From Roseovarius sp. THAF27 (lineage in GTDB: Bacteria > Pseudomonadota > Alphaproteobacteria > Rhodobacterales > Rhodobacteraceae): a stretch of 64,000 bases of DNA. A model generated the notes under the pieces. It was not told the origin of the DNA. It saw only the letters and a list, made by a program, of their open reading frames with translations, and did no database searches. Shown here piece by piece: positions 1 to 64,000 of the stretch. The DNA lies in NCBI RefSeq assembly GCF_009363655.1, contig NZ_CP045393.1, forward strand, positions 2,542,001 through 2,606,000, written 5' to 3'. The stretch's first letter is position 1, and every line of letters starts with the position of its first letter. A program made the position numbers and the translations under genes.

Positions 1-1
1 T

Positions 2-1102
2 CGCGTGGGGTTCGGCGCGTCGGGGCGCAATGGCGGGCAGCTGGGCAGCGGGCAGCGGCAGGATCAGCGGACGCTGGAAAAGATGGTGGGGCGCGACGAT
101 GCGGCCAAGCTGTGGGAGCTGGCGGAGGGCGCAAAGGATCTGGTGAAGGGACTGGTGGTCAAGCACGGGATCGACTGTCACCTGAAGCCGGGCGTGGCGC
201 ATATGTGCTTTTCCAAGGCGGAGGTGCGCGAAGAGCATGACTATGCCGATTTCCTGTTTCGCCGCTATGGCTATGACCAGATCGAGACGCTGGACCGGGA
301 CGCCGCGCAGGCGCTGTGCCCGTCACCGAAATACGTGGGCGGCTCGTTGGACATGTCAGCGGCGCATTTGCATCCGTTGGCCTTTGCCCTTGGCCTGGCG
401 CGGGCGGCGCGGGATGCGGGCGTGCGGATATACGAGCGAGCCGAGGTGCACCGCATCGACGAGGGCGCGCCGGCGGTGGTGGCCACCGATGCGGGCCGGG
501 TGACGGCGGATCACGTGATCCTGGGATGCAACGGGTATCTGGGCGGGCTCAATCGCGAGGTCGCGGCGAAGGTGATGCCGATCAACAATTTCGTGGTGGC
601 GACAGAGCCGCTGGGGGACGATGCGGAAAAGGTGCTGACGCGGGACGTGGCGGTGGCGGATTCGAAGTTCGTGGTGAATTATTTCCGCCTGAGCCATGAC
701 AGGCGGTTGCTGTTCGGCGGGGGCGAAAGCTATGGCTATCGCTTCCCGGACGATATCGCGGCGCTGGTGCGCAAGCCGATGACGCAGATCTTTCCGCATC
801 TGCGGGACGTGAAGATAGACCATGCCTGGGGCGGGACGCTGGCGATCACGATGAAGCGGATGCCCTACCTGACGCGGGTGGCGCCGAATGTCCTGTCGGC
901 CTCGGGCTATTCCGGGCACGGGGTGGGCATGGCCACCTTCTCGGGCAAGCTGATGGCCGATGCGGTGCGCGGAGACACGCAAGGCTTTGACACGCTGGCG
1001 CGGGTGCCGGCGCAGACCTTCCCCGGCGGGGCGGCGTTCCGCTCGCCGCTCTTGGTGCTGGCGATGACATGGTACGCGACGCGCGACCGGCTGGGGATCT
1101 GA
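2..1102 (+). CDS. FAD-dependent amine oxidase (DAO family), 3' part
   Basis: This is a flavoprotein of the D-amino-acid oxidase (DAO) superfamily, most like the gamma-glutamylputrescine oxidase (PuuB) type that oxidatively deaminates an amine or amino-acid derivative. The reading frame is already open at the left edge, so the N-terminal Rossmann GxGxxG is outside the window. The first visible residues contain the GASGRNGGQ segment that follows the dinucleotide-binding fold in this family. Near the C-terminus SGYSGHGVGMA is the usual second flavin-contact loop. It ends convergently six bases from the next gene. The exact substrate cannot be told from sequence. Confidence 0.85.
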   Translation, partial: RVGFGASGRNGGQLGSGQRQDQRTLEKMVGRDDAAKLWELAEGAKDLVKGLVVKHGIDCHLKPGVAHMCFSKAEVREEHDYADFLFRRYGYDQIETLDRDAAQALCPSPKYVGGSLDMSAAHLHPLAFALGLARAARDAGVRIYERAEVHRIDEGAPAVVATDAGRVTADHVILGCNGYLGGLNREVAAKVMPINNFVVATEPLGDDAEKVLTRDVAVADSKFVVNYFRLSHDRRLLFGGGESYGYRFPDDIAALVRKPMTQIFPHLRDVKIDHAWGGTLAITMKRMPYLTRVAPNVLSASGYSGHGVGMATFSGKLMADAVRGDTQGFDTLARVPAQTFPGGAAFRSPLLVLAMTWYATRDRLGI

Positions 1103-1108
1103 GGCGGG

Positions 1109-1390
1109 TCAGCCGCGAGGCACGCGAAAGGCATGATGGCGGGCGTCCGGGCCGGTGTGGCGGACGACCCTCAGGGAGCCGCGCCGCCAGGACGTGATCC
1201 CGGACGGATCGGTGCGGATGGCCTCGAAGCCGAGGTCCGCCAGAAGGTGCGGCGAGATATCGGCGAGGCGTTCGAGATCGGCCAGCATTACCGGGTCGGC
1301 CGGATCAGGATTTCTCACGGGCCGCATCCAATGGCGCAGACGCTGCGCGAGCGATGGGCGTGACTGTTTTGACAGAGTAATGTCGAACAT
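1109..1390 (-). CDS. Small DUF1127-like protein
   Basis: This 93-residue basic protein has a central block LADISPHLLADLGFE that resembles the short DUF1127 motif (an Arg-rich small-protein domain widespread in alphaproteobacteria, linked in some species to RNA or phosphate and carbon homeostasis). A GAGG ribosome-binding site lies 7 bases before the ATG. It is divergent from the LysR gene at 1503, with about 110 bases between them, so that regulator may control it. The match is to a short motif only, and the function is unknown. Confidence 0.6.
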   Translation of the reverse strand: MFDITLSKQSRPSLAQRLRHWMRPVRNPDPADPVMLADLERLADISPHLLADLGFEAIRTDPSGITSWRRGSLRVVRHTGPDARHHAFRVPRG

Positions 1391-1502
1391 GGAACGACCT
1401 CACGGGATCGGGGTGCCTGGTGAGAATAAAGCGCGACGCGGCTTGCGCTCAAACCATTCTTTCTGGCACCATGGGTGAGAAAACCTGATCCATGGAGCGG
1501 CG

Positions 1503-2390
1503 ATGAGACTGCCCCCGCTAAATGCCCTTCGCGCCTTCGAGGCCGCTGCCCGCCACGGTGGCTTTGTCGGGGCGGCGGAGGAATTGCACGTGACACGCGG
1601 GGCGATCAGCCGGCAGATCAAGCTGTTGGAAGAGCATATCGGAACGCTGCTGTTTCGCCGCCACGGCAAGGGGGTCGCACTGACCGAGGCCGGGCGGCGG
1701 TTGCAGCCGGTGCTGACACGGGCCTTCGGCGAGATCCTGGCCGAAACCTCGCGGATCGGGACGGAGGCGTCGGACTTGCGGATCATCTGCCCGCCCGCCA
1801 CCTCGATCCGCTGGCTGCTGCCGCGGCTTGAGAGGTTCCGCGCCCTGCACCCCGGGATCGGCGTGCGGCTGACCACGGATTTCGTGGGGCCCTATGGGTT
1901 TGACGCGCACCAGTATGACGTGGGGTTTTCGGTCACGCACTGGCCGGACCGGCCCGGCGAGTTGAAGGTGGAAACGCTGTTTCCGGTGGAAGTCACCCCC
2001 GCCTGCGCGCCATCCCTGCTGGCCGCACAGGGACGTCCCGAGCGGCCCGAGGACCTGGCCCGGTTCCTGCTGCTGCACGAAACGCCGCGCCACGCCGATT
2101 GGCGCGCGTGGCTGGAGGCCTTCGACGTGCGCGGCGTGGACGCCGGCAGCGGCAGCGATTTTCCCAATCTCGACATGGCGGCCAAGGCGGCAACACTGGG
2201 GGCGGGCGTGGTGATGGCGGACCTTGCGCTGAACCGGGACGAACTGGAATCGGGCCTGCTGGTGAAGCTGTTCCCGGAGATGGTCTGCACCTCGCCCACG
2301 GGGGGCATCTGCCTGATCGCATCGCGCGACAGGTGGGACGACCCTAAGGTGGCGGCGTTTCGCGAGTGGGCGGTGGCCGAGACGCGGTGA
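1503..2390 (+). CDS. LysR-family regulator, GcvA-like
   Basis: A 295-residue LysR-type transcriptional regulator of normal length. The N-terminal winged helix-turn-helix (residues about 3-62) contains LNALRAFEAAARHGGF and the recognition region AAEELHVTRGAISRQIK, typical of the GcvA/AmpR subgroup. The remainder is a two-lobed periplasmic-binding-protein-like effector domain. It is divergent from the DUF1127-like gene and probably regulates across the shared promoter. The effector is unknown; GcvA-like proteins regulate many pathways besides glycine cleavage. Confidence 0.88.
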   Translation: MRLPPLNALRAFEAAARHGGFVGAAEELHVTRGAISRQIKLLEEHIGTLLFRRHGKGVALTEAGRRLQPVLTRAFGEILAETSRIGTEASDLRIICPPATSIRWLLPRLERFRALHPGIGVRLTTDFVGPYGFDAHQYDVGFSVTHWPDRPGELKVETLFPVEVTPACAPSLLAAQGRPERPEDLARFLLLHETPRHADWRAWLEAFDVRGVDAGSGSDFPNLDMAAKAATLGAGVVMADLALNRDELESGLLVKLFPEMVCTSPTGGICLIASRDRWDDPKVAAFREWAVAETR

Positions 2391-2425
2391 GGTGTCAGCG
2401 ACGTCGGAGGGGGACCAGTCCCGCA

Positions 2426-2446
2426 CGTCGAAACGGAGTTTCGACG
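2426..2446. terminator. Perfect hairpin after LysR gene
   Basis: CGTCGAAAC at 2426-2434 pairs perfectly with GTTTCGACG at 2438-2446 across a 3-base loop. It lies 36 bases after the LysR stop. There is no T run, but the segment that follows at 2449-2475 (C-run, GGGATATTT, then CCAGAGGAAG) resembles a sequence I have seen between genes in Rhodobacteraceae. A terminator or mRNA-stabilising role is inferred. Confidence 0.45.
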
Positions 2447-2578
2447 CCCCCCTGGGATATTTACCGCCAGAGGAAGAGACGGCGAAGCGGCGCCGTTGCC
2501 AAAACTTCGCTTTGGGGTTGGACGGTTTTGGTGTAGAGGTTTCGGAAAATCGAAAAACGAGCTTCAGGAAATCCGAAC

Positions 2579-3814
2579 ATGACCCAGGCTAGCACGTCCC
2601 CCGCCCCCAATGTCTATGACGCCGAACCCATCCCCGGGGCGGCCCGGGCCGAGATCGACCGGATGCTGCAATCGGGCGACCTGTTCCGCTATACCGCGCC
2701 CGAGGATGCGCCGGTCAGCCTGCTGGAGCGCGAATTCGCGGCGCTGATGGGCACGCGCTATGCGCTGGCGGTGTCGTCCTGTTCGGCGGCCCTGTTCCTA
2801 TCGCTGAAGGCGCTGGGGCTGCCGCGGGATGCGCGGGTGCTGATCCCGGGGTTCACCTTTGCGGCGGTGCCGTCGTCGGTCATCCATGCCGATTGCGTGC
2901 CGGTGCTGTGCGAGGTGGGCGAGAATTACCGGATCGACATGGCCGATTTCGAGGCCAAGTTGGACGAGCGGATCGACGCGGTGATCGTCAGCCACATGCG
3001 CGGGCATACATCCGACATGGACGCGATCATGGGGCTGTGCGACGTGCGCGGCATCCCGGTGATCGAGGACGCGGCGCACAGCCTGGGCACGGTCTGGGGC
3101 GGGCGCAAGATCGGCACGATCGGGCGCGTGGGCTGTTTCAGTTTCCAGTCCTACAAGCTGGTCAATGCGGGCGAAGGCGGAATCCTGGTCACCGACGACG
3201 CCGACCTGGTGGCGCGGGCCGTGATCATGTCGGGCGCGTATGAGCATAACTGGGCCAAGCATATGGCGGGGGACGACCCGATGCTGGCGGCTGCCTTTGC
3301 CGACTGGCAGAACCGGCTGCCGCTTTACAACCTGCGCATGGGCAACCTGAGCGCCGCGATCATTCGACCGCAGCTGCCAGAGGTGGCGCGGCGGGTGCGC
3401 GACGGGCGTGCCAACCACGATCATGTCGCCGGGCGGCTGAACATCTCGCCCTGGCTGCGTGTGCCGGACAAGCTGGACCGCGAAGAGCGGGCGCCGGATT
3501 CGATCCAGTTCAACCTTGTCGGCATGAGCGATGCCGAGGTGCGGGCCTTTGCCAGCGCCGCTGCCGGGCGCGGCGTGAAGGTGCAGGTGTTCGGGATGTC
3601 GCAGGACAACGCCCGGGCCTTCTGGAACTGGCAGTTCCTGCCGGGGCCGACGCCGGACCTGCCGCAGACGCGGGCGATGCTGATGCGGGCCTGTGACGTG
3701 CGGCTGCCCGCGCGTCTGAGCCGGGACGACCTCGACTTCGTGGCCGACGCGCTGATCGCGGCGGCGGAGACGGCGGCGGGGCCGATGGAGCCGGAACGGG
3801 CCTACGGCACCTGA
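2579..3814 (+). CDS. DegT/DnrJ/EryC1/StrS-family PLP aminotransferase
   Basis: A 411-residue PLP-dependent enzyme of the DegT (sugar aminotransferase) family. VSSCSAALFLSLKAL (about 66-80) is the cofactor phosphate region, VIEDAAHSLG (161-170) carries the Asp contacting the pyridine nitrogen and the family His, and SFQSYKLVNAGEGG has the Schiff-base Lys at about 193. Members transaminate nucleotide-sugars, or act on other small ketones or aldehydes. No other sugar-biosynthesis gene is nearby, so this is an isolated member and the substrate is not predictable. The ribosome-binding site is weak. Confidence 0.88.
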   Translation: MTQASTSPAPNVYDAEPIPGAARAEIDRMLQSGDLFRYTAPEDAPVSLLEREFAALMGTRYALAVSSCSAALFLSLKALGLPRDARVLIPGFTFAAVPSSVIHADCVPVLCEVGENYRIDMADFEAKLDERIDAVIVSHMRGHTSDMDAIMGLCDVRGIPVIEDAAHSLGTVWGGRKIGTIGRVGCFSFQSYKLVNAGEGGILVTDDADLVARAVIMSGAYEHNWAKHMAGDDPMLAAAFADWQNRLPLYNLRMGNLSAAIIRPQLPEVARRVRDGRANHDHVAGRLNISPWLRVPDKLDREERAPDSIQFNLVGMSDAEVRAFASAAAGRGVKVQVFGMSQDNARAFWNWQFLPGPTPDLPQTRAMLMRACDVRLPARLSRDDLDFVADALIAAAETAAGPMEPERAYGT

Positions 3815-3910
3815 GGAAGGCGCGCGCCCGACCTGAAGCGTTTCGCACATTAGCCAATCCTTGCACGCATTTCGCCTTTCTCTGATGGCCCCGGTAACAG
3901 GCGAAACGCT

Positions 3911-4876
3911 TCAGAGCAGTTCGAGCTGATCGGCGAGGAACGGGTACGCCTCCTGCGCCGGGGCGAGGATCGTGTCGCGCAGGATCGGGCGCAGGGTTGC
4001 GGCCAGTTGCGCCGGCAGGTCCTGAAGGATGTCCTTGCGCGCGGTCAGGCTGATGGTGCGGGTCAGCGGCTCGAACGGGAGCGGCATGACGTCGATCTGA
4101 GCGGCAAAGCGGCGGGCGCGCATCAGCGCCAAGGGGGGCAGGATCGTCCAGCCGGTCCCCTGCCCCACCAGCGCCAGGATGGCGTGGTAGCTGTCGAGCT
4201 CGAAGCGGTGCGGCAGGCTGAGTTTCTGCCGCGCGAGATGGGCCGAGAGCAGACGGCCCATGTAGTGGCGCTGGGTATACTGGATGAGCGGCAGGCGTTT
4301 TAGCTGGCGCAGCACGTCGCCGTCCGGTTTGATCCGAGCCTTGGGGGCCGCGACGACGAACCCTTCCCGCAAGAGTGGATGAACCTCGGCCCAGTCGTCG
4401 CCGGCGTTGAGTTCGGCAGCGACGATCATGTCGAGCGTGCGGCTTTCCAGGAGATCGTAGAGGTAGTGGCTGGCGCCGGTTTCCAGCAGGAACTGGCTGG
4501 TCTTGAGCTCGGCCGCCACATGGGTCAGCAGCTGCGGCGTGACGTCGGCCTCGAAATCCTCGATCATGCCGAGGCGAAAGCGGGTCAGCATCGACATATC
4601 TGACATGGCGAGTTCGGCGCGGGCCTGGGCCGCCTCGTTGAGGATGGCCTGGGCGCGGCGTTTGAGGATCTCGCCCGCCGGGGTCAGGCGGATGGGGCGC
4701 GCGTTGCGTTGCAAAAGCGTGGCGCCGACCGCGCCCTCGAGGTTGGTCAGTTGCTGGCTGACCGCCGAGGGGCTGGCGCCGAGGCGCTTGGCAGCCGCGG
4801 AGATCGAGCGCTCGTCGGCCGCGGCCATGAACACCTCGATCCCCCACAGGGTGATACGGCCGGGGCTGTCGACCAT
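3911..4876 (-). CDS. LysR-family regulator
   Basis: A 321-residue LysR-type regulator. The helix-turn-helix spans about residues 13-45 (SISAAAKRLGASPSAVSQQL), followed by the linker helix and a substrate-binding domain. It lies 9 bases downstream of phaR on the same strand, so it is probably cotranscribed with phaR. A link to carbon storage is possible but only inferred. The protein keeps full family length and shows no damage. Confidence 0.87.
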   Translation of the reverse strand: MVDSPGRITLWGIEVFMAAADERSISAAAKRLGASPSAVSQQLTNLEGAVGATLLQRNARPIRLTPAGEILKRRAQAILNEAAQARAELAMSDMSMLTRFRLGMIEDFEADVTPQLLTHVAAELKTSQFLLETGASHYLYDLLESRTLDMIVAAELNAGDDWAEVHPLLREGFVVAAPKARIKPDGDVLRQLKRLPLIQYTQRHYMGRLLSAHLARQKLSLPHRFELDSYHAILALVGQGTGWTILPPLALMRARRFAAQIDVMPLPFEPLTRTISLTARKDILQDLPAQLAATLRPILRDTILAPAQEAYPFLADQLELL

Positions 4877-4885
4877 GGCCGGGCC

Positions 4886-5464
4886 TTACTTGCTGAGCTT
4901 GGACAGCTTGTCCTGCAGATCGGCCAGTTGCTTCTTGATGTCGTCGAGGCCCTCGTCGCCGGCCGCCCCCGTGGCAGGCTCGCCCTCCTCGGGCGTCTTG
5001 CCGGTCATGCCGGGGACGCCGCCGCCGGTCATGGCCTTGAGGAACGCCTCCTGCTGGGCGCGCATGGCGTCCAGGCCGGGCATCTGGTTGAAGGACTTGG
5101 CCAGCGGGTTCGCCTTGGCCATGTTCTCCATCATCTGGGACTGGCCCTGTTGCAGCATCTCGAAGCTGGCCGCGAGGAAGTCGGGCACCATGGAGGTGGC
5201 CTGGGTGGTGTAGCTGCGCACGAGATCGGTCAGAACGTTGATCGGCAGCACGTTCTCGCCCCGGCTTTCGTGTTCGGCGATGATCTGGAGCAGGTATTGC
5301 CGGGTGAGGTCGTCGCCCGACTTCAGGTCGATGATCTGCACCTCGCGGCCGTCGCGGATGAACTCGGAGATGTCTTCGAGGGTCACGTAGTCGGACGTCT
5401 CGGTGTTGTAGAGACGACGGCTGGCGTACCGTTTGATCAGAAGCGGTTTTTCGTCTTCGGCCAC
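4886..5464 (-). CDS. phaR: Polyhydroxyalkanoate synthesis repressor PhaR
   Basis: A 192-residue DNA-binding repressor that senses PHA granules and controls phasin and its own synthesis. The N-terminal PHB/PHA accumulation regulator domain (about residues 8-70) carries IKRYASRRLYNTETSDYVTL. A second PHB-accumulation domain follows, then a Met/Gln-rich segment and a charged C-terminal helix (DIKKQLADLQDKLSKLSK). Known PhaR proteins bind both TGC/GCA-rich DNA and PHA. Sites of that kind lie directly upstream (5486-5516) and before phaP and phaC. Unlike the compact phaC-phaP-phaR order of Paracoccus, it is about 4 kb from phaP. Confidence 0.95.
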   Translation of the reverse strand: MAEDEKPLLIKRYASRRLYNTETSDYVTLEDISEFIRDGREVQIIDLKSGDDLTRQYLLQIIAEHESRGENVLPINVLTDLVRSYTTQATSMVPDFLAASFEMLQQGQSQMMENMAKANPLAKSFNQMPGLDAMRAQQEAFLKAMTGGGVPGMTGKTPEEGEPATGAAGDEGLDDIKKQLADLQDKLSKLSK

Positions 5465-5485
5465 GTGTGTCCTCCCCGGAATGCG

Positions 5486-5516
5486 TGCACTGCAGCAAAG
5501 CCTATGCCAGTGCAGA
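5486..5516. promoter_or_regulatory. Putative PhaR operator in the phaR promoter
   Basis: TGCACTGCAGCAAA at 5486-5499 is identical to the right part of the palindromic site before phaP (10005-10019), and CAGTGCAG follows at 5508-5515. The left half-site is degenerate. Its position 22-50 bases before the phaR start fits negative autoregulation, which is known for PhaR. Binding here is inferred. Confidence 0.6.
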
Positions 5517-5560
5517 ACAAAAAGAAAGGGCGTGTGAGGGGGCCGCCCTCGCGCGGCGGA

Positions 5561-6511
5561 TCATTCGCCTTGCGTCATGGCCTGCCAAAGCCGATTGATT
5601 GCGGGCAGTGTTTCGAGGGCATGCCGGCCTGCGTCATCAGGCGTCAGGCCATGCGACGGGACATGCGCCTCGATTCCCGGAGCAACGTCGATGGTGGCGC
5701 GGCAATAGCGCCCTTTCCAATGATCCCAACACGCAAGTGACTTGATTTGCTCGGGCGCTTCAAAGGGTTCGGCACCCTGGGCCTGTCCCCAGGGCGCGCG
5801 GGTCCGGCCTTGCAGTTGAAGCGTGAAATCGCGTGTCCGGTGCCGTTCGCACCAGGCTGTATCCGCAATATCGGATCGGCTGGCGCACCACGTGGTGAAT
5901 TCCTCCGCGAAACTGGTGATGCTTGAAAATTGCATCGAAACCAGGACCAGATCATCGGCTGGCGCCTGGTTGATACCTTCCGCTAACCAGCTGGTCACAC
6001 AGACCCGGCTTTGATCTTTGCAGAAATGCCTGATCGTCAATCCCGGGCTTACCGGGAAGGTCACGGAATGTGCGCCGAAATTCGCGCTGAGTGTCTGGCT
6101 TCGGAACGCCTTTCGGGCTGCTATCTTGGCGGCTTCTTCGGCTTCCCGGTGACGCTCAAGCTGATACGCCGCCAATCCGCAGAGCGCGGCGGGAACCGCC
6201 ATCGTCGCACAGACCGCAAGGGTGCGTGTCGTGCTCTTTGTCCGGAGCCGCGCCACTTGAGCGCCAAGCAGGATACCCAGGCCCAGCAGGAAAACCAGCA
6301 CCATGAACAAGATCGCGAACACCTGGGTTACGGCCGTCATGGCGGCGGTGGTGGATTGGCCGAATTCCCAAATCGCGAAGGCCACAACACCCGCCACGAT
6401 CATGACCCTCGCACCACGCCGGGACGCACCGGGCTTGTGGGGGATCAATCCGTTCGCGACGCCCATGTAGAAAGCCGCGAGGAGGAGTCCGAATGCGAAC
6501 AGAAGTGTCAT
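5561..6511 (-). CDS. Membrane protein of unknown function
   Basis: This 316-residue protein is not recognised. Hydrophobic segments lie at about residues 2-21, 36-52, 60-84 and 97-115, so it likely has four membrane helices. A charged stretch (ERHREAEEAAKIAARKAF) leads into a soluble domain of about 180 residues. The soluble part has six cysteines (in HFCKD, RVCVT, TWCAS, AWCER, LACWD and RYCRA), which suggests disulfides if it faces the periplasm. It lies in the accessory stretch between phaR and phaP. Confidence 0.7.
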   Translation of the reverse strand: MTLLFAFGLLLAAFYMGVANGLIPHKPGASRRGARVMIVAGVVAFAIWEFGQSTTAAMTAVTQVFAILFMVLVFLLGLGILLGAQVARLRTKSTTRTLAVCATMAVPAALCGLAAYQLERHREAEEAAKIAARKAFRSQTLSANFGAHSVTFPVSPGLTIRHFCKDQSRVCVTSWLAEGINQAPADDLVLVSMQFSSITSFAEEFTTWCASRSDIADTAWCERHRTRDFTLQLQGRTRAPWGQAQGAEPFEAPEQIKSLACWDHWKGRYCRATIDVAPGIEAHVPSHGLTPDDAGRHALETLPAINRLWQAMTQGE

Positions 6512-6810
6512 GCGGCCCTTCTGGTCGGCAATCGCGTCAACACGAAGACTGGAATACGGTCAATCTCTTGCAATCCGCGGGAACGGGTCGGCCGAGCCAT
6601 TTGCCCTGCCCCGGATGACCGGTTCATTCCGGACACCGGGCGCGCCGAAAGCGCGGCGCGTCGTCGGATGACAGCCGGCGTCGGGTTCACCTTAATGACA
6701 CGCGGGCGGCCATGGCGAAGCCTGGAGAGCGGGTCAGGCCCGGTCTTTTGAAAGCGTCATGGCGCTTGTCATCGCACCACACGCCTGCCGTCGCCCGGAT
6801 GCGTGGCGCC
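6512..6810. other. Intergenic stretch, nothing clear
   Basis: These 299 bases separate two minus-strand genes. I see no ribosome-binding site with a convincing short gene, no strong terminator and no tRNA-like fold. A 60-codon open frame on the minus strand here is Arg/Pro-rich and lacks support. Confidence 0.4.
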
Positions 6811-7590
6811 TCACTGGCTGGCTTCGTACTCGGCCTTGCGCCGCTGTTCTTCGGCGACATAGGCATAGACGCTTTCCGGATCGACAGGTTTCGGGACCAT
6901 TTCGCCGCCCCGGTTCGCCGTCTCGACACCTTCCGCCGCCACGGACTCCTCGTAGCTGCGCACCACGACCGGAGCGCCTACATCCACGCGTGCGTGAAGG
7001 TCGATGATGTCCTGGTTGAAGAGCCGGATGCATCCGGCGCTGCCCTGGTTGCCGATGGTGGCCGGGTCGTTCGTGCCGTGGATGCGGTAATAGGTGTCGC
7101 GACCGCCGCGGTAGAGGTAGAGCGCGCGGGCGCCGAGCGGGCTGGCCTTGCCGCCGGGAATGCCCTTGGCGAAGGGCGCGTAGGCGTCGGGGTCGGATCG
7201 GATCATGTTGGCGGTGGGCGTCCAGCCCGGCCATTCCGCCTTGCGCCCGATGGTGGCCCGGCCGCTGAAACCGCGGCCTTCGCGACCGACGGCGACGGGG
7301 TAGCGAATGGCGCTTTCGGGGCCTTCGACGAAGTAGAGGAACTTGGCGTAGGGGTCGACGACAATGGTGCCCGGCGCCTCGTCGCCCTGGTATGTCACGG
7401 ATTTACGCCGGTTCGGCTCGCGCAGGTATTGCGGGTCGATCGCGTCGATGGTGATGTGCCCTTCCTGCATTTCGCCGTATTCGGGGTAGGTTGCCCCGCC
7501 GGGTGTGTCCGAGGGCATCGTTCCCGCGCAGGCAGCGAGAAGAAGGCTGCACGCCAGGAGAACGAAATTTCTTGCTGCGGCAATGGGCAT
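6811..7590 (-). CDS. L,D-transpeptidase (YkuD) lipoprotein
   Basis: A 259-residue envelope enzyme predicted to make or modify peptidoglycan cross-links or to attach proteins to peptidoglycan. The signal peptide ends in a lipobox (LLAAC, Cys21), so a lipid anchor is expected. The YkuD catalytic domain covers about residues 72-200 and contains the signature HGTNDP (His171) and GSAGCIRL (Cys187 nucleophile). A charged C-terminal tail of about 50 residues follows. It may be regulated by an LdtR-type MarR protein such as the one at 28259, but that is inference. Confidence 0.93.
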   Translation of the reverse strand: MPIAAARNFVLLACSLLLAACAGTMPSDTPGGATYPEYGEMQEGHITIDAIDPQYLREPNRRKSVTYQGDEAPGTIVVDPYAKFLYFVEGPESAIRYPVAVGREGRGFSGRATIGRKAEWPGWTPTANMIRSDPDAYAPFAKGIPGGKASPLGARALYLYRGGRDTYYRIHGTNDPATIGNQGSAGCIRLFNQDIIDLHARVDVGAPVVVRSYEESVAAEGVETANRGGEMVPKPVDPESVYAYVAEEQRRKAEYEASQ

Positions 7591-7710
7591 GGGTCAGTCC
7601 GATGAGTCGTTGCGATTTGGGGTCACCTTACGCCGCTGCGACCTGATGGCAATCACTTGGTCCCGGAGGTGTGGTCATGGGGTCACAAAGGAGTTCCCGC
7701 GACCGGCGAA

Positions 7711-7751
7711 TAGCGGCCGGTCGACGTCAGTTGGCGATGGTCCGGAGGGTG
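7711..7751 (+). repeat. Direct repeat, left copy (flanks DnaB-like ATPase)
   Basis: Forty-one bases that recur at 8731-8771 with four mismatches, including 20 identical bases from TTGGCGATGG to TCCGGAGGGT. Copies are exactly 1,020 bases apart and lie on either side of the ATPase gene at 7965-8678. The rest of the 7591-7964 gap shows only a short stem (CACGC/GCGTG near 7763-7776) and no convincing gene. Confidence 0.85.
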
Positions 7752-7964
7752 CCCATCCTGATCACGCGTCAGCGTGTGGCGAATGACCGAAATCCAATTG
7801 AGTATTCTCACAGGCACGGGTAGCATTGCGCATGGCCTTGCTCGGGCCTCCCCCCTCCACTGGGGCAGCATTCGACATGCGGAGCGACACGATTTCGAAC
7901 CTATCCCGTTCGAGCACGCGCATAAGGAGGGATTGCGTAGACCGCTCGAAATTGGAGGTTCAAG

Positions 7965-8678
7965 ATGAAACTGTCTTCACCAATCTACACACTCAAGCGT
8001 CAAGCAAAACTGCTCGCGCGCGACAATGGCATCAAGCTTCACAAGGCACTCAACCAGCTTGCGCGCAAAGAGGGCTTCAGGGACTGGAGCCACCTGGCGT
8101 CCAGCTATTCCAATTCAACACCCGCCAAAGACGTTTTGAGCCAGCTCAATTCAGGCGAGTTGGTGCTGATCGGTGCGCGCCCCGGTCACGGGAAAACCCT
8201 GCTTGGGTTGGAGCTGGCCGCATTGGCTGAGAAAACCCGTCGCAAAGGTTACGTTTATTCATTGGATTACAATGAAGTGGATGTCTGGGATCGGTTTGCG
8301 AAACTTGGATTCGACCAAGATGCAAACGCCCGTTCAATCGTCGTTGATACCTCGGACGATATTTGCGCGGCCTACATTATCGAGTGCCTCGATAATGCGC
8401 CTTGTGATGCACTGGTCGTTGTCGATTACCTGCAGCTCCTGGATCAACGGCGAAGCCATCCTCCGCTTGAAGAACAAATCCGAGCGCTCAAGGAATTTGC
8501 CATCGGACGAGGGGCGATCGTGGTTCTGCTCTCGCAGATCGACCGCGCTTTTGAGCTATCGTCCCGCGGCATGCCAAACATCGAAAATGTGAGGCTGCCC
8601 AACCCCGTCGATCTGTCACTTTTCGACAAGCGGTGCTTCCTGCATGATGGCGAAATCCGGTTGGAGAAGGCGGCATGA
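7965..8678 (+). CDS. Small DnaB-like RecA-fold ATPase
   Basis: A 237-residue P-loop ATPase resembling only the C-terminal RecA domain of replicative helicase DnaB. Walker A is GARPGHGKT (70-78), Walker B is LVVVDYLQLLD (150-160), and VVLLSQIDR (about 181-189) matches the sensor strand. The DnaB N-terminal domain is missing. Instead residues 8-46 form a short helical module (LKRQAKLLARDNGIKL...EGFRDWSHL) of a type seen in small plasmid-linked and glyoxalase-related proteins. The gene is less GC-rich than its surroundings (30 of 60 bases in 8281-8340) and is bracketed by direct repeats, which suggests acquisition. Its role is unknown. Confidence 0.8.
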   Translation: MKLSSPIYTLKRQAKLLARDNGIKLHKALNQLARKEGFRDWSHLASSYSNSTPAKDVLSQLNSGELVLIGARPGHGKTLLGLELAALAEKTRRKGYVYSLDYNEVDVWDRFAKLGFDQDANARSIVVDTSDDICAAYIIECLDNAPCDALVVVDYLQLLDQRRSHPPLEEQIRALKEFAIGRGAIVVLLSQIDRAFELSSRGMPNIENVRLPNPVDLSLFDKRCFLHDGEIRLEKAA

Positions 8679-8730
8679 GGCCTGCCTAGGCTCCTTTGCG
8701 GACGTTCGGTGAATGTCCGCAACCTCCGCA

Positions 8731-8771
8731 TAGCGCCCGGTTGACGTAAATTGGCGATGGTCCGGAGGGTG
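8731..8771 (+). repeat. Direct repeat, right copy
   Basis: Second copy of the 41-base repeat described at 7711-7751, located 53 bases after the ATPase stop codon. The sequence just after it (8800-8876) is AT-rich and is probably the promoter region of the next gene. Confidence 0.85.
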
Positions 8772-8876
8772 GTGCCCAAATTTCGCCACGCTTTGCCATT
8801 AACGTTCAGCTAAGGAATTTACCTTACAACTTTAAAAAATTTATTTTCAACCATAAGCAATTCTTTGGAGGGATTG

Positions 8877-9269
8877 ATGAAAACCGGAATGGTCACACTC
8901 GCAATCGGGTTCGGAATACTGGCAGCAACGGGTATCAGCTATGTCCGGGCAATCGCGTCCGAGACTGCGGTTTATACCTTTCAGGTGAAGGATGGCAGTG
9001 GCTCGATGAGCTATCGCTGCGCGATCGCGGCAACGCTGGCAAGTTCAGAGACCAATGCCCGTGCCGCTCATGCGATGTTTGAACCGGCCATGCGGACCTC
9101 TGCGCGGCTACAGGCAAAAGCCATGGTTGCCAGAATCTCGCCGGACCGTGCTTCCTCTGATTTGGTGGCCGACCTTGAAAGCATCAACGCCGAGGCTGAC
9201 GCGCTTCGAGGAGCAACGCATCGCGAGATGCAACGTCGGTTCGGCTGCAATTACATCGGCAGCACCTGA
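8877..9269 (+). CDS. Small exported protein, unknown function
   Basis: A 130-residue protein not recognised by family. I chose the ATG at 8877 because GGAGGG lies 6 bases upstream. The N-terminus MKTGMVTLAIGFGILAATG is a signal peptide or membrane anchor. Two cysteines (SYRCAIAA and RFGCNY) could form one disulfide, and the middle is Ala-rich and helical. It is transcribed towards phaP and ends before a bidirectional-looking hairpin. Confidence 0.7.
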   Translation: MKTGMVTLAIGFGILAATGISYVRAIASETAVYTFQVKDGSGSMSYRCAIAATLASSETNARAAHAMFEPAMRTSARLQAKAMVARISPDRASSDLVADLESINAEADALRGATHREMQRRFGCNYIGST

Positions 9270-9341
9270 AAACGCTCGGCGTCCGTTTCTCGTCAGCCGT
9301 GTCGCCTTCTGGCTGTCCACCCCGAAATACTGACATCGAAA

Positions 9342-9368
9342 AAGGGCGAGCCGGTGAGGCTCGCCCTT
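9342..9368 (-). terminator. Rho-independent terminator of phaP
   Basis: An 11-base-pair perfect stem (AAGGGCGAGCC with GGCTCGCCCTT, 5-base loop). Read on the minus strand it is followed by a T run (CCCTTTTTCG), so it fits termination of the phasin transcript. It may also stop the convergent gene at 8877. Confidence 0.85.
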
Positions 9369-9431
9369 CGGTGATCCGGGCCAAAAGGGAGGAAGTTGAC
9401 CCGTACTCGTTAAACCGTTGACCGGCTCCGC

Positions 9432-9890
9432 TTACTTGGCAGCGGTGGTCGAGGCTTTCTTGGCCGCGGCGGTCATGTCGTCGGTGGCTTTCTTCACGGC
9501 CTTGGACGCATCTTCCTGCAGGTCTTTTCCAGCAGCCATCATCAGCTCGACCGTGTCCATCTGGACCTTCTTCGCGATCTCGGCGAAGGCAGCCATGTGC
9601 TCGGCAGCCGATTCAGCATTGGCCGACGCGAAGTCGGTCATGGCCTTGGCGTAGTCTGCCGGCTCGGATTTCGCCTTGGTGACGTCGCTGAGCTTGGACA
9701 GGGTTTCCTGGGTCCATTTGCCCGACAGCTCGGCCGACTTGGTGGCGGCTTCGAGCGCGACGCCCGACATTTTCTCGCTCAGGGCGGCCTGGTTCTTGAA
9801 CGCTTCTTCCATCGCCTTGGTGTCGACGGGGAATGCGCCCATCATGTCTTTCATCATCGCGTTGATGTCTTGTGCTTGTGCTTTTGCCAT
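9432..9890 (-). CDS. phaP: Phasin (PHA granule-associated protein)
   Basis: A 152-residue, Ala/Lys-rich helical protein of the phasin family that coats polyhydroxyalkanoate granules and limits their coalescence. The phasin domain covers about residues 20-125 (FKNQAALSEKMSGVALEA, then LSKLSDVTKAKSEPADYAKAM), and the tail is a Lys/Ala repeat (KKATDDMTAAAKKAST). Cys is absent, as is usual. It lies downstream of phaC on the same strand with its own promoter region containing two palindromes for PhaR, and has a strong terminator, consistent with separate high-level expression. Confidence 0.94.
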   Translation of the reverse strand: MAKAQAQDINAMMKDMMGAFPVDTKAMEEAFKNQAALSEKMSGVALEAATKSAELSGKWTQETLSKLSDVTKAKSEPADYAKAMTDFASANAESAAEHMAAFAEIAKKVQMDTVELMMAAGKDLQEDASKAVKKATDDMTAAAKKASTTAAK

Positions 9891-9976
9891 TGGTTTGGCT
9901 CCTTACTGTTCGGTTTCAGTCGTGTTCGTTTTGCAGGCGGTTGGTCCGCTCTTTGCATCTGCAACATATATAGATG

Positions 9977-10015
9977 CTGCATTGCAGCATTGCAACCCTT
10001 TTTGCTGCACTGCAG
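9977..10015. promoter_or_regulatory. Two PhaR operators before phaP
   Basis: CTGC-ATT-GCAG at 9977-9987 and CTGC-ACT-GCAG at 10005-10015, with centres 28 bases apart. Both extend to longer palindromes (TTTGCTGC/GCAGCAAA for the second). The spacing of CTGC-N3-GCAG is the one reported for PhaR of Paracoccus denitrificans at its phaP promoter. They lie 87-125 bases before the phaP start. Confidence 0.8.
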
Positions 10016-10050
10016 CAAAACTTTCACACGATCTAAAAAAGCGTTTCGCG

Positions 10051-11859
10051 TCAGGCAGTTGCCTTGCGCAAAACGTAGGTTCCGGGCGCCGGACCAAGGC
10101 TGGGATGCTCGGAATCGCCCGGTTTGCGGGCCTTTACCTTGGTGCCCGAGCGCTTGCGCAGCCAGGTTTCCCACGTTGGCCACCAGGAGCCTTCACGCTC
10201 GGTCGCGCCCTCCAGCCATTCTTCGGGCGTGGGCGGCAGGTCCTTGTTCATGTAATAGCCGTACTTCTTTTTCGACGGCGGATTGACGATGCCGGCGATG
10301 TGGCCGGACTCGGACACGATGAAGCTGCGGTCGGTCGATCCGGTCTGCAGGAAGCCGCGGTAGCAGTCGCGCCAGGCGGCGATGTGATCGCTTTGGCAGG
10401 TGACGGCCATGATCGGCACGGTCACGTCGCTGATATGCACCTTTTCGCCGCAGACGGTCATGCCGTCGGTGACGAAGGCGTTGGCCTGGCAGAGGTCGCG
10501 CAGGTATTGCTTGGTCATGGCGCCCGGCAGGTTGGCGCCGTCGCCGTTCCAGTAGAGCAGGTCGAAGGCGGGCGGGGTCTCGCCCATCATGTAGCTGCGG
10601 ATCGCGGGCTTGTAGATCAGGTCGTTGGAGCGCAGGAAGGACATGGTGCGACCCATGATGAACGAGCGCAGGATGCCCTGCTCTTCCACCTCGCGTTCGA
10701 TTCCGTCGACGAAATCGTCCTGCAGGAAGGGCACGAACTCGCCCTGCTCGCCAAAATCGGTGAGCGCGGTGAAGAAGGTGGCGGATTTCACGGACGTGTC
10801 GCCGCGCTTGGCCATCAGCGCCAGCGTCAGGTGCAGCGTGGTGCCGGCGATGCAGTAGCCCACGGCGTTGACCTGTTTCTCGCCGGTGATCGCCTTGGCC
10901 TCGCGGATGGCGGTCAGGAAGCCTTCCTCGATGTAGTCGTCGATCAGCACGTCACTGTAGGACGCGTCGGGGTTGACCCAGGACACGACGAACAGCGTGT
11001 AGCCCTGATCCGTGATCCACTTGATCAGGCTGTTTTCCTGTTTCAGGTCGAGAATGTAGTACTTGTTGATCCAGGGCGGGAAGATCACCACGGGGGTCTT
11101 GTGCACCTGCGCGGTGGTGGGGCTGTACTGGATCAGCTCCATCAGGCGGTTGCGATAGACCACCTCGCCTTCGCTCACGGCGACGTTCTCGCCCAGCTTG
11201 AAGGCCTCCTCGTCGCACAGGCGCACGACCATTTCGCCATTGTTGGCCTCAAGGTCCGACACCAGGTTCTCCAGCCCCTTCACCAGGCTTTCGCCCTCGG
11301 TCTCGATGGCGCGTTCCAGCGCGTCGGGGTTGGTGCTCAGGAAATTCGTCGGGCTCATCATGTCGACGATCTGCTGCGCGAAATAGTTCAGGCGCTTGCG
11401 GTCCTTGGGGTCGAGGTCGTCGGCCTCGGCCACGGCCTTTTCCACGGCCTGCCGGTTGAGCGCATATTGCTGTTTCACCAGCCGGAAATAGGGGTGCGTC
11501 CGCCACAGGGGATTCGTGAATCGCTTGTCGCCCTCCAGCGGGTCGGGATCGTCTTCGTCAGCGTCGGACGGGGGGTGGCCCTGAAGCAGCGATTGCTGCG
11601 CCTCCATGAAATGGCGCACGGATTTGCCCCAGTATTCCAGCTGCTGTTCATAGATCTTGCCGGGGTTTTCCATCAGCGCCTGCCAGTAGGAGGCTGCTGC
11701 ACGTGCATAAAGATCCTGCCCCGGACCGTTCAGTTCGGGCATGGGCGGATTGCGGTGGCTGAGCGCCTGCACGAGCCTTTGTGACAAGGCTTCGACCTTT
11801 TCGAGATTTTCGTTCATCCGCTCCAGATTTTTTTCATCAGCGGTGTCGGGCGTTGCCAT
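10051..11859 (-). CDS. phaC: Class I poly(3-hydroxyalkanoate) synthase
   Basis: A 602-residue class I PHA synthase that polymerises (R)-3-hydroxyacyl-CoA at the granule surface. The PhaC N-terminal domain is followed by the alpha/beta-hydrolase core, with the lipase-like box GYCIAG holding the catalytic Cys, the Asp in VTCQSDHIAAW and the His in SESGHIAGI. I set the start at MATPDTADEK (11859), which has AGAGGA upstream. A longer frame exists to 11925 but would run across the PhaR-type site at 11883-11893. It is divergent from phaZ. Confidence 0.95.
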   Translation of the reverse strand: MATPDTADEKNLERMNENLEKVEALSQRLVQALSHRNPPMPELNGPGQDLYARAAASYWQALMENPGKIYEQQLEYWGKSVRHFMEAQQSLLQGHPPSDADEDDPDPLEGDKRFTNPLWRTHPYFRLVKQQYALNRQAVEKAVAEADDLDPKDRKRLNYFAQQIVDMMSPTNFLSTNPDALERAIETEGESLVKGLENLVSDLEANNGEMVVRLCDEEAFKLGENVAVSEGEVVYRNRLMELIQYSPTTAQVHKTPVVIFPPWINKYYILDLKQENSLIKWITDQGYTLFVVSWVNPDASYSDVLIDDYIEEGFLTAIREAKAITGEKQVNAVGYCIAGTTLHLTLALMAKRGDTSVKSATFFTALTDFGEQGEFVPFLQDDFVDGIEREVEEQGILRSFIMGRTMSFLRSNDLIYKPAIRSYMMGETPPAFDLLYWNGDGANLPGAMTKQYLRDLCQANAFVTDGMTVCGEKVHISDVTVPIMAVTCQSDHIAAWRDCYRGFLQTGSTDRSFIVSESGHIAGIVNPPSKKKYGYYMNKDLPPTPEEWLEGATEREGSWWPTWETWLRKRSGTKVKARKPGDSEHPSLGPAPGTYVLRKATA

Positions 11860-11882
11860 TTCCACGAAATCCTCTAATCTTT

Positions 11883-11893
11883 CTGCCGTGCAG
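11883..11893. promoter_or_regulatory. PhaR-type operator between phaC and phaZ
   Basis: CTGC-CGT-GCAG lies 24 bases before the phaC start and within the 159-base divergent phaC-phaZ region. It has the same spacing as the two phaP sites, so PhaR may control synthase, depolymerase or both. Confidence 0.6.
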
Positions 11894-12018
11894 CATGGCG
11901 CAGGAGGCCTGCGTCTGGTATGCAAGTGTTAACGTCGCCCCGCCTATACAGGTCCCCGGGGCCTGCGGGACTGCGACGAATGGAACCAACTCGGTCGGTC
12001 GGGCCGAAGGAGTAAGTA

Positions 12019-13317
12019 ATGCGTTACATGGCCACCTACGACTTGATGGAAACCATCCGCAACACCAACCAGTGGCTGGGAGCGACGGCCTATTCCATGG
12101 CATCTTACCCCATCTTCGCGCTGACCCCAAACCCTGCATTTCAGTGGTTGGCCGCCTGGGGCGAAGTGACCGAACGCGCGTTCCAGCGGATGGTCGCCAA
12201 GCCCGACTGGGGGATCGAGTCGATCACCGGCGAGGACGGGCGCGATCACCTGATCAGCATCGAGACGGTGGTGGAAAAGCCCTTTGGCGACCTCATCCAC
12301 TTCAACGTGCAGGGGCGCGACGAGATGGACCGCCGGGTTCTGCTGGTGGCGCCGATGTCGGGGCATTACGCGACGCTCTTGCGCTCGACCGTGAAGTCGC
12401 TGCTGCCCGATTGCGAGGTCTACGTCACCGACTGGCACAATGCCCGCGACATCCCGGTCAGCGAAGGCAAGTTCGATGTCGAGGATTACACGCTCTACCT
12501 GGTGGAGTTCATGCGGCATCTCGGCAATGACCTGCACGTCATTGCGGTGTGCCAGCCCGCGCCGCTGACCCTGGCCGCCACCGCTTATCTGGCCGAGCAG
12601 GACCCCGAGGCGCAGCCCCGTTCGCTGACGCTGATCGGCGGGCCGATCGACCCCGATGCCACGCCGACCGAGGTGACGGATTTCGGCCACAGCGTGACCA
12701 TGGGCCAACTGGAAGGCACGATGATCCAGCGCGTTGGGTTCAAGTATCCCGGCGTGGGGCGCAAGGTCTATCCCGGCCTGCTGCAACTGGCGTCGTTCAT
12801 GTCGATGAATGCCGAGCGGCACAGCCAGGCCTTCATGAACCAGATCACCCGCGTGGCGCAGGGCGAGGCCAGCGACCGCGACCCGCACAACAAGTTCTAC
12901 GATGAATACCTGGCGGTCATGGACATGCCGGCGGAGTTCTACCTTTCGACGGTCGAACGCATCTTCAAGGCGGGCGAGATCGCCAGGAACGAATTCGTGG
13001 TCGATGGCCACAAGGTGGATATCGGCGCGATCAGCAAGGTCGCGGTGAAGACCGTCGAGGGCGGCAAGGACGACATTTCGGCCCCTGGGCAATGCGTGGC
13101 GGCGCTGGACCTGCTGACCGGGTTGCCGGACGACATGAAGGCCAGCCACCTGGAGCCCGAGGCGGGCCATTACGGCATCTTCGCGGGCCGGTCCTGGCGC
13201 AACAACATCCGGCCCCTGGTGCTGGATTTCATCGACGCCAATTCCGAGGACCCGGCGGCGCGCAGCCGCACGAAGTCGCGCAAGGACAAGAAGAAGGCCA
13301 AGATCGCGGCGGAGTGA
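12019..13317 (+). CDS. phaZ: Intracellular polyhydroxyalkanoate depolymerase
   Basis: A 432-residue intracellular PHA depolymerase that mobilises stored polymer. The alpha/beta-hydrolase nucleophile is Cys in HVIAVCQPA (family VCQP motif, about residue 178), with the Asp in PIDPDATP and the His in EPEAGHYGIFAGR completing the expected triad. The C-terminus is a Lys/Arg-rich tail (RSRTKSRKDKKKAK). It is transcribed divergently from phaC. A GGAG-like ribosome-binding site precedes the ATG. Confidence 0.94.
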   Translation: MRYMATYDLMETIRNTNQWLGATAYSMASYPIFALTPNPAFQWLAAWGEVTERAFQRMVAKPDWGIESITGEDGRDHLISIETVVEKPFGDLIHFNVQGRDEMDRRVLLVAPMSGHYATLLRSTVKSLLPDCEVYVTDWHNARDIPVSEGKFDVEDYTLYLVEFMRHLGNDLHVIAVCQPAPLTLAATAYLAEQDPEAQPRSLTLIGGPIDPDATPTEVTDFGHSVTMGQLEGTMIQRVGFKYPGVGRKVYPGLLQLASFMSMNAERHSQAFMNQITRVAQGEASDRDPHNKFYDEYLAVMDMPAEFYLSTVERIFKAGEIARNEFVVDGHKVDIGAISKVAVKTVEGGKDDISAPGQCVAALDLLTGLPDDMKASHLEPEAGHYGIFAGRSWRNNIRPLVLDFIDANSEDPAARSRTKSRKDKKKAKIAAE

Positions 13318-13339
13318 AGCGGCGCGCTTGGGCGGAGAG

Positions 13340-13360
13340 ATCCCGGATCAGGTCCGGGAT
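13340..13360. repeat. GC-rich hairpin (ATCCCGGA type)
   Basis: ATCCCGGA/TCCGGGAT with a 5-base loop, 22 bases after the phaZ stop. The same stem recurs at 13568 and 46013, and in variant form in the tandem array at 53455. It may act as a terminator, although no T run follows. Confidence 0.65.
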
Positions 13361-13390
13361 GCCCCCTGTCTTTGTCCACGCGCGGAACAA

Positions 13391-13552
13391 AGGCGCGGCA
13401 AGGCCGCGCCGCCGCGCATCGCCGGGCCGCCCCCCGGCACGGTGATTTGGTCGAGTTGGGCGCACCGTTCGAATGCTCTTCGGATTTGGCGGAAATAAAG
13501 TGCTCAGAATTGCGGTTGGATCGCCGCACCGCGGCCCGTCGATGTGCGGCTT
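13391..13552 (+). repeat. Dispersed ~150-bp repeat, copy A
   Basis: This is one of four related elements in the window (others at 45529, 45785 and 59968). Shared blocks are a GC-rich head CGCCGCCGCGC..ATCGCC with a dyad CCGCCCCCCGG, and a distal block ATAAAGTGCTCAGAATTG then GGATCGCCGC, ending in a second dyad (GCACCGCGGCCCGTCGATGTGC). No gene is visible in it. Confidence 0.7.
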
Positions 13553-13567
13553 AGTCAAACACCGGTC

Positions 13568-13626
13568 ATCCCGGACTTGATCCGGGATCTCGTAGTCACA
13601 CAGATCCTCGGGTCAAGCCCGAGGAT
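13568..13626. repeat. Paired hairpins beside repeat copy A
   Basis: Two stems: ATCCCGGA/TCCGGGAT (13568-13588) and ATCCTCGGG/CCCGAGGAT (13604-13626), each with a 5-base loop. The same pair in the same order is at 46013-46070 after repeat copy B, so the two form a composite unit with the larger repeat. Confidence 0.7.
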
Positions 13627-13655
13627 GACAGGCTGAACGGTCAGGTTGACCCGCC

Positions 13656-14384
13656 CTACCCCGCTTCGACCCGCCGGTGCAGCACCAGCGGCTGTTTCAG
13701 CCAGACGCGCAGCGCGGCCGTCACGGCCTCGGGGGATTCGAGCGTCGGCAGGTGCCCGGCGTCCTGCACCAGCGCCAGTTCGGCGTTGGGGATGAGACCG
13801 GCCATGAACTCGTGCCGCTTGACCGGGGTCAGCGTGTCATGCACGCCGCACATCACCAGCGTCGGCACGTGGATCTTGCGCAGGGTCGCCTGGTAGTCGC
13901 GGCGCCGCTGCAGGGCGCGGACCTGGCGGGTGATGGCCTCGGGTCCGAGGTTCTCGGCCATCTTGGTGACCATGTGCAGGATCGAGGTGCGTTCGGCATT
14001 CGGGGCCAGGTGCTCGGGCCGCAACAGTGCCGACACGGCCTGGTCGATGAAGCCCGCCCGCAGCTTGGTGACGACGGGTTCGTAATTCGCCGCCGATTGC
14101 GGCGTCTCGGCCATCGAATTGGTGTCCATCAGGCAGAGCCGCGTCACCCGGTCCGGCGCGCGGCGCACGATTTCCAGCGCCACGATCCCGCCCATGGACA
14201 GCCCCGCCAGCGCAAAGCGGCGCGGCAGGTGGTCGAGGAGGCCCGAGGCGATTTCTTCGATCCGGTCACCGTGGGAAATGGGCGCGACAGTTACCGGCAG
14301 GTCGGGGCTGAGCGCCGTCATCTGGGGGCCGAAGACGCGTGCGTCACACATCATGCCCGGCAGAAACACCAAGGGGTCCTTCAT
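13656..14384 (-). CDS. Alpha/beta hydrolase
   Basis: A 242-residue alpha/beta-fold hydrolase. I set the start at MKDPLVFLPGMMCD (14384), which has AAGGA upstream. The nucleophile elbow is GLSMGG (Ser about 75), the acid is in CGVHDTLTP and the His is in DAGHLPTLESP. Such proteins are esterases or carboxylester lactonases; the PGMMCD start resembles a group often listed near PHA or lipid genes. A direct role in 3-hydroxybutyrate metabolism is speculative. Confidence 0.85.
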   Translation of the reverse strand: MKDPLVFLPGMMCDARVFGPQMTALSPDLPVTVAPISHGDRIEEIASGLLDHLPRRFALAGLSMGGIVALEIVRRAPDRVTRLCLMDTNSMAETPQSAANYEPVVTKLRAGFIDQAVSALLRPEHLAPNAERTSILHMVTKMAENLGPEAITRQVRALQRRRDYQATLRKIHVPTLVMCGVHDTLTPVKRHEFMAGLIPNAELALVQDAGHLPTLESPEAVTAALRVWLKQPLVLHRRVEAG

Positions 14385-14517
14385 CGCTTTTTCCTTAACC
14401 TGCCCGCGCGCTTTGCGCTGTTTTATGGACGCGATTCTGCCACAGGCGCGCGGGAAAACCAAGAAAACTCGCGCGGGCTACGGCAATCCGCCGATCCGGT
14501 CGGGAAGGTGTCGGCGC

Positions 14518-15270
14518 TCACGCGATGCGCTCCAGCACGTCCTCGATGGAGCGGATGATGAGCGCGAGGCAGTCGGGATCGGAAAAGCGGTGATCGGCGC
14601 CGTCCACGAGCGTGAGGCGCATGTCGCGGCCCTTGGCGTGGTCCAGAAGGCGCAGGGCCACGGACATGTCCACATCCGCATCGGCGGTGCCTTGCAGGAA
14701 GCGCGCCGGGAACGGCAGTTTCAGGTCCGAGCGCAGGACGAGGTTGTCGCGCCCGTCCTCGATCAGGCGGTGGGTGATGATATAGGGCTCGTCATATTCG
14801 CTGGGCAACGCGAGGCGGCCTTTGGCCTTCAACTCGGCGCGCTGCGCCTCGGTGAAGCCGGCCCACATGCTGTCCTCGGTGAAATCGGGGGCGGCGGCCA
14901 CGGTGACCATGCCGGCGATGCGGTCGGGGATGGCGCGGGCCATGAGCAGGGAAATCCAGCCACCCATGGAGGAGCCGACGAGGATTTGCGGGCCGTCGGT
15001 CAGTTCCTCGATCGCGGCCCGGGCGTCCGCCGCCCAGTCGCCGATGCAACCATCGGTGAAGGCTTCGCCGCTTTGGCCGTGTCCGGAATAGTCGAACCGC
15101 AGAAAGGCGCGGCCCGTGCGCCTGGCCCAGTCTTCGAGATTGAGGGCCTTGGTGCCTTCCATGTCGGATTTGAAGCCGCCGAGAAAGACCACGCCCGGCC
15201 CGTCTCCGTCGGTCTTGTGATAGGCCAGACGACGCCCTTGCGGCGAGGTCAGCATCTTGATCTCTGACAT
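14518..15270 (-). CDS. Alpha/beta hydrolase (ABHD10/BioH-like)
   Basis: A 250-residue alpha/beta hydrolase. VVFLGGFKSDMEGTKAL forms the oxyanion region, GSSMGGW is the nucleophile elbow, GTADADVD supplies the acid and DGADHRFSD the His. The pattern is close to the family of mitochondrial ABHD10 thioesterases, whose bacterial members are uncharacterised. It is upstream of the hydrolase at 13656 on the same strand with 133 bases between them, so cotranscription is possible. Confidence 0.85.
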   Translation of the reverse strand: MSEIKMLTSPQGRRLAYHKTDGDGPGVVFLGGFKSDMEGTKALNLEDWARRTGRAFLRFDYSGHGQSGEAFTDGCIGDWAADARAAIEELTDGPQILVGSSMGGWISLLMARAIPDRIAGMVTVAAAPDFTEDSMWAGFTEAQRAELKAKGRLALPSEYDEPYIITHRLIEDGRDNLVLRSDLKLPFPARFLQGTADADVDMSVALRLLDHAKGRDMRLTLVDGADHRFSDPDCLALIIRSIEDVLERIA

Positions 15271-15341
15271 CTTGGGTTCCCTTTCGAGGTTTGAAAGGAA
15301 CCTGTCACCCTAAGGGCGGCGTTTCAAGCCGCCAGCGGTGG

Positions 15342-15521
15342 TCAGAGTATGGAGCCTATCGTGCGCTCGATGCGGTCGAGCGTGTATTCCCGCTCCTGCC
15401 CCGGTTTGTCGGGGACCGCACTGGCCGGGAAGCCGAGATAGGTGGTTCCCGCTGCTTGATCGGGATCATCCGCATCCCCCGCATCATCGGAGGTGTCGGA
15501 GCTGCTATCGAAACGTGCCAT
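15342..15521 (-). CDS. Small acidic protein (59 aa), hypothetical
   Basis: A 59-codon open frame that begins MARFDSSSDTSDD and ends DRIERTIGSIL. It has an in-frame stop directly before the ATG and a weak GGTAGAG upstream. Codons end mostly in G or C, as in real genes here. The first half is Asp/Ser-rich and probably disordered. The second half (YLGFPASAVPDKPGQ) looks ordered. It is not recognised. It lies between the hydrolase and MFS genes, all on the minus strand; the AT-rich stretch 15540-15685 behind it holds small ACTGTA/TACAGT dyads and is likely its promoter. Confidence 0.45.
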   Translation of the reverse strand: MARFDSSSDTSDDAGDADDPDQAAGTTYLGFPASAVPDKPGQEREYTLDRIERTIGSIL

Positions 15522-15685
15522 TTACTCTACCGTTTTCTTTGTCCGCGTCTGAGACCCGTAAGGCCGTGCAATAAAGTTAGCATTTCAATTGGAAATGAAA
15601 ATTCTCTTTATGTCACAATATGTTACAGTCAACACCTGCATACTGACGAATACAGCGCGATACAACTGTATGCGGTGGTATACAG

Positions 15686-16921
15686 TCAAGTGACATCCCG
15701 CAACCCCAGCGCGGCCAGCCCGCCAAGCGCCGACATCGCCGCGAACCCGATGAGGGCGGCATTGGGGCCGACCCAGCTGAGCGCGCCGCCGAAGGCGCCG
15801 GCCAGCAGCAGGATGATCCCGATGGCCAGGTTGGCGACAGCGGAATTCACCGTGCGCCGATCCTCGGGCGAGATGTCGACAAGGTAGGTCGAGCGCGCCT
15901 GTCGCACGCCGTGGTAGGCGATCATCAGCACGAAGAGCACGCCGGGGATGATGGCCGTGGTCTGGGCCCATCCGGCAAGGTTGGCGGCCACGCCCGCCGC
16001 CATGGCCAGCGCCCCCAGAAGCCCCGCCGCGAGCAGCATCAGGCGGCTGGAGCGGTCGGCGAGCCAGCCCCAGGCATAGGAACTGACGAACCCCGCCGCC
16101 GCGGAGGCCACCAGCAATGCGCCCAGCGTGCGCAGCTTGTCGTCGTCGCCTTGGGTGGTCATCACGGCCAGGAACGGCGGCGCAAGCGCGGTGGCGGTCA
16201 GCAGGCCGCGCACCAGGATGAAGCGGCGCAGGTTCGCGTCTTCGCGGATCACGTCGCGGAAGCGGTGCAGGCCGGTGTCCTGTTGCGGGGTGCTGTCGTT
16301 CTCGTCGAGGGTCGAGAAGATGACGGCCGCGGCGACCCATAGGCAGGCGGCGAGCGCGACGGCGGCGATCACGGCGGCTTTGGTCTGTATGAGGCCCGAC
16401 AGCATCAGCCCGGCAAAGACCAGCACCGCGATGGACGCGACCGAGCCGGCCATGCCGGTGACCGCGCCGCGCTTGGTCTGGCCCACGGTCTTGCCCAGGA
16501 TGTCCTTGTAGGAGACCGAGCAGGCCGCGCGGAAAATCGCCAGCGTGGCCAAGAGCACGCAGATGGCGAGCCCCGCTGCCCAGCCTTGCAGGAAAATGGC
16601 CGAGGCGGCGATACCGGCGGCCATGGCCCCCTGCCCCGCGCTGCCCGCGACCCACATCCAGCGGCGTTGCTTGCGCTGTTCCAGCCACGGCGCCAGCAGC
16701 ACTTGCGGCAAAAGCGCCCCGGCCTCGCGCAACGGCACCAGAAGGGCCACTATGCTTCCCGGCGCGCCGAGGACACCCAGAAGCCAGCTGAGCACCAGCT
16801 TGGGGTCGATGAGACCGTCGGCGATTTTGGTGAGGCTGAGGGAAAAGATATGCCGAAGCCCGTTGCGGGCCTCGGCCTTGTCACTTTCCTGTCCTGTCAG
16901 TCGTTCGAATGTGCCTTGCAC
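15686..16921 (-). CDS. MFS transporter
   Basis: A 411-residue integral membrane protein with about 12 hydrophobic segments and a hydrophilic central loop (TLDENDSTPQQDTGLHRFRD) between the two halves, as in the major facilitator superfamily. PWLEQRKQRRWMW fits the loop 2-3 charged motif. The substrate is unknown. The small gene at 16946 lies 24 bases upstream on the same strand and may be cotranscribed. Confidence 0.82.
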   Translation of the reverse strand: MQGTFERLTGQESDKAEARNGLRHIFSLSLTKIADGLIDPKLVLSWLLGVLGAPGSIVALLVPLREAGALLPQVLLAPWLEQRKQRRWMWVAGSAGQGAMAAGIAASAIFLQGWAAGLAICVLLATLAIFRAACSVSYKDILGKTVGQTKRGAVTGMAGSVASIAVLVFAGLMLSGLIQTKAAVIAAVALAACLWVAAAVIFSTLDENDSTPQQDTGLHRFRDVIREDANLRRFILVRGLLTATALAPPFLAVMTTQGDDDKLRTLGALLVASAAAGFVSSYAWGWLADRSSRLMLLAAGLLGALAMAAGVAANLAGWAQTTAIIPGVLFVLMIAYHGVRQARSTYLVDISPEDRRTVNSAVANLAIGIILLLAGAFGGALSWVGPNAALIGFAAMSALGGLAALGLRDVT

Positions 16922-16945
16922 TGCGCACCGTGTCGTTGAGGCTGG

Positions 16946-17131
16946 TTAGCCTCCGACATAGGGCGCGGACTTGGGACGGTAAAAAACTTTTTGATTGTGC
17001 AGGCGGCCCAGCAGGTCGTGGATGCGGCGGGTCACCGGCTCGGGTTGGTTGACCTTCGAACTGTGCAGTGCGCTTTCGATCAGGTCCATGTCCTCGACGG
17101 AAAGTTCGAATGTGTCGTTGTAGCGGGCCAT
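16946..17131 (-). CDS. Small conserved hypothetical protein (61 aa)
   Basis: A 61-residue soluble protein (SVEDMDLIESALHSS, then RRIHDLLGRLHNQKVFYRP). A strong AAGGAG ribosome-binding site lies before the ATG. Codon use matches other genes. The pattern of an acidic helix followed by a basic helix is common in small roseobacter proteins, but no function is known to me. Confidence 0.75.
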   Translation of the reverse strand: MARYNDTFELSVEDMDLIESALHSSKVNQPEPVTRRIHDLLGRLHNQKVFYRPKSAPYVGG

Positions 17132-17461
17132 GTTTTTCTGCTCCTTCCGATGCGGTTACGTGCGATAAGCAAACCTGAATGCACGTTTAGATATTGTTAT
17201 ATAGGAGATTTCGGCAGATCGTAAAGGGGAATTTTTCGTTCTTTATCAGAGGCTTTCAGAAGGGTGCGCTGCGACGCGGCAAGGCGGATTCGCATACGTT
17301 TGCACACCGAATCCGCGTTTGGCCGGTCGTCCCGGCGAGAGGAGCGCCCAGCTTGGGCAAGCCGCGCTTGACTTGCCCCCCGACCCGCGCCACAACCCGG
17401 GCCAAGACCATAACCCGCAACCGGGCGTTCCGTGGGCGCCAAACTGACGAGGAGGCCAGAC
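17132..17461. other. Intergenic region upstream of thrS
   Basis: These 330 bases are AT-rich near 17170-17240, then GC-rich. A GGATTCG/CGAATCC dyad lies at about 17286-17314. I see no T-box (not expected in this group), no tRNA-like antisense structure that I can support, and no convincing small gene. It must hold the thrS promoter and the promoter of the minus-strand gene at 16946. Confidence 0.4.
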
Positions 17462-19441
17462 ATGGCTCAGATCTCCCTTACTCTTCCCGATGGCAATGCG
17501 CGGCAATACGACGCTGGGATCACCCCCGCCGAAGTGGCCGCCGATATCTCCAACTCGCTGGCCAAGAAGGCCATTTCGGCACATGTCGATGGCAAGCATT
17601 GGGATCTGGCCTGGCCCATCGAGCGCGACGCGCAGATCGCCATCAATACGATGAAGGACGAGGAGGCCGCCAATGAATTGGTGCGCCACGACCTCGCGCA
17701 TATCATGGCCCGGGCGGTGCAGGAGATCTGGCCCGACACGAAAGTCACCATCGGGCCGGTGATCGAGAATGGCTGGTATTACGATTTCGACCGAGCCGAG
17801 CCGTTCACGCCCGAGGATTTGGGTGCCATCGAGAAAAAGATGCGCGAGATCATCAACCTGCGCGACCCTGTCCGCACCGAGGTGTGGGAACGCGACCGCG
17901 CGGTGCAGCACTACAAGGACAATGGCGAGCCCTACAAGGTGGAGCTGATCGAGGCCATTCCGGGCGACGAGCCGTTGCGTATGTACTGGCACGGGCATTG
18001 GCAAGACCTGTGCCGGGGGCCACATTTGCAGCATACGGGCCAGGTGCCCGCGGATGCCTTCAAGCTGATGTCCATTGCGGGGGCCTATTGGCGCGGGGAT
18101 TCCAGCCGCCAGATGCTGCAGCGGATCTATGGCGTGGCCTTCACCGGCAAGGAAAAGCTGAAGGCGTATCTGAATTTCCTGGAAGAGGCGGAAAAGCGCG
18201 ACCACCGCAAGCTGGGCCGAGAGATGAGCCTGTTTCACATGCAGGAGGAAGCGCCCGGCCAAGTGTTCTGGCACCCCAATGGCTGGACGATCTATACCCA
18301 GTTGCAGGACTACATGCGCCGCAAGCAGCGCGCGGGCGGATACCGCGAGATCAACACGCCGCAGGTCGTGGACCGCAAGCTGTGGGAAAAGTCCGGCCAC
18401 TGGGACAAGTACCAGCACCACATGTTCATCGTGGAGGTGGACGAAAGCCGCGACGGCGAGGATGACGACGCCAGCGTCAAGAACAAGGATCAGACGCGGA
18501 TCAACGCGCTGAAGCCGATGAACTGCCCCTGCCACGTGCAGGTGTTCAACCAGGGTCTGAAATCCTATCGCGACCTGCCCCTGCGGCTGGCCGAGTTCGG
18601 CTCCTGTGCCCGGTTCGAGCCGTCGGGCGCGCTGCACGGGATCATGCGGGTGCGCGGGTTCACCCAGGACGACGCGCATATCTTCTGCACCGAAGAGCAG
18701 ATCCAGGAGGAATGCGCGCGGTTCATCGACTTTTTGGCGGATGTCTACCGCGAGCTGGGTTTCCCGGAGTTCGAGATCAAGTTCGCCACCCGCCCCGAAA
18801 AGCGCGTGGGCAGCGACGAGTCCTGGGATTACGTCGAAGGCGCGCTGGAGAACGCGATCAAGGCGGTGGGGCGTGAGTATACGCTGGAGCCGGGGGATGG
18901 GGCGTTCTATGGCCCCAAGCTGGACTTTTACCTGACCGACGCGATCGGCCGGGTCTGGCAATGCGGCACGTTCCAGGTGGATCCCAACCTGCCCGAGCGG
19001 CTGGATGCGACCTATATCGGCGCGGATGGCGAAAAGCACCGGCCCTACATGCTGCACCGCGCGACGCTGGGCAGCTTCGAGCGGTTCATCGGCATCCTGA
19101 TCGAGAACTGGGAAGGCAAGCTGCCCTTCTGGTTGGCCCCGCGGCAGGTGGTCGTGGCCTCGATCGTGTCCGAGGCCAATGACTATGTGCTGGAGGTCGT
19201 GGATCAGTTGAAGGCCGCGGGCGTGCGGGCCGAGGCGGATCTGCGCAACGAGAAGATCAACTACAAGGTCCGCGAACATTCGGTGGGCAAGGTGCCGGTG
19301 ATCCTGGCCGTGGGGATGCGCGAGGTCGAGGAAAAGACCGTGTCGGTGCGCCGCCTGGGCGAGAAGCAGACCAGCGTGCAGAGCTTGGAGGAGGTCACCG
19401 CCGCGCTGGCCAAGGACGCGACGCCGCCCGACCTGGCTTGA
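17462..19441 (+). CDS. thrS: Threonyl-tRNA synthetase
   Basis: A 659-residue class II aminoacyl-tRNA synthetase that charges tRNA-Thr. I chose the start [11 protein letters not shown] because GAGGAG lies just before it. Domains in order are TGS (1-62), the editing domain with [11 protein letters not shown] (the HxxxH pair), the catalytic core with the zinc ligand Cys in [10 protein letters not shown] and the motif 2 region ARFEPSG, and the C-terminal anticodon-binding domain (from about 555, [13 protein letters not shown]). Length is normal. It is followed by two strong hairpins. Confidence 0.97.
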
Positions 19442-19463
19442 CGCCTATTGCAAGGAACCGCGC

Positions 19464-19526
19464 GCCCCGGGCCTGACCCGGGGCCTCCTGCCCTTCCGCG
19501 CGAGGCCCCGGCTTGGGGGCCGGGGC
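19464..19526 (+). terminator. Two GC-rich hairpins after thrS
   Basis: GCCCCGGG/CCCGGGGC (19464-19484) and GCCCCGGC/GCCGGGGC (19505-19526). They lie between the convergent ends of thrS and the gene at 19552 and probably stop both transcripts, although T runs are lacking. Confidence 0.6.
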
Positions 19527-19551
19527 GGGGTGAGCTTGTGTCGGCTGACGT

Positions 19552-19920
19552 CTAGAAATGCGCCTTGGGCTCATCGGGTTTCCCGGCGCCGACGGCCAAG
19601 AGGCCCGCCAGCCCGACGAAACCGATGGGGAAAAGCGTGAAGGGCCCGATGCCGAACGTGTAGGTCATCAATCCCGCCGAGATCAGCATCAGGATGCCGC
19701 CCCAGAGCGCGCGAGCCTTGGACATGGCCGCCCCGGCGATGGCCAGAAGCGGCGAGACGAAGCTGGCGGTGCGCACCAGCCCCTCGCGGTCGAGCGCGGT
19801 GGCCAGACCCTCGACCTCGCCGTATTCCCGGATGAACTCCGTGTAGCCGAAGGTGAAGAAGCCCACGACCAGGGCAAGGCAGCCGCCGATGATGCCCAAA
19901 ACAAGTGCCGCGTTGCGCAT
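19552..19920 (-). CDS. DUF4064-like small membrane protein
   Basis: A 122-residue protein with four hydrophobic segments (about residues 4-26, 53-66, 72-90 and 93-111). The GIIGGCLALVVGFF start resembles the DUF4064 group. It lies downstream of the ArsC-like gene on the same strand with an 18-base gap, so the two are likely cotranscribed. Function is unknown. Confidence 0.7.
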   Translation of the reverse strand: MRNAALVLGIIGGCLALVVGFFTFGYTEFIREYGEVEGLATALDREGLVRTASFVSPLLAIAGAAMSKARALWGGILMLISAGLMTYTFGIGPFTLFPIGFVGLAGLLAVGAGKPDEPKAHF

Positions 19921-19938
19921 GGCGGTCTCCTTTGTTCG

Positions 19939-20250
19939 TTACGTCAGCGCCGCCTGCACGTCCTTGCCCCAGCCGAGGTAGAGCGTGCCGCCATCGTCGA
20001 TCAGCGGGCGTTTCATCAGCGTGGGATGCGCCGCGAGCAGGTCGAGCGGGTCGCCCGCGCGTTCGGCCTCGGACAAGCCGCGCCAGGTGGTGGAGCGGGT
20101 GTTGAGCAAGGCTGCGCCGAATTTTCCATGCGCCGCCCGCAGCACGTCGGCGGGCACGCCATCGGCGCGGACATCGCGAAACCCGGCGTTTTCAAGAGAT
20201 TTCAGCGCCTTGCGGCAGGTGTCGCAGGTTTTCAGCCCGTAAAGGATCAT
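19939..20250 (-). CDS. ArsC/Spx-family reductase-like protein
   Basis: A 103-residue thioredoxin-fold protein of the ArsC/Spx family. The N-terminal strand is followed by the redox pair CDTC (residues 9-12), and the C-terminal NxxxxxLxKRPL-type region is present as LMKRPLIDDGG. It is short, like the YffB subgroup, whose members are usually not true arsenate reductases. No arsenic resistance genes are nearby, so a thiol-redox role is more likely. Confidence 0.85.
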   Translation of the reverse strand: MILYGLKTCDTCRKALKSLENAGFRDVRADGVPADVLRAAHGKFGAALLNTRSTTWRGLSEAERAGDPLDLLAAHPTLMKRPLIDDGGTLYLGWGKDVQAALT

Positions 20251-20459
20251 GGTGTCATCCGCTCACGTTTTCATCAGGTGACCCCTACCTAAGCATTGGC
20301 CCGCCGTGTTTCACTTGCTTTTTACACGCTGTGCACAATCTTCATTACCGTGGTCTTGGTCTTGCAACCTCCGGCCGACGTGCCGGGGGCCAGCAGAGGC
20401 TCCCTTGGCCGCATGGCCCGGCATACCCGGGGAATAGAACGGCAAGAAGGAGAAGCGGA

Positions 20460-20666
20460 ATGCCGACAGGCACCGTTAAATGGTTCAATACGACGAAGGG
20501 CTATGGTTTCATCGCCCCGGAAGAAGGCGGCAAGGACGTCTTCGTGCATATCAGTCAGGTGGAACAATCCGGAATGACCGGCCTGGCCGACAATCAGAAG
20601 GTTGAATACGAGCTTCAGGAAGGCCGCGACGGTCGGCCCATGGCGGTCAATCTGAAGGCGGTCTGA
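20460..20666 (+). CDS. Cold-shock domain protein
   Basis: A 68-residue CspA-family protein that binds single-stranded nucleic acid. RNP1 is KGYGFI (13-18) and RNP2 is VFVHI (27-31). AAGGAG lies 7 bases before the ATG. The upstream 210 bases could hold the long leader typical of cold-shock genes, but I cannot assign its structure. The stop codon sits in a short GGCGGT/ACCGCC stem. Confidence 0.95.
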   Translation: MPTGTVKWFNTTKGYGFIAPEEGGKDVFVHISQVEQSGMTGLADNQKVEYELQEGRDGRPMAVNLKAV

Positions 20667-20702
20667 AACCGCCCGAGCGTGTGTGCGACGCGAAAGAGCG
20701 GT

Positions 20703-20999
20703 TCAGGCCGGGTTGTCGGCCTGAACAACGTCCCAATTTTCCCCCATTGCGACGATGCAGGACGTGCCGGTGGCATACGTCACCACCAGCGTCCAGCCGC
20801 CGCTGTCATCCGTCCAGACCTCCATGACCTGATCGGGACCTTGGGTGCCCCGTGCGAGACGCGACTCGCCGAACTGGCGGGTCAGCTTCTGCGTGAGGCT
20901 GTGGCTTGGCGCGCAGAGAATGTCCGCGATGGGGCTGGCCGCAACCGCCGGAACGGCGCCGAGGGCGGCCAGGGCGACGGGGACGATACACCTGAACAT
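20703..20999 (-). CDS. Small periplasmic protein, unknown
   Basis: A 98-residue protein with signal peptide MFRCIVPVALAALGAVPAVAA. I chose the ATG at 20999 because CAGGAG precedes it. The mature part has two cysteines (DILCAPS and GTSCIVAM) and a Trp-rich segment (VWTDDSGGWTLVV). It resembles small periplasmic proteins common in this family but has no known function. It converges with the cold-shock gene. Confidence 0.7.
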   Translation of the reverse strand: MFRCIVPVALAALGAVPAVAASPIADILCAPSHSLTQKLTRQFGESRLARGTQGPDQVMEVWTDDSGGWTLVVTYATGTSCIVAMGENWDVVQADNPA

Positions 21000-21116
21000 G
21001 GGGCTACTCCTGTAAATCACCGGGAGGCGACATGTAACAGATTCATGACGACAAGTATAGTGCGCGTATATACGCAAGATATACGACCGCGCCCGCCGGA
21101 CCGCCACCGCCACACG

Positions 21117-21143
21117 AAAAAAGAGCGCACCCCCGATGCGCCC
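21117..21143 (-). terminator. Terminator after gene at 21176
   Basis: On the minus strand a GCGCA/TGCGC stem is followed by a run of six T after TC. It lies 33 bases after the stop of the gene at 21176. Confidence 0.65.
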
Positions 21144-21175
21144 TTTCCCCGGATTTCACATGCCCCGGCGGTGGA

Positions 21176-21454
21176 TCAGAAGCAGCCCTTCTGCCCTTCG
21201 GCACAGTTGTAGGACTGGCGGGCCTTGTGGACATAGTGCCGTTTTTTGGGCGCCGGGTGCTGCATGACCTGTTTGTAGCTTTGCGTCTGGTTCGGCTTGC
21301 CGCAGCAGATGACACCGGAAATGGTGATCGGCTGCAGGCCGTAGGGGCAATAGTTTTCCTTGGAATGATAAGGGTAGATCTTGGCCTCGGCGAGCGCCGG
21401 CCCGGCGATGGCGGTCATGGCCAGAGCGGCCACGATGGGTTTAAGAATGCGCAT
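21176..21454 (-). CDS. Small Cys-rich exported protein
   Basis: A 92-residue protein with signal peptide MRILKPIVAALAMTAIAGPALAE; start at 21454 with GAGGA upstream. The mature part is basic and has five cysteines (YCPYG, VICCGK, YNCAE, KGCF), two of them adjacent, which fits a disulfide-bonded periplasmic protein. I do not recognise a family. Confidence 0.7.
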   Translation of the reverse strand: MRILKPIVAALAMTAIAGPALAEAKIYPYHSKENYCPYGLQPITISGVICCGKPNQTQSYKQVMQHPAPKKRHYVHKARQSYNCAEGQKGCF

Positions 21455-21572
21455 AAGGTCCTCGTTCGCTATGAATTTTTTATCCCGTCCCACGGATACC
21501 AGATATGGTACGCGATGGCGGGAATGTGTCAATTTCTAATGTGGCGGCGCGTGGTGCCAGTGCGTGGAGGGA

Positions 21573-21717
21573 GGCTCTGCCGGGACGCGCCCGACCTGGA
21601 GGGCGCATTGGTGGGTCCGATCCGGGTGGTCTCGCCCGCAAACTCGCGCCGGTCATCCTGGGTCTGACGTCGCAAACGCGCCCTCCGTGGGGAGGTCGGG
21701 CGCGGCCCGGCAGAGCC
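21573..21717. repeat. Long interrupted inverted repeat
   Basis: The left arm 21573-21606 (GGCTCTGCCGGG, GCGCCCGACCT, GAGGGCGC) is almost the reverse complement of the right arm 21678-21717 (GCGCCCTC, AGGTCGGGCGC, CCCGGCAGAGCC). About 70 bases lie between the arms. It fills the gap between folA and the gene at 21176, both on the minus strand. Confidence 0.8.
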
Positions 21718-21732
21718 GGGCGGAGCGGTTGA

Positions 21733-22221
21733 TCAGCGTTTGCGCAGAAGCTCCACCACCTCGCAGCGCGGGTCGTCGGACTGGAGCACGAAGCGTGTCG
21801 TTTCCTCCCACTCCGCCGCCTCATACTCCGGGAACCACGTGTCGGCGTCCTCGACGGCCAGGTCGACCTCGGTGATCACCAGTCGGTCGGCGCGGGGCAG
21901 AAGTGCGTCGTAGATCCCCGCCCCCCCGATGCCGCAGATATGGGCGTAGCCGGCATCATGCGCAGCGGCGATGGCGCTGTCGATGGAAGGGTGGACATGC
22001 TCAGCGCCCTCGGGCGTGCCGGAGGAGACCACGAGGTTCAGGCGGTTCGGCAGGGGGCGGAAGCGCTCGGGCAGGCTTTCCCACGTGCGGCGGCCCATGA
22101 TGCAGGCGGTGCCGGTGGTCTCGCGCGAAAAGAACTTGAGGTCGGCGGGGATGTGCCACGGGATGCCCCCCTGCCGCCCGATAGCGCGGTTGCGGTCGGT
22201 CGCCACCACAAGCGAGATCAT
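21733..22221 (-). CDS. folA: Dihydrofolate reductase
   Basis: A 162-residue dihydrofolate reductase that regenerates tetrahydrofolate after thymidylate synthesis. The start [15 protein letters not shown] and GGIPWHIPADLKFF hold the substrate and NADPH contacts, GRRTWESLP (43-51) the cofactor loop and GGAGIYDALLP (99-109) the second NADPH loop. Its start overlaps the thyA stop by one base (TGATG), so the genes are translationally coupled. Confidence 0.96.
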   Translation of the reverse strand: MISLVVATDRNRAIGRQGGIPWHIPADLKFFSRETTGTACIMGRRTWESLPERFRPLPNRLNLVVSSGTPEGAEHVHPSIDSAIAAAHDAGYAHICGIGGAGIYDALLPRADRLVITEVDLAVEDADTWFPEYEAAEWEETTRFVLQSDDPRCEVVELLRKR

Positions 22222-23012
22222 CAGACTGCCACCGGGGCAGAAATATGCGGGTCGGGGTCGTAGCCGGTGATCTCGAAATCCTCGAAGCGGAAGTCGAATA
22301 TCGACGTGACGTCCCGGGTGATGCGCAGCGTCGGCAGCGGCTTGGGCGTGCGGGAGAGCTGCAGTTTCACCTGATCCACATGGTTGGAATAGATATGTGC
22401 GTCGCCGAAGCTGTGGACGAAATCGCCGGGTTCGTAGCCGGTGACATGGGCCAGCATGTGCAGCAAGAGCGCGTAGGAGGCGATGTTGAACGGCACGCCC
22501 AGGAACATGTCGGCGGACCGCTGGTAGAGTTGCAGGTGCAGCTTGCCCCCCGCGATGCGCACCTGCCAGAGCGTGTGGCAGGGCGGCAGGGCCATGTCGG
22601 GCACGTCGCCCGGGTTCCACGCCGAGACGATCAGGCGGCGGCTGTCGGGGGTTTCGCGGATCATCTGCATCAGGGTTTCGATCTGGTCGATCTCGCCCAC
22701 CGGCCCCGGCCAGTGGCGCCACTGGTGGCCGTAGACGGGGCCGAGGTCGCCGTCCGCGTCCGCCCATTCATCCCAGATGGAAACGCCGTTTTCCTTCAGG
22801 TACGCGATGTTGGTCTCGCCCGAGAGGAACCACAGAAGCTCGTGGATGATCGAGCGCAGGTGCAGTTTCTTGGTGGTCACCAGCGGAAAGCCGTCGGCCA
22901 TGGCATAGCGCGATTGCAGCCCGAAGGCCGAGATCGTGCCGGTGCCGGTCCGGTCGGTCGAGGGCACGCCATGGGTCATCACATGGGCCAATGCGTCGTG
23001 ATATTGCTTCAT
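22221..23012 (-). CDS. thyA: Thymidylate synthase
   Basis: A 263-residue ThyA-type synthase that makes dTMP from dUMP with methylene-tetrahydrofolate. The catalytic Cys is in LPPCHTLWQ (about 146) and the phosphate-binding Arg in [25 protein letters not shown] and the C-terminal HISAPVAV are usual. Length equals the E. coli type. It is cotranscribed with folA. Confidence 0.97.
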
Positions 23013-23246
23013 CGGGTCTTTCCGCCGTTGGGCATTTGCGGGGCGCGGACAACTAATGCGAGTCGCACCCCACTATATCTTGCGGGGCGGCGCAAACAAT
23101 CCTCCAGATCGGGTGGCGGTTGCGGGGCAACACAGCCTGATTTTCCTGCCACGGCGCATGAAAAAAACTTTGACTTTGCAGGCTTGCGCGCCGACTCTCG
23201 GGCAAAACAATACAAAAACGACCACATATTGAGGGCAGTACTCATC

Positions 23247-24218
23247 ATGAACCGTTTCGTGGCATCACTCGTGCTGCCGGCGTTCCTGCTGGCATGCGGC
23301 GGGGGCAGCAACCCGTTCACCCCCGACCCCGCGGCGCCGGACCCCGGAACCGGCGGGGACGGTGACAACCCGACCGACGCAGGCATCCCGACCGCGCTGG
23401 CCGGGGACCTGACCCGTCTCAATTACAATGCGGCGACGCAGACATTGACGGTCGAGGGGCTGACGCTGGACGGAGGCGACGATCCTCTCGTGTACAGACG
23501 GCGCCCCGGCCTGGATCGGAACGGGTACCAAGCCTATACGTTCCAGGACGACGGGCGCGACCGTCACTATACGATCTACGTCGCAGAAGCCAACAACAAC
23601 TCAGGTGTTCGAGCCGGTACGGGCGCATCGGGAGGAGTGCGCAACCGGTTTTTCGGGGGTGGGTACTACGAGCGGGACGGTGACTTTTCGCCGGCAACGG
23701 GCCAGGTCAGCTATGCGGGTAACTACCTAGGCGTCACGAACCTGTCCGGAAGCGGCGAAGATCTCACGCCCCCTCCGGCCGGTCTGGACCCGGACCTTGT
23801 TCCGACCCAGGCGGCCGAGGTCACCGGGCGCGTGGAGCTTCAGGCAAATTTCGGAGATGACGCTACGGTCGAAGGAAACATCATCGAACGTACGATCGTG
23901 GACGGCGGCACCGCGCTGCCCTCGATCGTCCTGGTCAACACACCGATAAGCTCCGATGGTACCTTCGTCGGTCAGGCCGAATACGAGCAGGGCGATTTTC
24001 CCGGTGAAAACGTGATCGGCCAGAAGATTGGCGATTACGGTGGTATTTTCGGAGGCACGAACGCGTCCGGCGTTGCGGGCGTCATCCACCTGGATGAATT
24101 CGACGGACCGAACAACCCGCTCGGCCTCGAAAACGAAGAGGAATATGGCGTTTTCGTGCTCGACCAATGTGGCCAACCTGTCGAAGACGCCACTGGCTGT
24201 GCCGGCACGAACCCGTAA
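23247..24218 (+). CDS. TbpB-like surface lipoprotein, probable Slam client
   Basis: A 323-residue lipoprotein. The signal peptide MNRFVASLVLPAFLLAC ends in lipobox LLAC (Cys17), followed by a Gly/Pro/Asp-rich linker (GGGSNPFTPDPAAPDPGTGG). The C-terminal part shows SDGTFVGQAEY and GDYGGIFGGTNASGVAG. This resembles the beta-barrel repeat of transferrin-binding protein B and other Slam clients (GTF.G and FxGxxAxxxAG). Two Cys near the C-terminus (DQCGQP, TGCAGT) may pair. The next gene is a Slam-like outer-membrane protein whose start overlaps this one. A ligand cannot be predicted. GAGGG lies 11 bases before the ATG. Confidence 0.78.
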   Translation: MNRFVASLVLPAFLLACGGGSNPFTPDPAAPDPGTGGDGDNPTDAGIPTALAGDLTRLNYNAATQTLTVEGLTLDGGDDPLVYRRRPGLDRNGYQAYTFQDDGRDRHYTIYVAEANNNSGVRAGTGASGGVRNRFFGGGYYERDGDFSPATGQVSYAGNYLGVTNLSGSGEDLTPPPAGLDPDLVPTQAAEVTGRVELQANFGDDATVEGNIIERTIVDGGTALPSIVLVNTPISSDGTFVGQAEYEQGDFPGENVIGQKIGDYGGIFGGTNASGVAGVIHLDEFDGPNNPLGLENEEEYGVFVLDQCGQPVEDATGCAGTNP

Positions 24219-25584
24219 CGCACGCGCCACGGCCGCGTTTGCGCTGATCGCGGCGCTGTCGGCCTGGGGTCTTTCGGCCCCGGCCGAAGACGGCGTTGAG
24301 ATGACCCTGCCCCAGGCGCAGGCGCTGGCGGTGCAGGCGATCAAGCAAGACCGCCCGAAGCTGGCCTATCAGCTGAGCGAAGGTCTGCTCAACGTCAACC
24401 CGCGCGACGGGCAGGCGCATTACACGCAGGCGCTGGCATTCGCGCAGGTCAAGGCCTACGGGTTTGGCCGCAAGTCCGCGCGCAAGGCGTTCAACACCGC
24501 CCAGACAGAGGTGCAGAAATACGAGGCCGCGCAGCTGGCCTCGCAGATGGCCTATGCCGACGACCGGCTGACCTTGTCGCAGTTCTGGCTGCGCCGCGCG
24601 GTGCAACACGCGCCGACCGAAGACGTGCGCCAGGAGTCGATCAAGGCGTTCCGCACCGTGCGCGCGCACAACCCGCTGAATTTCAACCTGAAATTCTCGA
24701 TCTCGCCGTCCGACAACGTCAACAATGGATCCAACAGCCCCTACAACATCATCGACGGCGTGCCGGTGGTGGGCGTGCTGTCGCCCAGCGCGCAGGCGAT
24801 CGACGGGATCATTGCCACCACCGATCTGCAGGGCAGCTATCGCATCGCCTACGGCGAGCGGTACATGACGCGGCTGACCGGGCGGGCCTATACGCGGCAG
24901 GTGACGTTCAACGATGCCGTGCCGGGCTTGAGCGGGTCGGACATTTCGTCCTCGCGGTTGCAGGTCGGGGTGAACCATCTGGCGGTCGACGGATCCAAGC
25001 GCGGCCAGTGGGAATTCGACCTGACCGGCGGGCGCGTCTGGTACGGCGACAGCCCGCTTTACGATTTCGCGCGGCTGGGGGTCGAACGGCACAATCGCCT
25101 TGGCGAGAACACGCGCCTCGGCTTTGGCGGGGCGGTCGAGTTCCAGGAAGACGAGACCTGGCCCTATAACGACGCCATGCAATACGAAGGCTTCGCGCAG
25201 CTGAGCTACAGGCTGGCGAATGGTGCGCGGATCGGCGGATACCTGAACTATCGCACCACCGAAACGGACGGGGTGAACCGCGCGCGCGACCAGTGGACCG
25301 GGATCGTCAGCTACACGATGGGGCGCGAGATCGGGCCGGCTCTCATCAGCTTTCAGCTGGGCCACAGCCTTGTCGAGTACGACAAGTACCGCATCATCGG
25401 CCCCGTCCCCGGCGGGCGCAGCGACAACAGCACCTTCGGCGGCGTCACGGCGACCTTCCAGGACTGGAGCTATCTGGGCTTCGTGCCCACCGTGTCGGTG
25501 AATACCGAGGCGACGGATTCCAACATCAGCCGGTTCGACGTGGACGAAACCTCGGTCAGTTTCGGCATCCGCTCGGAATTCTGA
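24199..25584 (+). CDS. Slam-like outer-membrane protein (surface lipoprotein assembly modifier)
   Basis: A protein of about 461 residues. From the GTG at 24199 the N-terminus is a signal peptide (TAAFALIAALSAWGLSAPA). An alternative ATG at 24145 has AGAGGA upstream and would add 18 residues. Residues about 35-150 are helical and TPR-like (ALAVQAIKQDRPKLAYQLSE). From about 160 on the sequence alternates like an outer-membrane barrel (LKFSISPSDNVNNGS to VSFGIRSEF with a terminal Phe). This order, TPR then a barrel of about 300 residues, is that of Slam proteins (DUF560), which move lipoproteins to the cell surface. It overlaps the lipoprotein gene, which suggests coupled expression. Confidence 0.78.
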   Translation: MPARTRNARATAAFALIAALSAWGLSAPAEDGVEMTLPQAQALAVQAIKQDRPKLAYQLSEGLLNVNPRDGQAHYTQALAFAQVKAYGFGRKSARKAFNTAQTEVQKYEAAQLASQMAYADDRLTLSQFWLRRAVQHAPTEDVRQESIKAFRTVRAHNPLNFNLKFSISPSDNVNNGSNSPYNIIDGVPVVGVLSPSAQAIDGIIATTDLQGSYRIAYGERYMTRLTGRAYTRQVTFNDAVPGLSGSDISSSRLQVGVNHLAVDGSKRGQWEFDLTGGRVWYGDSPLYDFARLGVERHNRLGENTRLGFGGAVEFQEDETWPYNDAMQYEGFAQLSYRLANGARIGGYLNYRTTETDGVNRARDQWTGIVSYTMGREIGPALISFQLGHSLVEYDKYRIIGPVPGGRSDNSTFGGVTATFQDWSYLGFVPTVSVNTEATDSNISRFDVDETSVSFGIRSEF

Positions 25585-25664
25585 GGCCCCCGCCCCGCTC
25601 TGGACAGCGCGGTGCTTTCGGCTAACTGTGGTGGGGAAATCAAGTACAAAGGAGCCGCACGCTT

Positions 25665-26093
25665 ATGGCGCTGAAATACCTGCACACGATGGTCCGGGTG
25701 AAGGACCTGGAAAAATCCATGGCCTTCTACGAACTCTTGGGCCTGAAGGAGACCCGGCGCATGGACAGCGACGAGGGCCGCTTTTCGCTGATCTTCATGG
25801 CGCCGCCGGGACAGGAGGAATGCCCGGTCGAGCTGACCTGGAACTGGGACGGCGACGACGATCTGCCCGATGACAGCCGGCATTTCGGGCATTTGGCCTA
25901 TTCGGTCGATAACATCTACGACATGTGCAAGCACCTGCAGGACAACGGCGTGACAATCAACCGTCCGCCCCGCGACGGGCGCATGGCCTTCGTGCGCAGC
26001 CCCGACAACATCTCGGTGGAATTGCTGCAAGCGGGCGACGCGCTGGAGCCGGCAGAGCCCTGGGCCAGTATGGAAAGCACCGGGCACTGGTGA
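25665..26093 (+). CDS. gloA: Lactoylglutathione lyase (glyoxalase I)
   Basis: A 142-residue VOC-fold enzyme that converts methylglyoxal-glutathione hemithioacetal to lactoylglutathione. Metal ligands fit His7 (YLHTMVRV), Glu (CPVELTWN), His (HFGHLAY) and Glu (ISVELLQ). Length is typical of the short bacterial form. Its stop overlaps the next start (TGATG), so it heads a coupled operon with three exported proteins. Confidence 0.92.
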   Translation: MALKYLHTMVRVKDLEKSMAFYELLGLKETRRMDSDEGRFSLIFMAPPGQEECPVELTWNWDGDDDLPDDSRHFGHLAYSVDNIYDMCKHLQDNGVTINRPPRDGRMAFVRSPDNISVELLQAGDALEPAEPWASMESTGHW

Positions 26094-26707
26094 TGGGTCT
26101 GCACCGTCTTCCGCTGATCGCGGTGGCGGTGCTGGCCGCCCCTGCCCCGGCGCTGGCCGACGCGCTGGCCGAGGCGGCAGCGAAGCAAGTGGGCGTGACG
26201 GTGATCTACGATCCGTCCTATGTGGGGCTGGACTTTCCCGGCGGCGACGTGCCGCGCGACCGGGGCGTGTGCACCGACGTGGTGATCCGGGCCTTGCGCG
26301 CTGCGCACGGGATCGACCTGCAACTGGCGGTGAACCGCGACATGAAGGCCGATTTCGCCGCCTACCCCGCCCTCTGGGGCCTTTCCACGACCGACCGCAA
26401 CATCGACCACCGGCGGGTGCCGAACCTGGAAACCCTGCTGCGCCGGATCGGCGCGGCGGAGGGTCCGAGCGACGACCCGGACGATTTCGCGCCGGGCGAT
26501 ATCGTCAGCTGGCGGTTGGCCGGGTCGGGCCTGCCGCATATCGGGATCGTGGCCGAGACGCGCAGTGCCGATGGCGCGCGGCCGCTGGTGACGCACAACA
26601 TCGGCTGGGGCACCCGGACCGAGGACATTCTGTTTGACCATGACATGGTGCTGCGCGCGCGGTTGGATGAAGCCGCGCGCGTGCGCCTGCGGGCGTTGAC
26701 GCAATGA
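26093..26707 (+). CDS. DUF1287 periplasmic protein
   Basis: A 204-residue exported protein with signal peptide (LPLIAVAVLAAPAPALAD). The DUF1287 domain fills the rest: GVCTDVVIRALR holds a conserved Cys, and FAPGDIVSWRL and GLPHIGIVAE hold a His, an arrangement like NlpC/P60-type papain-fold enzymes. A hydrolase role in the envelope is possible but unproven. It starts within the gloA stop codon and its own stop overlaps the next ATG. Confidence 0.85.
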   Translation: MGLHRLPLIAVAVLAAPAPALADALAEAAAKQVGVTVIYDPSYVGLDFPGGDVPRDRGVCTDVVIRALRAAHGIDLQLAVNRDMKADFAAYPALWGLSTTDRNIDHRRVPNLETLLRRIGAAEGPSDDPDDFAPGDIVSWRLAGSGLPHIGIVAETRSADGARPLVTHNIGWGTRTEDILFDHDMVLRARLDEAARVRLRALTQ

Positions 26708-27408
26708 GGGTGTGGCGCGTCCTGGCCCTTGCGCTCTTGGCGCTGATGCCGCTCAGGGCGGGGGCCGAGGGGTGCCGGCTGGCGCTGGTGCTGGCGGTCG
26801 ACGTGTCGTCGTCGGTGGACGCGGCCGAGTACGATCTGCAACGGGTCGGCCTGGCCGCGGCCCTCGATGCCGAGGAGGTGCGCCACGCGATCCTGCGGGG
26901 CGCACCGGGGCACGTGGCCCTGGCGGTCTACGAATGGTCCGGGTTCTACCAGCACAAGCTGCAACTGGACTGGACGGTGCTGGACGGCCCCGGCGCGATC
27001 GATGCAGCGGTTGAGACCCTGCTGAAGATGCGCCGCAGCCATGACGAGTTTCCCACCTCGATGGGGCCGGCGCTGGGGTACGGCGCAAGCCTGTTGCAAA
27101 ACGGGCCGGTCTGCGAGCGGCGGGTGATCGACGTGTCGGGCGACGGGGTGAACAACTATCGCTATGGCCCGCGCGAGGCCTACCGGCATTTCCCGATGCA
27201 GAACGTCACGGTGAACGGGCTGGTGGTGCTGGGCGAGGACCCCAGCGTGCTGACCTGGTACGGGGCCGAGGTGCTGCACGGACCGGGGGCGTTTCTGGTG
27301 GTGGCCAACGGGTTCGACGAGTTCACCGAGGCGATGACCCGCAAACTTTACCGTGAAATCAACGATATCATCCTGGGCAGCGTGACGCGGCCCGGACCGC
27401 ACGGATGA
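26704..27408 (+). CDS. DUF1194 protein, VWA-like (first copy)
   Basis: A 234-residue exported protein of the DUF1194 family. After the signal peptide (VLALALLALMPLRAGA) comes a MIDAS-type motif DVSSSVD (about 33-39), as in von Willebrand factor A domains, and later VIDVSGDGVNNYR. Two cysteines flank the domain (EGCRLAL, PVCERRV). A role in metal-dependent protein binding in the periplasm is inferred from the fold. It overlaps both neighbours by four bases (ATGA). Confidence 0.88.
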   Translation: MRVWRVLALALLALMPLRAGAEGCRLALVLAVDVSSSVDAAEYDLQRVGLAAALDAEEVRHAILRGAPGHVALAVYEWSGFYQHKLQLDWTVLDGPGAIDAAVETLLKMRRSHDEFPTSMGPALGYGASLLQNGPVCERRVIDVSGDGVNNYRYGPREAYRHFPMQNVTVNGLVVLGEDPSVLTWYGAEVLHGPGAFLVVANGFDEFTEAMTRKLYREINDIILGSVTRPGPHG

Positions 27409-28148
27409 GGTTGCGGGCGCTGGTGCTGGCCAGTGCCGCGCTGTGGCCGGGGCTGGGCCAAGCCGAGTGCCGGCAGGCGCTGGCGCTGGGAATGGACGTG
27501 TCGGGATCGGTCGATGCGGATGAGTACCGGCTGCAAACCGACGGGCTGGCCGCGGCGCTGCTGGCGCCGGAGGTGCAGGAGGCGTTCCTTGCGGTCCCCG
27601 AGGCCTCTGTGCGGCTGATGATCTACGAGTGGAGCGGCGTGCGGGACCAGCGCGTGCTGCTGGACTGGACCGAGATCGACGGCGCGGCGCGTCTGGCCGA
27701 GGTCGCTGCCCGCCTGCGCGCGACGCAGAAGGCCAAGGGCGACGATCCCACCACGGCGATCAGCGCGGCGGTCCTGTTCGGGGTGGCGGCGCTGAACCGG
27801 CAGGCCGGGTGCCTGCGCCGGACGCTGGACATCTCGGGCGACGGGCCGGCCAATATCGGGCTGCACCCGCGCGATCTGACCGAGGGTGATCTTGGCGACG
27901 TGACCGTCAACGGGCTGGTGATCGGGCCGGAATCGCGGTCGAACACGTCGAAGAACCTGCATAACGTTAAATCTCTGGAAGGCTATTTCCGCGCCTTCGT
28001 CCTGCACGGGCCCGGCGCCTTTGCCGAGACCGCGCGGGACCACGCGGATTTCGCCGCCGCCATGCGCCGCAAGCTGGTGCGCGAGCTGCAACTGCCGAAC
28101 CTGTCCCGGCTCGTGCCGCCGCAGCCCGCGGGCCTGCGCCTGCCTTGA
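27405..28148 (+). CDS. DUF1194 protein, VWA-like (second copy)
   Basis: A 247-residue paralogue of the preceding protein, also with a signal peptide (LVLASAALWPGLGQA), a MIDAS motif DVSGSVD, IYEWSG, LDISGDGPANIG and FVLHGPGAF in the same order. The pair therefore arose by tandem duplication. It is longer after the MIDAS half (insert RSNTSKNLHNVKSLEGYF). It starts in the stop of the first copy and ends the operon. Confidence 0.88.
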   Translation: MRLRALVLASAALWPGLGQAECRQALALGMDVSGSVDADEYRLQTDGLAAALLAPEVQEAFLAVPEASVRLMIYEWSGVRDQRVLLDWTEIDGAARLAEVAARLRATQKAKGDDPTTAISAAVLFGVAALNRQAGCLRRTLDISGDGPANIGLHPRDLTEGDLGDVTVNGLVIGPESRSNTSKNLHNVKSLEGYFRAFVLHGPGAFAETARDHADFAAAMRRKLVRELQLPNLSRLVPPQPAGLRLP

Positions 28149-28258
28149 AGTGTATCGCGTCCGACCCGGGGTTTCAGCGAAGGGCGTGACGCGGTCATCA
28201 ACCGGAAAGGGCGCGCCGTTTCGCGAATGTCCGGGGCGCCGGTTTCCCGCGAGACGGG

Positions 28259-28762
28259 TCAGTAGATATAGCGGATCTGGTCGCTCCAGTAGCGTTCCAC
28301 CCGGCGCAGGGCGCCGGTGATCTGGTCGATGCCGTCATGGCTGATGACGCCGCGCGATTGCAGCCCCTCGGCGTGCCGTTCGAACAGGCCGGCCACCACG
28401 TCGTGGATGCCCCGCCCCTTCTGCGTCAGCCGCACGCGGACCGAGCGGCGGTCGATCTCGCAGCGCTGGTGGTGCATGTAGTCCATCTCGACCAGCTTCT
28501 TGAGGTTGTAGCTGACATTGCTGCCCTGGTAATAGCCGCGGGTCTTCAACTCACCCGCCGTGACCTCGTTGTCGCCGACATTGAACAGCAGCAGCGCCTG
28601 TACCGCGTTGATCTCGAGCACGCCGATGCGCTCGAACTCGTCCTTGATGACATCCAGAAGCAGCCGGTGCAGCCGCTCCACCAGTGACAGCGCATCGAGA
28701 TACCCCGCCATGAATCCATCCGACTGCACAGCGGTCGGCATCTGTTGTTGAAAACTCATCAC
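28259..28762 (-). CDS. MarR-family regulator, LdtR-like
   Basis: A 167-residue winged-helix regulator. The region ELKTRGYYQGSNVSYNLKKL (about 72-91) with EIDRRSVRVRLTQKG as the wing is close to LdtR, described in Liberibacter and Sinorhizobium as a regulator of an L,D-transpeptidase and of stress and motility genes. An L,D-transpeptidase lies at 6811 in this window, but not next to it. The start could be either of the two adjacent ATGs (28762 or 28759). It seems to be a single-gene unit. Confidence 0.85.
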   Translation of the reverse strand: MMSFQQQMPTAVQSDGFMAGYLDALSLVERLHRLLLDVIKDEFERIGVLEINAVQALLLFNVGDNEVTAGELKTRGYYQGSNVSYNLKKLVEMDYMHHQRCEIDRRSVRVRLTQKGRGIHDVVAGLFERHAEGLQSRGVISHDGIDQITGALRRVERYWSDQIRYIY

Positions 28763-28867
28763 TGTCTCCGTGCGCTACTGCTCGGAGACCGATGTGACAA
28801 AGAAAGCCGAATAATCGGTTAAATGCCGCCAATACCGCGTAAAATGCGAACTATTTCGGGGCTTGAA

Positions 28868-29125
28868 TCAGCCGGCGGAGACGGCCCGGACCTGCCCGAT
28901 CAGGTCAGCCAGGTGCGGCGGCGGCGGCGTCTGCCCCGTGACCCACTGGTAGAGGTCCTGGTCGTTCTCTTCCAGCAGCGTCTCGTAGAGATCCAGTTCG
29001 GCCGGGGACAGCGCGGCCAGACGCGCCTCGGAAAAGCGCATCAGCAGGATGTCCATCTCCTTGGTGCCGCGCCGCATCGACCGCATGCGCAGCCGCTTCA
29101 GCCTGGTGTCGCCGGTCTCGGTCAC
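28868..29125 (-). CDS. sdhE: FAD assembly factor SdhE
   Basis: An 85-residue protein that helps attach FAD covalently to succinate dehydrogenase SdhA. The signature RGxxE occurs as RSMRRGTKEMDILL (about 15-28), followed by LDLYETLLEENDQDLYQWV, typical of SdhE/Sdh5. Length is usual. It is 9 bases after the XRE regulator on the same strand. Confidence 0.9.
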   Translation of the reverse strand: MTETGDTRLKRLRMRSMRRGTKEMDILLMRFSEARLAALSPAELDLYETLLEENDQDLYQWVTGQTPPPPHLADLIGQVRAVSAG

Positions 29126-29133
29126 GGGCCGGA

Positions 29134-29529
29134 TCAGACCCGGTCCTGCAGGGCCTTGCGCAGTTTTTTCTCAAGCAGCCCAAGGCGTTCGGCGGTGCCG
29201 ACCACCTGGGTGCGCAGGGCGCGGATCTCGGTCACGAGGGCGGTCACGTCCGCATCCTCGGCGGCGTCGGTGGGGGCGTCGGGGCCGTCGCCCTCGGCCA
29301 TGAGAAGCCAGCGCAGGCTGACGTTCAGCAGCCCCGAAATGGTGGAAAGCTTGTTCGCCCGCGGTTCGGTCACGTCGTCTTCCCAGCCCTGCAGGGTCTT
29401 GAGCTTGACGCCGAGGCGCTGCGCCATCTGCTTTTGCGTCATGCCCGCCGCCTCGCGCGCGCCCGCAAGGCGGTCACCGAACGTGGTGGCCTCGGGATCG
29501 TACCAGTCGTTTTGCGTTTCGGCGGTCAT
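29134..29529 (-). CDS. XRE-family regulator
   Basis: A 131-residue protein with a helix-turn-helix at about residues 18-72 (MTQKQMAQRLGVKLKTLQ). I chose the start MTAETQNDWYDP (29529) because AAGGA lies before it. The C-terminal half is a coiled-coil-like helix (VTALVTEIRALRTQV...LGLLEKKLRKAL), probably for oligomerisation. It lies upstream of sdhE on the same strand. The target is unknown. Confidence 0.85.
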   Translation of the reverse strand: MTAETQNDWYDPEATTFGDRLAGAREAAGMTQKQMAQRLGVKLKTLQGWEDDVTEPRANKLSTISGLLNVSLRWLLMAEGDGPDAPTDAAEDADVTALVTEIRALRTQVVGTAERLGLLEKKLRKALQDRV

Positions 29530-29574
29530 GGTTTTCCTTTCCGGGGCGTGGCCCATCGAATGCGTCTTGCCTAG

Positions 29575-30831
<1,257 letters not shown>

Positions 30832-30880
30832 TGGGTCAGGCGATTGACCGAAATCCTGTCACGTCGCAGGGGAGGCCCGC

Positions 30881-31297
30881 GTGAGCGGCGAGTTGCCAGA
30901 CTATTACTTCCGCGTCCGCGAGAACGGGGCGTTCGTGTTTCGCGTGGACACCGAGAACCGCCAGCGGCGGATCGAGATGGACCAGATCGCGGTCATCAAC
31001 ATCAAGAACGGACAGGTCAAACCGCATGGCGACAGGGCGTTGACCGACGAGGACGCGCGGGTCATCAAGGAATGGATGGATGCCCGCACCGAGCTGCTGG
31101 CGCGGCGGGACATCGACGATATTCACCGGGCGGTGGATTACCTGAACCTGACCACGCACTGGGCGCAATCGCGCGCCACGGATGACCAGCTGGAAGACGT
31201 GACCGACGCGCTTTTGCTGGCGATGCACGACCTGCGCTCGGTGCTGGTCCGCAAGAAGGCTGACCGGCTGTTGGCCGGCGACAAGGACGACGATTGA
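30881..31297 (+). CDS. Conserved hypothetical protein
   Basis: A 138-residue soluble protein that starts at a GTG with GGGGAGG upstream. It begins DYYFRVRENGAFVFRVDT (beta-rich) and continues with helices (DARVIKEWMDARTELLARR, then DVTDALLLAMHDLRSVL). The stop codon lies just before a cluster of palindromes. I do not recognise a function. Confidence 0.75.
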   Translation: MSGELPDYYFRVRENGAFVFRVDTENRQRRIEMDQIAVINIKNGQVKPHGDRALTDEDARVIKEWMDARTELLARRDIDDIHRAVDYLNLTTHWAQSRATDDQLEDVTDALLLAMHDLRSVLVRKKADRLLAGDKDDD

Positions 31298-31302
31298 TCG
31301 CG

Positions 31303-31415
31303 CGATTTCCGCGCAGAAATCGGGCCGGAAAATGCGTATTTTCCGGGACAGGATTTTCGAAAATCCTGGGTCATTTTCTTGCAAGAAAATGGTGCGGAAA
31401 TTTGCAAATTTCCGC
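31303..31415. terminator. Array of five perfect hairpins between convergent genes
   Basis: Stems in order: CGATTTC/GAAATCG (31303-31322), CCGGAAAAT/ATTTTCCGG (31325-31346), CAGGATTTTC/GAAAATCCTG (31349-31368), CATTTTCTTG/CAAGAAAATG (31372-31391) and GCGGAAATTT/AAATTTCCGC (31394-31415). Almost every base is paired. The array sits between the ends of two convergent genes, so a two-way terminator is likely, yet five stems is more than needed. Confidence 0.8.
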
Positions 31416-31423
31416 CCCTGCCC

Positions 31424-32893
31424 TCAGTCCTGCGACAGCCGCGCGCGCAGCGTCGTCTTGACCACCTTGCCGTAGTTGTTCTTGGGCAGTTCATCGACCG
31501 CGAAATAGGCCTTGGGGCGTTTGAACCGAGCAATCCGGGCCAGGCAATGGGCGTCGAGTGCTGCGTCGTCCAGCGTCTCGCCCACGGGCACCACGAAGGC
31601 CACCACCTCCTCGCCCCACTCGTCGCTTGGGCGTCCCACCACGGCGACCTCGGAGACATCAGGATGGGTCAGCAGCGCCTCCTCGACCTCGCGGGGATAG
31701 ATGTTCTGCCCGCCCGAGATGATCACGTCCTTCGAGCGGTCCTGCAGCGTGAGATAGCCCGACGCATCGAGGCATCCCATGTCGCCGGTGAAAAGCCAGC
31801 CGTCGCGGATGGTCTCGGCAGTTGCGGACAGGTTGCGCCAGTAGCCCGGCATCACCAGGTCGCCGCGCACCATGATCTCGCCCACAGCACCGGGTGGCAG
31901 GGGCTGGCCCGCGGCGTCGCCCACGCGGAGTTCGATCCCGGCCTGGGCGCGGCCCACGGTGGCAAGCGCGCGGCGCGCGGCCACGTCCGCGCGGCTCAGC
32001 GAGGTGATCGCCATGGGCGCCTCGCCCTGGCCGTAGATCTGAATGAAAACCGGGCCGAACACGTCCAGCGCTGCCTCGATATCGGCCACGTACATCGGGC
32101 CGCCGCCGTAGACGATGCTGCGCAGGCCGGTGCCGTCTCGGCCGTGTTGCCGGGCATGGTCGGTCAGGCGCCGCACCATCGTGGGCGCGGCGAAAAGGTG
32201 CAACCGCCCGAAATGCCCCGCGAGGTCGAGGATTTCGCCCGGATCCACGCCGCCGCTTTCGGGGACCGCGTGGCGGGTGCCCATCAGGACATGCACCAGG
32301 CTGTAGAGCCCGGCGCCGTGGCTCATCGGCGCGGCGTAGAGCGTAGCGTCTTCCGCACTGACCGCATCGACCGAGGCGAGGTAGGCCAGGCTCATCGTCT
32401 GAAGCATCCGGTGGGTGATCTGCACGCCCTTGGGCCGCCCCGTGGTGCCGGAGGTGTAAAAGAGCCAAGCCAGGTCCGACGGCGCCCGCGACACGAGGGG
32501 CAGCGCGTCGCCCGCGATCTCGTCCGGGGACGCCACCGGACAGGCGGCCCCCTCCAGCGCCCTGGCCTGCGCCCCGGTCGCGATGCAGAGCGACGCCTCC
32601 GCATTGTCGAGGATCCAGGCTACCTCCTGCCCGTGCAGGCGGGCGTTGACCGGCACGGCCACGGCCCCGGCGATCCAACTGCCGTACAGCGCCACGAGGT
32701 AATCGGGGTGGTTCGCCATGAACACCGCCACGCGGTCGCCGGGACCGATGCCGCGCGCGACCAGACCCCCGGCGAAAGCGGCCGCGCGGGAGTGGAACCC
32801 GGCATAATCGGCGACGCGTCGCGTGCCGTGGAATAGCGCGGGCGCGGTCCCGCGTCCCTCTGCCTGGCGCTGGAGCCAATGGGCGATGTTCAT
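31424..32893 (-). CDS. AMP-binding acyl-CoA synthetase/ligase
   Basis: A 489-residue adenylate-forming enzyme. I chose MNIAHWLQRQAEG (32893) as start, with GAGG 6 bases upstream. The P-loop is LFYTSGTTGRPKGV (about 155-168), then YGQGEAPM, GWLFTGDMG and the hinge DRSKDVIISGGQNIYPREVE. The catalytic Lys is in PKNNYGKVVKT at the C-terminus. It probably activates a carboxylic acid as CoA thioester. The exact acid is not predictable; long- or medium-chain and aromatic substrates are all possible. Confidence 0.9.
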   Translation of the reverse strand: MNIAHWLQRQAEGRGTAPALFHGTRRVADYAGFHSRAAAFAGGLVARGIGPGDRVAVFMANHPDYLVALYGSWIAGAVAVPVNARLHGQEVAWILDNAEASLCIATGAQARALEGAACPVASPDEIAGDALPLVSRAPSDLAWLFYTSGTTGRPKGVQITHRMLQTMSLAYLASVDAVSAEDATLYAAPMSHGAGLYSLVHVLMGTRHAVPESGGVDPGEILDLAGHFGRLHLFAAPTMVRRLTDHARQHGRDGTGLRSIVYGGGPMYVADIEAALDVFGPVFIQIYGQGEAPMAITSLSRADVAARRALATVGRAQAGIELRVGDAAGQPLPPGAVGEIMVRGDLVMPGYWRNLSATAETIRDGWLFTGDMGCLDASGYLTLQDRSKDVIISGGQNIYPREVEEALLTHPDVSEVAVVGRPSDEWGEEVVAFVVPVGETLDDAALDAHCLARIARFKRPKAYFAVDELPKNNYGKVVKTTLRARLSQD

Positions 32894-33174
32894 GTGCATC
32901 CTCGCGGTCGGAGTGTCGCGGCCGGTGTTTCGCCGACCGACGCCCGGATCAATGGTAAACCCTGTCCCGGCCCGGCGGAACAGGCTTTCGATGGCGAAAA
33001 GCCACCCGGTTGCGGTCGGTTTGATTTTCCCCTCGCAATCCGGCGCCAAATGCCCCAGATTTCCTTGCAAATAGGCGCTTTCAAGTAGGCCCGTCCTGGC
33101 CTATAAGCGCGCAAAACAAGACAGGCGCGGCCGGACGGGACAGTGGGCCGCGACCCTAGCTTCGAGGATACGGG

Positions 33175-33684
33175 ATGCCGGACAAGACTTCCAAGACGAA
33201 CCACGACGCGGACGTGGCGTTTATCAAGGCGCTGGCCGAGGTGCTGAACGACAACGACCTGACCGAACTGGAGGTCAAGCGCGAATACGGCGACGACGAC
33301 ACGCTGAACGTGCGCGTCAGCCGCAAGCAGAAGGTGGTACAGCAGATGTCGGCGCCCGCCCCTGCCCCGGCGGCGCCGGCCGCGCCCTCTGCCCCGGCCG
33401 CGGCACCGGCGTCGGAGGCCCCCGCGCCGTCCGAGGACCCGGCCAGCCATCCCGGCGCGGTCACCTCGCCCATGGTCGGCACGATCTACATGCAGGCCGA
33501 ACCCGGCGCGCCCGCCTTCGTCGCGGTGGGTCAGCAGGTGGCCGAGGGCGATACGCTGCTGATCGTCGAGGCGATGAAGACCATGAACCACATCCCCGCC
33601 CCGCGTGCCGGGACCGTGAAGCGCATCCTGGTCGAAGACGGCGCCGCGGTGGAATACGGCGCCCCCCTGATGATCATCGAATAA
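33175..33684 (+). CDS. accB: Acetyl-CoA carboxylase biotin carrier protein
   Basis: A 169-residue BCCP subunit. An N-terminal helical domain (1-60) is followed by a Pro/Ala linker and a biotinyl domain (about 92-169) with EAMKTMN, where the Lys carries biotin. It feeds malonyl-CoA synthesis with the next gene, accC, 10 bases downstream. The 281-base gap before it contains no clear gene. Confidence 0.96.
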
Positions 33685-33694
33685 GGGCCAAGCG

Positions 33695-35047
33695 ATGTTC
33701 GACAAGATCCTTGTGGCCAACCGGGGCGAGATCGCCCTGCGGGTGATCCGCGCCGCGCGAGAGATGGGCATCCGGACCGTCGCGGTGCATTCGACCGCCG
33801 ATGCCGACGCGATGCATGTGCGCATGGCCGACGAATCCGTCTGTATCGGCCCGCCGCCGGGCTCCGAGAGTTACCTGTCGATCCCGTCGATCATCGCCGC
33901 CTGCGAGGTGACGGGCGCGCAGGCCATTCACCCCGGCTATGGCTTTCTGTCGGAGAACGCCAATTTCGTGCAGATCGTCGAGGATCACGACCTGACCTTC
34001 ATCGGCCCCACCGCGGAGCACATCCGGGTGATGGGCGACAAGATCACCGCCAAGGACACCATGAAGGCGTTGGGCGTGCCTTGCGTGCCGGGCTCGGAGG
34101 GCGGCGTGGCCGACCTTGCCGAAGCCAAGGCGCTGGGTGACGAGATGGGCTATCCTGTGATCGTCAAGGCCACCGCAGGTGGTGGCGGGCGCGGCATGAA
34201 GGTGGCGCAGACCGCCGCCGACATGGAAAACGCCTTCATGACCGCGCGGTCCGAGGCCAAGGCGGCCTTCGGCAATGACGAGGTCTATATCGAGAAGTAC
34301 CTGACCACGCCGCGCCATATCGAGATCCAGGTCTTCGGCGACGGCAAGGGCCGCGCGGTGCACCTGGGCGAGCGCGACTGTTCGCTGCAACGGCGGCATC
34401 AGAAGGTGTTCGAGGAGGCCCCCGGCCCCTGCATCACCGAGGAAGAGCGCGCCCGGATCGGCAAGATCTGCGCCGACGCGGTGGCCAAGATCGACTATGC
34501 CGGTGCGGGCACGATCGAGTTTCTGTACGAAAAGGGCGAGTTCTATTTCATCGAGATGAACACACGCCTGCAGGTGGAGCACCCGGTGACCGAGGCGATC
34601 TTTGGCGTCGACCTGGTGCAGGAACAGATCCGCGTGGCCGAGGGGCTGCCGATGTCCTTCACCCAGGAGGACCTGAAGATCAACGGTCACTCGATCGAGG
34701 TCCGCATCAACGCCGAGAAGCTGCCGACCTTCTCGCCCCGTCCGGGCCGGATCACGCAGTTCCACGCCCCTGGCGGCCTGGGCGTGCGGATGGATTCGGC
34801 GCTCTACGATGGCTATTCCATCCCGCCCTATTACGATTCACTGATCGGCAAGCTGATCGTGCATGGACAGGACCGTGCCACCGCGCTGGCGCGGCTGAAC
34901 CGCGCCCTGGGCGAGCTGATCGTGGACGGTGTCGACACCACGGTGCCGCTGTTTCACGCGCTGTTGCAGGAGCCCGACATTCATTCGGGCGACTACAACA
35001 TACACTGGCTGGAACACTGGCTGGAAACCAACCTGCAGGAGAGCTGA
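33695..35047 (+). CDS. accC: Acetyl-CoA carboxylase biotin carboxylase
   Basis: A 450-residue ATP-grasp biotin carboxylase. [20 protein letters not shown] is the N-terminal fold, [12 protein letters not shown] the ATP-binding glycine loop, [11 protein letters not shown] follows, and [14 protein letters not shown] the catalytic and metal region. Length is standard. It is cotranscribed with accB. A GCCCCGG/CCGGGGC stem at 35057-35072 follows the stop. Confidence 0.97.
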
Positions 35048-35093
35048 GGCCGCCATGCCCCGGTCCCGGGGCTTGTGCGATGCCGTTAGGGCC

Positions 35094-35798
35094 TCAGGTT
35101 CCGGCGTCGATCAGCGTGAAACTCGCGCGCGCGATGGGGCCGGAGCGGTAATAGTCCGACAGCCCCTCGCGCAGCGACGGCGGCAGTTGCGTCCAGTCGG
35201 TCCAGTCCACCTCGAACCCGTTGGCGGTGGCGGCCTGGGTGATCGCGCCGCGGCTGGGGATCACGTGCGGCGCGCGGGCCGTGCCCCCGGCGGCGCGGCG
35301 CGGTTCCAGCCGCAAGAGCGGCTCCGCCGAGGTGGCCAGCACCCCGTCCCCCATCACCATCCTGGGGCGAAGCCTGGCGATATCCTCGAAGACCTCGTGG
35401 AGGTCGGACACGTCGCGCAGCACGTCCATCAGCACCACGAGGTCGAACCTCTTGTCCATGTCGGCGGCGGTTTGCAGAAAGTCGAGCGGCGCGGCGCGGC
35501 GCATCTCGACCCGTTCGCGCGCCCCGATGGAGGGCAGACCGTCGAATCGGGCGATAAGCTCGTCCTGCGCCTCGACCCCGACGACCTGCAGGGCGCCGGC
35601 CTGCGCCAGGTCGGCGCACCACCTGCCATCCCCGGCGCCGAGATAGAGCACGCTGCTGTCGGTGATGACATGGCGAAAACAGTCGAACAGCATCCCGTAC
35701 CGCGCCTGCCGGCGGTTGGCGCGTTGTCGCAATGTAACCTCGACGGTGCCGGGATCCCCGGCCGCGCCCGTATCCGGCGCGTCATTCAGGCCGTCCAT
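35094..35798 (-). CDS. SAM-dependent methyltransferase-like protein
   Basis: A 234-residue protein; start at 35798 with AAGGAGAT upstream. VLYLGAGDGRWCADLAQAG is motif I of class I methyltransferases, VVGVEAQDELIARF matches motif II, and FDLVVLMDVLRDVSDLHEVF is the later acidic strand. The end (GAITQAATANGFEVDWTDWT) also fits that fold. The substrate is unknown. It is divergent from aat. Confidence 0.8.
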   Translation of the reverse strand: MDGLNDAPDTGAAGDPGTVEVTLRQRANRRQARYGMLFDCFRHVITDSSVLYLGAGDGRWCADLAQAGALQVVGVEAQDELIARFDGLPSIGARERVEMRRAAPLDFLQTAADMDKRFDLVVLMDVLRDVSDLHEVFEDIARLRPRMVMGDGVLATSAEPLLRLEPRRAAGGTARAPHVIPSRGAITQAATANGFEVDWTDWTQLPPSLREGLSDYYRSGPIARASFTLIDAGT

Positions 35799-35889
35799 GT
35801 CATCTCCTTTGCCATGATCCGGGCAAACGCTTAGCATGACATCCCGTAACGAACGGTAAACGCCGCCCTGCCCGCCGACACGAGTGTCC

Positions 35890-36540
35890 ATGTCCGACCG
35901 CCAGCCGCCTCTCGATCCGGAACTTCTGCTACAGGCCTACGCGGCGGGAATTTTCCCGATGGCCGAGTCGCGCGACGACCCGGAGCTGTTCTGGGTCGAT
36001 CCGCGGTTGCGCGGCGTGCTGCCGCTCGACGGGTTTCACGTGTCGCGGTCCCTCGCCCGCCGAGTGCGCCGGGGCGCCTACACCGCTACGCTCAATGCCG
36101 ATTTCAAGGGCACCGTCGACGGCTGTGCCGCCCGTTCGGAAACCTGGATCAACGGTCCGATCCGGGCGCTTTACATGGACCTGCACCGCATGGGCCACGC
36201 GCACTCGATGGAGATCTGGCAGGACGGCGTGCTGGCGGGCGGGGTCTACGGCGTGACGCTCGGGGCGGCCTTTTTTGGCGAAAGCATGTTCTCGCGCCGC
36301 ACCGATGCGTCGAAACTGGCGCTGGCGCACCTGACCGGGCATCTTCGGCGCTGCGGCTTCGTCCTGTTCGACACGCAGTTTCAGACCGAGCACCTGGCCA
36401 GCCTGGGCGCGCAGGAGATTCCGCGGGCGATGTACCGCGAAGCGCTGGAACACGCGTTGCGCATCGACGCGGATATCAACCACCCGCCCTTCGATCCCGC
36501 GCCTCACTGGGTGATGCAGCGCAGCACCCAGATATCGTAG
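35890..36540 (+). CDS. aat: Leucyl/phenylalanyl-tRNA-protein transferase
   Basis: A 216-residue enzyme (218 if it starts at the GTG at 35884) that adds Leu or Phe to N-terminal Arg or Lys of proteins, creating N-degrons for ClpS-Clp[16 protein letters not shown] and [18 protein letters not shown] are family hallmarks, and [19 protein letters not shown] the central signature. Its last 37 bases overlap the end of the opposite gene (DUF2155). Confidence 0.95.
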
Positions 36541-36878
36541 CGTTGATGCTCGACCGCGTTCAGCGCGGGCGACGAGGCCATCATCCAGCCCGAAAAGATC
36601 GGCGGCGCGTCCTCTTCGGGGTGGACCGTGAGAAAGGCGAAGGCGTCGCCCGCCGGGTTGCCCGCGGGATAGCGGCACTCGCCCAGCTCGATCCGCATCC
36701 GGCCGACATTGCCGGCGCTGGCGTTGGCGATTTCCAGGTCGCCCGTCTCGGTGGTGATCTTGTCGACCCAGCGCAGCACGACGCCGGTGCCGACCTCGAC
36801 CTCTTCCTGCGCCTGCGCGCCGGAGACACAGAGCAACGCCGCCAGAATGGCGGTCAAGACACGATGGCGTCGGATCAT
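36504..36878 (-). CDS. DUF2155 periplasmic protein
   Basis: A 124-residue exported protein with signal peptide ([18 protein letters not shown]). The DUF2155 domain is seen as [34 protein letters not shown] and [28 protein letters not shown], with a Cys pair. Its function is unknown. It starts in the stop codon of mlaD (ATGA) and overlaps aat by 37 bases tail to tail. Confidence 0.9.
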
Positions 36879-37342
36879 TCGCCGGCCTCTTGTCCGGCCT
36901 CGTCGCCGGCCACGAACTTGGTGAGAAGCCCGATCAGGCTGACCGACCCCTGGGTGAACTCGATCTCGTCTCCGGCGGTGAAATAGAACGGCGACCCGCC
37001 GGGCATGATTTCCACGAAGTTGCCGCCCAGCAGCCCCTCGGAGCTGATCGCGAGCGCGCTGTCGTCGGGCACCTCGATATCCTCGCGCACCGTAAAGACG
37101 GCGCGGGCGCGGTAGGTTTCGGGATCGAGCTGCATGTCGATCACGCGCCCCACCTTGACCCCCGCGAGGCGCACATCGGTGCCCACGTCGATGCCGTCGG
37201 CGCTGCGGAAGCTGGCGCGCAGCTGGTATTCGGGGGCGGCGGCGGAAAAGCCGCTGACCTGTCCGGCATAGATCACGAAGGCGGCGGCGATGGCCAGGAC
37301 GGCCCCGCCGACGGCAACCTCGGTCAAGTTCTCGCTGGCCAT
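36875..37342 (-). CDS. mlaD: MlaD-type lipid-transport MCE protein
   Basis: A 155-residue MCE-domain protein. One N-terminal membrane helix ([19 protein letters not shown]) anchors it in the inner membrane and the MCE domain (about 39-118, [18 protein letters not shown]) faces the periplasm. In the Mla system it forms a hexamer that carries phospholipid between membranes. The other Mla genes are not adjacent here. It is translationally coupled to DUF2155. Confidence 0.92.
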
Positions 37343-37379
37343 GCGCGGCTCCTGGTTGAAAGCGTCCGGGGACGCCGGG

Positions 37380-37763
37380 TTACTCGGGGCTCCACGCCTC
37401 GTAGTCGCGCCGCTCGGCCGGTTCGGCCCGGCGGATCGAGCCCGCGGGGGCGTAGGCCAGCGCGGTGCCGGTGAGGTTTTCCTCGTGCGGCTTTTCCCAC
37501 GGCTTGCGCTTCAGCGGCGCCTCGGTGGGCGGCTCCTTGTAGGTGTGATGCAGCCAGCCATGCCATTCCGGGCTGACCCGGCTGGCCTCGGCCTCGCCGT
37601 TGAAGATTACCCAGCGGCGCTTGCCGTCGTCGGTCTGGTAGAAGATGTTGCCCTGATCGTCCTCACCGACCTTCACGCCCTTGCGCCGGGTGTGAATCAT
37701 CGTGTTCAAAGTGGCGCCGTTCCACCAGGTGACGGCGCGCAAAAGAGAGGTGAGCAGACCCAT
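37380..37763 (-). CDS. NDUFA12-type complex I accessory subunit
   Basis: A 127-residue protein similar to the mitochondrial complex I accessory subunit NDUFA12 (B17.2), found in alphaproteobacteria. I chose [16 protein letters not shown] (37763) as start, with GGAGG 6 bases before. [20 protein letters not shown] and [15 protein letters not shown] are the family core. It is upstream of mlaD on the same strand with a 37-base gap. Confidence 0.92.
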
Positions 37764-37930
37764 CATGATCCTCCGAAACGTCGCTGGTCCCGATATGCCG
37801 CAGATTGCCGCCAAGGTCCAGCCCGCAGGAGGCCGCGGCGGCCTCTATCCGCCAGTCCGGCGCCTTTTCCGGCAAGCCCGCGCGTGACGCGCCGCCGCGC
37901 TGCCGGCCTGGTCCCTGCCCGTGCAGGCCA

Positions 37931-38001
37931 GCATTTTCTTGCAAAGAAAATGCCCATGAAAATCGACAGGATTTTCATGGGCAAATTTTTCGAAAAATTT
38001 G
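37931..38001. terminator. Three AT-rich hairpins after clpX
   Basis: GCATTTTCTT/AAGAAAATGC (37931-37953), CCCATGAAAAT/ATTTTCATGGG (37953-37981) and the palindrome CAAATTTTTC/GAAAAATTTG (37982-38001). They begin 23 bases after the clpX stop. Type and arrangement match the arrays at 31303 and 54719. Confidence 0.75.
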
Positions 38002-38023
38002 TCCGCGCCGGGGCGGAGGGCGC

Positions 38024-39286
38024 TCAGCTGGCGCTGGCCTCTTCCTTCTTGGCGTCGGCATGCACCATCAGCGGCGCGGCTTCGGCGGTGACCGCTTCCT
38101 CGTTCACCACGACCTCCTCGACATTGTCCATGCCGGGCAGTTCGAACATCGTGTCGAGAAGGATATCCTCGAGAATCGAACGCAGGCCGCGCGCCCCGGT
38201 CTTGCGGGCGATCGCGCGCTTGGAAATCGCCGTCAGCGCGTCGTCGGTGAAGGTCAGCTCGACATTCTCCAGCTCGAACAGGCGCTGGTACTGCTTGACC
38301 AGCGCGTTCTTGGGCTGGGTCAGGATCGTGACCAGCGCATCCTCGTCCAGGTCTTCCAGCGTCGCGATGACCGGCAGGCGACCGACGAATTCCGGGATCA
38401 GGCCGAATTTCAGCAGGTCCTCGGGTTCGAGATCCTTGAAGACCTCGCCCACGTTGCGCTCATCCACGTTGCGCACGTCGGCGCCGAAGCCCATCGCGCT
38501 GCCCTTGCCGCGCTGGCTGATGATCTTGTCGAGGCCGGCGAAGGCGCCGCCGCAGATGAACAGGATGTTCGTGGTGTCCACCTGCAGGAATTCCTGCTGT
38601 GGATGCTTGCGCCCGCCTTGCGGCGGCACGGCGGCCACGGTGCCTTCCATCAGTTTCAGGAGCGCCTGCTGCACGCCCTCGCCCGACACGTCGCGGGTGA
38701 TCGAGGGGTTTTCCGACTTGCGGGTGATCTTGTCGACCTCGTCGATATAGACGATGCCGCGCTGCGCGCGTTCGACGTTGTACTCGGACGCCTGCAGCAG
38801 CTTGAGGATGATATTCTCGACATCCTCGCCCACATACCCGGCCTCGGTCAGCGTGGTGGCGTCGGCCATGGTGAAGGGCACGTCGAGGATCCGCGCAAGC
38901 GTCTGCGCCAGCAGCGTCTTGCCGCAGCCCGTGGGGCCGATCAGCAGGATGTTGGACTTCTGCAGTTCGATGTCGTTCTTGCCGGAATGGTTGAGGCGCT
39001 TGTAATGGTTGTGCACCGCGACCGACAACACGCGCTTCGCCGTCGCCTGGCCGATCACGTAATCGTCCAGCACATCGCAGATCTCGCGCGGGGTGGGCAC
39101 GCCATCCGTCGCCTTCAGACCGGCGGTCTTGGTTTCCTCGCGGATGATGTCCATGCACAGTTCAACGCATTCGTCGCAGATGAAAACCGTGGGACCCGCG
39201 ATCAGCTTTCGGACCTCGTGCTGGCTCTTGCCGCAGAAACTGCAGTAGAGCGTGTTCTTGCTGTCGCCACCGGAGTTGTTCGCCAT
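38024..39286 (-). CDS. clpX: ATP-dependent Clp protease ATPase ClpX
   Basis: A 420-residue AAA+ unfoldase that feeds ClpP. The N-terminal zinc finger has four Cys (YCSFCGKS and [10 protein letters not shown]). Walker A is IGPTGCGKT, the pore loop GYVGEDVEN, Walker [10 protein letters not shown], and the ClpP-docking loop [10 protein letters not shown]. Length is usual. It lies 192 bases downstream of clpP on the same strand. The gap holds no clear gene. Confidence 0.98.
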
Positions 39287-39478
39287 TCTTGCACCTTTCG
39301 GCGTCCTGCGCCGTATGTCAGACCCATCATGTGCGCCACCCTGAATGGGTGAGGCCGGTTCATCCGGCCCTAGCGCGGGTCGCTAGTTTCACGTCCGTTT
39401 GAGGCAGCTTAGGGCAGAGCGTTTGGCACCTCAATGTCAAAATCGCCCCTGCCCCCTCGCGTGCCGCGGATGCGCGGA

Positions 39479-40111
39479 TCAGCTGTCGTCTTCGTCGCCT
39501 TTCGCCCGGTTTTCCACGATTTCGTCGATCAGACCCCAGTCCTTGGCCTGCTCGGGAGACATGAAGTTGTCGCGCTCCAGCGCCTCCTCGACCTTTTTCA
39601 GCGATTGTCCGGTGTGTTTTACGTAAATTTCGTTAAGACGCCGTTTCAGCTTCAGCGTTTCCTCGGCGTGGATCATGATGTCCGTCGCCTGGCCCTGGTA
39701 GCCGCCCGACGGCTGGTGAACCATGATTCGGCTGTTGGGCAGCGAAAAGCGCATCCCCGCAGCACCCGCCGTCAACAGCAGACTGCCCATGCTTGCGGCC
39801 TGGCCGATGACCAGCGTGCTGACCTTGGGCTTGATGTACTGCATGGTGTCGTAGATCGACAGGCCCGATGTAACAACGCCGCCGGGGCTGTTGATATACA
39901 TCGAGATTTCCTTGGAGGGATTCTCGGCCTCGAGGTGCAGAAGCTGCGCCACGATCAGGCTGGACATGCCGTCATGCACCGGGCCGTTGACGAAGATGAT
40001 CCGCTCCTTCAGCAGGCGCGAGAAGATGTCGTAGGCGCGTTCGCCGCGGCTGGTCTGCTCGACCACCATGGGGACGAGCGTGTTCATGTAGGTTTCCATC
40101 GGGTCTGTCAT
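39479..40111 (-). CDS. clpP: ATP-dependent Clp protease proteolytic subunit ClpP
   Basis: A 210-residue serine protease subunit. The catalytic Ser is in [12 protein letters not shown] (about 104), the His in IMVHQPSGG (about 129) and the Asp in the helix that follows. The N-terminal axial-loop region ([20 protein letters not shown]) is intact. It partners with ClpX and, with Aat, fits an N-degron degradation route if a ClpS/ClpA pair exists elsewhere. Confidence 0.98.
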
Positions 40112-40479
40112 GTTGCCTGCCTCTTGATGCGCATGGTCCGGGCCGTGGATCGGCCCGCGTCGCAGTGAACCTTATGCGTGGGCCGGGGGGGCTTCAAGAG
40201 CGGCCGGCGATTTTCGCGCGCGCTGTTCCCAGCCACGGGCCGTCGCCGGTCAGACACCGTCATGGTGAAGAATTCGTTAAGTTTTGCAGGGGTTTTGACC
40301 GTTTTCGCCCCGCTGCGCGCTGCGACAAAAAATATCCCGCTATGTCAATCTGGCGCATTGCTCATCCTTGCGGGGCATTCTAGAACCGTTCTCGTGTTGC
40401 GGGACACGCTGCGGAGGAGTCTGACCGACCCTTTGCCAACAGGTGTCCTTCGTATAAACGACCAGCAGGAGGCACCCAG
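40112..40479. other. Divergent promoter region between clpP and ctaD
   Basis: These 368 bases separate divergent clpP and ctaD. I find no supported small gene and cannot assign a specific promoter box. The ctaD start has a good CAGGAGG ribosome-binding site at about 40466-40472. Confidence 0.4.
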
Positions 40480-42156
40480 ATGGCAGACGCAGCCATTCAC
40501 GGCCACGGACATGACGACAACCGCGGGTTCTTCACCCGCTGGTTCATGTCGACAAACCACAAGGATATCGGGATTCTCTACCTGATCACGTCGGCATTCG
40601 TCGGCCTGATCTCGGTGGCGTTCACCGTCTACATGCGGCTCGAACTGATGGAGCCGGGCGTTCAGTACATGTGCATGGAAGGCGCGCGGTTCACCGCGGC
40701 GGCCGCCGGCGAATGTACCCCGAACGGGCACCTGTGGAACGTCATGATCACCTATCACGGGGTTCTGATGATGTTCTTCGTGGTGATCCCCGCCCTCTTC
40801 GGCGGCTTCGGCAACTACTTCATGCCGTTGCAGATCGGCGCGCCGGACATGGCGTTCCCGCGTCTGAACAACCTCAGCTTCTGGCTTTATGTCACCGGCA
40901 CGTCGCTGGGTGTCGCCTCGCTTCTGGCGCCGGGCGGCAACGGGCAGCTTGGCTCGGGCGTGGGCTGGGTGCTTTACCCGCCGCTCTCGACCAACGAGGC
41001 GGGCATGTCGATGGACCTGGCGATCTTTGCCGTGCACGTGTCGGGCGCAAGCTCGATCCTGGGCGCGATCAACATGATCACCACGTTCCTGAACATGCGC
41101 GCACCGGGCATGACGCTGTTCAAGGTGCCGCTGTTCTCATGGTCGATCTTCGTCACCGCGTGGCTGATCCTGCTGTCGCTGCCGGTTCTGGCGGGCGCCA
41201 TCACCATGCTGCTGACCGACCGGAACTTCGGCACGACCTTCTTCGACCCGGCAGGCGGCGGTGACCCGGTGCTTTACCAGCACATCCTGTGGTTCTTCGG
41301 CCACCCCGAGGTCTACATCATCATCCTGCCCGGCTTCGGCATCATCAGCCACGTCATCGCGACCTTCGCGCGCAAGCCGATCTTCGGCTACCTGCCGATG
41401 GTCTGGGCGCTGATCGCCATCGGCTTCCTCGGCTTCGTCGTGTGGGCGCACCACATGTACACCGTGGGCATGTCGCTGACCCAGCAGTCCTACTTCATGC
41501 TGGCCACGATGGTCATCGCGGTGCCGACGGGCGTGAAGGTGTTCAGCTGGATCGCCACCATGTGGGGCGGCGCGATCGAGTTCAAGACGCCGATGCTCTG
41601 GGCGTTCGGCTTCCTGTTCCTGTTCACCGTGGGCGGCGTCACCGGCATCGTCCTTTCCCAGGCGGGCATCGACCGGGCGTACCATGACACCTACTACGTG
41701 GTGGCGCACTTCCACTACGTGATGTCGCTGGGCGCCGTCTTCGCCATCTTCGCGGGGGTTTACTTCTACTTCCCCAAGATGACCGGGCGGATGTACCCCG
41801 AATGGGCCGGCAAGCTGCACTTCTGGGCGATGTTCATCGGTGCGAACCTGACCTTCTTCCCGCAGCACTTCCTGGGACGTCAGGGGATGCCCCGCCGTTA
41901 CATCGACTACCCCGAGGCTTTCGCGGTCTGGAACTACTGGTCGTCCATCGGTGCCTTCCTGTCCTTCGCTTCGTTCATCTTCTTCTTCGGTGTGATCGCC
42001 TACTCGCTGTTCCGCGGCGCACGCGTGACGCAGAACAACCCGTGGAACGAATATGCCGACACGCTGGAATGGACCCTGCCCTGCCCGCCGCCCGAACACA
42101 CGTTCGAGCAGCTGCCCAAGCGGGAAGACTGGGACAAGCAGCCCGCGCACCACTAG
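40480..42156 (+). CDS. ctaD: Cytochrome c oxidase subunit I (aa3 type)
   Basis: A 558-residue haem-copper oxidase catalytic subunit with 12 membrane helices. Haem a ligands are His in [10 protein letters not shown] and the second His in VVAHFHYVM; the first His of the latter binds haem a3. CuB ligands are GHPEVY (with the cross-linked Tyr) and WAHHMY. The K channel Lys is in [10 protein letters not shown], and [11 protein letters not shown] holds the D channel entrance. It stands apart from a ctaCBGE operon, as in Paracoccus and Rhodobacter. Confidence 0.97.
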
Positions 42157-42184
42157 GCGGCGGCTGTCCAGCCTGAACCTTTCG

Positions 42185-42219
42185 ACAGGCCCCGGAGCGA
42201 TCCGGGGCCTGTTTCGTTC
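42185..42219 (+). terminator. Terminator after ctaD
   Basis: A 12-base-pair stem (ACAGGCCCCGGA/TCCGGGGCCTGT, loop GCGA) followed by TTCGTTC, 29 bases after the ctaD stop. Confidence 0.8.
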
Positions 42220-42236
42220 AAGAGAGGCGTGCCGGG

Positions 42237-42788
42237 ATGATCTATCTTGCCTGCATACTGGTGATCGTGATCGGCGGCAGCGTGCTGCACCGCCGCCGCG
42301 CCGCGCCTTGGCGACTATACGCGTTCGGGGTCGAGATCTACCTGCTACTCTGCGTGGCAAGCCTCGCGCTCTCGCGTTTCGCACCCCAGCTGATCTGGGG
42401 GTTTCCGTTCGGCCGCGGCGGCGGCGCGACCGGGTGGCGCGGCGGCGGCGCGCCGGTCTTCGAGGTCTTCGTCGCACCGCTGATCGCGGTTCTTCTGGCC
42501 CTGGTGGGTCCTGCGCTCGTCTGTGCCCTCATGTGGTGGCAGCAGCGCCTGGGCGCCATGCTCTACCCGTCTGCGACGCGCTGGCTTTTCTGGCCGGTCG
42601 TGGCGGGGTTGGTGCTGGTTCCCGGCGTGGTGACGCTGGTGCTGGTCAATGGCGGGGCGCAGGCCGCCGATCCGTCCGCGGTGGCGGGGCTGGGCCGGGT
42701 GGCCCGCCTGATCGGCGAGGCCGCCCTTGTCGCGCTTGCCGCGCTGACCGTCTGGTCGTATCTGCGCCACCGTCTCAGCCGCCGCTGA
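42237..42788 (+). CDS. Membrane protein, unknown
   Basis: A 183-residue membrane protein with about five hydrophobic segments (residues 2-14, 28-45, 74-98, 118-138 and 158-175) and a Gly/Arg-rich loop (GFPFGRGGGATGWRGGG). I do not recognise a family. It starts just after the ctaD terminator, so it is probably a separate unit. Confidence 0.65.
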   Translation: MIYLACILVIVIGGSVLHRRRAAPWRLYAFGVEIYLLLCVASLALSRFAPQLIWGFPFGRGGGATGWRGGGAPVFEVFVAPLIAVLLALVGPALVCALMWWQQRLGAMLYPSATRWLFWPVVAGLVLVPGVVTLVLVNGGAQAADPSAVAGLGRVARLIGEAALVALAALTVWSYLRHRLSRR

Positions 42789-42927
42789 GCGGCAAGACGG
42801 CGACGAACCCGGTGCCGTCACAAAAGTTTAACGCATTCGCTGCGCCCCTGTTACGCAAAACCCGCTCTTTTCAGGACCAGACCGCGTTGCTGCGACGCGG
42901 ATTTCGCCTGCAAAGAGGATTTCAACG

Positions 42928-45393
42928 ATGTTTTCCAAATACGATTTCGGCACGCCGTGGGGCCACCGCGGCCATTCCTGGAAAGACAAGTTTCCCGGCT
43001 TCTGGGACTGGTGCAATCCGCGCGACGACGACGCCCCCACCTCGCCCCCAACCGCATCCGATGACGTTGCGCGCGTCGTGGGCCGCAAGGCAAAGCTCGA
43101 TCTTCTGGCCAACGACCTGCCCGGCGAAGACGGCGACGCCGACGACCTGTTCATCTCCGAGATCAACGGCAAGACCGTCGGCAACCGCAAGTTCTTCCTG
43201 CTGAAGGACGAGGAGTCCGGTGTCGCCGAAGGGTTTCTCAAGATCAAGGCGGACGGCACGGTCAAGGTGAAAGCCTTCCCGTGGTTCGACGGCGAGCTTG
43301 ATTTCACCTACCGGGTCTCGGACGGAGAGACCGAGAGCGACGAGGCGCAGGTCACGGTCGAGATGCTTGGCCGCAAGGAGACGTTCACGCTCAACCTGCT
43401 GCATTTTGCCGACCAGGAAGCCGGCGCCGCCGCCGTGGCGGACGCGCCCAACTTCTCGGGTGTGCTGAACGCGCTGCGCGACGAGGACGTGGGCGCCGAC
43501 GCGACGCTCACGCTTTCCTCGGGAGACGCTTTCATTCCGGGCCTGTTCTATGACGCTTCGGCGGCGGTGTTCGGCTCGGCCGGGATCGCCGATGTCCAGA
43601 TCCAGAACGAGCTGGGTGTACAGGCGGTGGCCCTGGGCAACCACGAGTTCGACTTCGGCACCGCCACGCTTGCCGGTCTGATTTCCGGCGACGCGGCGGG
43701 AGACTTCGCCGCCCTGTCGGGCACCGACCTCGACGGCATGGATTTCGCGGGGGCGCTCTTCCCTTACTTGTCGGGCAACCTCGACTTTTCCACCGACGAA
43801 AACCTCGCGCCGCTGGCGGTCGAGGGCGGGCAGGCCCCGCAGGCGGGCGTCGTGACCTCCTCGACCGTGATTGAACAGGACGGCGAACGCTTCGGCGTCA
43901 TCGGGGCCACCACCCCGACGCTCGGCTCGATCTCGTCGCCGGGTGGCGTGGGCATCGCCCCGGGCTGGGCCGGCACCGAGCCGACCGAGGCCGAGCTGGA
44001 CGCGCTGGCCGCCACGATCCAGGCCGAGGTCGACGCCCTGCTGGACGCGAACCCCACGATGGACAAGGTGATCCTGCTGGCGCACATGCAGCAGATCGAC
44101 ATCGAGTTCGCGCTGGCCGAACGTCTGTCGGACGTGGATATCATCGTCGCCGGCGGCTCGAACACGCGGCTTTTCGACGACAATGACCGTGCCCGCGACG
44201 GCGACAGCGACCAGGGCCAGTACCCGGCCTTCATCGACAACGCCGGCGGCACCACCACCGCGGTCGTCAACACGGATGGCAGCTACAAATACGTGGGGCG
44301 CCTGGTGATCGAGTTCGACGCATATGGCAACATCATCCCCGAAAGCTATGACGCGGATGTCTCGGGCGCTTACGCCACAGACGACCAGGGCGTGGCGGAG
44401 CTGGATGCCGAAGGTCTGATCGACCCCGAGATCCAGGCCATCGCCGACGCGATCCAGGACCAGATCCTGGCGACCGAAGGCAATGTCTTCGGCATTTCGG
44501 ACGTCTTCATGAACGGCAACCGCTCGGGCACCGGCGCGGGCGACGACCCCGATGGCGTGCGCACCCAGGAAACCAACCTGGGCAACCTGACGGCGGACGC
44601 GAACCTGGACTATGCCAACGAGATCCAGTCGGACACCGAGGTGTGGGTGTCGATCAAGAACGGCGGCGGCATCCGGGCCTCGATCGGGCAGACGGTGGTG
44701 CCCGCCGGCGGAAGCGAGCCGGTGCGCGGCGTGAACGAGCAGATCCTCGACGGCGACGGCAACGTGGTGAAACCGACGGGCGGCATCAGCCAGAACGACA
44801 TCCAGACCACGCTCGCGTTCAACAACGACCTCGTCGTCGGCCAGCTGAGCGCGACCGAGCTGGTGGCGGTACTGGAGCACGGCGTGGCCGCCCTGCCCGG
44901 CGTGGCGGGCCAGTTCATCCAGGTGGCGGGCGTAGAGTTCAGCTTTGACCCCGATGCGCCCGCCGGCGCGCGGATCGACGACGCGGCCTTCGTCGACCCC
45001 GACACCGGCGAGATCCGGGCGGTGCTGGTGGATGACGGCGTCATCGTGAACCCCGACCAGGAATACGGCGTGGTGACGCTGGGCTTCCTGGCCGCGCCGC
45101 GGTTCGACGACGACGGCAGTTTCATCGGCGGCGGTGACGGCTATCCCTTCCCCGAGGATTTCGACTTTACCGCCCTCGAAGTGGAAGGCGTGCAGACCGG
45201 CGATGCGACCTTCGCCGATGACGGCACCGAGCAGGACGCGCTTGCCGAGTACCTGCTGGACAACCACAACACCGCCGCCACAGCCTTTGCCCAGGCCGAT
45301 ACCGGGCCGGACATGGACACGCGCATTCAGAACCTCGCCTTCCAGGACGGCGCTGCGCTGGATGCGGCCGTGGACGACTTCCTGTTCGTCTGA
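42928..45393 (+). CDS. Large UshA-like metallophosphatase, probable type I secretion
   Basis: An 821-residue acidic protein. No signal peptide is seen, and the C-terminus (DAAVDDFLFV) is acidic with hydrophobic last residues, as in type I secreted proteins. Residues about 30-145 look like a cadherin/VCBS-type domain (LLANDLPGEDGDADD, FTYRVSDGETESDEAQVTV). Then a calcineurin-like domain with LSSGDAFIPG and ALGNHEFDFG, followed by a 5'-nucleotidase C-terminal domain (IKNGGGIRASI, TTLAFNNDL, GFLAAPRFDDDG). Two metal motifs are altered (LLHFADQEAG, VAGGSNTRLF). The ATG has AGAGGA upstream. Confidence 0.83.
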   Translation: MFSKYDFGTPWGHRGHSWKDKFPGFWDWCNPRDDDAPTSPPTASDDVARVVGRKAKLDLLANDLPGEDGDADDLFISEINGKTVGNRKFFLLKDEESGVAEGFLKIKADGTVKVKAFPWFDGELDFTYRVSDGETESDEAQVTVEMLGRKETFTLNLLHFADQEAGAAAVADAPNFSGVLNALRDEDVGADATLTLSSGDAFIPGLFYDASAAVFGSAGIADVQIQNELGVQAVALGNHEFDFGTATLAGLISGDAAGDFAALSGTDLDGMDFAGALFPYLSGNLDFSTDENLAPLAVEGGQAPQAGVVTSSTVIEQDGERFGVIGATTPTLGSISSPGGVGIAPGWAGTEPTEAELDALAATIQAEVDALLDANPTMDKVILLAHMQQIDIEFALAERLSDVDIIVAGGSNTRLFDDNDRARDGDSDQGQYPAFIDNAGGTTTAVVNTDGSYKYVGRLVIEFDAYGNIIPESYDADVSGAYATDDQGVAELDAEGLIDPEIQAIADAIQDQILATEGNVFGISDVFMNGNRSGTGAGDDPDGVRTQETNLGNLTADANLDYANEIQSDTEVWVSIKNGGGIRASIGQTVVPAGGSEPVRGVNEQILDGDGNVVKPTGGISQNDIQTTLAFNNDLVVGQLSATELVAVLEHGVAALPGVAGQFIQVAGVEFSFDPDAPAGARIDDAAFVDPDTGEIRAVLVDDGVIVNPDQEYGVVTLGFLAAPRFDDDGSFIGGGDGYPFPEDFDFTALEVEGVQTGDATFADDGTEQDALAEYLLDNHNTAATAFAQADTGPDMDTRIQNLAFQDGAALDAAVDDFLFV

Positions 45394-45413
45394 TCTGGCG
45401 CCACGCAGGAAAG

Positions 45414-45446
45414 AAGGCCCCGGCGCGGTCCGGGGCCTTTGCTTTT
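45414..45446 (+). terminator. Terminator after UshA-like gene
   Basis: AAGGCCCCGG/CCGGGGCCTT stem (45414-45439, 6-base loop) followed by TGCTTTTC, 20 bases after the stop. Confidence 0.85.
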
Positions 45447-45528
45447 CGTGGTGCAAATAAGCGGTCTGGGCTAGAAGTGAAACGTCCTCTTCCAGCCCTT
45501 TGAGGACAAGTGTGATCAATAGCCTTTA

Positions 45529-45680
45529 GCGCCATTGACGGGCCGCGGCGCGGCGAGCCAACGGCGGTTCGGCGGCGCTTTATCCAAGCCAAACCCGAAA
45601 CAGAATTGAACGATGCACCGAACATCAACCAATCGCCGGGCCGTGGGGACGGCCCGTCGATGGCGCGGGGCCTGCGGCCT
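45529..45680 (-). repeat. Dispersed ~150-bp repeat, copy D (reverse)
   Basis: The reverse complement aligns with copy A from its GC-rich head (GGGCCG..CCC..GGC), through GATT, CGTTC, CGG.TTTGGC and ATAAAG, to CGTTGG.TCGCCGC.CCGCGGCCCGTC at the end. It lies in a gap of about 750 bases (45394-46151), 105 bases from copy B and in opposite orientation. Confidence 0.7.
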
Positions 45681-45784
45681 TAATCCGCGCTGGTGCTGTA
45701 GATCGAACGTCTTTTATGTCCGGTCGCCAACACGGAATGTCGGGATCGAATCCCTTTCAAGACACCGGTGTCGCGCCTTTAGCC

Positions 45785-45945
45785 GGTGAACAGCCGCGAA
45801 GCGGCCCGGCGATCGTCAGCCCCTCCCGTGGGCTGGCGATGTGGCAGGCGCTGGGTGAAACGATCATTCCGAGGCTGTATGTGGCTGGCATAAAATGCTT
45901 CAGAATTGCCGTCGGATCGCCACCCCAGGGGCTGACGCTCGCCTC
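45785..45945 (+). repeat. Dispersed ~150-bp repeat, copy B
   Basis: It contains CCCGGCGATCGTCAG with the dyad partner CTGGCGATGTGGCAG, then ATAAAATGCTTCAGAATTG and GTCGGATCGCC, matching copy A at the same spacing. No coding function is apparent. Confidence 0.7.
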
Positions 45946-46012
45946 CGTTGGGAATGGCAGCAACGATGCCTTCTTCATCTTCACGCCACGGCCCGCCGCT
46001 CGTCGCCCACAC

Positions 46013-46070
46013 ATCCCGGACGTGATCCGGGATCCCATGGCCCAGAGATCCTCGGGTCAGGCCCGAGGAT
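46013..46070. repeat. Paired hairpins beside repeat copy B
   Basis: ATCCCGGA/TCCGGGAT (46013-46033) then ATCCTCGGG/CCCGAGGAT (46048-46070), the same pair in the same order as at 13568-13626. Confidence 0.75.
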
Positions 46071-46098
46071 GATTCCGCGCGATGCGGCGGATTTACAT

Positions 46099-46120
46099 TT
46101 ATCATGATATATACCATGAT
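46099..46120. promoter_or_regulatory. Candidate MarR operator
   Basis: TATCATG (46099-46105) and CATGATA (46114-46120) form a perfect inverted repeat separated by 8 AT-rich bases, 32 bases before the ABM gene. It is the only strong dyad in the promoter of the operon that encodes the MarR protein, which fits autorepression. Confidence 0.55.
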
Positions 46121-46151
46121 AGTAATACGACGGAATCAAAGGAGACGCCCC

Positions 46152-46439
46152 ATGTCCCTCAGCATTTTCGCCACCATCCACCCCAAGCCAGACTGCCTGA
46201 TCGAGGCTCGCGACGCCATCCTCGGTATCCTGTCCGAGACCCGCGCCGAAGCGGGCTGCCAGCATTTCACCCTGCACCGCAACGTCGACAGCGACACCCT
46301 GCACTTGACCGAGATCTGGGACAATCGGGCCGCCTTCGACGCGCATCACGGGCAGGCTTACACCCGCGCGGTGTTCGAACGGTACGAGCATCTCTTGGCC
46401 GCGCCGGTCGAACTGACCTTCATGCACCCTCTGGCCTGA
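46152..46439 (+). CDS. Antibiotic biosynthesis monooxygenase-domain protein
   Basis: A 95-residue ABM/YgiN-like protein; start at 46152 with AAAGGAG upstream. SIFATIHPKPDCLIEAR, AGCQHFTLHRNVDS and LTEIWDNRAAFDAH are the dimeric alpha-beta barrel pattern. Relatives oxidise quinols or aromatic compounds without cofactor. It heads a three-gene operon with a MarR regulator, a layout common for quinone or electrophile response. Confidence 0.87.
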   Translation: MSLSIFATIHPKPDCLIEARDAILGILSETRAEAGCQHFTLHRNVDSDTLHLTEIWDNRAAFDAHHGQAYTRAVFERYEHLLAAPVELTFMHPLA

Positions 46440-46450
46440 AAGCCCGTCCC

Positions 46451-46891
46451 ATGTTCTTTCTCAAGGACCTGCCCACGCGGCGCATGATCGAAAGCTATTC
46501 CGGTCATTACGACACAAACCCGGAGACGATCCGCGAGGGGCTGACCCTGCTGCGGCGGGCCAGCCTGCTGATCCGCCGGCTGGATGCCTATTTCGCGCGG
46601 CACGGGCTGTCGCAGCTGCGATTTCTGTTCCTGATCGTGATCGACCGCGAGGAAGACCGCGACAGCCTGACGGTGGGCGAAATCACCGAGCGGCTGGATG
46701 TCTCCGGCCCGGTGGTTGCGCGCACCCTGCGGACGCTGCTGGACGACGGGTTGGTGACCAAGACCACGGACGAAGACGACAGCCGCCTCCGCCATATCGC
46801 CCTGACGCCCGAGGGGCGGGACAGGCTGACGGCCGTCCTGCCCGGCTATTTCCGGATCATCGCGGACGAGATGGAGGGCGAAGGTCCATGA
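46451..46891 (+). CDS. MarR-family regulator
   Basis: A 146-residue winged-helix regulator (start MFFLKDLPTRR at 46451). The recognition part is EITERLDVSGPVVARTLRTL and the wing KTTDEDDSRLRHIALT. It is encoded 11 bases after the ABM gene and probably controls the operon through the dyad at 46099-46120. The ligand may be a quinone or phenolic compound, by analogy only. Confidence 0.87.
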   Translation: MFFLKDLPTRRMIESYSGHYDTNPETIREGLTLLRRASLLIRRLDAYFARHGLSQLRFLFLIVIDREEDRDSLTVGEITERLDVSGPVVARTLRTLLDDGLVTKTTDEDDSRLRHIALTPEGRDRLTAVLPGYFRIIADEMEGEGP

Positions 46892-47091
46892 GACGCGTCT
46901 TGCGGATATTCCTGGTGTGGCTGGTTGTCTGGCCACTCGTGATGGCAGGGTTGGTAATTCTGCGAACCATCGGGCCGGATTGGCCGATGGCGTGGCGGAC
47001 ATTGGTGCTGACGGGCGTGCTGGTCCCGCTCATCTCGCTGGGGATCACACCAGTGGTGGCTTGGCTGACAAGCCGCCTCCACTGGCAATAG
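46888..47091 (+). CDS. Small two-helix membrane protein (DUF2798-like)
   Basis: A 67-residue protein with two hydrophobic helices (about 6-25 and 38-60) and a short polar link. It overlaps the MarR stop by four bases (ATGA), so it is coupled. Similar small proteins of the DUF2798 type often accompany MarR or TetR regulators; the match is tentative. Confidence 0.65.
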   Translation: MRRVLRIFLVWLVVWPLVMAGLVILRTIGPDWPMAWRTLVLTGVLVPLISLGITPVVAWLTSRLHWQ

Positions 47092-47095
47092 CGCA

Positions 47096-47120
47096 AAGGC
47101 CCCGGCAAAACCGGGGCCTT
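47096..47120. terminator. Two-way terminator
   Basis: AAGGCCCCGG/CCGGGGCCTT with loop CAAAA between the convergent ends at 47091 and 47148. The stem sequence equals that at 45414-45439. Confidence 0.8.
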
Positions 47121-47147
47121 ATGACAGGTAAAACTGCAAAGCCGCAA

Positions 47148-47909
47148 TCACCGCCCGAAGTTGAACCGCCGCATCACGACCAGGGACGCCGTGAAGCTGT
47201 CATCGTCCTGCACGATGGGCGAATCCGCCGCATCGCCCACATAGCGGTTCCAGGCCAGCGTCCCGTCGAGATACCAGTTCCGCGACAGCTCGTACTGCGC
47301 GCCGACCTCTATCCCCGCGCTGACGAGGCCCGAGCCGGGCGCGTAGGCGGGAAAGGCCGACAGAGTCGCCTCTGCCGGGGTGACGCCGAAATAGGTGGAC
47401 GCATAGTCATCCGACCCCCAAAGCGCGCGCGGCCCCACCGTCACCGTCCAGTCCTCGGAAGGGCGGAAGATCGCATCGGCGCCAAGCTCGCCCACCCAGC
47501 TTTCATGGCCGATTACGCCATAGCGCACATCGGCGAAGGCCTGGAAGTTCTCGGCGGTGTAGCCGACGCCGCCGCCGATCTCGACGCTGAAATCGACATC
47601 GCGCAACCCGGTCAGTTCCACGTGGTCCGAGCTGTCGCGCTTGCCGATCAGGCGCAGCGAGCCACGCGGCCGCCAGCCCAGATCGACCGCATTGGGGTCG
47701 GGATCGCCGAATTCGAGCCGGCCGATCCGGAGGTGGCCGAACTTGAACCCGCCGGTGACGCCCGCGTCGTAATCGTCCGAGCCGAAATACTCGGGCTGGT
47801 AATTGCCGCCGATGCCCGCCGCGAAGGACAGGCTGGGCCCGGATTGCGCCAGTGCCGTACCGGGAAGAAGGGGGGCGGCCATGGCGGCGATCAGGAAAGT
47901 ATATTTCAT
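47148..47909 (-). CDS. MipA/OmpV-family outer-membrane protein
   Basis: A 253-residue outer-membrane protein with signal peptide MKYTFLIAAMAAPLLPGTALAQ. It begins SLSFAAGIGGNYQPEYFGSDDY, the start typical of MipA/OmpV, and continues in alternating strands to a C-terminal RRFNFGR. Family members are scaffolds or small porins; the exact role is unknown. Confidence 0.88.
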   Translation of the reverse strand: MKYTFLIAAMAAPLLPGTALAQSGPSLSFAAGIGGNYQPEYFGSDDYDAGVTGGFKFGHLRIGRLEFGDPDPNAVDLGWRPRGSLRLIGKRDSSDHVELTGLRDVDFSVEIGGGVGYTAENFQAFADVRYGVIGHESWVGELGADAIFRPSEDWTVTVGPRALWGSDDYASTYFGVTPAEATLSAFPAYAPGSGLVSAGIEVGAQYELSRNWYLDGTLAWNRYVGDAADSPIVQDDDSFTASLVVMRRFNFGR

Positions 47910-47959
47910 ATGTTGTCCCTGTACGTCTCTTTGGGGGAAGGCCTCTGCCGGGTTGGGCG

Positions 47960-48742
47960 TCAGCTCAGGTTACCGTTGTACCAGTCATGCAGCGACACCT
48001 CGATGTCCACCCCGGCCTCGCTCAGCATCCGGGCAAAGACTTCGGGGTCCTGGGTGCCGCCTTCGCGACCGCGATAATGGTAGGGGATCACCATTGCGGG
48101 GGCGAATTCGGCCACCGCGTCGGCGGCCTGTTCGGCGGTCATGGTGAAAGGCAGGTTCATGCACACCAGCGCAAGGTCGATGTCCTGCAGGCCGCGCATC
48201 TCGTCGGTGCCTTCGGTGTCGCCCGAGATATAGACCCGGCCCGCATCGGTGGTCACGACGAAGCCGATATCGCCACGGTCCCGGGGATGGAAATCCATCC
48301 GGCCCTCGGTGATGTTGTAGGCGGGCACGGCCTCGATTCCGAGGTCCATCATCTCGGTTGTCTCGCCCGCCGCGATGGCCTGCGCGCGGCCCTGCATGTC
48401 CTCGGGCATAATGCCCATCACGTCGGCATTGGTCAGGATCGGCACCTCGGGCAGCGCCGCCAGAAGGTCGGCGCTGTAGTGGTCGCCGTGGCGGTGGGTG
48501 ACCAGAATCAGCCCGGGCTCGGGCAGGCCCTCATAGTCCGATGCCGCGCCCACCGGATCGACATAGACCACGCCCGCCGATGTCTCCATCACGAAGGACG
48601 CATGCGAGATCGGGTGAAGGGTCACGCCCCCGTCGAGAACGCTCATGCTGGCGCCCTCTTCGGCGGCAAGGGCAAGTGAGGGCAGCACGGTCACGGTGCC
48701 GGCCGCGGCGCTGCCGATCAGGAAATTGCGTCTGGTGGTCAT
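47960..48742 (-). CDS. Tat-exported MBL-fold metal-dependent hydrolase
   Basis: A 260-residue metallo-beta-lactamase-fold protein of the UlaG-like group. I chose MTTRRNFLIGSAAAG (48742), which is a twin-arginine signal, with GGAGGG upstream. Metal ligands are in THRHGDHYSAD (HxHxDH), with ISGDTEGTDE and IPYHYRGREGG later. The substrate is unknown; it is expected to work in the periplasm. Confidence 0.9.
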   Translation of the reverse strand: MTTRRNFLIGSAAAGTVTVLPSLALAAEEGASMSVLDGGVTLHPISHASFVMETSAGVVYVDPVGAASDYEGLPEPGLILVTHRHGDHYSADLLAALPEVPILTNADVMGIMPEDMQGRAQAIAAGETTEMMDLGIEAVPAYNITEGRMDFHPRDRGDIGFVVTTDAGRVYISGDTEGTDEMRGLQDIDLALVCMNLPFTMTAEQAADAVAEFAPAMVIPYHYRGREGGTQDPEVFARMLSEAGVDIEVSLHDWYNGNLS

Positions 48743-48876
48743 GGGACCCCTCCCGGTCTGTTGCATCGGTTGGTGGACCGGCGAAAGGCCGGACCCTGGT
48801 TCGCCAAGAAGGATAGTACGATCGAGGGCCGTGGCGAGGGGCGCGGGCCCATCTGTGCGAAAATCGACGCGACGGG

Positions 48877-49248
48877 TCAATAGCCGCCGGATTTCCAGCC
48901 CATGAAGGCCTTGGTCACCTCTTCGGAGATGTCCCAGGTCACGCGCCTGCCATCCCGGACAAAGGCCGTGTCACCGGGGCCAAGGTCCAGCGCATCGCCC
49001 GAGGCATGATCGGTGATGCGGCAGCGGCCCTGAAGAATAACCATCATTTCGTCGCTCTGCTCGGTGCAGTCGAACGCGCCTTCGGAACAGCTCCAGATCC
49101 CTGACCGCGTAGCATGGCCCGGCCCGCCGGCATCCAGCCGCCCGTGGCAGACCGGATCGCCCCGCACGATCCTGTAGTCGCTCTCCGGCGCATCAAAGGG
49201 CCAGTGCTCCAGCGGTCCGACATCGTCTCCGGGTCTGTATCTGCGCAT
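48877..49248 (-). CDS. Cupin-domain protein
   Basis: A 123-residue single-cupin protein. The motifs are degenerate: SDEMMVILQGRCRITDHASG (motif 1 without two His) and DALDLGPGDTAFVRDG. This fits the EutQ-like DUF861 group. It begins directly after the stop codon of the LysR gene, whose last codons hold its ribosome-binding site (GGAGGG), so the pair is coupled. Confidence 0.83.
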   Translation of the reverse strand: MRRYRPGDDVGPLEHWPFDAPESDYRIVRGDPVCHGRLDAGGPGHATRSGIWSCSEGAFDCTEQSDEMMVILQGRCRITDHASGDALDLGPGDTAFVRDGRRVTWDISEEVTKAFMGWKSGGY

Positions 49249-50181
49249 CTATCCCTCCAGCGTGACCAGGTCGGCGAAATGCTCCTGCACCACCGCCTGC
49301 ACGATGCCGCCGACCCGCCGCGCCAGCGCCGCATGGGCCGCGCGCCGGCGCCAGGCCAGGCCGATGGACCGGGCGAGGCGGCCATCGCGGAAGGGCCGGA
49401 TCGCCACGTCGTCCTCCTTGCCGTCCACCTCGGACCGGACATAGAGCGCGGGCAGGAAACTGACACCCATCCCCAGCGCCGTCATCTGGCGCAGCGCATC
49501 CAGGCTGGTGCCTTCGTAATCCTGCCGCAGCCGCGCGCCCACATCCTCGCACAGACGCAGCATCTGGCCATGCAACAGGTAGGCATCGGACAGCGACAGC
49601 ACGTCCTGCCCGTACAGGTCCGCCGCCTCGACACGCGCCTGTCCGGCCAGCGGATGGTCCTGCGCCACGGCCAGCTTCAACGGCTCGCGAAAGAGCCGCA
49701 TGACGTCGAGATCAGCCGATTGCACCGGCAGCTGCGTGAGGATCATGTCGTGCCGCCCCTCGGTCAGATCATCCTGCAGGCTGCGCGGCGCGGCATCGCG
49801 TATCACCAGCTTCAACGCCGGATACGCCCGGTGCAGGCGCCGGGTCACGAACGGCAGAAGGTATGGCCCCAGCGTCGGCGCGGTGCCTAGGTGCAGTGTG
49901 CCACCGATGCCGTCCCGCGCCGCGCGGGCCCGCTGCACCAGCGTTTCGATTTCGTCGACCACCTTGCGGGCCTGCTCCCTTACCTCGCGTCCCGCCGGCG
50001 TCAGGACGGCGCCGCGCCGCCCCCGCTCCACCAGGTCGACGCCAAGAGCGGATTCCAGCCGAACGATCTGCTGGCTGAGCGACGGCTGGCTGATCCCGGC
50101 GCGTTCAGCGGCCTTGCGATAATGGCCCGCCTCGCAGAGCGACAGGAAATAGCGCAACTGGCGCAAGGTGATCTCGTCCAT
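49249..50181 (-). CDS. LysR-family regulator, OxyR-like
   Basis: A 310-residue LysR regulator; start MDEITLRQLRYFL at 50181. The helix-turn-helix HYRKAAERAGISQPSLSQQI (about 19-38) is of the OxyR/CynR type. The peroxide-sensing Cys pair of true OxyR is not seen at the usual places (only LSLCEAG in the HTH part and LRLCEDV), so it is probably not a peroxide sensor. An ATAG-N7-CTAT dyad lies upstream. It is coupled to the cupin gene. Confidence 0.87.
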   Translation of the reverse strand: MDEITLRQLRYFLSLCEAGHYRKAAERAGISQPSLSQQIVRLESALGVDLVERGRRGAVLTPAGREVREQARKVVDEIETLVQRARAARDGIGGTLHLGTAPTLGPYLLPFVTRRLHRAYPALKLVIRDAAPRSLQDDLTEGRHDMILTQLPVQSADLDVMRLFREPLKLAVAQDHPLAGQARVEAADLYGQDVLSLSDAYLLHGQMLRLCEDVGARLRQDYEGTSLDALRQMTALGMGVSFLPALYVRSEVDGKEDDVAIRPFRDGRLARSIGLAWRRRAAHAALARRVGGIVQAVVQEHFADLVTLEG

Positions 50182-50211
50182 CCCATGGTCCTCGTCCCGA
50201 ACTTTTTCAAG

Positions 50212-50246
50212 ATAGGGTTTTCCTATCGGATTTTCAGCTTCGATAG
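50212..50246. promoter_or_regulatory. ATAG-N7-CTAT dyad upstream of LysR gene
   Basis: ATAG (50212-50215), CTAT (50223-50226) and another ATAG (50243-50246) lie in the divergent region between the LysR gene and the DUF465 gene. TCCTATCG/CGATAGGA also form a dyad. The motif spacing is that of OxyR half-sites, so this is the likely site of the LysR protein. Confidence 0.5.
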
Positions 50247-50320
50247 GATTTAATCGCCGCCCGCCCCTTCCCATGTCTTGTTCACGATTGACCGAACAGC
50301 ATCACCAAGGGAGGACCCTG

Positions 50321-50572
50321 ATGAAACGCCGCATTCTTTCGCCCAAGAGCCTGAAAGCCCGGATCGACACGCTGTCCCGCCGGCACCGCGAGCTTGACCT
50401 GCGCATCACGCGCGAGGAAAGCCGCCCCGCCACCGACACGCTGCGCCTCAAGCAGTTGAAGCAGGAAAGGCTGGGGCTGCGCGATGCGATCCGGCTGACG
50501 CAGACCCTGCTCAAGCGTCTGGACCCGCGCCCGGCCCGCCGCGGCTGGCAGCAGCAGTTTCATTCGGGTTAA
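50321..50572 (+). CDS. DUF465 (YdcH-like) protein
   Basis: An 83-residue helical protein; start at 50321 with AGGGAGG upstream. SLKARIDTLSRRHRELDLRI, then LKQLKQERLGLRDAI fits the two-helix hairpin of DUF465. It is longer at both ends than the E. coli form. It is divergent from the LysR gene; function unknown. Confidence 0.82.
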   Translation: MKRRILSPKSLKARIDTLSRRHRELDLRITREESRPATDTLRLKQLKQERLGLRDAIRLTQTLLKRLDPRPARRGWQQQFHSG

Positions 50573-50576
50573 GACG

Positions 50577-50666
50577 ATGGTCGATTTCTACATCGCTCTT
50601 ATGGCGCCGCGCTTGTCGCGCGGCCAGAACCTGGATGACCTCGAGGAGGCTTTGGCAGACGACTGA
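50577..50666 (+). CDS. Possible 29-residue microprotein
   Basis: An open frame MVDFYIALMAPRLSRGQN ending EEALADD, which starts 4 bases after the DUF465 stop codon. Codon use is like the neighbours. No clear ribosome-binding site is present, so expression would rely on coupling to DUF465. Confidence 0.3.
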   Translation: MVDFYIALMAPRLSRGQNLDDLEEALADD

Positions 50667-50980
50667 TTTCGTACCGGGGGCCGTTCCCTCATCCCGGCCC
50701 CCGGTGCGCGGCGACGCGCCCGGATCGCGCGAAAATCACGCGCGCAGGTCGCTTGCCCCGGGGCGGGGTCACGGTAATGAACAGGGGCGTTACGATGGCA
50801 CCCGCCCTTTGGACGATGTTGGGACCCATCAAACACCGCGTTTGGCGCAGACGGTACTGCGGTCCGACGTATGCGTCTCGGTCCCAATTCGACCGATCAC
50901 GCAAAGGATTCATTTAATGCGCACAGCACAACTCAATCGCCGCAGCGGTGAAGCGACCCGGCGATGCACGGCTCTGACGC
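50667..50980. other. Intergenic stretch before GcvT-like gene end
   Basis: These 314 bases lie between the DUF465 unit and the end of the opposite GcvT-like gene. A frame starting at 50918 (AAAGGA upstream) runs into the opposite gene and is Arg-rich, so I do not call it. No clear terminator or repeat was found. Confidence 0.4.
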
Positions 50981-52291
50981 TCAGCCGCGCGCCTCGCGCA
51001 CGTTGGGATGTTCAGACGGACGGAACGGCACATCGCACACCTCCGCAGCGGCCGCCTGGCCGGAATGCTCGGCATAGGCCTCGGGCAATTCCACGCGCAG
51101 CCGCGATCCGATGTCCGACAGGCGCCACGGCACGAAGGCCAGCGCGATGTTCACCTCCAGTTCCGGCGACCACCAGGCGGAGGTGACGTATCCCACCCGA
51201 CAGCCCTCGTCGTCCTGCACCAGCCAGAAATCGGACGGGTAATCCGTCACTGGCAAGCCATCCATCTTGATCCCGACCATCTTGAGGCGGAAGGGATATT
51301 CCCCCGCCTCGATCGCGTCGCGCTGACGTTCCAGCGCCGCCTTGCCGATATACTCCGCCGGTTTCTCTTTCGGCACTTGGTAGGCCAGGTTCACCTGGAA
51401 GGGCGAGGTCTCGTGATCCATGTCCTGCCCCCAGGACAGGATGCCGGCCGCAATCCGGCGGTGATGCCCGGGGGCGATCACCCGCAGGCCATAGCGCGCG
51501 CCGGTCCCGCGAATCGCGTACCACACTTTCTCGGCGTTCTCGGACGCGTCCCGCACGTAGACCTCGTAGCCCTTTTCGCCGGAAAATCCGGTCTGGCTGA
51601 TGACCACGGGAGCCCCGCCGATCGTGGCTTCCATCATGCCGTAATAGGGCACGTCGCGCAGCGTCTCGTCCACCAGGTCGACCATAAGGTCTTCGGACAA
51701 CGGCCCCTGGACCTGCAGGGGCGCGACGTCGATCTCGTCGATCTCGACATCCCATTTGCCGTGCACGTTGACGCCACGCAGCCAGAGCAGGAGGTCCGAG
51801 TCCGAGATCGAGAACCAGAATTCATCCTTCGACAGCCGCAGAAGGACGGGATCGTTGAGGATCCCGCCCTTTTCGTCACAGAGGATGCAGTATTTGCCAT
51901 GCATCGGCTCGATCTTCGTGGCATCGCGGGTGATCACGAAATTGACGAAGGCCTCCGCGTCCGGCCCGCGCACCCGGATCTGCCGCTCCACGGCCACGTC
52001 CCACAGGGTGACGCGATGCACCAGGCTGCGGTATTCCGCCATGGTGCCGCCATCCTCTTCGCGGACATAGCCGCGGGGGTGATACATCCGGTTATAGACC
52101 GTCGCGCGCCACGCCCCCGCCTCGACCGACAAGTGCCAGAAGGGCGATTTGCGAACCCGGGTGGAGACCAGCATCTCGACCGGGGTCGCGCCCGACTGGC
52201 GCAGGTTGACCGGCACGAGCCGGTCGCTCTGGTCTATTTCCGCAACATTGGGGTGGGTGAAGGTCCGGTTCTGCACGTCCTGCGTTGTCAT
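50981..52291 (-). CDS. GcvT/DmdA-family folate-dependent methyltransferase
   Basis: A 436-residue protein of the aminomethyltransferase (GcvT) family. TLWDVAVERQIRVRG, DEKGGILNDPVLLRLS and FWFSISDSDLLLWLRG are close to the matching blocks of the dimethylsulfoniopropionate demethylase DmdA as I recall them. It is about 65 residues longer than DmdA, with an extra N-terminal segment (about 1-60). Such enzymes move a methyl or methylene group to tetrahydrofolate. The substrate could be DMSP, a betaine or an O-methyl aromatic compound. AGGAGG precedes the start. Confidence 0.82.
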   Translation of the reverse strand: MTTQDVQNRTFTHPNVAEIDQSDRLVPVNLRQSGATPVEMLVSTRVRKSPFWHLSVEAGAWRATVYNRMYHPRGYVREEDGGTMAEYRSLVHRVTLWDVAVERQIRVRGPDAEAFVNFVITRDATKIEPMHGKYCILCDEKGGILNDPVLLRLSKDEFWFSISDSDLLLWLRGVNVHGKWDVEIDEIDVAPLQVQGPLSEDLMVDLVDETLRDVPYYGMMEATIGGAPVVISQTGFSGEKGYEVYVRDASENAEKVWYAIRGTGARYGLRVIAPGHHRRIAAGILSWGQDMDHETSPFQVNLAYQVPKEKPAEYIGKAALERQRDAIEAGEYPFRLKMVGIKMDGLPVTDYPSDFWLVQDDEGCRVGYVTSAWWSPELEVNIALAFVPWRLSDIGSRLRVELPEAYAEHSGQAAAAEVCDVPFRPSEHPNVREARG

Positions 52292-52504
52292 GGGCGACCT
52301 CCTTTTCTTCTCGGTGTAAACGCGTCACGGTCCGGCTGCGTTCCGTCAGACCCGCCCGCGCGGAAACGCGTGTGCGGACCTCCGCCGAGGAACCGGCCCC
52401 GCGCCGATCTGCCGGAGCCGGGCCGCCGGGCGTCGCATTTACGGGTTCCACCTCTCCCCTGCCCCATGGTATGCCCCGCAAGGTCAAAGCTGGGGGAGGC
52501 CCGC

Positions 52505-53434
52505 ATGTCCAAGGAAATCCGTCTTGCCTTCGCGCACCCGTCCGAGCGCGCGGACGCGACCGCCCCCGATGGCCCGCTCGACCGGATCTCGGTGCGCGAC
52601 CACGTCGTCGAGGTCGAGATCGGCGCGTTCCAGGCCGAGCGCGGCACCACCCAGCGCGTGGCGTTCAACGTGGTGGTCGAGGTACGCCCCATCACCGACC
52701 CGATCGACGACGACGTGGACCGCATCCTCAGCTATGACAAGGTGACCGAGGCCATCGCCGCCGAACTTGCCGAGGAACGCCTGAACCTGTTGGAAACCCT
52801 GGCCGAACGCATCGCCGAGCGCATTCTGATCGAGCCGCAGGCGGTGCGCACCTTTGTGCGCATCGAGAAGCTGGATCGCGGCCCCGGCGCGCTTGGCGTG
52901 GAAATCGTCCGCTCGGTCGACGACCTCAAGACCAAGCCGGTGGGCCATCACGCCGACATCACGCCGCATCCGCATGTCGTTTACCTCTCGAACACCGCCA
53001 TCGGCTCGCCCAACCTGTCGCGCTGGCTGGACCAGCTTCAGGCGCGGGCCGAGCCGGTGATCCTGTGCGTCGGCCACAACCGCGTCGACAGCCCGAAGAC
53101 CGGCCACCGCATGTCGCAGCGCCGCGTCGACCTCCTGGCGCTGGAACAGAACGCCTGGGTCCTGGCGGGCCGCGACGACCGCTGCGTCGTGGTGGGGACC
53201 CGGACCGAGCTGGACTGGGCGATGAAGAACGGCCAGATCAGCGTCTGGGCCCCGTCGAAGATCGTGCTGGACGCGGTCGACGGCCCGCGCACCGGCCCGG
53301 ATGATCCCGTCGGTCTGGCGGCATGGTTTGCCGGCCACATGGACGCCTCTGACCTGCTCTTGATCGGCGAGGTGCCGCCCCGGGACCCGCCCGTGCCGGT
53401 GCTGGTGCAGGACATCGCCCAAAGCGGCTTGTGA
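52505..53434 (+). CDS. folB: Dihydroneopterin aldolase fused to an amino-acid-kinase-like domain
   Basis: A 309-residue protein; start at 52505 with GGGGGAGG upstream. Residues about 25-145 are dihydroneopterin aldolase (ISVRDHVVEVEIGAF, ILSYDKVTEAI, LLETLAERIAERI), a folate pathway step. Residues about 155-300 resemble amino-acid kinases of the MfnE type (SQRRVDLLALEQNAWVLAG, QISVWAPSKIVLDA, LAAWFAGHMDASDLLLIG). The glycine-rich nucleotide loops are not kept, so the second domain may be non-catalytic. The stop codon is within a 10-base-pair hairpin (53428-53450). Confidence 0.85.
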   Translation: MSKEIRLAFAHPSERADATAPDGPLDRISVRDHVVEVEIGAFQAERGTTQRVAFNVVVEVRPITDPIDDDVDRILSYDKVTEAIAAELAEERLNLLETLAERIAERILIEPQAVRTFVRIEKLDRGPGALGVEIVRSVDDLKTKPVGHHADITPHPHVVYLSNTAIGSPNLSRWLDQLQARAEPVILCVGHNRVDSPKTGHRMSQRRVDLLALEQNAWVLAGRDDRCVVVGTRTELDWAMKNGQISVWAPSKIVLDAVDGPRTGPDDPVGLAAWFAGHMDASDLLLIGEVPPRDPPVPVLVQDIAQSGL

Positions 53435-53450
53435 GACCCCGTCTCACAAG
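53428..53450 (+). terminator. Hairpin over the folB stop codon
   Basis: CTTGTGAGAC/GTCTCACAAG with a CCC loop. The TGA stop of folB is inside the left arm. No T run follows. Confidence 0.55.
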
Positions 53451-53454
53451 CCAT

Positions 53455-53678
53455 CCCGGACCTGATCCGGGACCTCCCCGCCACCTCGCGCCACACCGCC
53501 CCGGACCCGATCCGGGACCTCCCGCCACCTCGCGCCACACCGCCCCGGACACGATCCGGGATCTCCCCGCCACCTCGCGCCACGCCGTCCCGGACCCGAT
53601 CCGGGACCTCCCCGCCACCTCGCGCAACGCCGTCCCGGACCCGATCCGGGACCTCCCTGCCCAAACGCGCCACCGTCA
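53455..53678. repeat. Five tandem 44-45-bp units with internal hairpins
   Basis: Units start at 53455, 53500, 53544, 53589 and 53634. Each has a short dyad CCCGGAC..GATCCGGG followed by a constant tail CTCCCCGCCACCTCGCGC. The last unit is diverged in its tail. The array fills the space between folB and folP. The dyad is a relative of the hairpins at 13340, 13568 and 46013. Confidence 0.9.
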
Positions 53679-53719
53679 CGACCATGCCCCCTGACCTCGC
53701 TGCCTCTAGACCGACCGCC

Positions 53720-54730
53720 ATGCCCCATTACCGCCCCCTCCCCCGCACCGACCACGCCCGCCCCGACACCGCACTGACGCTCGCGGGCGGCTGGTGCTGG
53801 TTCGACACGGTCGAGGAGGTGCATCGCGACGCGCCTTCCCGCCTGATCCCGGCGCAGTACGCCCCGGCAGAAGTCCTGTCCCGCCTGACCGCGCCCCGCG
53901 CCCCCGTCACCGGGTTGGACATGGCGCGCCCCGTCCTGATGGGCATCCTCAACGTCACGCCCGACAGCTTTTCCGACGGCGGCCAGCACAACGACCCCGA
54001 CGCGGCGCTGGCCCGGGCCCAGGCGATGACCGCCGCGGGGGCCGAGATCATCGACATCGGCGGCGAATCCACCCGCCCGGGCGCGTCCGAAGTGCCCTTG
54101 GACGAGGAAATCGCCCGCACCGCCCCGGTCATCGCAGCCCTGCGCCAGCGCAAGGACGTTCCCGTCTCCATCGACACCCGCAAGGCCCCCGTGGCCCGCG
54201 CCGCGCATCAGGCCGGCGCCAGCCTCGTCAACGACGTGGCGGGTTTCACCTTCGACCCGGCGCTTGCGCGCTTCTGCGCCGAGGCCGGCCTGCCGGTCTG
54301 CGTCATGCATGCCCAGGGCACGCCCGACGTGATGCAGAAGGACCCGCGCTACGACAACGTGGCGCTCGACATCTACGACTGGCTGGAAGAGCGCATCACC
54401 GCGCTGGAGAACGCCGGCATACCCCGCGACCGGATCATCGCCGATCCCGGCATCGGCTTCGGCAAGACGCTGGAGCACAACCTGACCCTGCTGCACAATC
54501 TGGCGTTGTTTCATGGGCTTGGCTGCGCGGTTCTGCTGGGCGCGTCGCGCAAGCGCTTCATCGGCACGATCGGCGGCACCGAAGAGGCGCGGCACCGCGC
54601 CCCCGGCTCGATCGCCGTGACGCTCGCGGGGGTTGCGCAAGGCATCCAGATACACCGGGTGCATGACGTGGCCGAAACGTCTGAGGCGCTCAGGCTCTGG
54701 ATGGCCGCCACCGTCGCGCCGGAAAATTAG
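53720..54730 (+). CDS. folP: Dihydropteroate synthase
   Basis: A 336-residue enzyme that joins p-aminobenzoate to the pterin pyrophosphate. GILNVTPDSFSDGG, DIGGESTRPGA, SIDTRKAPVARAA, NDVAGF and GASRKRFIG are the full set of motifs. About 75 residues precede the first motif, more than in E. coli, with AGGWCWFDTVEEV. I prefer MPHYRPLPRTD (53720) over an ATG 36 bases upstream. Its TAG stop lies in the first of two AT-rich hairpins. Confidence 0.95.
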   Translation: MPHYRPLPRTDHARPDTALTLAGGWCWFDTVEEVHRDAPSRLIPAQYAPAEVLSRLTAPRAPVTGLDMARPVLMGILNVTPDSFSDGGQHNDPDAALARAQAMTAAGAEIIDIGGESTRPGASEVPLDEEIARTAPVIAALRQRKDVPVSIDTRKAPVARAAHQAGASLVNDVAGFTFDPALARFCAEAGLPVCVMHAQGTPDVMQKDPRYDNVALDIYDWLEERITALENAGIPRDRIIADPGIGFGKTLEHNLTLLHNLALFHGLGCAVLLGASRKRFIGTIGGTEEARHRAPGSIAVTLAGVAQGIQIHRVHDVAETSEALRLWMAATVAPEN

Positions 54731-54771
54731 AAATTTTCCGGCCTGATAAAATTCGTACGAATTTTATCAGG
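54719..54771. terminator. Two AT-rich palindromes covering both stop codons
   Basis: CCGGAAAATT/AATTTTCCGG (54719-54741) contains the folP stop; the 30-base palindrome CCTGATAAAATTCG-TA-CGAATTTTATCAGG (54742-54771) contains the stop of the convergent transporter gene. It fits a two-way terminator. Confidence 0.8.
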
Positions 54772-55690
54772 CGCCGAACAGCCGCCGCAGCGCGCCCAGC
54801 TGGCTGAGCGCCACGCCCCCCAGGATCAGCGCAAGACCCAAGTACAGGCTGGGCGGCAGCGCCTCGAACAGCACCACAGCGCCGAAAATGATCGACCAGA
54901 CCGGGACCTGGTAGTTCACCAGGCTCAGAAACACCGGCCCGGCATCCCGGATCACCTGCACCAGCAGGATCTGCGCCACGCCCGTGGGCAAAAGGCCAAG
55001 GTATATGAGCGCCCAGAGCACCCGGCCCTGCGGCATCTCGGGCAGGCCCTCGGCCATCAGCGCATAGGGCGTGAACACCACCGCCGCCACGGTCAGCACG
55101 GCGGCGGCCAGCGACAGGCGGTCCACCTCGGGCGCCAGCCGCGTGAAGATCGAGCCCACCGCGTAACACCCAGCCGCACCCACACAGGCCAGCCGCGCCA
55201 GCATCTCGAACTCCGCGCCCGTTGAACGCAATGCCTCGGGTCCGATCAACACGGCCACACCCAGCGTGCCCATCACGAAGCCCACCGCGCGGCGCATACG
55301 CATCCGTTCCCCCGGCACCAGAAAATGCGCCAGCGGCAGGACCAGCAGCGGCACTGCCGCCATGCAGACGCCCGCAAAGCCCGAGGCGACCACCTGCTGG
55401 CCCCAACTGAGCAAAAAGAACGGCAAGGCGTTGGAAAACAGCCCCATCGCCACGATGAACGCCCAAAGCCGCCCGGCCTGAGGCCCACGGCGGCGCGGCA
55501 AGCCCCGACCCGTCGCGCGGCAGAGCACCAGTAGGAACGCCGCCCCCAGGGTCAATCGCACCGCCACCACGGTCAGCGGCCCAACGCCTTGCAACGCCAC
55601 GCTGACCGCCATGAAGGACGCGCCCCAGATCATGCCCAGGGCACACAGCCTGAGCCAGTTCACCGGCGCGACGGCAATCGGATTTTCCAT
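54767..55690 (-). CDS. EamA/DMT-family transporter
   Basis: A 307-residue membrane protein with ten hydrophobic helices in two similar halves. Both carry EamA signatures (GMIWGASFMAVSVAL at the start; NYQVPVWSIIFGAVVLFE and LILGGVALSQLG in the second half). Such carriers export amino acids or metabolites. The substrate is unknown. Confidence 0.9.
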   Translation of the reverse strand: MENPIAVAPVNWLRLCALGMIWGASFMAVSVALQGVGPLTVVAVRLTLGAAFLLVLCRATGRGLPRRRGPQAGRLWAFIVAMGLFSNALPFFLLSWGQQVVASGFAGVCMAAVPLLVLPLAHFLVPGERMRMRRAVGFVMGTLGVAVLIGPEALRSTGAEFEMLARLACVGAAGCYAVGSIFTRLAPEVDRLSLAAAVLTVAAVVFTPYALMAEGLPEMPQGRVLWALIYLGLLPTGVAQILLVQVIRDAGPVFLSLVNYQVPVWSIIFGAVVLFEALPPSLYLGLALILGGVALSQLGALRRLFGA

Positions 55691-55792
55691 TCAGATCAAC
55701 CCTCCGGGCATGTGAGTGCGTGTCAAAACGTCCCGAGCGCATTGTCGTTCGTCGCGGCACAGCCACGTCTTGCGATCGAAAGGAGGCGCATC

Positions 55793-55957
55793 ATGGATAT
55801 AGCCATCGGCGCCGCGGCCCTGTCGATCATCACCTTGGTGATCTTTCTCATCTTGGCCGCGCGCAACAAGCAAAAGACCGAAGAGCGAAAGAAAGATCCC
55901 GACGTCCCGCCAAGTTCGCTTGCCAAGGACGGCGACTCTCACAAGCCGGTCGACTGA
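55793..55957 (+). CDS. Small single-helix membrane protein (54 aa)
   Basis: A 54-residue protein with an ideal ribosome-binding site (AAAGGAGG, 7 bases before ATG). It starts MDIAIGAAALSIITLVIFLI, one membrane helix, then a charged tail (NKQKTEERKKDPDVPP). A strong terminator follows at once, so this looks like a complete one-gene unit. Function is unknown. Confidence 0.75.
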   Translation: MDIAIGAAALSIITLVIFLILAARNKQKTEERKKDPDVPPSSLAKDGDSHKPVD

Positions 55958-55966
55958 CAAGAACGA

Positions 55967-55998
55967 AAAGAGCCGGTGCACCACCGGCTCTTTCCTTT
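55967..55998. terminator. Two-way terminator
   Basis: A 12-base-pair stem AAAGAGCCGGTG/CACCGGCTCTTT with a 3-base loop, then CCTTTT. It lies between the small membrane gene and the end of ilvC. Confidence 0.9.
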
Positions 55999-56014
55999 TC
56001 GGGTGCGGATGGCC

Positions 56015-57121
<1,107 letters not shown>

Positions 57122-57185
57122 TTAGTGAGGTAATCATTCACCGTTCTTCAAATACTCGCAAATTCCATTCACTCACAACAGGCCC

Positions 57186-57644
57186 ATGCATCTCGACGAC
57201 ACCGACCGCCGCATCCTGCGCCAGTACCAGCATGACCCGACGCTCGGTCCCGCCGACCTGGCCGAGCTTGCCGGCGTGACCCCCGCCACCTGTGCGCGGC
57301 GGCTGGACCGCATGGCCCAGGCGGGTCTTTTGCGCGGCAACCACGCGGTGATCGACTGGGCCGCGCTCGGCTACAGCGTCGAGGTCAGCTTGCGGATCAC
57401 GCTGGACAAGACCGTCCCCAACGCGTTCGACGCGTTCACCGAGGCCGCCCGCGCCATCCCCGAGGTGCTGGAGATCCAGTCCTTCCTCGGTCGAGTCGAC
57501 ACGCGGCTTTCGGTCATTGCGCGGGACATGGCGCATTACCAGGAAATCTATCGCACCGCGATCCTGACCCTGCCCCATATCACCGATATCGAGGCGCTGA
57601 TGCACGTGGCCCGGATCAAGACAGACGAGGTTCTGCCGCTATGA
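57186..57644 (+). CDS. Lrp/AsnC-family regulator 1
   Basis: A 152-residue regulator. The helix-turn-helix is at about residues 5-45 (DLAELAGVTPATCARRLDRM), followed by an alpha-beta sandwich ligand domain (RAAREIP-like RAIPEVLEIQSFLGRVDTRL). It is divergent from ilvC across 148 bases, a common place for a branched-chain amino-acid regulator. Its stop overlaps the next start by four bases. Confidence 0.92.
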   Translation: MHLDDTDRRILRQYQHDPTLGPADLAELAGVTPATCARRLDRMAQAGLLRGNHAVIDWAALGYSVEVSLRITLDKTVPNAFDAFTEAARAIPEVLEIQSFLGRVDTRLSVIARDMAHYQEIYRTAILTLPHITDIEALMHVARIKTDEVLPL

Positions 57645-58111
57645 GCCAGCCCGCCCTCGAACTGGACACCACCGACCGCCAGATCCTGCGTGCGCTGGTG
57701 CAGGACGCCACCCAATCGGCCGGCGCCATCGGGCGCGCCCTGGGTCTCAGCCAGCCCGCCGCGTGGCGGCGGATCAAGCGGTTGCGCGATGCGGGCATCC
57801 TGAAAACCCAGCGTCTCGACCTGGACAAGGAGGCGCTCGGCTTCGGCGTCACCGTCTTCCTGGGCCTGAAACTGGCCACCAAGGGCCGCGTCAGCCTCGC
57901 GGATTTCGAGCGTGCCGTCTCGGCCATCCCCGAGGTGCAGACGGTCGAGCATATCCTCGGGCTCTACGACTACCGCCTGCGCGTCGTGGCCCGCGACATC
58001 TCGGATTTCGAGCGCGTGCTGCGGCGGCGCATCATGACCCTGCCCGGCGTCGGCGACGTGGAGGCAAACGTGCTTTTGAGCGAGGAACGCCGCCCCGGCC
58101 CGATTGGCTGA
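57641..58111 (+). CDS. Lrp/AsnC-family regulator 2
   Basis: A 156-residue paralogue, start in the stop of the first (ATGA). Helix-turn-helix AIGRALGLSQPAAWRRIKRL and ligand domain VSAIPEVQTVEHILGLYDYRL. The coupled pair may form mixed oligomers. AhbA/AhbB and NirDL enzymes share this fold, but no haem genes are near and the HTH parts are intact, so regulators are the better call. Confidence 0.92.
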   Translation: MSQPALELDTTDRQILRALVQDATQSAGAIGRALGLSQPAAWRRIKRLRDAGILKTQRLDLDKEALGFGVTVFLGLKLATKGRVSLADFERAVSAIPEVQTVEHILGLYDYRLRVVARDISDFERVLRRRIMTLPGVGDVEANVLLSEERRPGPIG

Positions 58112-58314
58112 CGGCATGGCCCGGTATGCCGCCGTATGCGTGTATGCAAAAGTATTATTTATAAACAAAGCTTTATGACGCGCCCGCATGACGGGTATGC
58201 AGAATTGACCTCTGGCGGCATGCGGCTTCTCAGGCTTATGCTGCAACGCAGAAAATGCGGCAGAGCACCCTCCCCGCCTCTGCCATTCCGCACACGTAAG
58301 ACACGAGGTTGACC

Positions 58315-58659
58315 ATGAAACTCATTCTTTCCACCGCCGCCCTCGCCCTGACGGCAACCACCGCCCTTGCCGATACCGTCACGCTGACACGGGCCAATGC
58401 CGGCGCCACCCTGCACGAAAGCGATGCCGACATGAGCGTCTACTGGGTTGAGGATGGCGATGCCTACGCGCTGACCGCCACCTATGTCACCGACGAGGCG
58501 CCGGCGGATCCCGCCCGCCTGAGAATGCACCTCTCGGACGGCGACACGGTGACCTTCGGCCTGCCCGGCGTTCAGGACCGACTGTTCACCTTCGCCCGCG
58601 ACGGCGAAACCGTCTCGGTCCGATCGGCCCGCGTCAGCGTCGACTACGCCAGCAAGTAA
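58315..58659 (+). CDS. Small periplasmic protein, unknown
   Basis: A 114-residue protein with signal peptide MKLILSTAALALTATTALA; start at 58315 with GAGG upstream. The mature part is acidic and beta-rich (MSVYWVEDGDAYALTATYV, GDTVTFGLPGVQ) with no Cys. No family is recognised. A stem at 58681-58708 (one mismatch) follows it. Confidence 0.75.
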   Translation: MKLILSTAALALTATTALADTVTLTRANAGATLHESDADMSVYWVEDGDAYALTATYVTDEAPADPARLRMHLSDGDTVTFGLPGVQDRLFTFARDGETVSVRSARVSVDYASK

Positions 58660-58680
58660 GGCCGGCCATCGGTCGTGTCC

Positions 58681-58711
58681 CGCCGCGTCGCCCCCAAGCG
58701 TCGCGGCGTTT
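58681..58711 (+). terminator. Probable terminator
   Basis: CGCCGCGTCGC/GCGTCGCGGCG stem with one mismatch, then TTT, 21 bases after the stop at 58659. Confidence 0.55.
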
Positions 58712-58822
58712 GCATGTCCGGCGTGCCGGAAATACCCTTCGGCGTGACGGCATGACGCCCTGTCATCCCGCCGTCGTTCGGGGCATACTGCCGCAAACCT
58801 TCCAACCCAGGACCAAACGCCC

Positions 58823-59950
58823 ATGACCGCCCTCCGCCCCGATATCGATCCCGACGGCCTGCTGGAATACTCCGTCGTCTTCACCGACCGCTCTCTCAAC
58901 CACATGAGCAAGGTATTCCAAGGAGTTATGAACGACATTTCATCCATGCTGAAAGAGGTCTACAACGCCTCTGCCGTGGCCATCGTGCCCGGCGGCGGTA
59001 CCGTCGCGATGGAGGCCGTCGCCCGCCAGTTCGGCCATGACGCCCACGCGCTCATTGTGCGCAACGGCTGGTTCTCCTATCGCTGGAGCCAGATCTTCGA
59101 CGCAGGCGCCTTCACGTCGGACACGACCGTCTGCATGGCCCGCCAGACCGGCAACGGGGCGCAGGCCCCCTTTGCCCCCGCGCCCATCGAGGAAGTCATC
59201 GCGAAGATCCGCGAGGCAAAACCCGACGCCGTCTTCGCGCCGCATGTGGAAACCAGCGCCGGCATCATCCTGCCCGACGACTACATCACCGCGCTGGCCG
59301 AGGCCGCGCACGAGGTGGGCGCCCTGATGGTGCTCGACTGCATCGCCTCGGGCTGCGCCTGGGTTGACATGGAACAGACCGGCGTCGACGTCCTGATCTC
59401 GGCCCCGCAAAAGGGCTGGTCGGCCTCGCCCTCGGCGGGCCTCGTGATGATGTCCGAGCGCGCGCTGGAGCGTTTGGAAAAGACCACCTCCAACAGCTTC
59501 GCCATCGACCTCAAGAAATGGCACGCGATCATGCAGGCCTATGAGAACGGCGGTCATGCCTATCACGCCACCATGCCCACCGACGCCCTGCGCGGGTTCC
59601 GCGACACGATGCAGGAGACGAAGGACTTCGGCTTTGAAAAACTGCGGCAGGCGCAATGGGACCTGGGCAATGCGGTGCGCGCCATGCTGGCCGACAAGGG
59701 CGTGACCTCCGTGGCCGCCGATGGGTTCGGCGCGCCGGGTGTGGTGGTCAGCTATACCACCGACCCCGAGGTACAAAACGGCAAGAAATTCGCCGCCGAA
59801 GGAATGCAGATCGCCGCCGGCGTGCCGCTGCAAGTGAGCGAGCCGGACGGGTTCATGACCTTCCGGCTGGGGCTTTTCGGGCTGGACAAGCTCTATGACG
59901 TCGAGGCCGCCAAGGCCCGGCTGCAAGAGGTGATCGATAGGGTGCTATAG
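58823..59950 (+). CDS. Class V aminotransferase (alanine-glyoxylate/serine-pyruvate type)
   Basis: A 375-residue PLP enzyme of aminotransferase class V. VPGGGTVAMEAVARQF (about 55-70) is the cofactor phosphate loop, LMVLDCIASGCAWVDME carries the Asp, and ISAPQKGWSASPSAG holds the Schiff-base Lys at about 200. Relatives use serine, alanine or phosphonates as donors and glyoxylate or pyruvate as acceptor. It is a single-gene unit. Confidence 0.87.
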   Translation: MTALRPDIDPDGLLEYSVVFTDRSLNHMSKVFQGVMNDISSMLKEVYNASAVAIVPGGGTVAMEAVARQFGHDAHALIVRNGWFSYRWSQIFDAGAFTSDTTVCMARQTGNGAQAPFAPAPIEEVIAKIREAKPDAVFAPHVETSAGIILPDDYITALAEAAHEVGALMVLDCIASGCAWVDMEQTGVDVLISAPQKGWSASPSAGLVMMSERALERLEKTTSNSFAIDLKKWHAIMQAYENGGHAYHATMPTDALRGFRDTMQETKDFGFEKLRQAQWDLGNAVRAMLADKGVTSVAADGFGAPGVVVSYTTDPEVQNGKKFAAEGMQIAAGVPLQVSEPDGFMTFRLGLFGLDKLYDVEAAKARLQEVIDRVL

Positions 59951-59967
59951 ACCACGCGCGGAGTCGA

Positions 59968-60120
59968 GGCGCAGCTAGCTGCGCCGCCGCGCGATCGCCA
60001 GACCGCCCCCCGGGCTGGCGATTGCTTACCGTTTGAGCTTCGATTTCAGGCTTTGCGGATGTGGCAGATATAAAGTGACCTGAAGACACGATGGGGTCGC
60101 CATCCCGCGGTCTGGCGAGC
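59968..60120 (+). repeat. Dispersed ~150-bp repeat, copy C (diverged)
   Basis: It starts with CGCCGCCGCGCGATCGCCAG and the dyad CCGCCCCCCGGGCTGGCGAT, followed by GGCAGATATAAAGTG and GGGGTCGCC, then TCTGGCGAGCGCG, which pairs with the start. The order matches copies A, B and D though the distal block is weaker. Confidence 0.6.
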
Positions 60121-60129
60121 GCGCGGCTT

Positions 60130-60795
60130 TTACCGCAAACGTATATTGCTGTTCGCCCGACGCAGGCACATCCAGATCACCCAGGCGCTGGCCAACAGCC
60201 AAAGCCCACCCCACATCCAGGTGGTGCCGCCGAACTCCTCGGCCAGCATACGCGCGTCGGAATGCAGCCAGCTGCGCGCAATCGTGTCGCTGTAGATATC
60301 GAGCGGCACGTAGATCATGCAAGCCAGCCCGATCACCCGCAGCATCAGGTCGCTGACATCCCGGGCCAAGTATTTCGCCGCCAACAGCATCGCCGCGCCC
60401 GTCCCGGCCCCGAACACCAGCGCGAAGGGCGACCGCACGTAAAGCACCGTCACCGCCAGCAGCGTGACCCCCAGCGCGCCCAGCACCGCGCGGTCGGCGC
60501 GCGTCCGCACGGCGGCCGTGAAGAGCGCGACGCCGATCAGCAGCGAGCCAAGGTAACCCGCGCTCAGGCTGATAAAGCGATTGCCGCCGCGCGAGGTCAC
60601 GGCCCCGCCCTGCATCGGGTCGAGCGTCAGGTCCAGAACCGCGCCGCCGGTCAGCAGCACGGCCAGCACGTGGCCCAGCTCGTGCAGGAACACCACCAAG
60701 AGTTTCAGCGGGATCACCACCGGGGTCTGCCACAGCACCGCAATCGCGGCCACCAGCAACAGCAATTGCCAATGCCCGCGCAGAAATGCCCGCAT
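60130..60795 (-). CDS. M50B-like membrane metallopeptidase
   Basis: A 221-residue membrane protein with about six helices. VVFLHELGHVLAVLLTGG in the second helix is the HExxH-type zinc motif (HELGH) of the M50B-like group, related to site-2 proteases; start MRAFLRGHWQ at 60795. The usual second motif (NxxPxxxxDG) is not evident, and LDIYSDTIARSWLHSDA may supply the Asp. Its substrate is unknown. It is 2 bases downstream of the hydroxylase gene. Confidence 0.82.
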   Translation of the reverse strand: MRAFLRGHWQLLLLVAAIAVLWQTPVVIPLKLLVVFLHELGHVLAVLLTGGAVLDLTLDPMQGGAVTSRGGNRFISLSAGYLGSLLIGVALFTAAVRTRADRAVLGALGVTLLAVTVLYVRSPFALVFGAGTGAAMLLAAKYLARDVSDLMLRVIGLACMIYVPLDIYSDTIARSWLHSDARMLAEEFGGTTWMWGGLWLLASAWVIWMCLRRANSNIRLR

Positions 60796-60797
60796 TC

Positions 60798-62000
60798 TCA
60801 ACCCCTTGCGCCCAGCCCCAGCTGCATCAGCGTCTTTCGCACCGGGGCCAGCCCGTACAATGCGTTGAGCGCCTGCATCCGCGCGTCGCGCAGCACCGGC
60901 GCGCTGACCATCGAGGCGCGGTTCAGCACGTCGATGCCGGTGACCCGTGACATCACCTCCCAGTGGCGGCGCTTGTGATAAGTCTCCAGCATCTCGCGGT
61001 CGCCCAGGCGTTCGGGATTGGCCTGCGCCAGCTCTAGCAGCACATGCAGGTCGCCAAGCGACATGTTCAGCCCCTGCGCTCCGATGGGCGGCACCACATG
61101 CGCTGCCTCGGCCACGAGGGCGATGCGCTCGCCCGCCATGCGCTCGGCCACCTGGGAAATGATCGGCCAGACCGTCCGGCGCGAGGCCAGCGTCAGCGGC
61201 CCGAAGAGGTGGCAGGACCGCGTGCTCATCTCCGCCTCGAACGCGGCCACGTCTAGCGCGGCCAGCCGCTGCGCATCGGGGCCGTCCTCCATCCACACCA
61301 CGGCGGACGAGGGCCGCCCCTCGTAATCCGGCAGCGGGACGAGCGTGAACGGGCCTCCCGTGCGGTGGATCTCGGTCGAGACATTGTCATGCGGAATCGG
61401 ATGCGTCACGGCAAAGGCCAGCGCCTTCTGCCCGTAGCGCGTTGTTTTCACGGATATTCCCGCCGCCTGGCGCATGGGCGAGCCGCGCCCGTCGGCGGCC
61501 AGCACCAGCCGGGTGCGGATCTTGCTGCCATCGCTCAATCCCACCCGCGCCTCGGCCTCTCGGGTAAAGAGGCTTTCCGCCGCCACGCCGGGGCGAAACT
61601 CCACGGTATCGAGGCTGTCCAGTTGCGCCACCATCTCGCGCCGCAAGAGCCAGTTGGGCAGGTTCCAGCCAAACGGCTTTTCCGAGATGTCGCCCGCATT
61701 GAAATCCTTGACGACGCGCGGCTCGGGCACCGCGCCGCCCGCGTCGACGATGCGCATCACCTGCAACGGGGCGGCGTGGGCGTCGAGCCTGTCCCAGATG
61801 CCCGCCTGCGCCAGAAGCGCCTGCGCCGGTTGCAGGATCGCGGTGGTGCGCAGGTCCGAGCCTTCGGCGTCGCGCTCGGTCACCGGCGGGGCCGGATCGA
61901 CGCAGAGCACGCGGAACCCCGCGCCCCCGAACAGGGCCGCCGCCGACAGACCGGCAACGCCACCGCCGGACACGACGATATCATGATCGAAACGGCTCAT
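60798..62000 (-). CDS. UbiH/COQ6-type FAD monooxygenase
   Basis: A 400-residue flavoprotein hydroxylase of the UbiH/UbiF/VisC family, likely acting on the ubiquinone ring. FAD motifs are VVSGGGVAGLSAAALFGG (GxGxxG type), LAADGRGSPMRQAAG (DG motif) and ALVAEAAHVVPPIGAQGLN, where the usual GDAAH is EAAH. Length is normal. It is probably cotranscribed with the M50B gene. Confidence 0.9.
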   Translation of the reverse strand: MSRFDHDIVVSGGGVAGLSAAALFGGAGFRVLCVDPAPPVTERDAEGSDLRTTAILQPAQALLAQAGIWDRLDAHAAPLQVMRIVDAGGAVPEPRVVKDFNAGDISEKPFGWNLPNWLLRREMVAQLDSLDTVEFRPGVAAESLFTREAEARVGLSDGSKIRTRLVLAADGRGSPMRQAAGISVKTTRYGQKALAFAVTHPIPHDNVSTEIHRTGGPFTLVPLPDYEGRPSSAVVWMEDGPDAQRLAALDVAAFEAEMSTRSCHLFGPLTLASRRTVWPIISQVAERMAGERIALVAEAAHVVPPIGAQGLNMSLGDLHVLLELAQANPERLGDREMLETYHKRRHWEVMSRVTGIDVLNRASMVSAPVLRDARMQALNALYGLAPVRKTLMQLGLGARG

Positions 62001-62059
62001 GCGCAGGCCTCCTTTTCAGCGGCACCATAGACCGCGCACGCAGCGACGGCCAGACCGTC

Positions 62060-62287
62060 TCAGGCGCGCGAGATGATCAGCAGAAACAGCCATATGACGG
62101 GCACGAGCGCCAGCGCCGGCAGGTAGAGACCCGGCACGCCCCAAAGCACGATTGCCCCACCCCACGCCACTAGAAGAACGCCCAGAAACAACAGGATACG
62201 CACCGCAATTGATGTTTCGCTCGAACTCTCCGCCGGGTGTGGTCCGGTGTCGTCCTCGGTGCCTTCGGTCTGGGGCATCGTCTGCAT
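62060..62287 (-). CDS. Small membrane protein (75 aa)
   Basis: A 75-residue protein with a polar, acidic start (MPQTEGTEDDTGPHPAESS) and two hydrophobic helices (about 29-49 and 52-72). Either of two ATGs, at 62287 or 62278, may be used; a GCAGG lies upstream. It is not recognised. Confidence 0.6.
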   Translation of the reverse strand: MQTMPQTEGTEDDTGPHPAESSSETSIAVRILLFLGVLLVAWGGAIVLWGVPGLYLPALALVPVIWLFLLIISRA

Positions 62288-62362
62288 CCTGCGTCATGTC
62301 TCGCGACCTGACGTAGGCTGCTCCCGCGCCGCGCAAAAGGTGCAAATCGCCGCAGCGGACCC

Positions 62363-63007
62363 TCAGACCAGCCGCGACAGGAACCCCGACAGATCATCGG
62401 TATGGTGATGCACGTGATCGGCCTCGACCGGCTCGGGGCCGACCAGCACGGTCCGCATCCCCATCGCATGCGGCGCCGCAAGATTGCGCACGTCATCCTC
62501 GAACATCGCGGCCTTCGCGGTCACGACGCCGTCGGTGGCGAACACCCGGTCGAACGCCGCCCGGTCCGGCTTGGGGTGAAAGCCCGCATGTTCCACGCCG
62601 TAGATCGCGTCGAACAGCCCCTCCAGCCCCCGCGCCTCGACCACGCGCTGCGCGTAAGGGGCCGAGCCGTTGGTATAGACGATCTTGCGCCCCGGCAGCG
62701 CCCGGATATGCGCGGCCAGTTCGGCATCCGCCTCCAGCAGGTCGAAGGAGATGTCGTGCACATCTGTCAGGTACGGCCCCGGATCGACGCCATGCTCGCG
62801 CATCAGCCCGGCCAGCGTCGTGCCATGCCGCCGCCAATAGTCCAGCCGCAGCCGGTCGGCCTCGGCCCGGTCCACGCCCAGCGCATTCATCACGAACTGC
62901 GTCATCCGCACCTCGATCTGGTCGAACAGGCGCATTTCCGGCGGGTACAGCGTGTTGTCCAGGTCGAACACCCAGGTCTCCACATGTGCAAAGAACGCTT
63001 TCGCCAT
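62363..63007 (-). CDS. HAD-IA hydrolase, pyrimidine 5'-nucleotidase type
   Basis: A 214-residue haloacid dehalogenase-superfamily phosphatase. VFDLDNTLYPP (14-24) has the nucleophile Asp and general acid, VYTNGSAPYAQRVV is motif II, HPKPDRAAFDRV has the Lys and MFEDDVRNLAAPHAMG motif IV. This arrangement is that of Sdt1/pyrimidine 5'-nucleotidases. It acts in the cytoplasm, perhaps on UMP, CMP or similar. Confidence 0.9.
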   Translation of the reverse strand: MAKAFFAHVETWVFDLDNTLYPPEMRLFDQIEVRMTQFVMNALGVDRAEADRLRLDYWRRHGTTLAGLMREHGVDPGPYLTDVHDISFDLLEADAELAAHIRALPGRKIVYTNGSAPYAQRVVEARGLEGLFDAIYGVEHAGFHPKPDRAAFDRVFATDGVVTAKAAMFEDDVRNLAAPHAMGMRTVLVGPEPVEADHVHHHTDDLSGFLSRLV

Positions 63008-63112
63008 CGCCTTCCCCCGCTCTTAATTGTCGCAGGGCCCGGCAAGGCTTGCGCCCTGCCTCCGGCCCCGCATATCCTCGTCGCCTGAAACCACATACCA
63101 AAAGAGAGTGCG

Positions 63113-63763
63113 ATGACCATAGCCGCGCCGCAGAAAGATGCCTATCACATGATCCTCGAGGCGATCGACACCGGCGATTACAAGCCCGGCGACCGCCTGG
63201 TGGAAAGCGACCTGGCAGAGCGGTTCGGCGTGTCGCGCACCCCGATCCGCGAGGCGTTGCAGCGGCTGGAAACCCAAAGCCTGCTCACGCGCGACGGCCG
63301 CAGCCTGATCGTGTCATCGCTCGATCACAACCAGCTGGCCGAGCTTTACGTGGTGCGCGCCGAGCTCGAGGGGCTGGCCGCGAACCTCGCCGCCCGCCAC
63401 GCCGCGCCCGAGGAGATTCGCGTGCTGCGCGACATGGTGACCGACGACCGGGCGCTGGTCGACGACCCCAAGGCGATGGCCCGCGCCAATCGGCGCTTTC
63501 ACAAGCAGATCCACCTGGCGTCGCACAACCGCTTTCTGGTGCAGCAGCTGGACCTCGTGCATCGCTCCATGGCGCTGATGGCCACCACCTCGCTGGCCGC
63601 GCTTGGCCGGCCCGAGGATGCGCTGGCCGAGCACGACGCGATCGTGACCGCGATCGAGACCGGCAATGCCGAAGCCGCTGGCGACGCCCTGCGCGCCCAT
63701 ATTTCCAAGGCGTTCGTGACCCGGCTGAAGCTGGATTCAGGGGAACTGGATACGCTGATCTGA
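63113..63763 (+). CDS. GntR-family regulator (FadR/VanR type)
   Basis: A 216-residue regulator. The winged helix spans about 12-74 (PGDRLVESDLAERFGVSRTP) and the all-helical FCD ligand domain follows, with metal-type His in RRFHKQIHLASHNRF and AEHDAIVTAIETGN. Its last 27 bases overlap the end of the opposite gene. The target operon is not visible here. Confidence 0.92.
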   Translation: MTIAAPQKDAYHMILEAIDTGDYKPGDRLVESDLAERFGVSRTPIREALQRLETQSLLTRDGRSLIVSSLDHNQLAELYVVRAELEGLAANLAARHAAPEEIRVLRDMVTDDRALVDDPKAMARANRRFHKQIHLASHNRFLVQQLDLVHRSMALMATTSLAALGRPEDALAEHDAIVTAIETGNAEAAGDALRAHISKAFVTRLKLDSGELDTLI

Positions 63764-64000
63764 GGCGGATCGCGTCGCCGGCGGCGGTGCCACGGCCAGC
63801 GACAGGCCGTGCTGCGTCTTGTCCCAGAAGAACGGTTTGAGCACCAGCTCGTAGAGCGCCTTGTAGGCCGCCACCGCGCCCAGCGGCAGATAGAAATGCA
63901 TCGTCGGGACCCAGGCCAGAAGGTGGCGATGCTTCGGCCCGGTGACCGAGGCCATGTAGATCGTCAGGTTCAGCACCTCTATGGCCAGCAAGAGCGCCCC
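63737..64000 (-). CDS. Glycosyltransferase family 2, C-terminal end (partial)
   Basis: The frame is open to the right edge. The visible 87 residues end a membrane-bound protein: a helix (LLLAIEVLNLTIYMASV), then WVPTMHFYLPLGAVAAYKAL and PFFWDKTQHGLS. The WDKTxHG ending is typical of family 2 glycosyltransferases of the cellulose-synthase-like group. The catalytic part is outside the window. Confidence 0.75.
   Translation of the reverse strand, partial: GALLLAIEVLNLTIYMASVTGPKHRHLLAWVPTMHFYLPLGAVAAYKALYELVLKPFFWDKTQHGLSLAVAPPPATRSASDQRIQFP

Follow-up and report, generated by a model that had tools for sequence, protein, structure and literature searches.

The window, by which we mean the whole stretch of 64,000 nucleotides analysed here, carries on its forward strand a gene for a predicted surface lipoprotein (P0002, the client) that overlaps the gene for a protein assigned through family profiles to Slam/DUF560 (P0001, the Slam). 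The pair and its neighbours are laid out as follows:

21733 to 22209, minus strand: folA (dihydrofolate reductase), neighbour; PF00186.
22221 to 23012, minus strand: thyA, neighbour and left border of the proposed cassette; PF00303.
23247 to 24218, plus strand: client, predicted surface lipoprotein P0002, 323 aa; ATG at 23247, stop codon ending at 24218.
23247 to 23318, plus strand: client signal peptide, lipobox (Cys17) and CGGGSNPF; its counterpart remains with the flank in the G001/G010 comparison.
23385 to 23678, plus strand: client N-terminal 'handle' region, residues about 47–144, putative ligand-binding part; probable boundaries and role, from client alignment A1.
23814 to 24164, plus strand: predicted client TbpB/fHbp-type barrel, residues about 190–306; from the comparison of profile A1 with the PDB, strand count by analogy.
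24145 to 25584, plus strand: Slam/DUF560 (T11SS) outer-membrane translocon P0001, 479 aa, overlapping the client; from family profiles.
24301 to 24672, plus strand: predicted Slam TPR-like domain, residues about 53–176; from TPR matches of relatives and the comparison of the TPR part with the DUF560 profile.
24673 to 25581, plus strand: predicted Slam C-terminal membrane barrel, residues about 177–479; from the comparison of the barrel part with the DUF560 profile.
25665 to 26093, plus strand: gloA-like glyoxalase, outside the pair, right border of the proposed cassette; PF00903.
26704 to 27408 and 27405 to 28148, plus strand: two DUF1194 genes, neighbours; PF06707.

Counting the Slam from the ATG at 24145, the two frames overlap by 74 bp; the overlap would be 50 or 20 bp if the true start were the GTG at 24169 or 24199. 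The client begins with a signal peptide, its lipobox and the stretch CGGGSNPF; a linker of variable sequence leads from there to an N-terminal domain, and glycine-rich barrel motifs mark the C-terminal region. Its lipobox (LLA-C, residues 14–17) was assigned by pattern only; L14 and C17 are nearly invariant in client alignment A1. In the Slam, a signal peptide, recognized by eye, is followed by a TPR-like region and then by a barrel region that takes up about 300 residues at the C terminus. A lipoprotein frame overlapping that of a TPR-plus-barrel protein with a signal peptide had been described in the sequence-only reading of this DNA and was confirmed, and the client motifs quoted there (SDGTFVGQAEY and GDYGGIFGG..ASGVAG) are present. 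The genome of the window holds one match for the Slam profile and one for the client profile. The client frame is also open far upstream, antisense through thyA (a 657-aa ORF, 22245–24218), and at least the relative L112 has a comparably long frame (711 aa). Two client cysteines, Cys308 and Cys318 (window 24168–24200), are conserved in at least 90% of first-set clients; they sit past the last expected barrel strand and could possibly form a disulfide.

For assignment of P0001, family profiles were used in addition to the single sequence. On its own, P0001 reached 15.5 bits against SlipAM (PF04575; cut-off 22), and a search of the window genome with the SlipAM model alone gave no match anywhere. 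P0001 has at least 194 relatives at E ≤ 0.001; 33 of 52 rows of the Slam family, P0001 not among them, matched SlipAM at E ≤ 0.01 (best 1.9e-12). The DUF560 reference consisted of 30 proteins that PF04575 had picked out in genomes of other families than Rhodobacteraceae. In profile–profile comparison the Slam family profile aligned with this reference over 411 columns (probability 99.9, E 9e-35). Its barrel part alone gave a probability of 99.7 (E 6e-26) and its TPR part one of 92.6 (E 5e-7); a profile of only those 26 rows that lie nearest to P0001 reached E 6e-31. TPR_19 was matched by 9 and TPR_16 by 8 of the 52 rows, with no TPR match in P0001 alone.

It could be argued that P0001 is another TPR-barrel secretin, of the BcsC or PgaA type, and resembles Slam on the surface only. 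PDB searches with the Slam produced no convincing barrel match, the profile search giving mainly TPR proteins and no Slam, and weak one-row matches to Porin_4, Autotransporter, ShlB, BBP2_2 and DUF2860 were recorded. A control was built for BcsC from nine proteins, each cut to its C-terminal 480 residues; the Slam profile aligned with DUF560 through both TPR and barrel but not with this control (probability 1.0; barrel part 1.1), and no BcsC or PgaA family occurred among the Pfam matches of the 52 Slam rows. Because hhalign E-values are rough for a single comparison, the contrast between DUF560 and BcsC is what counts here, the DUF560 reference set itself weakly resembling BcsC (probability 68). 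With BcsC as the one secretin control, a secretin of either type is scarcely credible. A better match of P0001 to some other TPR-barrel family had been named beforehand as the finding that would speak against a Slam, and none was found. Judged by family profiles, P0001 is a member of Slam/DUF560 (type 11 secretion), and the profile tests of the family alignments support the Slam-type pair that had been proposed.

P0002 has at least 305 relatives at E ≤ 0.001, the closest named one among the matches listed coming from Roseovarius atlanticus (95%). NCBI or UniRef names exist for 20 of 120 listed relatives, and in 17 cases the name is 'thymidylate synthase', which may have been taken over from the neighbouring gene; none of 52 client rows matched thymidylate synthase models. 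Alone, P0002 matched a single family, slam_lipo, at 21.1 bits (cut-off 80). At E ≤ 0.01, slam_lipo was matched by 40 of the 52 client rows, TbpB_B_D by 24 and FHBP_C by 3. The only PDB matches of client profile A1 were 1ys5 (E 0.0026, profile positions 197–286), an entry labelled 'lipoprotein' that we take to be factor H binding protein (fHbp), and hemophilin (8glo, E 0.26). Out of 26 TbpB_B_D proteins extracted from other families, the eight with a single barrel were compared with the client profile; the alignment was modest and lay in the C-terminal region (probability 58, E 1e-4), and unrelated controls gave probabilities of 1.0 and 0.1. As these family profiles indicate, P0002 probably carries a diverged TbpB/fHbp-type barrel. 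A lipoprotein devoid of a C-terminal barrel had also been named beforehand as speaking against the pair; the family profiles instead point to such a barrel, in line with the earlier claim, and P0002 by itself gave no TbpB_B_D match. In another Rhodobacteraceae genome, G382 (L084, L103), 11 TbpB_B_D matches are scattered about, and the SlipAM model, which performs poorly in Rhodobacteraceae, matched once.

The linkage of the two genes was then surveyed in 248 Rhodobacteraceae genomes, one per genus, of which 139 had Slam profile matches and 102 client profile matches. Counting was confined to Slam matches that scored 200 bits or more; there were 119 of these, in 115 genomes, including at least two with an internal stop. 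A client match, weak and partial matches up to E 1e-3 included, stood directly upstream, on the same strand and within 1.2 kb, of 91 of these 119 Slams, and of 47 of the 51 scoring at least 350 bits. Both proteins have many relatives and the client so regularly precedes the Slam that the pair is more than a chance neighbourhood. Of the 28 Slams without a client after this first pass, 27 were inspected, the remaining one lying at a contig start; 17 had a lipoprotein directly upstream (one lipobox read by eye), and two upstream candidates, including a short lipoprotein-like ORF in L175, were dropped by hand. Fifteen of these 17 second-set clients matched the client profile individually, with E-values no worse than 4.5e-8, L169 and L178 having no match of their own to the first-set profile, and the joint profile of the second set aligned with the first at probability 99.8 (E 1e-28). 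Against the eight single-barrel TbpB_B_D proteins the second set reached a probability of 0.6; two of its members matched FHBP_C and one slam_lipo. Its profile had no relevant PDB match, so that the barrel of these clients rests on their alignment with the first set. After inspection, a lipoprotein stood upstream of 108 of the 119 Slams, 8 had none and 3, at contig ends, were not evaluable. One genome (G202:C9) holds two Slam matches of similar score, with a client upstream of only one.

In 41 of 43 other genomes, mostly the best-scoring ones, gloA lies directly 3′ of the Slam, and a gloA match was present in 57 of 60 genomes of the window's genus. The genus survey covered 43 loci around gloA, the window included, from these 57 genomes. 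Slam and client were both present at 17 loci and both missing at 26, and one was never found alone; beyond the genus the pairing is looser, as the 8 Slams with no upstream lipoprotein show. In the genus survey, 14 of the gloA-bearing genomes were left out, and the ratio of 17 to 26 is therefore not a frequency. Because the loci were found through gloA, loss of gloA together with the pair could not show at the site. A whole-genome search with both profiles found neither Slam nor client elsewhere for 16 of the 26 pair-less genomes; among the other 10, five had no match to the window Slam. At the 26 empty sites, the gap from the thymidylate synthase gene to gloA measures about 123–470 bp. A client relict was sought at all of them and found at one, in G587, where the client start is kept from signal peptide to NPF (E 7e-19); 25 had none. 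At least one empty site therefore arose by loss.

As for the thymidylate synthase gene, thyA was found at 15 and the unrelated thyX at 28 of the 43 genus loci, never both, so that at this locus one thymidylate synthase is exchanged for another that is not its homologue. In the window, thyA is accompanied by folA. A DUF1287 gene, between gloA and DUF1194 (window 26105–26707), was present at 8 of the 43 loci. A scan with TonB-dependent receptor models matched none of ten genes surrounding the pair in the window, nor any of four large neighbours in three relatives.

The common order of thymidylate synthase, pair and gloA could hint, through the neighbours thyA/thyX and gloA, at a role of the pair in one-carbon/folate metabolism or in nickel uptake. 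However, the neighbours occur together without the pair at the 26 empty sites, gloA is matched in genus genomes at the frequency given above, and thyA rather than thyX is equally common at pair-less (9 of 26) and pair-bearing loci (6 of 17; p 1.0), which makes a metabolic role of this kind very unlikely. A second proposal is that the Rhodobacteraceae Slam changed function, with DUF1194 as its real cargo, a possibility raised in PMC12282271, and the upstream lipoprotein as a relic. DUF1194 is indeed present at 17 of 17 pair-bearing genus loci and, according to that paper, at 102 of 145 published cluster 3 loci, and the eight Slams with no lipoprotein directly upstream would fit. Yet it is also retained at 22 of the 26 empty sites (Fisher p 0.14), lipoprotein and Slam are never apart in the 43 genus loci, and the two proteins co-diverge, with a lipoprotein upstream of nearly all Slams in the family survey. 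We consider DUF1194 highly unlikely as the true cargo. The genes for thyA/thyX, gloA and DUF1194 all occur without the Slam and its client, and are probably bystanders.

The history of the pair was followed in trees of the Slam and its flanks. The Slam tree had 45 members, 13 of them from the window's genus; these formed two groups, of 9 and 4, with a strongly supported split and other genera on both sides of it; holding the genus Slams together was rejected (AU p 8e-7). The gloA tree, which is short and weakly supported, also lacked the genus as a single group (3 changes, 1 forced). Mapping the state of the site (none, type I or type II) onto the tree of the flanking aminotransferase (40 loci, three of the 43 being left out) takes 8 changes. 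The position of the borders could be read from the species pair G001 and G010, which share 98% identity in the aminotransferase and 94% in gloA, with 29% in the Slam and 31% in the client. Their left flank DNA is 91% identical over 1.2 kb, up to just past the client NPF codons, and their right flank 95% over 8.2 kb, from about 20–25 bp past the Slam stop; borders between G001 and G020 agree with these within a few bases. Over the 17 pair-bearing loci, identities of Slam and client were correlated at r 0.94 and those of gloA and aminotransferase at 0.74, with values of 0.21 for Slam and gloA, 0.35 for Slam and aminotransferase, and 0.25 for client and aminotransferase. Much of the Slam–client value is probably driven by the split into two Slam types.

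NPF was present in all 17 genus clients, with four to seven residues from the lipidated cysteine to its N. By a strict count, PF occurred within nine letters in 38 of the 52 clients of the first set and in 11 of the 17 of the second. In a control, N-P-F occurred in 16 of 18 client lipobox ORFs vs 0 of 8 others; this control is small and blind to relatedness, which makes NPF specificity a lead only. The sharing of NPF may in part be due to recombination that keeps the client 5′ end.

Taken together, the pair is with high probability, on sequence grounds, a Slam (type 11 secretion, DUF560) translocon and its own single-barrel lipoprotein client. Against this stand the scores of P0001 and P0002, which singly fall below curated cut-offs, and the eight Slams lacking an upstream lipoprotein. 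Translocation by Slam has been shown for TbpB (PMC9090332, in the text available). For the present pair, homology, gene order and co-inheritance suggest the same activity. By analogy with characterised Slams, the client would cross the inner membrane by Sec, be lipidated at Cys17 and then be carried to the outer membrane, where the Slam TPR domain would receive it and the Slam barrel pass it outwards; its C-terminal barrel would fold outside the cell, and the N-terminal handle, displayed on the lipid anchor, would bind a putative ligand.

In the window's genus, Slam and client appear to have been lost and replaced together, as one exchangeable cassette at a fixed site between the thymidylate synthase gene and gloA. 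We lean slightly towards a fuller reading, in which the two genes would form a surface-display cassette that is deleted or replaced as one block by recombination in the conserved thymidylate synthase and gloA sides. Client promoter, signal peptide, lipobox and NPF would then stay, and the displayed domain and its matched exporter would be swapped. Marine bacteria would then have at this site a locus for surface diversity, on which phages or grazers perhaps exert selection.

Slams in free-living bacteria have been noted before (PMC5449769 and PMC8406197, in the texts available). A marine cluster 3 T11SS locus of Rhodobacteraceae/Roseobacteraceae from 11 strains was described in 2025 (PMC12282271), with thymidylate synthase, an SPII lipoprotein, the T11SS protein, lactoylglutathione lyase (gloA) and DUF1194 in the text available. 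An environmental Slam is therefore not new, and the surprise that the sequence-only reading attached to an alphaproteobacterial one is out of date. According to the available text of PMC12282271, a predicted eight-stranded barrel lipoprotein is found in 10 of the 11 loci, one locus having apparently lost its cargo. For marine cluster 3 as a whole, the same text gives barrel cargo as rare (31 ORFs, 0.21 per T11SS protein), with TbpBBD in 8 of 145 loci; it suggests that rare co-location, divergence below threshold or cargo loss could account for this, and names DUF1194, nickel, folate and cobalamin as leads.

Compared with the published 0.21 cargo per Slam, the presence of an upstream lipoprotein at 108 of 119 Rhodobacteraceae Slams is new, and the low published number is likely due to divergence of the clients. 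Also new are the joint presence or absence of the pair across the 43 genus loci, with DUF1194 remaining at 22 of the 26 empty ones, the occupation of one chromosomal site by two Slam types that differ deeply, and the name 'thymidylate synthase' on 17 of 20 named client relatives. The available text of PMC12282271 was not found to mention that the pair is lost or swapped as one unit, and no account of cassette swapping of a Slam–client pair was found in the open-access literature, subscription papers and supplements aside. The portion of PMC12282271 available does not decide if barrel cargo persists for marine T11SS proteins; our counts suggest that a lipoprotein client is usually there, diverged and often misnamed. 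If the cassette reading is true, the site offers natural matched and mismatched exporter–client pairs, and it would be directly testable what a Slam recognises and what these lipoproteins bind in the sea.

Among known systems, Neisseria Slam1/TbpB, as far as the sources available describe it, resembles the predicted window pair in having a TPR plus DUF560 barrel protein beside a lipoprotein with a TbpB-type barrel. It differs in that TbpB has two lobes, whereas the window client has one predicted barrel; in addition, no TonB receptor was among the window neighbours scanned, and the window Slam falls below the DUF560 model cut-off. The entries taken as fHbp (1ys5) and hemophilin (8glo) match the client profile through the barrel region, weakly and in that region only. 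Hemophilin is soluble and not lipidated (PMC8406197, in the text available). The marine cluster 3 T11SS locus, in its published description as available, has its gene set and synteny (thymidylate synthase, gloA, DUF1194) in common with the window, from which it differs in carrying thyX where the window carries thyA and folA.
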